Origin: Antedon mediterranea
Lineage: Eukaryota; Echinodermata; Crinoidea; Comatulida; Antedonidae
DNA: 64,000 nucleotides
Reading direction: 5' to 3'
Assembly: GCF_964355755.1 (NCBI RefSeq)
Contig: NC_092676.1
Coordinates: 26,270,288-26,334,287 of the forward strand
In this document: positions 1 to 64,000 of the stretch, one piece after another
Numbering within the stretch: position 1 is the first letter of the stretch
Layout: each line of letters opens with the position of its first letter
Position numbers and translations under genes: made by a program
The notes under the pieces: generated by a model
Told to the model about the DNA's origin: nothing
Seen by the model: the letters and a program-made list of their open reading frames with translations, nothing else
The model's database searches: none

Positions 1-48
1 ATTGGAAGGCAAACATGTTAACCAACAGGCTACTGCGCCACTATCGAT
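1..48 (-). repeat. tRNA-headed SINE, head only
   Basis: Reading the minus strand, the sequence resembles a tRNA A box (TAGCCTGTTGGTTAACATG) and matches the head of the SINE at 39645-39781. The rest lies outside the window. It is inside a TRAPPC10 intron. Confidence 0.5.
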
Positions 49-99
49 ACTTTAACCTGATTAATCAAAGTAGGTGAGATAAAGTTTGATTTCCAGTAC

Positions 100-3000
100 C
101 TCTAGAATCCGTAGTTCTTGAACACAATTGTAAAGAAAAGCAATCGTTCTATTGGCGACCTCAAGAGGTCGATTGAGGAAGAGTAGAAGCACACACTGAC
201 GTGAGAACAAGTAGTTTCTGATGTCTAGGAGCGTTGGTTTGCCGGTCTTGATCAGATCTCGAATTTGTTGATTTATTGGTCGTGAAAGATCCAAGCCATC
301 CCACCGTGTGCAGTTACCTTGAAACTTAATCAGCCAATCAGGTGCTTCTATTACAAACAAACAAAAAGACAATTTGGTTTATTTTTAATAAAAATGTAGT
401 TTTACATTATTGCAGTGTTATTATTATTTTTTATCAAAATGAATCAAATCAAATTCTACTTACTTGCAGCTTGGGAGTTGATAACAAATTGCGAGAAAAG
501 TGCATCAAGCTCATCATATTGCACAAGTGCTTCGTCGTACTGCCGCAACATCTCATAAACGAACGCTAGTTCTTCCTATATAATTTGTTTAAAAAATAAG
601 TAACAAGTAAAGTGATTTAAGTACCTAAATCTTTTACTTTAAATTTGTAGAATTAATAAAAAATGATTTCTACCATCCAACAGCGGATCATGACAATTAC
701 ACTACAGTATGATTAGGAACTCATTCCTTCTAAACTCTCATATAAGGCTTAGGTAGTGGCACTGTATTGACCTAAAAAAAAATTGCGTACCTCTGACAGG
801 ATTTGAACCAAATACCCTGGGATTTGTAAGCAAGTAAGTTAAAAACCAATCCACAGTACCACTTTTAAAATTCCAAAAACACTACAAACCTGTAGCAGAA
901 AATACTGATTGAAATCCCAGCCAGGTTCATTTCGACGTTCTCGTTCTGCCCTCATTTTTTCTTCAAACTTGCCAAGATTGCGATTATATGAGATGAGAAG
1001 CAGCTGCCGAAGGCGTGTCAGAAACACGTTCCAAGATTCTTGCGACCTCACTGACGGAACGGGATTATTTGGCTCATGTAAAACTATACATCTGTTTATA
1101 AATACAGAAGCACAAAAAATTTATAAAATAAATAAATAACAGGAAATTGAATAATACTTTTGTAAAGCTCTGTCTACACTATCAAACTATATGTGACAAA
1201 AAAATGTGATGTACCCATATATGGACATGACGATGTCATATCACTACCATATTTTGGCATATCACTACCATATTTGGGTATTTGAGTTTTACATTCACAG
1301 TAATCAGCGGTAAACTTGCCTGTCGGATTGTTTGCTACAAAAGTCGTTTTTAATTTTGTCAAACACCGAGGTCCGTGGTAGCAATTTCGTTTTCTGTCCA
1401 CGCTTTGGGTTGCTCGCTTCTACGAGAACTATCATCCAATCATTGATGTTCTTCTCTCTAAGTAACTGTTGCCATTTTGATATCTCTTCTTTGACGACAA
1501 TCTTGTAAGCATCAACATCCTAAATGGAAAAAAAATAACTAAAAATAAGGTTATATTGCATGATAATACATATAACCTAATAATTTACAATTGGATATTA
1601 AAGGGGACTTTCATAGGAATTCCTTATTAATCAAGCATTAAGTTGTTACTACAACTATGCCTATCATTTATCATCTATCTGAATAAAAACCTATTACAGT
1701 ATTGTGAAAAAGTCTGTTTAATTTACATTACTATATTTTAATTTTATTTACAGTTTTCAATAATTACTGAGAAGAAGAGGACCTACTGTATATCATAGGA
1801 TTTTTTGGATTATTTGACATTTGTGAATTATTTTTTTTTTAGACTTTGAACTAATGTTCATTGTCTAATCTTGACATACACAAAATAAAGTATAATAAAC
1901 ACACCGGACATTCGGTCCAATACAAATGAAAGAACGATTGATGTAGAAGCTGTCTGCTGCCCTCATATTGTAAGATGTCAATTGAAAACGGCACAAACTG
2001 CACATCTACAGATATCGTCTTTGGTGCTCTCCCATATGACCTGTACAATCAAACATAACATTATTTGTAAAATAAACTTTCTATAATATAATATTTTATG
2101 ATCATAATTTATTTTCAGACTATACGAAGGTGCTCAGAGACCAAGATGAATAACAAATTATAGAATGGTTTGATAGAATAAAAATGATACTCGCCCTGTA
2201 AGCAAGAGGTCGCAAGTTCGAATCCCACTGGAGACATTTTTTCATACAACTAAAAAAATATGGAACTTTCGCCGATGAGCTATGCTCGACCCGATTATAA
2301 GATCATGTCCCAAATTTGAGCACTGTTTCTATAATTTGACAGTATGAATAATTGGACAACCTACACATTTAATATATCAACTGAAGAACTTATTTGATGA
2401 TCCATCATTGAAGGGTCATGAGCTGTCAATCGAATGAATGAATAATATAAGTTTACCACCATCAATTAAATTTTCGCAATAAAAAAGAAATTTTTATTAC
2501 TTACCTGCGCCACTCAACAGTATCTCTTGGCAGACTCTGTATCAATTCAGGGTGGAGTGATTTAAAAAGTTCTTGCTCACCATGACCTGCAATTTGTCAA
2601 AAATTGGTACAATATATTTTTATTAATATATTAAAAATATATATAATCAAAAAAATTAGCATATAATTATAAAGAAAGTTTGAGGGATAAAATCGACTCT
2701 AAAACTGATTTCAAAGAATGTGGTATAAAAGGCTAAAATCCAATAATCTGAAAGGGTAATTAAGTATACTACAAATATCAATATTTTAATATTACCTAAT
2801 TTTATTAATCAATTTTAAGGCCCAAAAATAAAATTCCTATTTAAATTAGGTAACTAGGCTAAATGATATATTGTGATCAGGTACAGAAAATAGTTATCTT
2901 AGTATTCATTTAATGTATCACAAAAATAGAAAGTTTATTCACATAACTGGCCAGAATTAGCCTTGAGAAAATTTGTAGGGGAAGGAGATCACTTCCTGTT

Positions 3001-3187
3001 AAAAATGCTGTTATCAAAAATGTTAAGGGTGAGCAATTATTTTCGCTTTGTTCATTGAGGCTCCAGCTAAGGCTAGGCTTCATACTACAATAAGTACACC
3101 TAAATATGCCTGTATACAGACAAAAACAATTGTAATGTGAAGAAGAATAAATTAAAACGTACACGTTACAATAGGTTTGTTCTCCAT
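100..3187 (-). CDS. TRAPPC10: TRAPPC10, 5' half (coding exons 1-7; continues past the left edge)
   Basis: Subunit of the TRAPPII vesicle-tethering complex, acting in ER-Golgi and intra-Golgi traffic as part of a Rab exchange factor. Seven coding exons join in frame (1005 nt, 335 codons): 3187-3163, 2586-2505, 2040-1905, 1519-1320, 1091-890, 575-464, 347-100. Recognition rests on family signatures: start MENKPIVTC, then RSYGRAPK, FLHIYWTEC-like FFHLYWTECP, KLLPRTSVFDKIKNDF, SQESWNVFLTRLRQLLL, NLGKFEEKMR, YDELDALFSQF and LFSRQCVLLLFL. Human TRAPPC10 is about 1250 aa, so roughly a quarter is present; bases 1-99 are intron. The intron at 1092-1319 has a GC donor (AG|gcaagt) and is the only choice that keeps phase. 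The ATG is 186 bp from the CMSS1 ATG on the other strand, implying a shared promoter. Confidence 0.95.
722..850 (-). repeat. Diverged tRNA-headed SINE
   Basis: On the minus strand a B-box-like GGTTCAAATCC lies in a context similar to the SINE at 39645-39781 (short spacer, GGGTATT, then the CTAAGCC segment). It abuts exon 5 of TRAPPC10 on its intron side. Diverged, so family membership is inferred. Confidence 0.45.
1165..1281. mobile_element. Palindromic MITE family A, copy 1 (3' truncated)
   Basis: Begins with the family A terminal repeat AAGCTCTGTCTACACTATC and contains the core GGACATGA..GTCATATCACTACC, but lacks the other terminal repeat. It lies about 40 bp inside the GC-AG intron of TRAPPC10. 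Confidence 0.85.
2190..2456 (+). repeat. tRNA-derived SINE-like repeat
   Basis: Carries a B-box-like AAGTTCGAATCCC followed by an unrelated body and a short ATGAATGAATAAT tail, the usual layout of a tRNA-derived SINE. It lies in TRAPPC10 intron 2. No functional cloverleaf was found. Confidence 0.5.
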
Positions 3188-3373
3188 ATCATCTAGACAT
3201 CTGAAAACACTAATATTTGGCAAGACCTACTAGAGGCTAGGCCTACTATCGTTAACTTTTGTAATGTTTTTAATTTTTTGACCACCTCATTTTTCTTGAG
3301 CACCCCCTCTATGTGTGACGAGAGAGAGCAAAGATAGAATTGAAAAAAAGTCAGCAGACGACAAAAAACAAGC
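3188..3373. promoter_or_regulatory. Bidirectional promoter region TRAPPC10 / CMSS1
   Basis: Only 186 bp separate the two divergent start codons, so both 5' UTRs and promoters must lie here or overlap. No TATA box is evident at a convincing distance. The call comes from gene geometry, not from a recognised motif. Confidence 0.7.
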
Positions 3374-5664
3374 ATGGGCGACGATTTGGACAACGAGTGG
3401 TGGTTGACAGAAAAAGAACAAACTGAAAAATACGCCGATAAAGAACAAGAATATGGTATAATAAGATTTTACATGAAACTTCCTTTTTAGAGCAACATTT
3501 TCGATATCTCTTGTTAGTCCTAGATTTTAATAAGAATAAGATGTCTCTATTTAGTAAACAATATAGGGCTAGGCCCTAGGTAGGCTAGGCCAAATGCTAG
3601 CCTTCACAAGAGTTGTAAGTAGGTTCTAAACTTACCACCACGGCACCGCAGAAGGTTGCCGACTAGCCCTAATTTCGGCCGCCTAACACTTGGTCGCGGC
3701 TGATTGTGGTAAAAGTAGTTTTAGGATGAGGTGGTGAACTATATTATTGTTGGATTAAGAATAGACTTAGGTCTAGGCCTACGCCTAATTATTTTTTTAA
3801 TGTACCACTGAGTCAATAATTGTAAACATACAATTAAATAAATGATGATTTCTGTCAGCTTTATTTGTGTTGTGGTCTTCATATAATTTATATTGTAAAT
3901 AGTGTCATACACTTAAGTGAGGGTCCATAATGATCAGCTTCGGCTGGATGCACCACCCTCGTAAAATATTGTTGAAATAAAAATAAAATAAATACAATTT
4001 TACTGACATTTCATTTGGGCAATTCATAAAAATTCAATTAAGAATTATAGATAACTAAATACTATTAGTATTTCTTTTTTATTATCATTCAACAGATGTT
4101 TCAAATTCGAAAGGCAAAGTAAAAGGTGCTGGAAATAAGAAAAGAAGTTATGATGCAGTTGCTGTGGTAGAGGAGACAAGTGGACAAGTAAAGAAAAAGA
4201 AGAAGGTAATAACAATAGTTAGTATATACTGTCTCGCAAAAATTAATAAACAAGTTTAAGTGTGAGAAAAGATCATTAAAGCTTGGTTCCCACTAGCGAC
4301 GCAACCTACATAAGAAAATGCCCTTTCTATAATTGTGTTTGATTATGCAATACAGCACGCTTTAAGCATCAACAAGAGTGTCGGTCACATATTTGATCCT
4401 ACTTGAGACTTTGGGTTAAAATTAATTAATAAACTATGTTTTGTTTTACATAGCCTAAAAAGAAGAAAACTGAAGAGGAAGAAGTTAAGGAATCTGCAGG
4501 GCAATGGAGCGATGTAGTTGCATCTTTACGGGATAACTTTAAGGGAAAGATTCCCGTTATAGAATTTGAAGACTTAATATTGTCTGGTAAGTCGTTTTAC
4601 AATAACAATTTATCTTATAACAATCTGGGTCATTTTGTACATTAAAAAAAGTATACCATTTATGTTGAATCTGAATATTTTTATTAATCAACTCTCCGGA
4701 CTCTCTTAAAACCAGAAACTCTCCCAACAACCAGAAGGTCCCAAATTCTGTTTTACCATTAAAAACACATTCCGAATACCAGACTATTAAAAAAACCATA
4801 TTAGGCCAGCCCAAATGTGTCTGGTATTGGGAGAGTTGACTGACATACAATACATAGAAAAGTTTAAATGTACAATCCAAAACCATGACTTTGTTGCTAT
4901 TCCATTTTAAAGTTAAGTAATAAATAGTTTTTTCATTTTTTGGTACATTATCCTAAACTTTAGAACACTTCTATTTCCAGAAGAAAATTTTCTTCCACAC
5001 AATGAATATTTAAATGATCTATCAACGTACTTAACTTGTACAATACGAAAGTGGAAGAAGCTGTCTGCCTCAGATGAGTTGAAGACAAAATCTCCAATAG
5101 TTTTAGTTATAACATCCGCAGCAAAGAGGGCGGTAGATTTAAATCGACAAGCAAATAACTTTAAAGGAAAGTGTACTTCTGCCAAATTATTTGCGAAACA
5201 TATGAAAGTAAGTAGAAAACGGGGAATTTTTTTTTTCAATAGCCTACTATAGTAGTTAGCTGATACTAGCCCACATGCCATTTTTGCAAACCTGCGCTAG
5301 ACTTGCCCTGCCTACACTTTTTTCAATATCCTTATGTTTATATAATTATTATTACTATAAGTGAAGTTGCAATATTAATTATTTAATATTATATTAATAG
5401 GTTTCAGAGCAATCAAAATTCTTGTCAAAAAACAAAGTCCATTTTGCTGTTGGTACTCCAAACCGTGTCTCATCACTCATTGACCAAGATGCCTTGGACA
5501 TTACAGCGGTCAAATATGTCATTTTGGACTGGAACTTTCGCGATCTCAAAAAACGTAGAATGGTCGATATACCAGAGATAAAGAAGGATTTGTTGAATTT
5601 TTTGAAAGACAATGTTTTGCCGACGATATTAAATGGAAGTCGATTGAAAATTGGTATTTACTGA
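3374..5664 (+). CDS. CMSS1: CMSS1 (cms1 ribosomal small subunit homolog)
   Basis: Nucleolar protein linked to small-subunit ribosome biogenesis, related to yeast Cms1 and structurally DEAD-helicase-like. Five exons join without frame breaks: 3374-3455, 4096-4205, 4454-4586, 4981-5207, 5401-5664; 816 nt, 271 aa (human 279 aa). Order: acidic N-terminus starting MGDDLDNEWW; Lys-rich stretch (residues about 50-75) like a nucleolar signal; then the conserved body with SPIVLVITSAAKRAVDLNR, AKLFAKHMKV, VGTPNRVSSLI and the strongly conserved DWNFRDLKKRRMVDIPEIKK near the C-terminus. The last exon ends in TGA at 5662-5664, 222 bp before the end of the convergent STAND pseudogene. A family B MITE fragment lies in intron 2. 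Confidence 0.95.
3895..4008 (+). repeat. LINE 3'-end-like fragment
   Basis: A non-coding segment ending in repeated AAATAAA-type A-rich units, after a GC-richer block unlike the surrounding intron. It resembles the 3' tail of a non-LTR retrotransposon. Family unknown; based on composition and tail only. In CMSS1 intron 1. Confidence 0.3.
4278..4310 (+). mobile_element. Family B MITE fragment
   Basis: Matches one end of the palindromic family B element (GCTTGGTTCCCACTAGCGAC) found complete at 13918-14071 and 55313-55493. Only the terminal segment remains. Confidence 0.6.
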
Positions 5665-5886
5665 AACCACAGAGAGCATTAAAGTAAGTTTTTAATTCTG
5701 TGATGTTTTTCCAAGAAATTTATTTTCTCTAAATTGCTTGATGTGGTACAGAATTCAATGTAAATGTAAAGCAGAACAGAGCGGAGAAATAAATTCAGAA
5801 CTTTTTCATAGGCTTATATATAGAGCTGCAAAGACCAACGTTTTGTTACGACTTGTCAAAAGTTTTTTTTTTATCCAGTCTGTCTG

Positions 5887-8800
5887 TCAGTCCGTCTTGA
5901 TGAAAATACATCTTTTGCTTGTGCTTCTTCTACATCATCTACACTGGTACAAAGGCACGCTCCCTTTGGAGGGAAGGGTTTCATTGCAGATGTAGCAAAG
6001 CTGGTTTTGTTGTAGTGATTGATGTTCCTTGCAATAATAGGCTATATGTAAAGAAAATTATTAGTATTATTATTGCAGATACTGTACAGTAATGCAATGC
6101 TGTATATTCAAACACATTTAGCTAAACAAAATAAAATTAGGATTTACTATATTTTTAAATATTTAACTTAGTGATTTATACAGTATTAGCAATGCAGTTT
6201 AGCAGTTTACACAAAATATTTACTTGCTTGATACTACCGTAGATGTTAATGGGTCAGTAATAGCTCATATGACCTTTCCTATCTTTTTATGCAACAAAAC
6301 CATAAATACTAATTGAATATTGAATTGAATATATTTGGTTGATGCATGTTCATACCTTCATTCTGCTGATGTTGATAGAGTTTTGGAACCTCATTAGCAC
6401 ACAGAACGCAGCAGTTTCTGTTAGTCCTCCGCGACACCACGCTGCTGATGCCTCCTTTTGCATCTGCACAGGCGACACACATCCTCATAGGATGTGATGT
6501 TGCATCTCGTTCCCAGTCTGCTTTACAACGAAAATCCTGTCAATTAAGAACAAAGTATAACCTCTATTATTAAGGGGACACCTTCAGGACCCAATAAATT
6601 GTCCACTATGTAGGGTTGCCATAGTGTTAAAATATACCTCCTTTTCATTTTATATGAGAAAGTGTTTCCTGAATTAGCGTTCTAATGTTAAGTGTTTATA
6701 TAGAGCATTCCACAAACAATGTCGTCTCTGTGGACTCTCCAAAAAGACTCGTTTTACCATCAGAACCATGGAGCGAGTAAGCCTCAAACCTTTGCCATAA
6801 ATTACAGTTCAACTGTCTTAACTGCTCATCCTCTCACTACACTACTTACTAACTGTATAGTTTAGGATTCTATGACTTGTTCAAATTTTCTCAAATTATT
6901 AATAAAAACTATTGGATCATGAAGAGCATGAAATTGATTGGACTGAAAAGATTAGGACTCAATGTGCTGTGAAATGGATTTCTAGTTTTATCCTACAATA
7001 AATCAATTTTACCTTTAGTTGCTTAGCAATGGCAAAAGCATCCATTTGGTTTCGTCTGGTATCATGCATCAGAAAATTAACCAATCTTTTGATCTCTCCA
7101 GCTTCTCGGAGCTGGTATGGCAGCTCTGTGATCACCAGTTTAGAATTATTGCAGTGATGCTCAAAGAAGTCTGCTAACTTTAAATGGACTGCTTTATATT
7201 TTTTCTGATCACTTAGTAGTTCTTTTTTAACAGTCTTAAAAAGAAGAGGCCCCAGGTTGGAATCTTTGAATGAATTGATGGAATTAAGATAACCAGCAAG
7301 AGATAGAGTTTTTTGGAAAAGTTTAAGAAAACATATGTGAGGCGACTTAATTGGACTCTTTATCATTAATTAATTTTTGTTCTCATTTATGAAAGAAGCT
7401 CTTTATTTTGTTATTGAGTTCAAAAGCAGTAATAAATAATAAATTAAAAAAATTATAAATATTTTTGTTATTTCCAATTTTGTATTTTACATTATCTGAT
7501 TTCGTATTTTTCAAATGTTATTGTTATCATAATAATTTTATTTAAAAAAAAGCAAAAAAATAACAAATAATTATCATAAATACTGTACCCTGATAATAGA
7601 TGAATGGAAGAAGTTAAACTGGTCTATCCGTCCTGGTCTGCTGCTATTCCTCAGAAAAGACTTCAATGTTCTCCTAGCCCGAGTCCACAGCATCATTGGA
7701 GCTGGTGTCTGGCAGTTTCCAAGGATCAATTTCAACTCTGTTTCTGTTAGGCCTTGTCGAGAACACTCTAAAAGGCATAGAATCTGGAAGATTCAAATGA
7801 AAGTGTCATTTACCAAACTATATTTCTAGATCATGATTAAAGCAGAACTTTCCTGTATTGATTAGGACAATTTGTGTATAGTAGTTAATATTTAAATTAT
7901 TAAATTGTAAAATACAGTACAGTAAATTATCAATATTAAGATTTTCTTTCAACATTTTTGCTGGAGAGTATTTTGGTAATATTCACCTCTTTCACATAGC
8001 CTGTGTCATCTTCCTTTATCATTCTCCTGATGATCTCCGCCAACAGATCTTCTAGAATGAATGGCAGTGACTTGATAAATTCTGTCAGGCGTTGAAATAA
8101 TCCAAATACGCGTAGCTCTTCACATGCCAACCACAACCAGAGAACATTTTCAGCTCCTTGAGATGTTGTGAGCAGGGATAGTTGCTCTGGATCTAAACTC
8201 TCTCTAAAATCCAGGATATTATTAATATATTTTTATACAGAAATAGAATTCATGACAATTAAAAGTATGTGAAAAATCACTAGGTTTATACAGTCTCGGT
8301 TTATTTGTATCTTACCTTATTGTACAACTTGAAGTAATTTTCAACAAGTTTTGTTCTTGCACTCTCAGGCAAGTTTGGAAGGTCAAGTTGATATGCTTCA
8401 GGCGACACAGAATCGAGGTTGCCTAGGGTTACAGGATCACGTGTTGTACTGATGATGAAGCGCACAGTGTTATAGCTTTTTGCTGGAATCCATTTTAGAA
8501 AGTCTGTACAATGGGTTAACTTGAATAAAATTGAAAAGTATTTTATTTTAGTATATTGTGTAAGACCTTCAGATAGTGATTGTTAAGTTCATTTTTTAGA
8601 GATCCTGTCTGGTTATGCGTGTTGTTTTTTCTTGTTCTTTTATGTTTTGTATTGTATTTTTATTTATCGCTTGGAGACAAGATAAAGAAATTGTTTTTAA
8701 ACAATACCCTCGGCATACCGCTGCTGAGGGTGTCTTACAATTCACTTTATGACAGAAATAAAATGAATCTGAAAACATTTAAACGAGGAAGGAAGTCATA

Positions 8801-11490
8801 TATTCTAGTCAAAGGTCATTGCTTTACCTATTACTTTGTATGAGTATTGTTGTATATTGACATCATGTTTATAATGTAGATCATACCTGATTCACTGCAT
8901 CCACTACAACCAATAGCTGTTCCTTTGATTTGCCGAATTCTTTCAACATCGTCAAATAAACTGGTAAAGCCCGACTATACTTAAAATCTCTCTTCATTTC
9001 TTCCAATCTCTTGTCTTTTGCACAAAAAAAAAAAAATTATTGTTATGTATTTATATACAATAGGGTTTGTGAATGTTAGTGAATGTCCTGACAAGGGTGC
9101 ATTCATTACTACTGGAGGTGGAGGTTAACCAAGACTTTTATTCGGGAATGAAAAAGTTTAGTTTGAAAGAGATTTTTCATTATAAATGCAAAATAATGTA
9201 TGATAATACCGTCGTGTTTAGTAATTGCTTCACAAAGTCTGGGCAGGAGGCTAGCAGGGTCTGTTGATCCGCAACCAACAAAGTGGTAGAACACATTCAG
9301 ACTAGCCTATAACGAGATATTAATAATGGTTTTTATTAAAACATATATTCATTTTTGAAGATGTTTTTATTATGTTTCTTTCCACCAGCCTACAATAAGA
9401 TATTGATAATAATCTTTTTTTTAAATTAAAATATATGATTTCATTGTGATGATGTTTTTGTTATGTTTTACCTTCTTAGCCTCATAAACGCATTTTGCCA
9501 TGAGGGCGCTCTTTCCTTGTCCAGAGTCTGCCATAATCACCAGGGGTGGTGTCTTGACACTACCGGAAGCCAAACCACCGACTTTCTTGTTTTCTGCTGG
9601 CAAACATCGAGACTTAATGAACTCTGTCTCTATAACAATCTTGTCTGTGGCAAACTTTAGCATGGTTTCCACTAATTCTTCTCGTCCATAAACATAGTTG
9701 GATCTTCCGAAGGTGTAGGAAACTGGGTGATTATAGCTTGTTTAAAGTAGTTTGTGACCAGCTCTGCAAATGTTTCTAACCCTTTCAAGCTCACCTATAA
9801 AATGATAATTGTAGAATATGGTACTACTGACAGTGTGTATGTTAAGAAGGTTAAGTGGATTCTAATTTCAGTTCGGCACTTAAAATTTGCCACTTTTAGG
9901 CGCTGGGACCCCCTATGTCAAAATCCTGAATCAACCACTACAAAGGACACAAGTAAGACAACATGTAGGCAAAGAGCAAACTACAGAATCAAATCTTGGC
10001 TCTAGTCTAAAGTGTGCTGCAGATGGATAGCCTGCTGAACAGTACCTTATTTTTCTCAATTCCTTCTACCTCACATTCATAGTCCTTTACCTGGTTTGGA
10101 AAGGTATCTCGAAGTCGTCCCTTTAGCTCCTAAAAAAAAAATTGTGACACAATTATGCCATTCTACTGTACACTAAATATTGAGATAAAGATAATTGCCA
10201 AATACTTCAAGTTAGAAAGGCGTAACTTACCTTTAACTGAGCAACAGCAAGAGGGTCCTTATCCACAAAGGAGAAGAAATAGTGCATTGGGGTTTTTATT
10301 GCGGAAGGCTCCATTGATTATCTCCATGTGAGTTATGGAAAACCCTGGAATCCATTTATATTGTGCAACAATGTCAGATGGAACATCACTTTCCCCTGGA
10401 ATCCATCCATATCTATAAAAACAAAAATCACTAATACAGTAAATACAGAGCAGAGAATACAAAATAGATACAATCATTTTGAAACAGAGAGTAATTTTGA
10501 CTCAATATTGAATGACTGTTTAAGAGTCGGAATCAGTGTCCAAGTGGTCTTTTGTAGTTCTTTATTTTCACCACATTTTGTAAGTTTATATTTGTTTGTT
10601 ATCCATTGACTGGAACCATAAAATCACTTACCGTTCACTTAACATGTTCAGGAAGAATCCATTGCCTTCTGTCTCATCGTGACCTCTCTCAATTTCTTCT
10701 AAACATGTGCAAAGGATGGTTCTGGTTGTAGAGTCTTTTGGAACACCCCACCGAAGATCACATTCAATCAAATGTAGGTGGCGCTTTTCACAGAATTCTC
10801 GTAAATCTGGGAATACCTAAGATTTAGTGAAACTAACTTGCTAAAAAAAAATAGTTAGAAGAATATTGCAATTTCGTATTATTTGTGTATGTTATCCGGT
10901 TTCCATTTTTAAACATTAATGTCGAATAGAGTAGGTCTACACTATCAAGCTTTATGTGTCAAAATAATGTGATGTGCCCATATATGGACATGATGGGCAC
11001 ATCACTACTAAATAAATTTGAACACATCACACTTTTTTTGTCAAACTAGTTGGATAGTGTAGACAGAGCTTCATCTCTTCATGAGTAGAGCATCTTCTAA
11101 AGGGCAGAAAATAAAAGCTAACCTAATTGTCAAATTATAACAACAACAATGTGAAATGTGTTCAAGGCAACTACTGTGTATATAAGAAATTACAAGATCA
11201 AAACATATTCTATGAAAACAACCAATGCTACTGTAGAGTGGGGCTTTATTAATTGTCGTAGAACTTACCTCTTTTACTAACACCTCCCTCTCAGCATAAA
11301 AGTCAGCAAATGTTGATGAAACAAACAAACGAATCACCTGCCAGCCACTGGCCTTTGTTGATGGTCCAATATGTTCCTCCTTCTTTGATGAGCATTGTGC
11401 TTCAAGAATTTGCCAACATTTTTGGATGGCATCCAGGATGGATTCATTCTCAGTGTCCTTGGGTAATGTTTCTGAAGTGTTGGCAGCCAT
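5887..11490 (-). pseudogene. DUF4062-NACHT STAND NTPase, tandem copy with frame breaks
   Basis: Paralogue of the intact gene at 13115-22444, exon for exon. Exons: 11490-11269, 10816-10632, 10412-10231, 10129-10046, 9794-9472, 9306-9210, 9014-8887, 8519-8316, 8199-7987, 7783-7589, 7234-7013, 6536-6356, 6041-5935 (to 5887 past a stop). Five of these (128, 204, 213, 222, 181 nt) have the same length as in the sister gene. DUF4062 start (WQVIRLFVSSTF, ECDLRWGVP), P-loop (ADSGQGKS), Walker B (LLVVVDAVNQ) and a CxxC tail (CVAC, CCVLC, CYIC) are visible. Lesions: one extra base near 10275 giving TAA at about 10259; a frame break near 9700 (exon 323 nt against 315); TGA at 5935-5937 inside the last CxxC. 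No equivalent of the sister's first exon was found. Assembly errors could explain some lesions, but three make a decaying copy likelier. Confidence 0.65.
10934..11071. mobile_element. MITE family A, copy 2
   Basis: Both terminal repeats are present around a shortened core in which the CACTACC block is partly lost. It lies in the first intron of the STAND pseudogene. Confidence 0.85.
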
Positions 11491-12968
11491 TGTAATGTTC
11501 AGACTTTTGTCTTGAATACACAAATTATATATACCTGTATTGCCTCCCTTTGTTACAATTTATAAATATTGCCTCCATTCAAATAATTGTTAACATTTTT
11601 TGTGAATATCCCATTCTAATGTTGCATAGTTTTTTACTAAAAAAAATTTATTTACCTGTAACTGTAATCTAAAGCAAACAATTGTCAAATTGGCTGCCAG
11701 TTTTTTTTTTTGGTTAAATTTAATTGTTAAAAGTTAAAACATTTTTTCATTTTTTCTTTCTACTATTTAGTTTTGTTATGGTTATGATAACTACTACTAG
11801 ATCAGTAACTTCACTTTTGATTTGTAGCACATAGGGGTTGATCCAGGATTTTTCAAACAGAGGAGTGGTATCGATTCAAATATCTCCAGATTTATATTAT
11901 TGCCTAATAAGTCTCCCTGGATTTAATGCCTATAATTGTATAAACAATGCCTATACTAATACTATGCAAATGTCTCAACATAGAAACAAATTAACAAAAT
12001 ATTTACCTTGATTTTTATTATCTGGATAAAGCAATTGATGATAGAAATGCTGGTAGTAGCCAGTTTCAGTCAGAGAAATGTGTTGCGTTTTAAAGATTAT
12101 TATGAAATAAACAACTTCAGAAAAGATCCTACCTAAGTAATTCTCTCTCTCTGATTGTAAAAGCACTGCTTATTTCTTGTGAATAATAATACATATATAT
12201 CCTTAGCTTCCTTTGTAATGTATTTTGCTACCTGTCCTCGCTTTATCTTTGATGTTTTGAATAAGGCCAATTTGTCATAACTTCCTATATACTGTAGTAT
12301 ACAAGGTCATATATTATTATGTCATAAGTTTTGACATGAATTTTAGGGCCTGTTTGTAAAAGTCAATTTTGTATATTTACAATCATATCTTAGTTCACAG
12401 ACTTGGAAAAGTATATGATGGGAAAAACCTTCATTATTATTATTAAATATTTTTTATATAAATTTTAACTGCCATTTCAACTGCAATATTAATGAAATGC
12501 AGTTAGATTTGTAGTCGTCGATAGCTAAAAGAAGTTTAGTTTACTATCAAAATATAATAATCATCTTTTAACTATTAGTTAATACAGAATACAATAAATA
12601 TCAGACAATCAAATACTATAATACATTTTATAATTGTTTCTAAAAAACTATTTGCAATACAAAAAGCAAAAAAATATACCGTATATTTTGGCAAGATTAT
12701 ACTAATAGTTTACATTAATCTGTCCTATTGGAAACTGTCTTTGGTGACTCATTCCAGCACACATCCCACTTTTGATTAAAAGTATGTAAAACATTGTAGA
12801 TTTAATTATCACTGTTTATTAATTACATATTTCTGTTTTTGCTTCTTGTGTGAACACAATGTTGATTTTTATTCAATAGATGGAAACTTCCCCAATTGCC
12901 AGAGTCCAGTGTCGGAAATGTAAACCAGAATTGTCTAGTCTCCATTTCCTTTCTGTTTGTTAAGTATC
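11491..12968. other. Intergenic spacer between the tandem STAND genes; nothing coding seen
   Basis: AT-rich sequence with short hydrophobic ORFs only. It should hold the promoter of the downstream copy, but no motif stands out. It ends at a 13-bp repeat (12969-12981) that flanks MITE copy 3. Confidence 0.6.
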
Positions 12969-12981
12969 TAACTATTCTTTA

Positions 12982-13111
12982 AAGCTCTGTATACACTATC
13001 AAACTTTAAGTGACAAAAACATGTGATGTGTCCATATATGGACATGATGATGTCATATCACTACCATATTTGGGCACATCACACTTTTTTTGTCAAACTA
13101 GTTTGATAGTG
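12982..13111. mobile_element. MITE family A, copy 3, next to a stop codon
   Basis: The left terminal repeat is complete; the right one stops at GATAGTG. A 13-bp direct repeat, TAACTATTCTTTA, flanks it (12969-12981 and 13112-13124). The right copy contains the TAG stop of the upstream STAND gene (13115-13117), so the element starts the 3' UTR. Confidence 0.85.
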
Positions 13112-13114
13112 TAA

Positions 13115-16100
13115 CTATTCTTTAGTAACTAGTCTTGTGCATCTTCTTTGGTTTCCACCATTACAAATCATGCATACATACATAGGTAGTGGTTTGTGTA
13201 TAGCACCCATGGGTTTCTTGCAAACAACACATGTGTCTTGTGTTCCAAATATGCCCCTTGAATGGTCCATGCACAACATTGCTGAAAGAAAACGACTCTT
13301 CAATTACTTAAATAACTGATTTTTTTTTACTATGATAATACATCTTAGACTTTGTTTCCCTACCTCAACCTTTAAGCTCTGTTTACACTATCAAACTAGT
13401 TTGACAAAAATAATGTGATGTACCGAAATATGGTAGTGATATGACATCATCATGTACGTCTATAAATGGGTCTATCAGCATTAGAGGTGGCAGTTAGCAC
13501 TGTTATACGGTACTACAAATTCTAGCTTGGCCTTTCCAGGTAAATTCACTATTGGATCACAACAGTGTTGAAAGGCACAACTTTATTTGAATTGTGAACT
13601 TAAGCTTTTAAGGCATTAAAATGCTACTAGTTCAAAAAGCTACCAGTTCAAAAAGTGGTCTTTAAGTGCAAGAGATGAACATATCTTACCTTCATTTTCT
13701 TTCTTGTTTTGAAATGGGTCCACACACTCCCCACACATAAGGCAAACCTGTTTATTAGGCCATGCAGAACGCTTGACAACCCCGCCTCTAAAGTTCTGGC
13801 AAAATGTGCAAATTTTAACCATTTTTGCAAATGGGCCGGGAGATAAAAAGCGTTTCTGACATCGTAAATCCTGTTGAGATAATAATACAAACCATACTAT
13901 ATTAGCAATGATCACTTAAGCTTGGTTCCCACTAGAACGTAACACAAGGACGTAAACGCAAGCGTGTTAACCAATGACAAGCGACAGTTTGAATAATCCA
14001 TCGCTTGTGATTGGTCAATTCACTTGCATTGCGTTTACGTCCTCGTGTTGCGTCTCTAGTGGGAACCAATCATAAGAGTTTGCCTGTTACTGTATGCTAA
14101 ATTTAGTTTTTTCTAAATTCTAAATTCAACTTACTTTCAACGTTCTAGAAATCATAATCCTGCCCATCTTTGATGCTCTTGTGTCCTCCATCACAAAATC
14201 TGCCAATCTCTTTGTCTTTCCCGCAGTCTTCAGTTGATATGGAAGCTCCTGGACAACTCTACTATCATTCTGACAATGATACTGAAAGAACTCTGCAAGT
14301 CTTAAGTGTTGGACTTCCTGTTTTTCTGGACTTGATAGGAGGGTTGTTTTTACTGCCTATAAAGAAAGAGAAATTATGGTTGAGAGAAAACTGTATCAGG
14401 AATGGATCTCAATGGAGATACAAAATAAAATAAGCAAAAAGCTAAATCAAAACAATAAAATAAGACAGCCAGAAAAATTAGAGCTTTCAGGCAACACTAA
14501 GTCTTCATCAGGAATGATAGTTTTATTATTATTTATTTCCTTTATTGCATCAAGTAAGCAGTGATGAAGTTGACATAAATATAATAGTAAATATGTAAAC
14601 ACATAGTATAACACAGTCCAAACAAGTAATACTAAAATAAATCATAGTCCACAAATCAGTCTTTCAATGGCCATCATAGTACATCCAGTAACACAAACCA
14701 ATAGGGGTTCACAATTTGCTTATCATAACTCAGTTACTGATCATTCACCAATCATTGAAAACTCCGTGGAAAGTAATGAAGTTTTTTGTGCGTTGTGTCC
14801 GGATAGTTATATATAAAGAGTGGATAATTATAAAGCAATTTTTATCAAGTTCTTCAAACCTTTTTAATTGATGCATGAAAGAAATCTAACATTGGTTCCC
14901 CTCCTGATCCGCTAGAGTTCCTTAAGAATGGCCTCAGGGTTCGTCTAGCTTGTGACCATGGCAACATTGCAACCAGTTCGTTTTTCTCGCAATCTCCCAA
15001 CATAAAATGAAGTTCAGTTTCTTTCAAACCAGCTTGAGAACACTCCAAGAGGCACAGTATCTGAAAAGTATTGATAAGAAAAAAATAAAAAATTTGCCTC
15101 AACACAAAAGTGTTAGTTTAACAAACACATTTTTAGAAATTGTTGCCCTGAATATATTACTTGATTGATTAGCTATTGGGGCTTAAGAGACAGTTGATAC
15201 AGTATATAACTATATACTGGACAATCTTTGGCACTAAGTTTAAACTTTCCAATTTGTATTTTTACCTGCTCCACAAATGAGGTTTCATCCTCATTTATCA
15301 TTCGTTGAATAATTTCTGATATTAAACCATCTAGAGATGGGTGAAGTTGTTTTATGCGTTGAGTGACTTCCTCAAAAACTCCAAAGATGCGTAATTCTTC
15401 ACAAACCAGTGACAGCCACAGGACATTTTTGGAGCCTTCTGATTGGACAAGTAAAGCAAGTTGTTCAGGATCTAGTTTCTGATAAAAAAATGTGTTATTT
15501 CTGAACCATCAGACAATTGATTTTGTGAGAAATATTTAAAATGTTGCATAATCTTATAGTTTTTTTCATTTCAACTACACTACAAACATTGTGAACTTTC
15601 TCAAATAAAACTTCATACCTTGTTGTACCGTCCAAAATAGTTCTGAACTATGTCCATTTTAGCTGACTCATCCAAGTCCGCGAGATTGAGTCTTTCTCCA
15701 GAGGGCAGCATATCATTGATTTCTTGCAATGTGCCACCTTCTCTTGTAGTACTTATAATAACTTGTATCGAACCAATCACTTTTGGTGGAATCCATTTGA
15801 GATTGTCGTTGCCCTTCACAAGCTGTAATGGATATTAAAAATAATAGATGAAAAACGCTGATGCAACCAAACTCACCTTCTTCTTGTTGATGATTTACTT
15901 TAATAATAAAGGTCATGGCTATTAGGCTCCACTAAAGTCAAAAGTGCGGACTTAGTTTTACTTATTATATTGTTTTCATTACCTGATTGACGGCATCAAT
16001 TATTATCAGAAGCTGTTCATCTGTTTTTCCAAATTCCTTCAAGAGGTTTGCCAGTAGTATCAAAGCTCTTTCATAATTAAACTTCTTTTTTAACTCGGTC

Positions 16101-19100
16101 CATTCTGCATCTGCAACAAATTTTAAAATACATACATGTGAGATCATATCAATCTACTTATCTATCAATAGCATTTATAGTTTCACAATAATGTTTGAAT
16201 GATGCTCATTACAATTCAACTTTCATTGGGAACTTACTTTCAGTTTTTATCAGAGTCTCACAAAGTCTGTAGACTAGATTCGATGCATCTGTTGATTGGG
16301 CTGTGCATCCAACAAAATGATAAAACACATTCAACCCTTCCTGTCAATTGCAAAAAAATACATATAATAATATTTGATAGTATAAAGACACAATAGATGT
16401 ATACGATTGGTCATGCGCAACAAGTTTGAGGAGCTGATCTGCTGATTTTCTGCTCAGAACAGCCTAAAAATAATGGATTCATTTCTGTTCATTACGTGTA
16501 CAGCCCCATTAGAGAATGTGTTCATTTTTACCCGAAGTTTTGAAAAACTTCGGGTAAATGTCACTTAACCTCCTACTGTGACATGTGTTTATATAAGTCT
16601 TTGATAGGCAGGTCGTTAAACCTTTTGATCATCACCGAATTTTGCTAGTTTTTGCCTGACCTTTGACCTTGAATACTGAAGAATGTACCTTGTCCTAATC
16701 AATCAATTACAAGAGAGCTAATAAAATCACAGGGGTATAATAGGATTCAGGTAATTTATCACCTGCTCAGTTGATTTATCTGATAAGGATTTTGACCAAA
16801 AAGTTCTAATGGGGATGTACACCTAATGTTAGATAATTGGAGGGAAATACGCAAAGAGACACAGCCAAGCATATGTAATTTTATACTAGACATGAAACTC
16901 GTCACTTTGACGAGTTAGTTATCCGCACGACAGATGCCACGTGCACGTCATACGTTAAAAACTATAATAAGAGGTGGTCCTGTATTTTCGCCTTGTAGGC
17001 TATTATAATTATACAGTACACTGTGTATAAAAGGAGACATTAATTCTACATGATACAGAGGGCGGCAAACAACAATTTGCTCACATCAGTGACTATGCTG
17101 GTGTACATTGTACTACTGTATTATTATATGACATATTAACTGAATTATGGGACCTGCCTTTAATTCAAATATTTAACATGATGACGTCATAAAAAAAACA
17201 ACACAACGATAGCAATTTCTGAAGAAAATTATCTTAGCAACAACATATTAACGTGTAGAAGAAATTTGAATACGTAAAATGTTGGTGCGCGCACATTTAA
17301 ATGTGATGAACTATTACGCAAAATATGAAAATACGACTTTTTTTATTCAACTGGCAATATGATAACGTCACAACATCCGATTGGCAAAATGTTTACATGA
17401 ATTCGTATCTACAATCCTATAGCTTCCAGAAAACGTTTCAATCGTGATTATCACATTTTATTCTTACGAGCTATTACAGATTAAAATTTACTGTAAAGAT
17501 GAAATTAATGACCCACGTAATTAAAATTTTTAGGCATGATGACGTTATAAAAATTAAAATATTTTTATCTCATGCTAAAGAAAGTTGATTGACCTAGACA
17601 ATATATAAATATAGGAGAAAAAGGAATACAGATAAGCGTGATGCGCTCCATTGAATGTGATGAGCAATAACGAAACAGACAAAAATCCTATATTTTACAT
17701 TCGTGTGGCCATACGATTACGTCACAATGTTTTTTTAGCCTTATCGATGCATGATCCGATATCTGCAACTCATCAACTTCTAGATTTTGTAATAAAAATA
17801 AACGGTTCACGGTTTACTTTAGAAACTATGACTGTTTAAAAAAAGACATTATTTTGATGATTTTTTAAGCTTTTTCATAAAAAACGCGCACAAATTGTCT
17901 AATTCAACGTGTTCGTATGGCGTTATTTAAACTGGAAAAGTTCTAAATTGTTTTCAAAATTACTAGGAAAGGCTTGAAAAATATAATTCAAGAGAAAAAA
18001 ATATGTTTTTATCGCTACGTGCGCACCGCGTGCGTAAAAAATTGCGCGCCCGTGGGAATTTTTGACATGCTCAAAATGACATGAAACGCGTAAAAAGTTG
18101 ATTAGAAATTAATTTTGCGCATTTTGAAATTTTAAATGCGCGTGCGCGCGTAACTTCTTGTGAAACATGCCATTTTTAATCCGTAGAAAGTTTGCCCCTG
18201 ATATGACTTAAATTTTGTCAAAGTGTCAATACTAAATGACTTTTGGTTTTTAATCTATGATCAATCATTGAAATTCATAAAATTGCGCGTAAGTCACGTT
18301 GCGCAACTATGACGTCATTCAAAAATAGGAGGTGCACAACTTCACGTAAATGCCCATATGTTGTCAAAGTTATGAAATGTTATGTTTACACATTTTAGAG
18401 AAACGCGACTCACAAAAAGGAAGGAAGGAAAGAAGAATAATACAGAAAAAAAATGTTGATCTCATACAATAACAAGGAGTTATCCGCTTGGTATACCAAG
18501 CGGATAACTAATAATATGCAGCTCAAAGAATGTGCACTCCTCCTTGCTAGCTTACCTGTTTTGATTCTCTGACACATTTAGCCATCAAAGCACTCTTCCC
18601 TTGACCAGGATCTGCAACAACCAGCATTGGTGAACTACCCTCTTCTGAGTCCTTACTTGATTTGGCAAATGTCAGCATCTTCTGGATTTCTTTGCTTCTG
18701 CCAAACACCATAGTACCTCTTTGCTCCATGAATATCTGGTGTTGCTGTGTTTCTATTTCTTCTGGTGTTTGGTTCTTTACTTCTTTTTCTGGATACTTCC
18801 TTGCTATGGCAGACTTGAAGAAGTCCAAAACTGTCTTGGCAAAATCGTCTTCAAGACCAACCATCTTAACCTTTTATGATGATATTTAGTCATATTATTA
18901 ACAAGTTACAAGTATTGATTCATATGTAAAACTTAACTATATTTATAATTTATGCATAGAAATTTTATTTTATACTTTATGAAGAATTTTGACAGAATGC
19001 TAACTGTACGGTACGTACCTTTCCATTTTCAACAGAATCAACTTTACAGGAATAATCAAAAACTTGCTCTTTAAAAGTCTCTCTCAGTTGTTTTTTTAGT

Positions 19101-22100
19101 TCCTGCAATTGAAAAAAGGTTATTCAGTGATGTAGCCACAAGATATAAAGTGGTGTGGTTTTCGCAAGAAAGGGGAACAATCTCTGTTCAAGCCACTAGG
19201 TTGTCAAAGGCCCCTGTGACAAAGTGGTCAGGTTGAAACCTTAATACCAACCGTACTGCTGGCTACGGCCCTGTTGTTGGAAAATTGTTACTTGTTTGCC
19301 ATTCATTTGTTGTTAAATATCATATACAGTACGGTATATGTTGTTTTTCTTTAATATTCAAACACAGGCTAATAGTGAGTGAGTGAGTACATTACCTTCA
19401 TTTGTATTTTACAATAATCGGAGTCATCAACAAAGCCAGGCCTTTGATCAGTAGGTAAATCTTCAAGAAGTACGGTATATGTTGTTTTTCTTTAATATTC
19501 AAACACAGGCTAATTAATAGTGAGTAAGTGAGTACATTACCTTCATTTGTATTTTACAATAATCGGAGTCATCAACAAAGCCAGGCCTTTGATCAGTAGG
19601 TAAATCTTCAAGAAACGATGAATCCCTTATAAGAAACAATGAATTTGGATTGTTTGATGTATAAGCCCCTCGTACAATCTCCATGTGAGTGACCGAGGTT
19701 CCGTGCACCCAATCATATTGCTTGGTGAGGTCAGCTGATACTGCTTCCTTATTTGGCACCCATCCATATCTAAAACAATAGAAATTTAAATTATTATAAT
19801 TATAGTATATCTATGGATATATAATAATAACAGGTTAAATTTATTATTTTTTATTTGCTTTGACCTTTCACTTAGCATGTTAAGAAAGAACCCATCTCCT
19901 TCTGCTTCTTCATGACATCGTTCTATCTCATCTAAACAAGTACATATTGTCGTTTTAGTGGTCGAATCACGTGGTACTCCCCACCGCAAATCACATTCTA
20001 TTAACTGTAGGTGGTGCTGTGTACACCATTCTCGTAATTCAGGAAAAACCTTTTGAATAAAAAGAAAGTCATGAGTTCTCAAAATAAAACAATGGATTCA
20101 CTTTTAAATTTCTAGAGAATTAAAGACATTTTACTTTTACATTTTACTAGAATGCAAGAACAATAATTGTGTAAATAAAAACCTATTATATAACTATTTA
20201 AATAAAATTTCAAATAAATTCTTTAAGAGATTAAGATTCAACAATCTAAGATGAAAATGAACAAATAGAAGGTATCAAGAATGGATTGGAATGAATTACT
20301 AACCTTTTTAACAAGAACCTCTCTTTCTGCATGAAAATCACGGAATGTAGATGAAACAAAAATGCGGATGACTTGCCAATTCTGATTTGTTTCCTCATTC
20401 TTTTTGTTTTTCGTTTTAGATTTGTGTTCCCGCCGTTGCTTCTCAATCTGCTCCCAGCATTTGTTGACACATTCCTGTATTTCAGTTTCATTGGTCGGTA
20501 AAGACATGTTGGATTCACAGAAATGATTGTCTACCGCAAGTCCAAGCTCTGTGGAAACAACAACGAGAGAGTGGGTTTTACAACATTGTGGCAAATACAA
20601 CACTATAGGACCTTGAATGTGACAAGATAGTGTGGTGCGGTGCAGGGTAGGAACGAATTACCCTAATTTCAGTTTATGGATAATGAACATTTCTAAAATA
20701 AAAATGTCCCCATTCTATAATTTAAACATTAAAAATAGGTGTTAATCAGCATTTGTCCCTTATCACCTAACCCTTTTTATTTCAAAATAAGAGATTTTTA
20801 TTCTACCTATTGTTAGAGTGTCGTTGTCATAACCTTACCTTTTTAAATACAGTATATAAATAACCATAGAGATTCACTATAATATCTTTATGATATAACG
20901 CACTCTATCAATATAAACCAGAGAAGCACTGTCTGGTATAACACACTCTGGTTGCAAGATAAGTACCGTATATCAACAATGATATTCCACAACTGTTTAA
21001 ATATTAATGACTACTATCTACAATCCAATGATCAGGATGTTTATTCTAATATGTATAAGAACGACAAATACAAGCCTGATCGCTTGAGTAACTTCCCCTT
21101 TCAAGTGACCAACCACAAACATTATCCTGGATCAGTTCAAGCGATGAAAGGAAATAAATGACAATATATTATTTTTTTGTCAATTGTTAGAAATATACGG
21201 AAATAAGAAGCAGAATATATTTAAAAGTTGTTTCTTTCTCAGACATACTGTAATATACAAATGTAATACAGCATAAAAAAGGAGATTTCTCATAATTAAT
21301 TGTGTGTAAAAAGTCATCAAGATGCAAAAAATGCCTAAAGCTGTCTACACTATCAAACTAGTTTGAAAAAAAAAGTGTGATGTGCCCAAATATGGTAGTG
21401 ATATGCCAAAATATGATATGACATCATCATGTCCATATATGGGCATATCAAATGTTTTTTCTCACATAAAGTTTGTAGACAGAGCTTTTTACATCATAAA
21501 CAAATGTACAGCATCAAAAAGATTTGTAAAAATTATATTGTGTGTATGAAAGTCAACAATAGAATATACTTATGTACAGTATATTGTTACATACAATACA
21601 TAGTCATACAATGTGACTGCTCAGATGGAAGTTTTTAAACAATGTAAATTCCAGATTTTAAATAATAGAACACAAAAGGGTACATATCTAGTGCAACTTG
21701 GATTAGAATATATAGAAAAGGGAAAGTGAACTTCTCTGATATGATACAAACTGTCTTCAACTATGAATGTGGTTTTAACTCCTTTAGAGCACAATATACA
21801 GTACTGTACATTATAGTATGGTACGACAAACTGCATTGAAATCACTTTTGTTTGTTTTAAGTAAGTATAAGTTTAGTTGATGATTCTGAGTGCCGCCAAT
21901 AAATAAATATACTGTAATCATTGTTTTAAAGGATTTATTTGTTACCTTTTATCTGATTTTCCTTTCCAAAGTACATATAAGGCCTAATTATAAGGTGTAG
22001 TATTTACAATATGGTTATTTAACAAATTTGGAGTCGAAAGGGAATTTGTAAAGGCAACAAGATTCACATCTTTCTGGGATCTGCCTTCGTCCATTTTCTT

Positions 22101-22444
22101 TCTTTCTCTTGCCATTGTTTCTTTTTGTCATTTTTTGTCTTTTTGACTTTAATAAATGTTGTTTAAATTGAATTGAAATAAAAGACAGGTGCGAAACGGA
22201 ACCAGCACGAATAAAATAAAGTCTCACCTTCATTAATGTCAAAGAAATAATTCTTTGCATTTTGCATTGTATTTTCACATGATCTTAACACATTGAGTTG
22301 TTCCTGTCTTGAGAAGCACCGCGTTGGTGTATTTATGTATAGCCCATTGCTGAAATACAGGCCGCCTGGAATAGAGCGGCGCATGCCAGCCACAACTCGT
22401 TTATCCTGCTCGCTCCTTCCACGTATTGAAACTGTTGCCCCCAT
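13115..22444 (-). CDS. DUF4062-NACHT STAND NTPase with Cys-rich C-terminus (TTC41/NPHP3/TEP1-like)
   Basis: Intact 14-exon model, 2694 nt, 897 aa: 22444-22228, 20548-20304, 20049-19865, 19769-19541, 19102-19019, 18870-18556, 16340-16238, 16110-15983, 15822-15619, 15478-15266, 15060-14860, 14356-14135, 13870-13690, 13281-13115. All phases agree. N-terminus MGATVS fits the N-myristoylation consensus (G2, S6). DUF4062 covers about residues 134-290 (RIFVSSTFRDFHAER, ECDLRWGVP, FFLNMLSERYGWVP). The NACHT P-loop ADPGQGKS is at about 406-413 and Walker B LLIIIDAVNQ at about 493-502. A later helical segment (RLAEFFQYHC..QELPYQLK) is typical of NACHT proteins of the TEP1/NPHP3 kind. No TPR or WD repeats follow; instead the last 116 residues hold CTFC, CLMC, CVVC and CMIC pairs, probably a zinc-binding module. 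STAND NTPases are nucleotide-switched oligomerising scaffolds. Ligand and pathway are unknown. Confidence 0.75.
13374..13470. mobile_element. MITE family A, copy 4 (half element)
   Basis: One terminal repeat plus the core up to the CATCATGTACGTCTATAAATGGG segment; the far end is missing. It lies in the last intron of the STAND gene. Confidence 0.8.
13918..14071. mobile_element. Palindromic MITE family B, full copy
   Basis: A 154-bp near-palindrome: the left end AAGCTTGGTTCCCACTAGAA pairs with the right end TCTAGTGGGAACCAAT. The centre carries CCATCGCTTGTGATTGGTCA. A related full copy is at 55313-55493. It lies in a STAND gene intron. Confidence 0.85.
14401..14520. repeat. Dispersed repeat shared with 47607-47750
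   Basis: The GGATCTCAATGGAGATACAA segment and about 100 following bases (ending AGCTTTCAGGCAACACTA..TTCATCAG) recur at 47607-47750. It has no coding potential and the family is unknown. It lies in a STAND gene intron just upstream of an exon. Confidence 0.75.
16496..16822. mobile_element. Non-autonomous DNA element with TIRs
   Basis: About 327 bp between imperfect terminal inverted repeats: left GTGTACAGCCCCATTAGAGA, right GTTCTAATGGGGATGTACAC. Near the left end is a stem-loop, TTTACCCGAAGTTTTGAAAAACTTCGGGTAAA split by its loop. It lies in the largest intron of the STAND gene (16341-18555). Confidence 0.65.
16880..18510. repeat. Repeat-like intronic block ending in perfect palindromes
   Basis: A 1.6-kb stretch of different texture, rich in GCGCG and TGACGTCAT words. 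It starts near the hairpin AACTCGTCACTTTGACGAGTT (followed by AGTTATCCGC) and ends with a perfect 32-bp palindrome at 18478-18509 built on AGTTATCCGCTTGGTA. The shared GTTATCCGC at both ends suggests one inserted element. No coding capacity seen. Confidence 0.45.
19330..19615. repeat. Local tandem duplication copying part of a STAND exon
   Basis: About 140 bp is repeated: 19330-19472 and 19473-19615 share TACGGTATATGTTGTTTTTC, the GTGAG(T/G) run and the last ~75 nt of the exon 19769-19541 with its splice donor. The copy further from the exon body has no acceptor, so it is probably a silent exon fragment in the following intron. Confidence 0.85.
21338..21488. mobile_element. MITE family A, copy 5
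   Basis: Both ends present, in the opposite orientation to copy 1 (core reads GGTAGTGATATG then CATCATGTCC). It lies in the first intron of the STAND gene. Confidence 0.85.
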
Positions 22445-22604
22445 TTAATTCTGCAAAAAAATAAAGTAAAGAAGAAATACAACCTTTGTTTTTAATTTTA
22501 ATAATACAAGAGAATATACATATTCTATGCCTTATATAGAGAACAGCAAATTGAAATAAACGTACCCATAAAAGACAAAAAAAAAGAAGAAATACAACTC
22601 CTTA

Positions 22605-22766
22605 AAGCTCTGTCTACACTATCAAACTACTTTGACAAAAAAAAGTGTGATGTGTCCAAAAATGGTGGTGATATGCTTAAATATGGTAGTACTATGACAT
22701 CATCATGTCTATTATGGGTGCGTCACATTGGTTGTCACATTAAGTTTGATAGTGTAGACAGAGCTT
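22605..22766. mobile_element. MITE family A, copy 6
   Basis: Nearly perfect long terminal repeats, AAGCTCTGTCTACACTATCA and its complement, with the complete core. It lies 160 bp upstream of the STAND gene start codon, so it could overlap the promoter or 5' UTR. Confidence 0.9.
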
Positions 22767-23929
22767 TACAACCCTTTGGACTGGTAAAAAATGTCTTTAG
22801 TTTTTTTTAGTAGGAAATAATTTAGGAAACAATTTTTTTTTTTGACAATAAGAGCGAGTCAATTTAAAAGAAAAATAACAATACAATTTATTATCTAACC
22901 AAAACAATACAAACTAAATTAATTCATATGTTATCTAGACAAATAACCAATTTAATTTGTGTTTGGTTTTTCTTTGGTATCTAGCCTGTCACCTTTGTTT
23001 GCCCCCACGCGTTACAAAGGAAATCCTGTGGGATGGTACTTAACTTTGTTAGGATGACTTAACCCTTGTTGAGCTGATACTTAAAGTTGGGCTTGATAAA
23101 ACATCACTTAAGAAATTATACACTGCTAATTGTTTGTATTTTTAACAGGAAAAATTAATTTACCGATTATTTCACCTAATATTTGTAATTAAGCATATGG
23201 TTTTTACTAATATTACCTTATCTATTCATTTACATTTCTCTTCTTGAATTTCTGAAGCGTCTTACCACCTCCCTGCCGTGAGTGTTGACAGTTGCCAAGT
23301 TTGCTTTACGCTTCGCTGAACACGACAACTATGGAACGCCTCATGGACAATTACATTTGAAAAGGTGACCAAGTTAAAGCCCTGTCTGCACTATCATACT
23401 TTATGTGACAAAAAAATGGGCCCATATATGGACACGATGACGTCATATCACTACCATATTTGTGCATATCACTACCATATTTAAGCACTAGTTTGATAGA
23501 GCCGTTTACATTTGTTTACGTTTTTAAGCCAGTACAAACACAATCACCAGTTTTCAACACTGACGCTTGTGATTAAATATCGCATACTGGATATATCTTA
23601 CTAATATACATCACATCAGATCTGTTTTACTTTATGACTAGACTATGTTTATTTTTGTTTCGTTATTTATTTTATTACACATTTTTAGCTGCTCAGAGTT
23701 GCTATTGCTAAAAAGCACCTAAACAATCCGTGGGTATTGTAGTCATGTGGTTGATAAACATCATTTAAAATTAAAAACTATTTAAAAAATAATCGAAAGT
23801 ACATTCTGGTTTTACAACGTTTTCTATGTAACATAAACATAATGTTTGCATGTTATTGTGTAAAACATTGTACTACAGCAAATACATTCACTCAGTCTGT
23901 TTGCGTACATAAACCAACAACAACTAATT
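22767..23929. other. Intergenic region between the STAND gene and the Ig receptor
   Basis: No coding sequence recognised. It contains a truncated MITE and ordinary AT-rich sequence. Promoters of the two divergent genes should lie here, but no convincing motif was found. Confidence 0.5.
23376..23503. mobile_element. MITE family A, copy 7 (right end eroded)
   Basis: Left terminal repeat and core with two CATATCACTACCATATTT units; the right end stops at GTTTGATAGAGCC. Confidence 0.8.
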
Positions 23930-24772
23930 ATGAGTAGTTTTTCGGTGAAATATTTGGTCATCTTTGCATTGATAATTACATTAGTACAATGCGATCGTCT
24001 TTATTTCAACGTTTCACCCAGAGATACAGTTTACGAAGGTTCAAATCTGACAATGCACTGTCTAACCGACCTCAACCTGAAATTTGCTTATGAGACAAAA
24101 CGATATGGAAGTAACAGATTAGAAGGAACATGTTCTTCTGGGGATCGACATGTTTATCCTGAATTTACCATATCTTGTAACACGTCTACGACCAGTGCAT
24201 TGCTGTTAATATCATTAGATATTTACAACGCATCGTTTGGACAAACAGGTGTTTACAGGTGTTGGAATTCTAACGGATATAAATTTATCATATTAACTGT
24301 TCTTTCCAAACCTACTCCAGCCTGTACAACGACCAGTGCTTTTGTCGAGGCTGATATTCCGAAAGAGTTCATTTCGTACAGTGCGACTACAGTCGGGCCA
24401 GCGTTGTACAATGGGACTACAGTCGAGCCAGCTTTGTACAGTGGGACTACAGTCGAGCCAGCTTTGTACAATAAAACATCAAAAACAAATGGACCAGCAA
24501 AGTCGGAAGGAGAAGAGATAAGCCAAGCCAAACTCGATCTAATTAAATACATATCAATTGCTGGTAACATCGTATCCATAGTCATCATCGCGATTCTATC
24601 TATCTGTTCCTTCCGTAAATGTAACAGAAAGAAAAATAACTTCCAACAAGCAGATATGCCTACAGTTCCTGTAGGACATACAATGGGTGAAGGAGGCTAC
24701 TTGGGTTATAAATTAGTTGTCAGTGAGATGCAGGAGCACATCTATCAAACAGTTGTTAATACGAATAAATAG
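23930..24772 (+). CDS. Single-exon Ig-domain type I receptor with ITIM-like tail
   Basis: 280 aa in one open frame. Residues 1-21 form a signal peptide (hydrophobic 8-20, likely cleavage near C21). Residues 25-125 are Ig-like: YEGSNLTMHC (C44) and TGVYRCW (C111) give the B- and F-strand cysteines, with an extra pair C68 and C83. Asn-X-Ser/Thr sites are at about 39, 84, 100, 161 and 181. The stalk (152-181) is three near-identical 10-residue units, (A/G)TTV(G/E)PALY(N/S), encoded by a 30-nt tandem repeat at 24383-24472. A transmembrane helix spans about 207-227, followed by basic RKCNRKK. The tail has LGYKLV (Y260), a canonical ITIM, and IYQTV (Y272), 12 residues apart. Such tails bind SH2 phosphatases or kinases in animal immune receptors; the role here is inferred. 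Lack of introns suggests a retrocopy or a fast-evolving family member. No orthologue recognised. Confidence 0.75.
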   Translation: MSSFSVKYLVIFALIITLVQCDRLYFNVSPRDTVYEGSNLTMHCLTDLNLKFAYETKRYGSNRLEGTCSSGDRHVYPEFTISCNTSTTSALLLISLDIYNASFGQTGVYRCWNSNGYKFIILTVLSKPTPACTTTSAFVEADIPKEFISYSATTVGPALYNGTTVEPALYSGTTVEPALYNKTSKTNGPAKSEGEEISQAKLDLIKYISIAGNIVSIVIIAILSICSFRKCNRKKNNFQQADMPTVPVGHTMGEGGYLGYKLVVSEMQEHIYQTVVNTNK

Positions 24773-25925
24773 TACAACTTTTGTGTAGAAAAGTATAACA
24801 AGTTTCGTCCAACTTTGAGAAGGCAACCCGATACTGAACTTTTTCTAACTTAGTTTTCGCTACGTTGCGATTTGCGAAACCGTCTGTTTATAAATAATAT
24901 TAATGCTAGTCTTATATATCCTCTAATACAATGTTTCTAAGCACTTTACAAACAAAAATGATCCATAAAATATCCCAAAGAAGAAGAAGAGGAACCAATA
25001 TTCTCCATCACTTGGAAGCTCTCATGAGAGCTCGCCGGAACAGTATTAGAATATAATATAGCAATTTATATAGCGCACATATCCACTAAAAGTGCTCAAG
25101 CATCTGTCTATCCTATCCTACCAAAATAAGAAGAAAACGATTTTGCGATGAAGGAAAATAACAAGGAAAGCAAATGAATGTAATTTTTTAGATAGGCCTA
25201 AGTTTGAAATTAAATTGAAGTGTACAGTTTTATGAGATGTTTGAAGGTTATCATCATCGTTGTTTCTCTTTGTCGCACTTCGTATAGAGAATTCACTAAA
25301 ATCGTTAATCGTGTTTCGATTCCTTTTACGTTTTCCACTCACAAAAACACGTTAAATAAGTTGCTGCCTAATAAAAATCAGTTATGTAATGCGATAAAAA
25401 TAACATTTCAAAACTTAATCGAAAGAGGAAACATTTCCGTTAGTAATTGGCATATATTCCTGTTAAAATATAATTTTAATATCCATTTCTGCGAAGAAAA
25501 AAAGTCTACGTACATTCCAATTGTGACACTACAGTAACACAATTGTAAAGAAAGATTTAGATTCGGACTTTGGAAGGAGACATGAGAACGAAGTAGACTT
25601 AGCATGGAGCTATACAATTTTATAGCTCCATGGACTTAGTTAGTTCTTTGTCTGACGTCACAACGTGGTTACTTGGCAAAATATAATTTTGCTGCGTATT
25701 ACGATAGTGTTCACAATTTCCAAGTTATCTGAACAGGACATGCCTATTGATTTTCAAAAAAATCGATGTATTGGTGATGCTTTAAATCTCGAGTTATCTA
25801 TATCTAAAAATAATATATAGCACGCCCTCTGTTGCTTTTAAATTTTGTACAGTACTGTTACATTTCACTCCTATTCTGAGAGCTTATTTTATGTTATAAC
25901 CTATGTGAATTTATATATATAAAAG
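24773..25925. other. Intergenic; repeat fragments, no supported gene
   Basis: Contains the 3' UTR of the Ig receptor, a GAAGAAGAAGAGG-type run near 24978, a 12-bp-stem hairpin (CATGGAGCTATA..TATAGCTCCATG) at 25603-25632 and a 105-codon open frame at 25220-25537 with no recognisable domain. Confidence 0.5.
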
Positions 25926-26144
25926 AATAAGCTTTTTATGTCCATATATGTGGGGATTTAAAAGAAATAATAAAGTAAACTAATTAGCTAAGTAAAACAA
26001 TAAGCTTTTTATGTCCATATATGTGGGGATTTAAAAGAAATAATAAAGTAAACTAATTAGCTAAGTAAAACAATAAGCTTTTTATGTCCATATATGTGGG
26101 GATTTAAAAGAAATAATAAAGTAAACTAATTAGCTAAGTAAAAG
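25926..26144. repeat. 73-bp tandem repeat, three copies
   Basis: The unit starts AATAAGCTTTTTATGTCCAT and ends GCTAAGTAAAAC; copies begin at 25926, 25999 and 26072 and are virtually identical. The ATGTCCATATATG word is also in the family A MITE core, so the unit may derive from it. Near-identity suggests recent expansion. Confidence 0.9.
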
Positions 26145-26558
26145 AATAAACTTTTTTTGTCAGTTATATAAAGCAATATTACTTATGCCATTCTTCATAA
26201 CATCAAATGTGTATATACACACCTGTTTATTAGATATCAACATCTTTATTAGATAATATACAGTATATGTTTGTTTGTATTTAAAGAAAATGTCTTCACT
26301 TTGTATGCATTCAACAATTTATAAAACAAAAGATTAAAAATGTTCAAAAAATGTATTATATTATTCACTAAAAACAATTTTTATGATACAAACAAAAGTC
26401 ACATTATGGAAATCAAGTTCAGACTTAGCATTTTGTTGACAACCGGTACACGAGTTAAAGAAAGCAAGATTTTTTGTTCCGATATATAATAAGTAAATAT
26501 GAAATTGTTGTATTGAAAATTACTTTTGGAATGCCTAAAAATTAAGGAAAAATATGTT

Positions 26559-26641
26559 AAGCTCTGTCTACACTATCAAACTTTATGTGATGTGTCTATT
26601 TATGGACACATTATTACTACCATATTTGGGCACATCACACC
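26559..26641. mobile_element. MITE family A, copy 8 (truncated)
   Basis: Left terminal repeat and shortened core only. It sits about 300 bp outside the left arm of the large inverted-repeat element. Confidence 0.75.
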
Positions 26642-27589
26642 AGGCCTTGTCTTTTCAAAATTGTAGGTGTGCTACAAATTGCACTTCTCAATACATTCAG
26701 GGGTGCTGTTTGTACTTTGGTGTGTAGAAATTTACCAAATTTAGGCGTGTTGTAAATCGCACTCCTCAAGGGCAGTTTAGGAATATGTTAGGTGAGTGAT
26801 CACTCTTGCTCGCCTTAAAAGATAAGGCCTGTCACACTGATGTGTAGATTGTGACTCGGGTGCAATGATCACTTGCTTTATAATAAATACAATATTCCAG
26901 AGACAGTTTTTAGACAGGTTCCATTTCTCAAAAAACGGCCTAGAAAACGAATCAAGAAGCATTTTTGGGTAGAAGCTGGGATCCACTTGATTTAGGATAT
27001 TTCGACCTCGCTTCTTATGAATATGGCGGATCCCAAGCGAAATTCGGCCATCTAAGCCCTTAATTTGCATAATTAAAAATGGCGGCCATTTTTTATAATT
27101 ACCCTATATCTCGAGAACCACTAGTCACAGGTAATTAATTTTGGTGTCAAAATGTTTTAAATATATGTTTTTATATTCACTTTAATGACACATTTTCTCA
27201 AAAAATGGATGCAAGTCTTATTTCTGACATTTTGACCTTTGACCTTGATTTATCGTATCTCAGTAACCAATAATCGGAGAGACACGAAATAGGGCTCAAA
27301 TTGTTCAGAAACTATACATTCATATTTATTATAATGAAATGTTTTTACAAAAAATGGCCGATTCTACAACTATTGACCTTTGAACTATTAGTCAATTATA
27401 ATAATATAACTCTGAAAATTTTGGTCTTATGACATTTTTTTTCTTTTTAAATTGTTTAAAACATGTGTGTTTCTATCCAGTCTAATGGCACATTTTGTAG
27501 AAAGAATGGCCGATAGTATGGTTATTGACCTTTAAACTACAGCATAGGCCTACTGTATACTAAATATAATATAATTGCATAACTATGAA

Positions 27590-28185
27590 ATTATTTATAC
27601 ACAATGATAATTAGTAAAATTATAAAATTCACTGCCATCAAATATGATGTATTATGATTTATATAGATTTAAAAAAAAAATTGAACACGCAAGTTACATT
27701 TGTTGAAATTTGAAATTACCTGCCATCAATATGATGGAGTATGATTATAGATTTTTTAAAATGTGAACATGTCAGCTACATTTGGAAATTACCAGCCATC
27801 AATATGATGGATTATGATTATAGATTTAAAAAAGAATTTGAACACGTAAGCTACATTTGAAAATTACCTGCCATCGATATGATGGATTATGATTATAGAT
27901 TTAAAAAAGAATTGTAACACGTCAGCTACATTTGGAAATTTGAAAATTACCTGCCATCAATATGATAGATTATAATTGTATAGATTTAAAAGAAAATGTG
28001 AACACGTAAGCTACATTTGAAAATTACCTGCCATCAATATGATGAATTATGATTATAGATTTAAAAACGAATTTGAACACGTCAGCTACATTTGGAAATT
28101 TGGAAATTACCTGCCATCAATATGATGGATTATGATTGTATAGGTTTGAAAGAAAATGTGAACACGTAAGCTACATTTGGAATGA
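27590..28185. repeat. Minisatellite of about 75 bp in the left arm
   Basis: Roughly seven diverged units built on CTGCCATCAATATGATGGAT, ATTATAGATTTAAAA and GAACACGT(A/C)AGCTACATTT. The same unit occurs about three times, inverted, at 30510-30725, so the array was inside the element before or during its inversion and changed length afterwards. Confidence 0.85.
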
Positions 28186-28245
28186 ACATGTTAAGGGCAT
28201 CAGTTTTGATCATTCATGTAAAGGTTTCCGTCATCTTTAGCGTTG

Positions 28246-29204
28246 TTAACAGTGGCATAAAGCTGTACATGGTAGTTTTGACTTCTTGCACCTACATCTA
28301 TAGGTTATGCATCGTGTCTTGCGTCCACAATAAATCATCTCTAACGAAGGAGTAATAGCTTCATTTTTCAGAAGCACTGGTTGAAGTTTACCATTAGATG
28401 GTCCCAACCAAAATCTGTTGGTGATGGCAAATGCTGGATTGGCGATACAGCTTTTTTCCATACGAGTGCTTGGAAGTGTACTCTTTTTATATGTTGGTGC
28501 ACTGCATCGCTTGTTGGAGGTAATGCCACTGGTTTTTTGTTTTTTTTAAACATGGCATGCCTAACTTCATTGGAACTTTTAACTTGACCAACACCGTAAA
28601 CGTAGCAAATGAATCTTTCCGATTTCATAATAACTTGGTCACTGATAGGTTTTCTCCCATGTCTTTAATTAGTTCATAATTTTTTTTTAATACTTCCCAT
28701 GCCGATGCCTTTGAGTGACCACTTAGATATGAGCAGGGAAGAGTTAAATTACTGTATGTATGTATTAATGTAATTTAACTCTTCCCTGGATATGAGGTAG
28801 TATCGCATCCACTAATAGTGTGGAATGGAATCAGTGCTTTTGCAGAACCATCCGGCAAGGCTTGAAAAATGTCTTTTATAGATACTTTCTTTTTTTGGAT
28901 GCCCCTGTCATCATCCATTTGGATACCATGCTTTGGTAGTGAGACACTAGAATCACAGTACGTCTGTATCCCTAAGCAACTACAACTGTGTCGTATCGGA
29001 CATTGGCAGCATGACAAGTCGCGTGTCCGCTTCTCCATGATCTGGTACCAGAGACAACGTATTCGTGTAGACTTTTGATGATTTAACAACTGATTCTTCC
29101 ATAAATCCACCAGCTGTGACAATTTCTTTGTCTATAGGAGCTTGACGAATCAACTCCTCTGATAGAAATCGTGCCAGATCTGCTTTATTTTCTTGTAATG
29201 CCAA
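28246..29204 (-). pseudogene. Transposon-associated protein fragment (GEADTRL / SGCDTTS family)
   Basis: Broken minus-strand reading frames read in order: HGEADTRLVMLPMSD (29204-28980 region), IPFHTISGCDTTSY (about 28790-28830), then SGHSKASAWEVLKKNYELIK after an insertion, then YLQQAMQC and a Cys-rich end CGRKTRC..CRCKKSKLPCTALCHC. The combination of EADTR, FHxxSGCDTTS, HQHIKRxHFQ and a CxCxK-rich tail is a protein type I know from many invertebrate genomes as a repeated, mobile-element-like family; its transposon superfamily is not clear to me. Frameshifts and a nested insertion make it non-functional. Confidence 0.6.
28734..28788. mobile_element. 55-bp foldback MITE with 8-bp target duplication
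   Basis: A stem of CAGGGAAGAGTTAAATTAC and its complement around a 17-bp loop, flanked by perfect GATATGAG copies (28726-28733 and 28789-28796). It interrupts the transposon frame just after GCDTTSY. A similar motif, CCAGGGAAGAGTGAAATTAC, is at 53205. The 8-bp duplication fits hAT-type transposition. Confidence 0.8.
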
Positions 29205-29283
29205 AAAGTTCGACCAGCAATTTGGCTGCCTGTGTTTTGGTTCATCTTTGTCTGGTGGTGTCCTTTATCGACAGTTTTAAGTT

Positions 29284-29613
29284 AGGCATGCCATGTTTAA
29301 AAAAAAAAAAACCAGAGGCATACCTCCAACAAGCGATGCAGTGCACCAGCATATAAAAAGAGCACACTTCCAATCACTCGTATGGAAAAAAGCTGTATCG
29401 CCAATCCAGCATTTGCTATTACCAACAGATTTTGGTTGGGAGCTATCTAATGGTAAACTTCAACCAGTGCTTCTGAAAAATGAAGCTATTCCTACTGCTT
29501 CGTTAGAGATGAATTATTGTGGATGCAAGACACGATGCATAACCATATAGATGTAGGTGCAAGAAGTCAAAACTACCATGTACAGCTTTATGCTGCTGTA
29601 ACAACGCTAAAGT
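29284..29613 (+). pseudogene. Second, inverted copy of the transposon protein C-terminus
   Basis: Plus-strand frame with PPTSDAVHQHIKRAHFQ, FGWELSNGKLQPVLL and YCGCKTRC, mirroring the minus-strand copy at 28246-28628. It sits in the right arm and is cut by the LINE insertion at 29613/29614. Confidence 0.65.
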
Positions 29614-30395
29614 CGAAAACAAAATATCTAAAAGTTCTGGTATCATATATAGATTATCGTCTTTCATCCCTCAAAACATACTCCAGATTCTTTACTGTTC
29701 ACTAATCCTCCCTTACCTCACTTACTGTAATATTATTTGGGGTAATACATACCCGTCCTACTTAAACAAACTGTTATTGATCCAAAAGAAAACCGTAAGA
29801 TACATAGCAAATGCTCCTCCTTTATCCCATTCCAATCCTTTATTTTCTTCATTTGGTCTTCTTAAAATTCAGGCTATTAACCATCTTCAACAGTGTTTTC
29901 CTCTATTCATGGCTAAACTCGATCCTGCCATCACACTTTTATGATTTATTTAGTTTCAATCTTAATTTTCATAACCACAGTACTCGGAGCGCAAATCAAA
30001 TACGTATTCCTTTTTTAAAAACTGCTTCTTTTAAACATAGCATTAAGTTCACTGGTCCTAAACTCTGGGATAACGTACCAGTTAATATAAAAAGTGCTTT
30101 GTCTAAGAAGAGTTTTTCTTTTAAATTGAAACGGCACCTCTTATCTAGTTATGTTTAATTATCCTTTCACTCATTGTAGTTTTGATATTTAGTCTTTTCG
30201 GTACCCTGAAACTAAAAGTCTTCATTACTGTTTTTGTCCTGTTTCCGGTTCCCGTGTTGTCCTGTTTTTTTTTTCAGTTTCTATGGGCTGCCTTATACAA
30301 GCTTCGCTTTTTAGGAATGCTGCCCCTTTTATTTTAATCATATTTACTGTTAATTTTTATTTTCTATGAATGACAAGAAGAGAAATAAATGTTAC

Positions 30396-30440
<45 letters not shown>
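29614..30440 (+). mobile_element. LINE (non-LTR retrotransposon) 3' fragment
   Basis: Encodes the reverse-transcriptase C-terminal region typical of CR1/L2-like LINEs: LPYLTYCNIIWGNTY, KKTVRYIANA, FLYSWLNSILPSHFYDLF, FTGPKLWDNVP, SFKLKRHLLSSY, with a frameshift near 29888. It ends in a (TTGA)n tail, about eight units. Flanking AAAG on both sides and perfect continuity of the host arm across the gap show it as a later insertion, 5'-truncated in the usual LINE way. Confidence 0.85.
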
Positions 30441-30441
<1 letters not shown>

Positions 30442-31530
30442 AGATGACGGAAACCTTTAAATGAATGATCAAAACTGATGCCCTTAACATGTTCATTCCA
30501 AATGTAGCTACGCGTTCACATTTTCTTTCAAACCTTTATACAATCATAATCCATCATATTGATGGCAGGTAAGTTCCAAATTTCCAAATGTAGCTGACGT
30601 GTTCAAATTCTTTTTTAAATCTATAATCATACTCCATCATATTGATGGCAGGTAATTTCCAAATGTAACTTGCATGTTCATTTTTTTTTAATCTATATAA
30701 ATCATAATACATCATATTTGATGGCAGTGAATTATATAATTTTACTAATTATCATTGTGTATAAATAATTTCATAGTTATGCAATTATATTATATTTAGT
30801 ATACAGTAGGCCTATGCTGTAGTTCAAATGTCAATAACCATACTATCGGCCATTCTTCTACAAAATGTGCCATTAGACTGGATAGAAACACACATGTTTT
30901 AAACAAAAAAAATGTCATAAGACCAACATTTTCAGAGTTATATTATTATATTTGACTAATAGTTCAAAGGTCAATAGTTGTAGAATCGGCCATTTTTTGT
31001 AAAAACATTTCATTATAATAAATATGAATGTATAGTTTCTGAACAATTTGAGCCCTATTTCGTGTCTCTCCGATTATTGGTTACTGAGATACGATAAATC
31101 AAGGTCAAAGGTCAAAATGTCAGAAATAAGACTTGCATCCATTTTTTGAGAAAATGTGTCATTAAAGTGAATATAAAAACATATATTTAAAACATTTTGA
31201 CACCAAAATTAATTACCTGTGACTAGTGGTTCTCGAGATATAAGGTAATTATAAAAAATGGCCGCCATTTTTAATTATGCAAATTAAGGGCTTAGATGGC
31301 CGAATTTCGCTTGGGATCCGCCATATTCGTAATCAGCGAGGTCGAAATATCCTAAATCAAGTGGATCCCAGCTTCTACCCAAAAATGCTTCTTACACCAT
31401 ATTTCAGAGGAAATAGAACTTGTCTATTTCATTTGTGGTCTAAAAAACTTTTACAATATTTTACAATTAGGGTAGTATGTGAAAGTGTACCCTATATTTT
31501 AAAATTGTTCATTTAATTTCAACATTATCC

Positions 31531-33120
31531 TCAAGTTTGATCAATTATCAGCTCATCTATTCCCCAGTCCTCAAAACTGCCGTCAGGAAGGTAACGACGA
31601 ATAATGATTGGAATTTTTCTTGCTCTACAAAAGAAATAAGAGAAAATATATCCCTGTACTGTATAACGTCAGTATAAGTTTAAAAATTAATTCTTATTTG
31701 AGTTAGTTATTCACTAATGTCTAATTAGTTAAGCTCTGTCTACATTATCAAACTTTATGTGACTAAAAAAATGTGATGTGTCCATATATTGACACGATGA
31801 TTTCATATCACTACCATATTTAAGCATATCACTACCATATTTGGGCATATCACTACCATATTTAAGCATATCACTACCATATTTGGGCATATCATTACCA
31901 TATTTAAGCATATCACTACCATATTTGGGCATATCACACTTCTTTTGTCAAACTAATTTGATAGTGTAGACAGAGCATTACGTACTTTAGTTCTTTCATA
32001 GCTATTTCAAGTGGATCAGTCTCTCCTTCTAGCTCTACCATAACTGGGGCATTCATTCTGAAAAATAAAGTATTTAATTGAAGCTTTTATAAATCATTAT
32101 ATATCATTATAAAATACAGTTATCACAATGCAACCTTGCTTGTTGAGTTAAATTAAAATTGTTTGTTTTTACCTCTTTTGTTCTGCGTCCTAGTGAGACA
32201 AGTATCTACTTCTAACTAGAGCCAATGTTAATAATGCTCTCTTCATTTTTCCTCTTTGCATTGTATATTAATATTATCTAAATGAATTGACTTATTGAAT
32301 TTGAAAATTATATGTGTTAATTATGTAATTTGAACATACGCAATTTGCAACGCCCTCGTCCCCAACACCCTTGCACGCTCATATTTTGTCATATACGGTG
32401 TAGTGATCCTTTCCATTGGTGCTTGGCTGTCAGCAGAAGGCAGAATCTCAATATTTTCTCCTTCATCACCATCCTAGACAAAATAAATGTTATAACAAAA
32501 TTATTACATTTGTTTTGTATTATATATACTTGCTAAATCTGGATATATTATTGGCAGGCTTTGAACATAATTATTGCGGACAGTAACATTTTTGGAAAGT
32601 TTTGAGTACAGTACAGTATTAGAAGGGAGAGTGTGTTACAGCAGCTGTACTATCTAAGTAAGAGTAACCTTAGTACTACTACTTACTCCTTCATTCTGTA
32701 GGTCATTTATTTCTTCATCATCATCTACATCTTCAAAGTTATCATTGAATCTGTAATTTGTAAATAAATATTTAAAAACAAAAAAATTATTTAAATTTTT
32801 ATTATAATTAAATTTTTAGATTCTTAATCTTAGCCTACGTCTTCCTCTAGCTGTCAGGTTGAAACTACTTACGCCGGCCGCCCTAGTTTTCTAGGCACCC
32901 CTCTCTAGTAAGGCCTATTCCACACTTGTTAGTCCACCCCGGCCCCGTCGGCTTTGGGATGGGTAGTTAAGTTACAGTAAGTATCTCAGAAGTAGAATAG
33001 GCCTAACTAGCCTAGCTAGGCTAGTTCTACCTACTACTACTAGGCTAGTTCGTGTGTTGTTATTTACCAAATAACTAATTTAAGTTGAACTTACTCTCCC
33101 ATATCATCGTCATCTGCCAT
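31531..33120 (-). CDS. POLR2F: POLR2F / RPB6, shared RNA polymerase I-II-III subunit
   Basis: The small omega-like subunit that stabilises the polymerase clamp and is common to the three nuclear RNA polymerases. Five exons: 33120-33095, 32750-32687, 32473-32340, 32057-31986, 31624-31531; 390 nt, 129 aa (human 127). The acidic N-terminus ([18 protein letters not shown]) is followed by the core: [60 protein letters not shown] and DELII. All junctions keep phase. A family A MITE starts only 9 bp inside intron 4 from the donor of the 72-nt exon. It is divergent to the FBXO30/40 gene; the ATGs are about 790 bp apart. Confidence 0.97.
31731..31976. mobile_element. MITE family A, copy 9, with expanded internal repeat
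   Basis: Both terminal repeats present, but the core unit GCATATCACTACCATATTT(A/G) is repeated about six to seven times, making a 246-bp element against the usual 130-160. The units alternate TTAA and TTGG, indicating expansion by two-unit steps. It fills most of POLR2F intron 4. Confidence 0.9.
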
Positions 33121-33905
33121 ATTTTCGATATTTCAGTGGACTTGAGGTATAAAAATCGTAAATTAAACCGTTTCGTTTTGATCCGCGACGACGACTCGAC
33201 TGCACGCTTCTTTTTCTTTTCAAAATCAAAATGCTGCTGCTCTAACTAACTATGATGTGTGAGATGTGCATTCCATGATTTCATCTAAATAATATGCTGT
33301 AGTTGGTGTTGAATAATCCATGTTAACATAAAGCAAGTAATTCAATCATGTTTTAATAATATATGAGGACTCATTTAATAATATTATAACAACTATTATT
33401 GTAGAAGAATATCTCCTAAACACTGATAACCAACAATGATTATACCTTTGGCGTTTCATAATTCTATTTAGTGTAACCCAACCAAGCGGAACGCGATTCG
33501 CTTCAATGGACAAGTGATGGTTTAGTTTATATTTCTAAGTTCTCTTTTACTTTAGATTAGTATTGTTATTAAATAAACTATATGAGTAGGCTTAGACCGG
33601 TCTTTATGCCATATATATTTTATACTTTCAGTGCCTAATTCACCGAGTAAATCAGTAAGTGTATTTACATGTTAAGTTCAAGTTTTGGTTAAGCCCTAGC
33701 TAGGCCGAATATTCAACATTCCTTTCCGATGAGTAGGCCTCACTCCCCTGAATCAGCAACTTTTCTTCGGCACACTACTGACTATACAGTACATACATTA
33801 AACCTTAGGTAGGGCCTACCTTATCTAGTCCTCTGAGTGAGGATAGGGGTTTTGTTCTTAGCCAATACATTCATCTTAAATTTTTTAGAGTTTTTAATTT
33901 CAGGC
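33121..33905. promoter_or_regulatory. Divergent upstream region of POLR2F and the FBXO30/40 gene
   Basis: Non-coding. A 3' splice site (TTTAATTTCAG|GC) at 33903 shows that the F-box gene has at least one upstream non-coding exon; a strong donor (AATCA|GTAAGT) at 33654/33655 preceded by an acceptor-like TACTTTCAG at 33631 is one candidate. Confidence 0.5.
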
Positions 33906-36501
33906 ATGGAAAACTCATCCACACAGTTGCATTCACACTGCGACTCATGCTTCCAAATGTTCTGCAATGAAAAAGTTCCAGGTTGTGAAATGAAATGGTG
34001 TGAACTGAACTGTGGGGCTTGCTTTCATGCATGCAAGAAAGAAGATCACGGTAATGTCTGCATAAACAAGTGGATTGACTGCGTAAATTCCGGGTACGGT
34101 TGCCCTTTGACAATGCCACGATGGCAGATGATGAAACATATCAAAAGATGTCCAGCTAGCGTTGTTCATTGTACTATGGAATGGAACAGAAGGATCACCA
34201 CATCGAATAGTAAGTTACAACTACCGGAATACTCCGCAAAGAAGGTACACACATCGCAACTTGATTTGGCATTGGCTGTACGAGACCAACAGGTGTTACT
34301 GAAGTCTAAAAAGGATGAGGATTTGAATGCATCAACGGTCTCTCCAACGTCATCTTTCGAAGTTTCGTCACTTGCTAAGAGACTCACAAATTGTTTTTAT
34401 AACGTTAAATGTTCACATTGCCAAGGAAGACAGAAGAGGTTTGAAACACGTTATGGACATCAACATGTACATCATCAGAATGAAACTACTGATAATGGAG
34501 GGTTTATTGCTTGTACTAAAAGAATATCGAATGAAGAACATATAGAAAACATCCCAACGGAGAATGATGAAACTCCCGATAGTAGTAAAGGTAAAAATGG
34601 AATAGTCAACACAAATACATCCTCCACTGGTACATCAAAGGCCAATAAAACCTTAGAACAGTTTAGTAATGGATCAAAGGCCAATAAAACGCAACAAGAA
34701 CCATGCATCGACATTACATTGGAGTCTATGCCAAGATATCAACGAAAACCAAGTTCAATGCATACATTTTTATGTCAAAAGGTGAGTATACAGTACATGA
34801 CAGTGGGACCATGACATGAGGGTGGGACCATGGTTTAACCAAGTGTGTAAATGAATGATTGCAATGGTAATACAATATAGCATATTTACAGTACACAGTT
34901 TTATTTATGTATTTATTTTGTTTATTCCTTCTAGCAGACAGATAGCAGAACACAAACTTAATGTTACAACAAAATGTGATGTGCTCATATATGGACACGA
35001 TGATGTCATATCACTACCATATTTGAGCATATCACTACCATATTTGGACAAACTAGTTTAGTAGTGTAAACAGAGCTTAATGTATTGTCAAAGTATAAAA
35101 CAATAAACCTGTATCTACACCAAGTTCCACATCTAATCTGGATAAAGTGAATGACCCATCCATCGCACCACTGACCAGTCCATCGCACCACCGACCACAC
35201 ATATGTTGTTATATTTTCAAAGAATCATCAATTATAAAATGATAATTTTATTTTTTCTTAGAATTTCCGAAGAGATGAAATAAATAACCACATTCAGAAC
35301 GTACACAGTGAAATTCATGCTGGTCTAAATGGTTGGCTCGAACCACGCTGTCCTCTGGCACAATATGGATGTACCTTCAGCCAACACCGCTTTCATCCAG
35401 AAAAGAAAGGGGCAAAGGTCATTTACAGTCAGGCATTGGAAAGCTTTGGATTGAAGCCAAAACCATTAGGCAGACATCGCAGTTTCATGAGCGATAACAG
35501 TGAAGATGAAGAATTGGAGACAACAAATAACCTGAGGTCAAAAGATCGAAGAGAAAATGTCGCAATAGATTTGGAGAAAGCTAGGTACAATCTGAACGGT
35601 ACTGACTACATTAGTCATCTTCCATTAGAACTACTTCGACACATCGTCAGAATGCTGGATAGCTTCAGTATTTCTTCTTTATCACTGACGTCGCAAGTGT
35701 TTCGTCAAGTTTGTTGTTCCTTGTTGGAAGAAAGAGGAATGGTTGTCCCTCGATGGGTCAAGTTAAATAAATCTTGGGAAATGAAATCCATGGTAAGTGT
35801 TCATTTTTCTGTTTAATTGATGTGTAGGCATCAGAAAATCTGCCGTCAAGAACAATCTAGAGGGAATGGTCAATTTACACAGATGAGCTGTAACGGTAAG
35901 CGGAAAACCGTGGAGCTTGTCCAACATAGAGTCTGTATCTAAGCAAAAACTGTCCGTCATGTGTAAATGCAATAACATAGATTCCATATTTGTATTACTA
36001 TTACCGCTGGTATGTGTAAATTGACCTTTATAAGGTTTTATTCTAATCTTCTAAAATGCATAGCATTTCTGCTTATTGTGTTTTGCATTGCTTAATAGAA
36101 ACCTTTAATTAATTTGTTGGACACAAGCGGTCAAGGGGTTACACCAAGCATCATAACACTTATGTGTCCAGAATCCTACAACAAACCTACAATGTACATG
36201 GCCGTAACAACAAAAATATACCCCTTAGACTTAATGTCTTGACTGTGAAAAACGACCAGTTTGATTGATAATATTACATCATCTATTACAGGTTTGGCAG
36301 TTCTCTACTTCGTTTACTGGCATCTCTTTCTGGAAGTTTGAAGAATCGCATCTTATATCAGAACATTTAAAATCTTGTGAGTACAATAACCGGTTGCTAA
36401 TCAAAAAGCCAGTTCAAGTCATAATCACTAACAGTATTCCTTCTACACAATTGAGACATCTGGATAAAGACGCTGAAGGACCGAAGTGGATGCCACCGTA
36501 A
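33906..36501 (+). CDS. FBXO30: FBXO30/FBXO40-type F-box protein
   Basis: Substrate receptor of an SCF ubiquitin ligase; vertebrates have two descendants of this gene, FBXO30 and FBXO40 (muscle). Three coding exons: 33906-34781, 35262-35792, 36292-36501; 1617 nt, 538 aa, shorter than the about 710-745 aa vertebrate proteins because the middle is short. Residues about 10-90 form a TRAF-type zinc finger (HCDSCF, CELNCGACFHACK, CPLTMPRWQMMKHIKRCPAS, HCTMEWNR). A Ser/Asn-rich linker follows, then the second Cys/His region (FLCQKNFRRDE, HAGLNGWLEPRCPLAQYGC) and the F-box at about 355-400 (ISHLPLELLRHIVRMLDSFS). The C-terminus has VWQFSTSF and a KFEESHLISEHLKSC block. The ATG at 33906 was chosen because a splice acceptor lies just upstream and the protein then begins as in vertebrates. 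Confidence 0.93.
34956..35079. mobile_element. MITE family A, copy 10
   Basis: Core plus right terminal repeat (TAGTGTAAACAGAGCTT); the left repeat is degraded. It lies in intron 1 of the F-box gene coding region. Confidence 0.75.
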
Positions 36502-36634
36502 TTTACTTTTTGTGCAGCTTAAGTCTTCACTACAAATTAATTTTAGAGCATGCTGGCCAAGCTTTGTATCTACTATATATTTGCTTTGTTTTTTATTATT
36601 CGATTGTCATTTTTATGATCTATATTAAGCTGAT

Positions 36635-36873
36635 TACCAGTGATAGGGCGGAGGTTTTTGGCAGAAAAGACCAGTGATAGGGCGGAGGTTTTGGGCAGAA
36701 AAGACCAGTGATAGGGCGGAGGTTTTGGGCAGAAAAGACCAATGATAGGGCGGAGGTTTCGGGCGGAAAAGACCAGTGATAGGGCGGAGGTTTTGGGCGG
36801 AAAAGACCAGTGATAGGGCGGGGTTTTGGGCGGAAAAGACCAGTGATAGGGCGGAGGTTTTGGGCGGAAAAGA
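36635..36873. repeat. 34-bp minisatellite, about seven copies
   Basis: Unit GACCAGTGATAGGGCGGAGG plus TTTTGGGCAGAAAA, with GCAG/GCGG variants; one unit is 2 bp short. GC-rich against an AT-rich background. It starts about 130 bp after the F-box gene stop codon, so probably inside its 3' UTR. Confidence 0.92.
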
Positions 36874-38086
36874 AGATTTTAAATATTTCTACATAGCCTA
36901 CTATGCAGTACAGTAATAATTAGTTTTTTTATATCTTTTAATTTATACTATGTACCAAAAGATTTGGTTAATTAGTCCAACTGACTATGAACTTATTTAA
37001 TTAGTGACTTGTACATTTTCACACCAAAACACCGGGGTGTCTCCAGAGTTTTGCCTTTGGTGTGGAAGGGTTATTACACTATGTACTTAGTCAAGTTGAC
37101 TGACTGAGTAAGTCACTAATTAACTAAGTCCAGCTGACTATGAACTTAGACAAGTTGATTAAGTCTAGTTTATCATTCTCCTTTAAGTCTAGTCAACTAA
37201 CCAATTAACTTAGTACTGTATAGCTGATTGTAGACTATATACACTATACACATTAGGTGATGAAATGTGTTTATTCAGTCCAGCTATAAGTTGGCAATAA
37301 GTTAATTAAGTACAAGACTGCCATTTCTTCTGTCCCCAACCATAATGGAGTGGAAGTTAGCAAAGTCTTACCACCAGTCAGGGGCCTTTCTTAATAATTC
37401 TTGATTAAATTATTTCACCTTCGTAATCACTAATCACATACATTTATAATATGTATATATTTATATAGTAGTAAAAATGCAATATTTCTTGTAAAGTTTC
37501 TATTCTATAAACACTGTATAGTGTACTCAAGGTGTGAAAAAAAAAGCAAGTATTAATTTTTATTTGGTTTTATTTATAAATAACAAAGGCAAAAGTGACA
37601 CATAGAACTATTTATATAATAATGATACAGCTATCGTACTTCCAAATAATTATCTGCGTATTCAGTTTTATTATATCAAAGCAATAGGTTTTTCTGCCTT
37701 GACAGAGTTAGAACATGTTATATATAATTTCTTAAATGTTCAGTAGAAATAGAATGCCACATTTTTATCATTAAAAGAGGATTGACTCAATTAATATATT
37801 GTAAACAAATACAAGAAAGTGAAAAAAGAAAAACATAATATAATTTGGTTAAAATTTGATTCCTCTTTTGTGGAACAGCTCACTTTTAGTTCAAAATTAA
37901 CAGTTGTGAAGATATATCTTGAAATTTCTTCTGCATTTCACTTTTTTTTTATTCAGCCACTTTCCACACAACAAGCACAGTATATATTTTGAAATATATG
38001 TAATAAAAAAATAAACATGTAGAATTAAAATGAGTCAGTTTTGATTTTATGTAAGAAAAATAATATTCAAAAAAAAAAAATGTTCC

Positions 38087-38206
38087 AAAGTTTCGTCTAT
38101 AAAAAAAAAATGATGTGCCCATATGGACATGATGACGTCATATCACTACCATATTTGGGCACATCACACTTTTTTGTCAAACTAGTTTGATAGTGTTCAG
38201 TGAGCC
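38087..38206. mobile_element. MITE family A, copy 11
   Basis: Core and right half good; left terminal repeat eroded to AAGTTTCGTCTAT; right end has lost the last bases (GATAGTGTTCAGTGAGC). Confidence 0.75.
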
Positions 38207-38401
38207 TAACAAAGAAAATGTATATTCTTTGTTAAAATATCTGTTCCTTTAGTTTATTATATTGAAAGATGATGGTTATAAATAGCAGCGAATAACGTCG
38301 TGCGAATGTCATTCTCTTTATCCGATTGTCCCGAAGTTTCCCCGTATTCTCTGTTTTATATACGTGAAAGGAGTTTTACTCAGTTGCATCCGTTTGCTCG
38401 T

Positions 38402-38603
38402 AAAGCCTGTTTTCCTGTCGACAATAATCGGTGATCTTCTACGTAAACATTGAAATGGTAACGATTTACAGGAAAAGGTACTCGCTATTATCATTTCAAC
38501 TTGATCGTTTTCAAACGATCGTCGTTGAACTTGTAACGATTAACGATGATAGCGTCGATTAACGATGATAGCGTCGACTAACGTCGACAGGAAAACAGCC
38601 TTA
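38402..38603. mobile_element. Non-autonomous element with 21-bp TIRs
   Basis: AAAGCCTGTTTTCCTGTCGA at the left pairs with TCGACAGGAAAACAGCCTTA at the right. The interior repeats TAACGATGATAGCGTCGA. About 200 bp, immediately downstream of the RFX4 stop codon, so within its 3' UTR or just beyond. Confidence 0.75.
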
Positions 38604-38644
38604 AACAAAATTCCATTATCTCAATATTGTTCTGGCGAATTCCT

Positions 38645-41600
38645 TTACGAGTATGTATTTGGAAATAAAGGCATATTATTACTATTAGTAGATGTCATAT
38701 TTCTTTCAAATGGTAACTGATACATATTTCTGTCCTTCGGCGAATTGTTTCTCGTAATCTGATGAGTTTTCTTTTTTCTCTCTCTTTTCCTTAACGAAGA
38801 TGATGAATCTGAGAAACCATGCTGATACAGTTGTCGTACAGAATTTGTCGAACTGGTATCGGTCTATGAGAAAAATAATACAGTTTTTTTATTTTCGTTA
38901 TTTTCGCCATTTGTCCCACGAGGCTGCACAATTATTATTATTGTATAGGTCTATTAATACAAAAATTGTGTGATTAAAAAGGTGGTAAGTCAAAATTGGC
39001 GTTCTGTAAGACTAACTTGTAGGTAGGCTAATAAATAAATTACAGGTTTATGCGCATTAAAATGCTGATGAAATGGTACCTAATTTTGTTACAGGGGCGT
39101 ATATTTATTGGTGTTGAAAATGAAGCTAGCTGCGTTCGCTTTTGAACGCAGCACACAACGCAGTACACAAAACGGAAGAAGTGCGCACCGCAAATAATTT
39201 CGATCATGGAACTGTCGCTTGTGATTGGTTAGCTCACTTACGTTATGTTGCGTCCAAATGGAAACTAATTATAATAAACCGTACAATGATTTACCTGGTT
39301 TGAATGTGAATGATAGAACGCATCATAAATGATGTCACTCATTACTGGTTTATTGAATTGCTCATGTGAAACATAGTTGCTACCGCGTTCGTTACTTGGT
39401 GAAATGTTATCAACTTGTTCCAATATATTTTTACTTTCAAAGACATTTGGGGGGAAAAGATTGTTGGAATACGGTGAACTGTATGACGTGTCAAAAGTAT
39501 CTGGCACTGATTGCTTTTCTGTAAATAAAGTTAAAAACATGTTTTTTCAGGAAAGACGTATATGTCTGTCCACAATTTAGTCCAGTTGCTTGATGAAGCG
39601 TGTTAATTTTTTTTTCATACGCATCCAACAGCGAGGAATAAATTATGGATAAACTATTTATTCATTTATCATGCTTTAAACTAAGTCTCACTTGAGGCTT
39701 AGGGAGTGGAGTCTGCACTAGGTCAGGATTGAACCCCGGAATTTGGGATTGGAGGGCAAGCATGTTAACCACCAAGCTATCCTTACCTACAAATGTTTGT
39801 CGTTTGAGTCCTTCCTTCATATCGTCTGCTCTTGATTGGGCCAATAGCATTCCAATAGTGTATGTGACGTAGTCATCAAACATCAAATGTATTAAATGAT
39901 AAGATCCTAATAAACAAAATAATACATATACACGTAATTACAATAAGAATGATTTGTGAGACAAGCGTTACGAGTAAAAGATTGATCAAAAACATACCAA
40001 AACTGGGAGCACTGTGTAAGGTAAGGTCACGTATGATTCGCGTACTGACACTGGACCAGTTTAATAAAAAGCACCTTGCGAGTTTTTGTAACTTCTGAGA
40101 ACTTTCTGTTGATGGCTAAAAGATTTTTAAGAAAAATTATTATTACTTACTTATTTATTTATGCCTACTTACTTACTTAGGCCTATTTATTTTTGTTTTT
40201 ACAGAAACATTGAAATATTAATATATATTCTCTAGATTCTTAAGATTCAATATTTCGACAATGTGTTTAATAAAACAAATTGGCCCGTAGACCTACTGTA
40301 TATTGTACTTTTTGTTTATTTTTACTGTATTTGTACACCATACCTGGACAATACATCTTTTTATAATTGAATCCAGCCATTCTGTGTATGCCTCTATCGA
40401 TGCATGCTCATCCAGTAAGCATCCAAATTCTTGATAAACTAATAAAAAAGACAAAAATCTTTATAAGAATGAAATGGCAGAAACTTTTTAGTTCACGATG
40501 TGGCACGTTTATAGTATTACTCCGCCAAATTGCAGACTACATGATCGGGACTATTGACCAATCAGATCAATGGATTTTTTGGTTAGCAGTCTGGCGATTT
40601 TTTTGACTGTACATGGGAGCATAAGCGAGTCAAAATGGTGAGTAATATACTGTTTTTGTAATGTTTATATACACAATACATGTATATTATATTTGTTATG
40701 TTATTTAAGATACAAAATATGTAGTCAAATTTAGATTTAGGTAGTTATATAACTATAGATGACTAGATTTTGCTAGGCCTCTGCTTAGATTGTTCACGTA
40801 CGCGTAGCGTGCTTAGCGGCTCGAGCATGGTCTTACTTACCATTTTTCTGAGCTTAGCCTAGCAATTCTGTTTCTTCGCACTTATGTAGGCCTACTAATG
40901 TGCTTATTTTATATGTTATATTTTCAATGTTATTTAAAACACATTGAATGTATTCATAGGACAAATTAGTTAATTAAATAGTAGGCCTGGCTACTAGAAT
41001 GTGCTAGGCCTCTTCCAAATTCTAGGCCTACATGCGTCGTACTTTTAGCGCCTCTCTGTGGGTGAGGCCGCTGATCTTATCGAATCACTGGGTGTAGCCT
41101 AGTTAAAATAATTTAGAGCTACTGTTTGCTGACAGTCAGACAGTATAATCGTTGTAACACTTACTATCATTGATTAATACCACTGTATCTTCACATCTCT
41201 GTTCGCCTAATGTGTACATAGTCTGTTGTAAGATGTCTGGAAAGTCTACAAGTTCCCAATCCTCTAACATTTGAGATACTATATCAGAATTATTGATTAC
41301 AGTCTTTGACGCCTGTAATACAACAAACAAAATAATAAGAAAACAATACTGCTGCTTTAGTATGTCAATCTTTCTGTACCTTTATGGTACAAAGGTAAAT
41401 AATGTGTTTGTGTTTAACTACGTCGTATTTAAGATGTATTTATTCATGCCCTATAACCCACTGTTATTTATGTTAATGTAGACTTACCTGGCATAGATGA
41501 TTAAGTGAAGTTTGAAGCTTTAATAGTTCCGTGAACCCCTTTGAAACTAAAAAATAAATCAAATATTATACACACTTATAATTATCTTCAAAATAATCGA

Positions 41601-44600
41601 ACATATTATTATATGTGACTTAGGTGTAGGATCTTTCAGCGGGTTATGCGTAGAGTTGGAGTGTAAAAGTTTAGTTTGTGTCAACGAATTGTTCGAGAAA
41701 ATAAAACGTTTTTCAGGGGAAAAAAAGAACATAAGAGTGTCATTTTCATGCATCGGCTTCACATTCCTTGAGACCCTAGATTTACCTTGAAATTTAACCG
41801 ATCTTAAGTTCTCTGGTAGATTACTGAGGGAGAATTTCAGCCAGTCATCAAGCTCGTATGCAAATTTCCGAATCACCTGTGTCAGGCTATCTGGTAGAGC
41901 TTGCACTACAGACGGCATCAGAACGCTTGCTATGGCCTGTAAGATTAGAATTAGGAGAACATAAAGCTCTGTCTACACTATCAAACTAGATTTAAAATGT
42001 GTGATGTGCCCAAATATGGTGGTGATATGCCCAAAATGGTAGTGATATGACATCATCATGTCCATTATAGGCACATTTTTTTTGTCACGTTCAGTTTAAT
42101 AGTGTAGATAGAGCTTTAAAATAAGAATGTTATAAATGTGTTCTTAATGTTTACTTTTTGAATCCCATTATTGTTTGTGTATTGCAAATTACCGATTGAA
42201 TTTGCGATTGTTTTGTCTTAGCGTTTTGTGGCGTGAGGCCCCATTTATTTTCAGCATAATATGCTGATTCAGGTTATCTTCATTACACAAGGTTCAATAC
42301 AAACATTAAATTACCAAAATACCTTGTATAGAATTGAATCGCAAACGCCGACAATATTAACGACGGCAGTCGAACCAAGTATTGGTACAATGTGGGATGG
42401 CATTCCTTGCCAGAAATGAAGTAAATAGCTCTGAACTTCGTCAAAATTAGCTCGTATTACAGTATCCAATATTCGTTGACAGTGTGTTCTGTACATCATG
42501 ATGAACGTTGAAACCTGTAGTTAATGTATACAATGTTATCACAATTGTTTTCATCATAATCATTATTGTCATCATCATTATCATCATCATCCTATGTCAT
42601 CATCATCATCATAATGTCATCATCATCATCACCATCACCATCATCATGTCATCATCAATCATCACCTTCATCCACCATCATCATCTTCACCACCGTCATT
42701 ATGTCATCATCATCTTCACCACCATCATCTTCACCACCATCATTATGTCATCATCATCTTCACCATCATCATCTTCACCACCATCATTATGTCATCATCA
42801 TCTTCACCATCATCATCTTCACCACCATCATTATGTCATCATCATCTTCACCATCATCATCTTCACCACCATCATTATGTCATCATCATCTTCACCATCA
42901 TAATAATAATAGTTCATTCTTATATACAGTAGCGCTCTACAAGCAAGCTTCTCTAAGCGCTGAACATTATTCCCCAGTCATTTTTTGGATCAAACACGTA
43001 TGGAAACATACTCCCATAATGCAGCTAGTAATCAGCGCAAAGTTGTGTCTTGATCTAACCGGGTACCCATTTACACACCTTCATCTTCACCATCATCATC
43101 ACCATCATCATCTTCACCACCACCATATGTCATCATCATCTTCACCATCATCATCTTCACCACCATCATATGTCATCATCATCTTCACCATCATCATCTT
43201 CACCATCATCATCATCACCATCATCATCTTCACCACCACCACCATAATGTCATCATCATCTTCACCATCATCATCTTCACCACCACCATAATGTCATCAT
43301 CATCTTCACCATCATCATCTTTACCACCATCATAATGTCATCATCATCTTCACCACCACCATCATCAGCTTCACCAGCACCACCCTAATAATTATTAGCG
43401 AATTATATTCACCAATTTCGCCTTTACGCCATTTTATTAATACAGTGATCGTCAATTGCTAACTTAATTAATTACTATTAAAAAAATAAACAACCTTGGT
43501 TTCGGATACATTTGGTGGTAGAACGATATCTTTTATATCTGGAAATTCTGGCAGAAGAGTTCCGAGCTTCGATCGAGGTGAGTAAGCAATGTTTTGTTTT
43601 CCTGAATCCTTCTTGGTTGATTCACTCCCAACACTAAAATGAAAATGATAAATAATGACGCAAATTCTTAATCTTATCTGTTATTTCAATGCTGTGATCT
43701 TGAGTTAATTTCACTTCGTGGGTTTTTTACGCATACCTATACCAATTAAACACAATCTGTTGTCGAATATGCTACAATGGAATTATGCTTGTAAGTGACA
43801 ATGAATTGTGATGCAAAACGAAAAAAAATCCTACCCTGTTACACCGTTCTTTGAATAAACAGCTTCGTAATACGCTGACGATTCTCGAATGGCTATACCA
43901 TAATAATGATACCTAAATTAAAACAATATATTATATTCTTCATCATAAATACCTATGTTTTATATACACACTCACAACACAATCATATTGATTGTTGTGA
44001 CTTCCACCAATACAATTATAATGATGGCTCAGAGGAAAAGAGAATTGAAATAACGAACATTAGTATTAATATAATGATATTGTTTCTTACTTGGACTGGC
44101 CTCTTGTTCCTAAACGTCTTGTAGTTAGTTGAGAAAATTGTTGACGTATAATCTAATGAAGAAAAAACGGTAAATTTAGCAATGATTTGGCTTAAGTGCT
44201 ATTTATTAGTAATGTAATGTAATGTTGTTGCTGAGAGAAAAAACAGAAAAAAATTACAAACAAAAAAGATGGGTTTTTAAGAGTTTTTAAAAGATCTTGC
44301 TTAGACACCCGAGTCCAATAACAAACTTGGGATCGGAATTTTCAAATTTTTCGAAACTGTAGTTCAACTCTTAGGAGAACATTCAACTTTTTATGAGACC
44401 CACACAAGTAAAACGTGAGATTACCTTTCCAAAACTGGCAGCGTTCACGGGTACCGTGTCTGTTTTCTCACAGAAATCTAAATAATGCAAATATAACGAA
44501 CTTCTCGGGATGCACACTCCTTGCGCGAGTTCGTAGTTTTCATCAAGCCACTCGAGGGTTAGCGGCGTGGAATGTGGCTTGCTTCCTTTGGACCTACGCC

Positions 44601-45434
44601 TTTGTACCTCTACAGAAAGATTAAATAAACGTCTTGTTTAGTGAAGCTCTCTGTCCACACTATCAAACTTTATGTGACAACAAAATGTGATGTGACCATA
44701 TCACTACCATATTTGGGGATATCAATACCATATTTGAGCACACCACACTTTTTTTTGTCAAACTAGTTTGATAGTGTAGACAGAGCTTAACGCATGTGGG
44801 TTTAACTGCATCAAACAGAACTTAGTTCCCACAAACCCATTATAATTACACCGAGCATCTAGCATTGTCTTCTTGTTTACACGCAGATTCTACGTTTAAC
44901 ACCTTCAACAAAACCTTAGTGTAAGGATAAGCATTCTAACCCTGCGCTAAGGGGCTAACATTCTTTAATATCCATGAGAAAGAAACTCAATTCAACTCTT
45001 CAATTGTCATTTTTGTCATCAAGGAGTACCATTAGGCACCTGTATATACATATAAGTTTCATTGTATTTATTAAAGTTTAACAAAATTATTTTTGTTACT
45101 CCAAATCATGTTTAAACAAATTTGCTGTCGTTAATATAAATTAAAGATTAATCACAATATTTAATTTGCGGTTAGTGTTCGTTAAAAAAAAACACGAAAA
45201 GCGAAAAGAGAAAAAAACAGCATCCGCATGCTTCTTGTATATATTAATTTGTTTACAAAATACAGGATTTTTTTGATTTCAAATCAATATGATCAATATG
45301 AATCAATAATAATCAATATGATCAATAAGAATCAATAATAATCAATATTATTAATAATCACATATTAATAATCATATCAATATAATAATATAAATATAAA
45401 TATTATTATTACCTTTGAATGCCTCGAGCTCCAT
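38645..45434 (-). CDS. RFX4: RFX4, winged-helix transcription factor
   Basis: RFX factors bind X-box motifs; RFX4 works in neural and ciliary gene programmes. Fourteen coding exons, 1812 nt, 603 aa (human about 735): 45434-45413, 44609-44425, 44152-44091, 43912-43835, 43633-43495, 42514-42323, 41936-41786, 41546-41488, 41312-41165, 40438-40344, 40115-39998, 39906-39787, 39518-39295, 38863-38645. The RFX DNA-binding domain (about 19-105) has [33 protein letters not shown] and [19 protein letters not shown]. The extended dimerisation region follows: [117 protein letters not shown] and [11 protein letters not shown] point to RFX4 rather than RFX6. The last two exons (Ser/Asn-rich, then basic) are lineage-specific. 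The short start MELEAFK lacks the longer human isoform's N-terminus. Confidence 0.95.
39115..39275. mobile_element. Diverged family B-like MITE
   Basis: Shares CGCTTGTGATTGGTTAGCTCA and the TTGCGTCCAAATGGAAAC end with the family B palindromes at 13918 and 55313, but the left half has diverged. It is in the last RFX4 intron. Confidence 0.55.
39645..39781 (-). repeat. tRNA-headed SINE abutting an RFX4 splice donor
   Basis: The minus strand reads TAGCTTGGTGGTTAACATGC (A box), then CGGGGTTCAATCCTGAC (B box), a short body and an AATGAATAAATAG tail. Its head begins about six bases inside the intron after exon 39906-39787. Confidence 0.8.
41964..42116. mobile_element. MITE family A, copy 12
   Basis: Complete copy with both ends. 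Its edge is 27 bp upstream of the 3' splice site of RFX4 exon 41936-41786, inside the region that usually holds the branch point. Confidence 0.88.
42545..42900. repeat. CATCAT/CTTCAC satellite, first block
   Basis: Hierarchical repeat of ATC trinucleotides grouped into units such as CATCATCTTCACCACCATCA with ATTATGTCATCATCATCTTC. It lies in the RFX4 intron between exons 43633-43495 and 42514-42323, starting about 30 bp upstream of the latter's acceptor. The reading frames it opens are low-complexity artefacts. Confidence 0.95.
42901..43079. mobile_element. Unrelated 180-bp insert splitting the satellite
   Basis: Non-repetitive sequence (AGCGCTCTACAAGC.. to ..CGGGTACCCATTTACAC) between two blocks of the same satellite. 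The abrupt edges indicate insertion of a retroelement fragment or gene conversion; the source family was not identified. Confidence 0.5.
43080..43385. repeat. CATCAT/CTTCAC satellite, second block
   Basis: Same units as the first block, mixed with CACCACCACCATAATGTCAT variants, ending about 110 bp before the RFX4 exon at 43495. Confidence 0.95.
44644..44788. mobile_element. MITE family A, copy 13
   Basis: Both ends present (AAGCTCTCTGTCCACACTATC with a 2-bp duplication at the left). It lies in RFX4 intron 1, 35 bp upstream of the acceptor for the exon that opens the DNA-binding domain. Confidence 0.88.
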
Positions 45435-47606
45435 ATTTTATATATTTTCACTGCCCTACAAAATAATAACACCAACCTTGACATTGTAAAACAATTAGGT
45501 ATTTATTTAAATATTATTATATCCCTAAGATCAGTTGATTCATAAATGTTATCCCATAATAATAATAACCGTATACATGACGTAGTATTATTTCCTTAAA
45601 GGATAGTGTAGGAATAATCCTAAATATATTTATTTAGGCATATGTAAAATATTATAAAGAATATTTATATTAATAGTCTAATTAATCATTTTTTATTGTA
45701 GAGAGATTGATAGGCACTCTCTAAACTCTTGGACCTCCGCTTATTAATAGTAGGGCCTAGGCCTAAGGGTAAAAAATTACAATATGCGTATATCCAACGT
45801 TACGTATCATAAGCTTGAGTGTGTTTAGTAAGTAATAGTAAGTAATATTTATTGCTTTCCAAATACAGTACAAATAAATAAAACAGTATAATGTAAATGA
45901 AATAAAAAGAGAAACATTAAATATAAAAATACAAGACTAGACAAGAAAATAAGCATGGAAAGCAGGGGATGGCCCTTTAAGCCTAGAGGCTTGTTTCCAA
46001 AGGGGTCCGCACGAAACAATATGTCTAGTGCACACTAATAGTCGAAGCGTAAACTTTGATTTTGATGTCAGTGTCGCTGTATCAAGCTCTACGCTCGGCT
46101 CAAAGTTTTAAAGTTCGTTGGTTTAGCAAAGTATAAAATCACTGTTGATACTTACACAAACTATTGTAGACCAGGTTTCCTCAAGATTGAAACACACAAA
46201 TCGTATCGACTAATGTTGAATCTAACATCGTATACATTAATTCTTCTTCTTCTGGTATATTATGAGATTTACTCCTTTAAAAACGGTATGGAAGAAAGGA
46301 AGCGTCAATAGAATAAAACTCGATTTAATTTTTAAAAACCGAATCCCAAAGTTTTTACGCGAAGGCCTTAATCACACTTAAACGTTGTCTATTAAAAACG
46401 CTGTTTCCATCAATCTGAAAAATAAACCACGACTTTTTTTGGAGGGGAAACTATAAGCCTATAGTTTTTTGTTATGATAATGAGGATATTTGAAGACAGA
46501 GAGCTATCTCGACTCTCAGATTACTTAGGTTTAGTCACTGCTATTGTTATTCGCTCAAGTGTTTTTCTTATGTAAACGTGTTTGTAGAAAGGCCTTTACC
46601 TGAAGGTTTCACATAACATACTTATTACAAAAAAACTAAAGCTTACTGATTACTTTTTTCTCTCTCCACAAAAACTAGGAAGTCTTTTCTCAAAATAATA
46701 ACAAATAATATAATTGAGTATTCTTCTATAATCGTACTATTTTTAAAAATTAGAAATTTTTTTTTGTATAGGCTAGTAGGCCTATAGCCTATATACAAAT
46801 ACATTGTATATTTTGATATTTGATACTTTTGACGAATTTTTAAAATCATTTTATTTAATATTTACTTAATTTTAACTATATTCCTTAAATGTGTAGTAAA
46901 GAACGTCCATTAGACACAACAGGAACAGTATTTGCGGACAATATGGCATCAGCATTTAGCTTTTAATCTCTCGTGTATAATTTAATTTCTATTATACGCG
47001 TATCCTTTATTACTTCATGCAATAAAATACTTCCCCAATAATAACACCTATTCACAGTTAATAGTCATCCTAGTGTTTTGTATCTAGAGATAAAATACAC
47101 AATAGACAATGTCTGTAAATCAAATTCCATGTTAATCTACGAATGAATCTGTATTCTTACATCGGGGTTGAGTCAATAGCACGAATTCCTGATGCGCGAA
47201 TTTCGTTTCTTGGCAACCATACAATATATAACAGCCAAGACTAGCTGTTATACCTTAAAGGGTACCTCCGGGTTGGAAATCGTTATACAGTAAAATATAA
47301 ACATGTCAACATTGATAATATAAATAACAACCCCACTAGATTTTCGATAGCGGTGAAAAAAAAAATGGCCGTTACGAAATAAGCAGCTTTTTAAAAGTTG
47401 CTGCTACAGATATTTTTCAATAGTTAGATGGGTAACTTTTGTGTTAAATGTATTATTCTTTCGATTCATACAATTTATTCTTAAAGAAAAATGCAAGTCA
47501 ATCCCGGAGTTAACCTTTAAGTTCGTGGAAATAAAGATGTTTTTGTTGGCAACAGATTTTATTCACTTATTAAAATAATAATCCAAAGGCATGGGTATCA
47601 CTGGCT

Positions 47607-47750
47607 GGATCTCAATGGAGATACAAAATAAAATAAGCACAAAGCTGAAACAAAACGATAAAGTAAAACAGCCAGAAAAATTAGCAGAGCTTTCAGGCAA
47701 CATAGAGATATTATAGTATCTCTATGGGCAACACTAGCCCTTCATCAGTG
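47607..47750. repeat. Dispersed repeat, second copy, with nested hairpin
   Basis: Matches 14401-14520 (GGATCTCAATGGAGATACAA.. GGCAACACTA..TTCATCAG). It differs by an extra hairpin, CATAGAGATA..TATCTCTATG at about 47702-47727, with GGCAACA on both sides, which looks like a small insertion. Confidence 0.75.
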
Positions 47751-48456
47751 CAATACTAAAATATTATATATATTTTATGTAAGAGCGATGTGTTTGAATA
47801 TTTTCTTTATAATCATCATTACCTTAATGGACAAGCATACAAAAGAAACAATTTCTATCATTGTCTTTGGTCATTTTTTATTCGATTACAATTACTGGTA
47901 TCTCCTTAAGTAATATGTTCAACCCATAAAACATAGTAAAATCCTGATGCTTTCTCCATTGAACATCAGAAGAACTGTTATATCAAGGCAATCTGCCTTG
48001 GTACAGTATAACCGGGAATTACAATATCATAATGCCCGGTTCTAAAGTAAGTGTCCTAGAGGATTTCAACCCTTATGATTAAAATAACACACACATTTAT
48101 TTTTTTATTTCCAATTTCTTATTATACCCTTAAAACATGGTAATAACAAAATAACTATATTATTCATATTCACAAAATAAAAACAAATAAAATATAATAC
48201 ATAATCGCATACAATTATTTCACACAAATCTGACGATTAAATAATACAACTCTTACCTACATAAAATAATTAAGACATGCTATATAAGACATGCAATATC
48301 ACACATGCATTTTAAAATATGCATTTTATATCATAATTATAAAACAATTTCTATCTGCCTTTGGCTATCTGCCAAGAACTTTTCTCTCAAATTATACATA
48401 CAGCACCAATAATTGAACTGATTTTGAAAAGAAAATAAACATGAAAGAAACATATT

Positions 48457-48640
48457 AAGCTTTGTCTACACTATCAAACTTTATGTGACAAAAAAAATGA
48501 GTGTGCCCATATTATATGGACATGATGATGTCATATCAATACCACATATGAGCATATAAATACCATGGGCATATCGCTACCATATTTGGGCACATCACAT
48601 TTTTTTTTGCCAAACAAGTTTGATAGTGTAGACAGAGTTT
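48457..48640. mobile_element. MITE family A, copy 14
   Basis: Full-length with three ACCA(C/T)AT core units. It lies downstream of the ALDH3A2 terminal exons. Confidence 0.88.
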
Positions 48641-49308
48641 TCAAGTTTACAGAGCAACTGTTTTGGTCATGAACAATAATAATCTTTTTAGTAGTTGTAT
48701 TCTCATAATTTAAAAACCTTGGCACACATTATTATTTGAATTGGATTTTAAATTTTTTTTTTTTTTTAATTCTAATTTTTAGGGCAATTTCCTCAAGGTT
48801 ACATAGACAATTAATACTCTTTCAGTGACTTCAGTTATTTATGAATTTCTGACACTTGGTTAGGTTTTTCTTTCCTTTTTCACATCCAGTATCATACACT
48901 GCACTGGTGGATATAACCAAATCCATTTACTGCTTACTACTGCTTGTTCAATAGATCTTTGTTACATCACAGTACTATAAAACATAGAAAAAGTGTGTTA
49001 GTTGGCTCTGTCTCAATCATTATTCAGAATTGCAAAATCATCAAATCATCCATTATATCACCACAATAAATCACAATCTCTACTATCAATTACTCCAATC
49101 ACATTCATTGATACTGGATGAATAAAGAAGTATAATAGTTGTGGAAGGAAAACAGAATATGTTTGAAATGCATCTGATAACAATAACAAAAATAAAAAAA
49201 CTTGAAATCTCAAAATGTTATGTTATTTATGTTATGCCAATACAGATTGACGGTTTCATAACGGCTCGCAAAAGGTAAGACAAGTTTAAGCTAGGCCCCA
49301 GTACCCAG

Positions 49309-55859
<6,551 letters not shown>

Positions 55860-55881
55860 AATTAAAAATGTTTTATTTTCC

Positions 55882-56794
55882 TACAAAAGAAAATGTATAA
55901 AAACAAAAATTAGTTGAATATTAACTCTTGATATACCTGGGTAAATTTTGACAGCGTGTACTTTGTATTTAACCAAACTCAGTCCACAAAATTTGTGCGA
56001 GCAGTTTTGTGACTTTGACACCGACTTTGACAAATGTTGGCATGACTCCACAAAATCTTGCACAATACATATTTGGTCTTGGGAAATGTGTGTACATTTA
56101 CATTATCTATAGACTATACAATACCATCACTATAACATTTAAGGTGCATTCATTGTTTTAATTAATAATTAAGTTTTTAGATTGCTTTTAATTTACAACA
56201 ACAAAATTAATAGGAGTTGAAAGCGAGTACTTTTTCCGTGGGAAAGGTAGGTATTATTTAAAGCCCCATTTTCTACATTCTTTTTAGATTTACGTTTACA
56301 TTTAATGTAAACAAAATAAATAAATACTATATGGTCCTAGTGCGATAATTGTTTCGGTCTTTAAACGGTTAAAAATAGGGACTAGAATAGGACGGGAAGC
56401 CAGCGCAAGGGCCGGGTGTGTAACTAATATCACGGCTATGTCGACGGTTTTTAATTTTATGCTCTAGCAAAACACATCGCCGTCCTCACCTAACCATCCT
56501 GTTTCATAAAGTCCTTAATGTGAAAAAGTAATTCAATTCTAATAATTTGAGCAGCCCGCAATAAATCCCTCAATTTTTTGAAGAATTATAATATATGCAT
56601 AAAGGGATGGGCTTTAAACTACACTAATAATAGGCCTTAGTAATGGATCTTTGAACTTTGTACTGATTACAATTTTTTGATAACACTTGACTAGAGATAT
56701 TCTTAATTATGTAATCTTACTTAATGTACTAGGAAATTAAATATAATTTGTTCAGAATTATTTCCAACACCAAAAATAATGATGCAGCATGTTG
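55882..56794. other. ALDH3A2 5' non-coding region; no gene seen
   Basis: AT-rich intronic sequence upstream of the coding start. No exon recognised. Confidence 0.5.
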
Positions 56795-57566
56795 GGTGTC
56801 TGATCATTTCGGCCGCCAGTCATTTCGGCCGCCGGTTATGGAATTGCCAAATTCATGAAACGCCAAAAAGGACAAAATATGTATTGTTAATTTCGGCCGC
56901 CAGAATTGTAATTATTCTTGAATATGTATGACACGCCATGTGTGTTAAAATGTTAATATTTTACTAAATACTGTATTATTAAGCCGAATCGGCGGTCTTC
57001 AATTCCAGAAACAGCAGCGATATTATAGCGTGCACATTGCCATCACTACAGTGAATATTAATGATATTTTTTTAATAAGAAGGAGGTGATGCTGAAGTTT
57101 TTTTTATGTGCCAGTCAAAAACACTTGACTTGATTCATATTAAAAGAAACACATTTTTACAAAGCACACGCATCTTCGGGACTTAAAAATAAATAAAAAA
57201 ATAAACATTAAATTAATATTCATTTTGACCAAAATATTCAGACGGTAAAATACTGTAACTAATAATTTTTATAACTTTAAATCTATGCCTACGGCAAAAA
57301 CAAAATGTATTTAGCCCATTATTGCACAACTGATCTCTAGTTTAAATGACCATAGTTCTCTGTGGCGTTCCATAGACTTGATAAAGTTATTTTTTTTCAC
57401 TGTAATACTGTACAGTTAATGAGTTATTTCTGGCTATTTCAATTTGGCGCGCCATACCTGGCGGCCGAAATGATCATGCCATATTTTGTCCTTTTTGGAG
57501 TTTCATGAATTTGGGCGTTCCATAACCGGCGGCCGAAATGATTGGCGGCCGAAATGCACTGTGACC
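56795..57566. mobile_element. hAT-like non-autonomous transposon, 772 bp
   Basis: Perfect 8-bp target duplication GCATGTTG at 56787-56794 and 57567-57574. Termini GGTGTCTGATCATTTCGGCC and its imperfect complement at the right start TIRs of about 80 bp, with the word ATTTCGGCCGCC repeated at both ends as subterminal sites. The interior has no transposase. The 8-bp duplication is typical of hAT elements. Confidence 0.85.
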
Positions 57567-57960
57567 GCATGTTGCCTCCTTCCAAAAAAGCAAAACACTT
57601 TTTTTGTGTAGGGTACCGGTAGGTAAGGGCATCATCAGGCTTACTGTATGCTACTAAAGAGAAAGCAAACTTGACAAAAATTTCCTAAGGTTGCGACCTC
57701 TGGGCCATTAGATTTTTTATGAGTCAACAGGGGACCTACATTCCATTTAATACCGTGCTGCAATCCCCTGCTGGCTGGGCATGTGGGCTACCTTTTTATG
57801 ACTCAAACTATTACTGCTTTTCATGTTACCACTAACAATATAATATTGAAATTAACGTGCATTTATCATTGAATTACTTTAGATTATATCATAAGACTTT
57901 CTTCTGCACAAAAGAAACGTTTTCTTACCTTAATACACAAAAATAGGTTTGTTTATGTAC

Positions 57961-58085
57961 CTCTCGCTCCTCCGCGAATTAAAACCCCGTGATTCCAATT
58001 TCTGTGTGAACTGCATGATGATGCACAGAGAAACTTATCAGAGCGTGTCGTTGACGAAGAGGGCGAAGTAATATTTTTCTCATCT
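57961..58085 (-). other. Possible ALDH3A2 5' UTR exon and promoter
   Basis: A GC-richer patch whose minus strand ends GGAGCGAGAG|GTACAT, a plausible donor that could splice to the acceptor at 55881. This is inference from position and splice consensus. Confidence 0.35.
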
Positions 58086-58365
58086 CTCAACTTACGCAAT
58101 TATAATATTAATACCTAATATTTATAAAATAAACATGCTCAACACAAACAATAACTAAAATAAAAATCTACTTTTTTTGTAAATTTATTTTTGGAGGACA
58201 CCGCAGTTGCCTTAATAACTTACATTTACAACAAAACCAAATTTTTATACAAGAATAAATTCAAACAGATTAGAACAGACACATTTGAAGCATGTAATTT
58301 ATCTTTTATTCAGATTCGTCAATTACTAATTAACTCTCTTATTACATGCGAAAATGATCCATTAT

Positions 58366-58958
58366 AGCTAGGTTCACATAAACTTCGATCCAGTAGATTC
58401 AAACGATTTCACATTGTGAACCATATACTGTAGCATATAGATAGTAATTTGATATTCAATTGGTTGTGTTGTTTCCCAAGTCAATATTTCCTCTAAGTTT
58501 CAGATTTATTATTGTAAAGCTCTATCTAGATCATAAAACACAAAAGAACACAAAGAAAAGAGACCTAAAAAAATGGACACCCATCATTACATGCCACTAT
58601 TATTAGAGACAAAAATTCATTTATTATTTGTAAAATGTATTTAAAAAACCATACTCTATCATACAAAGTGCTACTACTACTGGTATTTCTATGTTTTTCA
58701 AATTTTGTGTCATTGCAAAAAAGGGAGGTGTATTTGACTGGGCTGTTTTGAGTAATCAGCAAATGTAGCTGATCAAACTTCTCGTTGTTTATATCCAAGA
58801 AGTTGGAGTAGCTCACTGCTAGTGACCAGTCGTATTGTGACATTTTTGGACAGAGCTTTAGTGTGAACCCTGCTATTTGAAGCCAATTCATAGATCACAT
58901 GCACTGTGTCAAATGTGAAATGTTTTGGACAGAGTTTTAGTGTGAACCAAGCTATTCG
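58366..58958. mobile_element. Possible non-autonomous element with internal tandem duplication
   Basis: TAGCTAGGTTCACAT at the left resembles the complement of TTAGTGTGAACCAAGCTA at the right. Near the right end, about 65-70 bp (GGACAGAG(C/T)TTTAGTGTGAA.. to ..ATAGATCACATGCAC) is tandemly doubled (about 58850-58982). Confidence 0.5.
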
Positions 58959-58989
58959 ACGTCAATTCATAGATCACATGCACAATCAA

Positions 58990-61900
58990 TTGGAATCCTA
59001 TACAATCTATATAATGTGTACAGTATAAAAAATAATCGAGCAAGTGAAATTAAACATCTTTATACAAATAAGAATATGTAATGGGCTGTGTGTTGAAGCA
59101 CCAAACGGATAGAGTAACATTAATATATAACATTAATAACATAATACATCATGATACATTGTTATTCGAAAAATCAAAACAACAAAATGCATATTGAAAC
59201 CAATATTATTGACTTTTATCAACTTAAATAAAATACATTTCCCTAAATTTTTATATATTTAGTACAAAAAAAATTAAATTATTATTGTATTATTACTATT
59301 ATTGTAAGGGTTTACTAACACTAATAAAAAGTGTGTACATCAGACCAGTGGTGGAAAAGGACTTTATACATTTATTTTCATTATCAATTTGTTTTTAAAA
59401 AACCCTTATACATGTAGTTTTGAATTGAAAACACTTATAGTTACAGTAGTATATCCAAGCAGGGATATAAAAAGCGATATCCTAATGCTACTATATTTTT
59501 ATCTTTAATATACTGTATTTTAATAATATAAAAACCCAAATTATAACTAGAACTTGAAAGATGTACACCAGTGTGTTCAATCTAGCACACACTGGTTCGA
59601 CTTCAAATATATCATTAAAACAAATAATAATTATATAGAAATATATAATAATCATAAAATGTGTCAAATAGAAATTTGTTTCTGTGTCAAAATCAATACA
59701 ATTAAATTATAGAAATTAATTTAGCATCAAATCAATACAAGATACATATAAGCTCTAAGCTTCAAATTAATAACGAATTCATTCATATTTTGCAGCGGAT
59801 ATTTGATTGATACAGAGAAAGAATTGAAGGCAATTCTAGCTTTTTACAAAAGAAATATATAAGCATGATGAAGACTCTACTAACAACAGTAGAACTCCTA
59901 TTAAGGAGACACTTTCTGGATCCAACAAATTGTCCTCTTTTTAATAGGGATTGGCCATACAACATATTCATAACATGGGAAAGTGTCCCTTTAATATGGC
60001 TGTCTTAAAATGGGTGCTCTACAACAGTCAACTAAAAAATGTGTTTAATTTATGCACTTGGATAATAAGACTAAATGAATATAGCACTACTTCCTACATT
60101 TTAAACCCTTTGCAACAACAAAATATTGTACACAACAAAATATTTTATACAAATTATCTGAAAATGGTTTTTAAAAGTTTCATTTCTTAGTATTAAATGG
60201 TTCATTAAACAAAAATCCCTTATTTTATTTGTCTGCAAAACATAAAAGCCATAATATAGTAGTGATATGCCCATATATGGTAGATATATGACATCATCAT
60301 GTCCATATATGGGCACATCACATATTTTTGTCACATAAAGTTTGATAGCGTAGACAAAACACAGGTCGTTTTAAATGTTTATTAAAAATGAAAGCAAAAG
60401 CACATTGGCATTAAACACTCTTCATTTTTTTATCTATATATACATAGTTCACAGTTCCTTTTGATTCAAGGTATCTATATCTACTAGTATACACAACATT
60501 TTGGATAAAAATTTCTACAGTTTTTACTATTGTGGACAATTCTGAGAAAAAGATATACAAAACATAAATTATATTTGATTGACGCTTGTGTTCATTAAAA
60601 TGTGTGTGGTTTTTCAACTACGAACTATGCCATGGTAATTCATTATGGGCAGGCAAGGCGGGATGTGCTTCCTCCCACCAACACCTTAACACAGTTGTGG
60701 TTTCTAGGGGGACAAAAGAGGTTTCTTTCTACCCCCTAAACAAATATTTAAAAGAATCATTTATGCAAAAAGTAAAAATTTAGATATGTAGTGAGAAGAT
60801 TGGAAATTCCAGGGCAACCCTGAATATAATCAAACACTGGCTTTTTTTACATAGTATTTCACAAACATATAAATATATTATCGTATCATGCAAAACTTTT
60901 AATATATCTTAGTTTTAAATGAATTAACATTTACTATATACTGTAACAAAACAGTTGTAACATAAAACAGTAATGCAATAACTTCCTTTTAAAAAAATAC
61001 AGATGAAAGTTTCAATATGTGAACATTTACATTTTAACACTACCACTCCATATCTGATAGGCGCAGATTTTGTTGCCGTTTATTATGCATATCATGTGCA
61101 ACAATGTTGTTAACGGTATAAAGCAAATTTGCAGTAGAAATAAAGATATTCAACATAATCACAAATGGCTGTTCTAAATTCATTTGCATAAATTAACAGT
61201 AAGAACTAATCACTGTGCAGTGCCATATACAAGTTCATCCTATACAGAGATCAGTTTCCATGTTGTGTTTAGACATTTTAATTTTTTTTTAAATCAGGCA
61301 GATTTACATTTAATAGTCATTGTAATGGTCCCATAATATATGTTCCTATCATGATGTGTCCATATATAGTCATAATGTGCCTATATATAGTCATGATGTG
61401 CCCATATATGGTCAGGTTACATCATTATTGAACCTGGCAATTTCAATGTCTACCATTACAAATGCCTCTGTTTTGGAAGATCACATTATCAATTATGTTT
61501 TCAAAATAAACAGTATTGAAAAAAACCTAAATGATCATGAGACATACCATATATGGTAATGGTGTACACCATTCTATATACAGCAGCTAAGATGTTCTAT
61601 ATGGTATACTGTACCTAAGACAGACCTAAATCTGCTTTAACTTTAGCTGAATATAAATACAGGTAAATCAATCAGTGGATATATCTTTGGTGCAGATTTG
61701 AAAATTACAAAACAATTAGGGAGCTTCCATTTTCAGGAAAGGGTACGATATCAATTTGAAAGTCCCCCTTTTTTAGCTGTACTGTAACAATGCATGTTGC
61801 AACAGAGCTTAGGCAACAATTGATGTCTTTACAATAAGCCTTTTCTAACAGATGTTAAATAGCCATCTACTACTGTATGCAAGTTCCTCAGCCGTAAGCC

Positions 61901-62129
61901 AAATTGTTTTTATTTTATCATTGAAAAAGAGGTTTTATTCATATGCACCATATTTCAACATATTCTTATAATTATCTTCCATACTGAGTATGTCCAATTA
62001 AACTTTAATGAACATAGTTACACATGGAGCAGAAAAATCATTTTTATTTAATCATATTTTCCCACCTCTTCTACTTACGTAAATAATTTTTATGTACATT
62101 GGTTCACTTAATTAAGACTAAGGATATCA
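58990..62129. other. Downstream region of ARF6; probable long 3' UTR and intergenic sequence
   Basis: No other coding gene recognised. AT-rich, with a MITE, ATATATGGTCA-type repeats near 61350-61415 related to the family A core, and several short open frames without domains. Confidence 0.5.
60247..60360. mobile_element. MITE family A, copy 17 (left end lost)
   Basis: Core and right end (CATAAAGTTTGATAGCGTAGACA) present; left repeat missing. Confidence 0.75.
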
Positions 62130-62852
62130 TTAGGACTTGTGGTTTGATGTCAGCCACATCAAACCTTCATATAACCCATCGCCTGTCGTGGCGCAAGACG
62201 GCTGTACAAACCAGTTACGATCACGTATACGTGTAAGGCCCAATTTTTCTTGGATTTCATGTGGTTTCATAGCTGGAAAAACAATAAAATTCATTGTCAA
62301 AGTTTGCTTGTACTACAAATATTCTCACACAGTACAGAAAAACTAATTTTATTTTTTCACATTAAAGTGAATAAAATAAATAAAACTTCAACAAAACATT
62401 ACACACAGTTAGTGTCCACTTAAGTTCTGTCTACACTATCAAACTTTATGTGACATAAAAATGTGATGTGCCCATATAGGGACATGATGATGTCATATCA
62501 CTACCATATTTGGGCACATCACACTGTTTTTGTCAAACTAGTTGTAGTCTGTAGACAGAGCTTAAGCGTCACTAACAACATGCTTATGAAGTACAAAAAT
62601 AATACATTGAGTTAACAAACATCACTGTACATTTATGGCATCGGGTTACTTACATTCCGGTAAATCTTGTTTGTTTGCAAATATTAAGATTATAGCATCC
62701 TTCATTTCCCTATCATTTATAATCTTATGTAGTTCTTGCCTGGCTTCGTCTACACGATCCCTATCTGCACAATCTACTACGAAGATCAAGCCTTGCGTGC
62801 CTGTGTAGTAATGCCGCCATAAAGGTCTAATTTTGTCCTGACCGCCAACATC
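62130..62852 (-). CDS. ARF6: ARF6 small GTPase, last two exons (5' exon beyond the right edge)
   Basis: ARF6 controls endocytic recycling, cortical actin and PIP2 synthesis at the plasma membrane. Exons 62852-62654 and 62272-62130 encode 113 residues, starting at the switch [18 protein letters not shown] (D63 by human numbering) and ending LTSNHKS. With 62 missing residues the total is 175, exactly the family length. [34 protein letters not shown] (NKQD guanine-binding motif) and [14 protein letters not shown] (CAT motif) are intact. ARF6-specific choices ([33 protein letters not shown]) separate it from ARF1-5. The P-loop, switch I and myristoylated N-terminus are not in the window and were not found up to 64000. 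Confidence 0.96.
62422..62563. mobile_element. MITE family A, copy 18
   Basis: Complete copy in the ARF6 intron. TTAA occurs at both outer edges (CTTAAGTTCTG.. and ..CAGAGCTTAAG), the clearest hint of the target-site duplication in this family. Confidence 0.9.
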
Positions 62853-64000
62853 CTACAAAGAGACATAATGCATGTTTATCATTTTATGGAGAGGGTGTTC
62901 AATGAATATATCTCACTCTTCGAGGAGATGGCATTTATCCATGTTAGCTAGGCATGAAATAGACAAAAACTTTGTTAATCAGGGGGTAGCATGTTCACTA
63001 CTTTAGTGCATGTATTTTAATATAATGTTAGAGCCTAGATCTGCCTTTGCCCCTGCTAAGTTTTATCACAAGGCTGACTGTAAGTATGTAGAAGCACTGT
63101 AGAGAAAAATAATTTCAGTATTAGACCAAAGACCTTAGAATTGGAAGGCTAAGTATTATAGTGAAGTACAACAATCCTAGTTTCTTATAACCAGAGAGTT
63201 TCTATTATTAGCTATGAATACAATTTGGGGTTTTGAAAAACACAATACATAATTAGCAAAAAGGTCAATGTCCATCATATCAGAATTGAGGTTAATTACC
63301 TTAAGATAGTCCATTAAATAGGCGTTGAATTATGTGAGGTATTTGTGTTACACCACTAATCTGATGTCATCTTTCAATATAGGTATAATTAATAATCAAA
63401 CTTCATCATTGTCATCAGTTAAAACAATAGATCAGAATATAAGCTAATTAAATTAAGACTTGCTACAAAAGACTCAATCAATTCAGTCGTTTTAATTTAA
63501 TTATTAAGTCAAATTATATACTTATGGAAGCTCATTGTATGTGTAATTATATTACAACATGTACTGTACAAATACTACTCTTTCTAATAATAGGTATGTT
63601 GAATAGTAATTAGTAATATAATATTAATAATTAGGCAGTACCCTCCACTATCAAGAAGTTCATAGAATGTACAGTACTGTACCTAGGAATACACACACGA
63701 GTCAACAGTAGTTTGTGTCTCAACACAGATATTACTATTAGTACTATTAGTATTACAGTACCAACGAGAATTACTGCCCCTTTTTGGACGCGACGGACGC
63801 GTCGAGTGTCCGTCCAATTTGCGTCCACGACGCGTCCATTCATAAACTAAACCAATGATTTGGACGCACTTTCGTCGGGCGGGCCGTGACCTCGCTACCT
63901 GAGTCTGTTTTTGTTATTGTTCGCGACCGTATTCATATTCAAATGACATCGGAAAACTAAGACTGACTGTTGAGCAGGGTCGGCTGTATTGGTGTTTGTT
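62853..64000. other. ARF6 intron or upstream sequence; nothing coding seen
   Basis: AT-rich until about 63775, then a GC-rich patch with repeated GGACGC/GCGTCC words (63785-63870) that can fold on itself. No start exon for ARF6 recognised. Confidence 0.5.

Follow-up and report, generated by a model that had tools for sequence, protein, structure and literature searches.

An uninterrupted single-frame gene for a predicted Ig-like receptor with a tyrosine-motif tail, and its relatives in the same genome

Innate immunity in vertebrates is marked by Ig receptors of both activating and inhibitory kinds, and the vertebrate PIR-B, LILRB and FCRL proteins contain several Ig domains and are encoded by multi-exon genes. 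In the tunicate Botryllus, the fester co-receptors (FcoR) are described as a multigene set of Ig-superfamily type I receptors whose tails carry ITIM, hemITAM or core Yxx[ILV] motifs; they are 520-610 amino acids long, alternatively spliced, and composed of a V-type Ig domain, a sushi domain, two C2-type Ig domains and a transmembrane (TM) helix (PMC12065747). The same account links receptors with tyrosine tails to tunicate allorecognition and refers to the candidate allorecognition genes of Hydractinia, a cnidarian (PMC12065747). The oyster CgIgIT2 is reported as an Ig receptor whose tail carries tyrosine signalling motifs and which occurs mainly in hemolymph (PMC11999971). In addition, a hemocyte membrane glycoprotein with two ITAMs is described from Halocynthia, and transcripts for ITIM and ITAM proteins from Ciona (PMC5465252).

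The gene analyzed here encodes a predicted protein of 280 amino acids. Like the FcoRs as described in that account, it appears to be an invertebrate Ig type I receptor with a tyrosine-motif tail, but it contains one Ig region, has no sushi domain among its Pfam matches and is read from an uninterrupted coding frame, so that it departs from the FcoR domain plan. The five Ig domains and the classic ITAM attributed to CgIgIT2 are both absent from it (PMC11999971). It is similar to the Halocynthia glycoprotein in being an invertebrate membrane protein with tandem tyrosine motifs, although the latter has two ITAMs and its cited account describes no Ig ectodomain (PMC5465252). Invertebrate receptors with tyrosine tails have already been published, and the unusual part is the intronless plan and its scale. 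We found no intronless Ig receptor of this kind in the open-licence literature, which does not by itself prove absence.

The window, meaning the whole 64-kb stretch of DNA analyzed, corresponds to C7:26270288-26334287 of an assembly of 354,431,138 bases (354 Mb) in 18 contigs. A COX1 search of that assembly gave no match. The window contains on the plus strand, at 23930-24772, one open frame of 280 codons from ATG to stop, which a genome search places at C7:26294217-26295056. Among 100 sequences of 64 kb simulated from the window's dinucleotide steps, the longest ATG frame had a mean of 113 aa and a maximum of 166 aa, and the receptor frame exceeds all of them. We note that the word intronless applies here to the coding frame as read from genomic DNA and does not cover the 5′ UTR. 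The features of the gene are as follows.

23930..24772, plus strand: uninterrupted coding frame of the predicted Ig receptor, 280 aa (frame reading; paralogues elsewhere in the genome)
23930..23992, plus strand: putative signal peptide, about residues 1-21 (hydropathy only)
23993..24319, plus strand: Ig-like domain, C44-C111 plus the extra cysteines C68/C83 (Pfam, signatures, shuffles)
24320..24541, plus strand: stalk with the odd Cys132 and sequons N161 and N181 (sequence reading)
24376..24472, plus strand: 30-bp tandem repeat, 3.2 copies, encoding YxGTTVEPAL-like stalk repeats (repeat detection)
24542..24607, plus strand: predicted TM helix, about residues 205-226 (hydropathy, tail alignment)
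24698..24718, plus strand: proximal tyrosine cassette YLGYKLV (Y257, Y260), containing LGYKLV (tail comparison)
24734..24754, plus strand: distal tyrosine motif EHIYQTV (Y272) (tail comparison)

The initial annotation had read this frame as a signal peptide, a four-cysteine Ig-like domain and a repeat stalk, followed by a TM helix and by a tail with LGYKLV and IYQTV. The frame, hydropathy and repeat analyses confirm that layout, with the Ig-like domain as a predicted part. The hydropathy maxima lie at residues 1-28 and 201-232, the cysteines are at positions 21, 44, 68, 83, 111, 132, 226 and 231, there are six N-glycosylation sequons, and the cytoplasmic tail has 54 residues. Codon usage did not separate the receptor frame from other frames (score -0.004, exceeded by 67 of 278 long frames). 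The Arf-type, RFX-type and aldehyde dehydrogenase genes of the window gave partial Pfam profile matches in the single frame tested for each, which is the pattern that split genes should give. The uninterrupted receptor gene thus has split genes in its surroundings; a zf-TRAF_2 gene in the window has a 325-aa frame. A short MITE-like repeat family, with ends like AAGCTCTGTCTACACTATCAAACT, is found at 23370-23511 and at about a dozen other places, and one of its copies ends ~420 bases upstream of the receptor ATG.

The Ig-like domain scored below the Pfam cut-offs when isolated (Ig_3, E 0.0022 and 18.9 bits, cut-off 30; Ig_2, 13.5 bits, cut-off 27), and the whole protein matched Ig_3 at E 0.021. 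None of 10 shuffled ectodomains matched any Ig model at E≤1. A paralogue from the same genome, P0002, passes the Ig_2 cut-off with 28.0 bits against 27. The domain contains both the B-strand signature GxxLxMxC44 and the E-F signature LxIxxAxxxQxGxYxC111, with Q replacing the usual D; the two together occurred in 0 of 200,000 shuffles, the pattern having been written post hoc from this sequence. In an alignment with two relatives, C44 and G107-x-Y109-x-C111, that is, the B- and F-strand cysteines and the GxYxC motif, are invariant, and C68 and C83 are not. The strand-C tryptophan usual in Ig domains is missing, W112 being the sole tryptophan. The spacing of 67 residues between C44 and C111 is V-like. 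The best PDB sequence matches of the domain are to vertebrate receptors of the PIR-B/LILRB/FCRL kind (PIR-B, E 0.0039; FCRL5, E 0.025), both weak and partial; the next matches, beginning at E 0.086, are fucose-binding lectins and unrelated. AlphaFold2 models computed from the single sequence, with no alignment, had a mean pLDDT of 38 for the full-length protein and 40 for the Ig domain, in which seven strands were formed; given this low confidence, they were not used as evidence for the fold. The Ig domain proposed at first thus finds its support mainly in the paralogue that clears the Pfam cut-off, and the receptor's own profile score and models leave it as a predicted assignment.

The genome search with the receptor protein returned nine matches at E≤10, the receptor itself among them. 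Away from the receptor's own locus, relatives lie at C6:17.89 Mb and, as two adjacent genes, at C1:25.30 Mb. The C6 relative (C6:17894183-17895044) was matched in two pieces (E 5.0e-5 and 5.1e-4). The match at C1:25304682-25305578 has an E of only 0.1 but spans residues 3-276 in one open frame, and the reverse search from this gene returned the receptor at E 0.006 together with the adjoining gene (C1:25301852-25303205). P0002, the frame of 321 codons from stop to stop at C1:25304652-25305584, aligns with the receptor over nearly its whole length (BLASTP as a single comparison, 5e-13). An uninterrupted single frame is seen in two of the four members of this group, the receptor gene and C1:25304652-25305614; the copies at C1:25301852-25303205 and C6:17.89 Mb each run over two overlapping frames, so that each contains an intron, a frameshift or an error of assembly. 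Of 11 paralogue pairs, 10 were computable and had dN/dS ratios of 0.31-0.69. The ratio for the receptor and the C6:17.89 copy was 0.40, with dS close to saturation at 1.8; the pair of the receptor and the C1 relative C1_A is saturated. Such ratios support the view that these are real coding genes, probably under mild constraint. These comparisons suggest that the receptor belongs to a small group of putative Ig receptors with a shared tail type in the same genome, hereafter the short group. The initial annotation had recognized no orthologue, and this stands for what could be searched, with the addition of the paralogues.

Other matches were set aside. L005 is a repeat-coded frame, with L007 in the same 118-codon frame; L006 is a short stalk-like repeat, and no receptor lies at L009. 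A viral mimic is not supported, as none of the 12 stretches of viral contigs that fit a pattern was confirmed as a relative. The reverse search from the C1 relative also gave matches on C11. A 332-codon frame at C10:2894323-2895255 matched the repeats in the tail of the C6:17.89 copy five times (E 0.11-1.35), and a 487-codon frame at C7:1394733-1395005 matched them once (E 0.13).

One weak match, at C6:28891227 (E 1.3), is a three-Ig receptor in an uninterrupted frame of 629 codons. A search with this receptor gave at least 66 matches at E≤0.01 (71 scored of 199 candidates). Grouped by distance, they form at least 45 loci, an undercount in which some neighbours are fused and the domain order was read in some loci only; 38 of the loci have an open frame of 400 or more codons, and 32 of these 38 have no stop within the matched pieces. 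The loci are concentrated at C6:28.89-28.97 Mb (21 of 45), C6:5.74-5.88 Mb (8), C3:18.70-18.75 Mb (8) and C6:25.45 Mb (3). The region C6:28.883-28.972 Mb (L024-L029 in part) contains tandem three-Ig genes with long open frames and tyrosine-rich tails, some copies having stops. Among seven three-Ig representatives from other sites, Yxx[ILVM] follows the last TM helix in two, namely L031 (PLYAEI, GYYHDV, SLYAEI and EYYHEV, in a frame that runs off the fetched DNA) and L036 (SVYAEI and VSYKTM). The whole frames L030, L033 and L034 have zero such sites after the last TM helix, and L032 and L035 have none up to the edge of the fetched DNA, where their frames run off. An hhalign comparison of the short group with the three-Ig cluster gave a probability of 6.5% (E 0.0056, 20 columns), and no common family is proposed. 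Since their profiles could not be joined, the three-Ig set is used here as context and not as proof of one family.

The tail of the receptor (GYLGYKLV...EHIYQTV) contains LGYKLV (Y260) and HIYQTV (Y272), 12 residues apart. Only LGYKLV fits [ILVS]xYxx[ILV], which we take to be the ITIM consensus, as HIYQTV has H at -2. Composition shuffles of this tail gave an ITIM in 8.6% of cases, an ITIM with a second Yxx[ILV] in 2.2%, and an ITIM with a pair spaced 6-12 in 0.47%, so that the ITIM motif alone is near chance. The tails of the relatives read NYMEYTVQ...EHQYQSI in C1_A, YYMEYKVE...ENQYEGI...ESIYQTI in C1_B, and three copies of [G/V]YMEYNV with zero Yxx[ILV] in the C6:17.89 copy. The invariant tail columns of a three-protein alignment include G249, M252, E254, Y257, Y260, E269 and Y272; in the C6:17.89 copy, a repeat of the proximal cassette stands in the Y272 column. 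E254, Y257 and Y260 are invariant in all four tails, which have in common the cassette Y257-x-x-Y260-x-[L/V], and a distal YQ[T/S][V/I] site is present in three of four. At the aligned Y260, the +3 residue is V in the receptor and Q, E and G in the three relatives, so the ITIM fit at this site is private to the receptor gene (0 of 3 relatives). The distal sites of C1_A and C1_B are HQYQSI, NQYEGI and SIYQTI, the last being a canonical ITIM. Conservation among paralogues thus upholds the tyrosines pointed out initially and not the ITIM context of Y260, and the Y272 motif, which had been given second place, is the better kept YxxV/I site.

For tail statistics, we counted sites in 11 tails (the four of the short group and 7 of 10 three-Ig cluster frames; c6_5, c6_8 and c6_10, which stop short of a tail or reach the limit of the fetched DNA, were omitted) and compared them with 5000 shuffles. 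Tail starts were set by eye, and the tails, being paralogous, are not independent of each other. Yxx[ILV] occurred 28 times against 13.34 in shuffles, a count that 0 of 5000 reached. Sites with an acidic residue at -2 to -4, which we take as an ITAM/hemITAM-like context, numbered 21 against 5.49 (0/5000). Strict ITIMs were not enriched (5 against 3.31; 1187/5000), and YxxP occurred 7 times against 3.18 (182/5000). When the close copies c6_3 and c6_6 were dropped, the values were 22 against 9.96 for Yxx[ILV] (0/5000), 17 against 4.15 for the acidic context (0/5000), 4 against 2.33 for strict ITIMs (1003/5000), and 5 against 2.58 for YxxP (548/5000). The YxxP sites (YMTP, YITP and YLIP) recall Crk-type SH2 sites and are not clearly above chance without the close copies. 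In the short group alone, Yxx[ILV] was not significant (5 against 2.65; 484/5000), the acidic context gave 4 against 1.10 (86/5000), and strict ITIMs were not clearly enriched (2 against 0.43; 314/5000). The tail signal comes from the three-Ig cluster; the short group alone is suggestive, and its own signal is weaker than the pooled figure implies.

We consider it rather likely that the receptor is a type I membrane Ig receptor with an SH2-docking tyrosine tail, and we leave its sign, activating or inhibitory, unassigned. The open frame, the domain order, the paralogues and the kept tyrosines support this by observation. In the mechanism we propose, one Ig domain would be displayed at the cell surface on a probably glycosylated, repeat-built stalk followed by the TM helix. 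Clustering of the receptor by a ligand would lead to phosphorylation of Y257/Y260 and Y272 by a Src-type kinase, and the phosphorylated tail would become a docking strip to which SH2 proteins bind; recognition of this kind may serve immunity or self/non-self distinction. The genome's SH2, tyrosine phosphatase (PTP) and kinase genes are possible readers of the tail. There are 53 SH2 matches in the genome; at C3:14097618-14104506, PTP pieces come after SH2 pieces on one strand, giving exon matches in the order SH2-SH2-PTP, and at C6:3449612-3452931 a kinase piece comes after an SH2 piece, all of these being exon-level family matches and not gene models. The genome also has at least 153 tyrosine-phosphatase matches (150 of 278 candidates scored), many closely spaced on C5 and C6, and several kinase domains that each lie within one open frame; these matches are spread over many contigs.

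The sign might be inhibitory, in which case the Y260 ITIM together with Y272 would recruit a tandem-SH2 phosphatase of the SHP type and damp immune-cell activation. LGYKLV fits the consensus, the SH2-SH2-PTP exon matches at C3:14.10 Mb could represent such a phosphatase, and SIYQTI at the distal site of one relative is a canonical ITIM. However, the ITIM is lost at the aligned Y260 in all three relatives, where the +3 residues break the rule, and neither the 11 tails nor, clearly, the short group is enriched in strict ITIMs, and 8.6% of shuffles of the receptor tail contain one. We regard the inhibitory reading, as put forward in the initial annotation, as unlikely.

It seems similarly improbable that the receptor is activating and ITAM-like, with YKLV-x8-YQTV binding the tandem SH2 domains of a Syk-type kinase. 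The spacing of YxxV-x8-YxxV lies within what we take to be the ITAM range, and the excess of acidic-context sites in the 11 tails points the same way. Against this, the strict ITAM Yxx[LI]-x6-12-Yxx[LI] is missing and only the V form is present, the +3 position of the first tyrosine is Q, E or G in the relatives, and no Syk-type locus was pinned down in the genome.

Small single-Ig adhesion proteins are common, and the gene could encode one whose tail serves endocytic sorting through YxxPhi motifs and not tyrosine-kinase signalling, since both tail sites also match YxxPhi. The C6:17.89 relative has no tail Yxx[ILV] yet keeps YMEYNV in three copies, which argues that the cassette is kept apart from YxxPhi and makes sorting a quite doubtful explanation. 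A processed retrocopy or decaying pseudogene, open by chance, would suit the uninterrupted frame, the uninformative codon score and the two frame-split relatives, but is very unlikely, as A-runs of at least 8 bases are absent from 23001-26500, the flanks share just two 10-base matches, one relative on C1 is likewise a single uninterrupted frame, and the paralogue pairs appear constrained.

Extending the reading of a docking-tail receptor to the whole genome, we tentatively suggest that Ig receptor genes with uninterrupted frames form a large repertoire, made up of the 45 three-Ig loci, many in tandem, and the short group, with diverging ectodomains and mixed SH2-docking tails (YxxI/V, YxxP and YxxYxV). 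It might be a single-exon counterpart to the leukocyte receptor clusters of vertebrates, with a role in immune or self/non-self recognition. If true, such clusters would be an independent further animal case, and their genes would be easy to clone and type because each is one exon.

The window has other features. Long inverted repeats at 26954-28238 and 30440-31393, including arms of 502 nt and 177 nt with 98% complementarity and a distance of 2.2-3.4 kb, look like a recent mobile element. On the minus strand, two adjacent split genes at 7000-11560 and 14100-20660 contain DUF4062 frames at 22 and 20.1 bits (cut-off 24.7), and we presume a NACHT-type architecture for both. The coding-frame end of one of these DUF4062-like genes carries a 100-base local duplication (19370-19469 and 19515-19614) whose copies are 99% identical.
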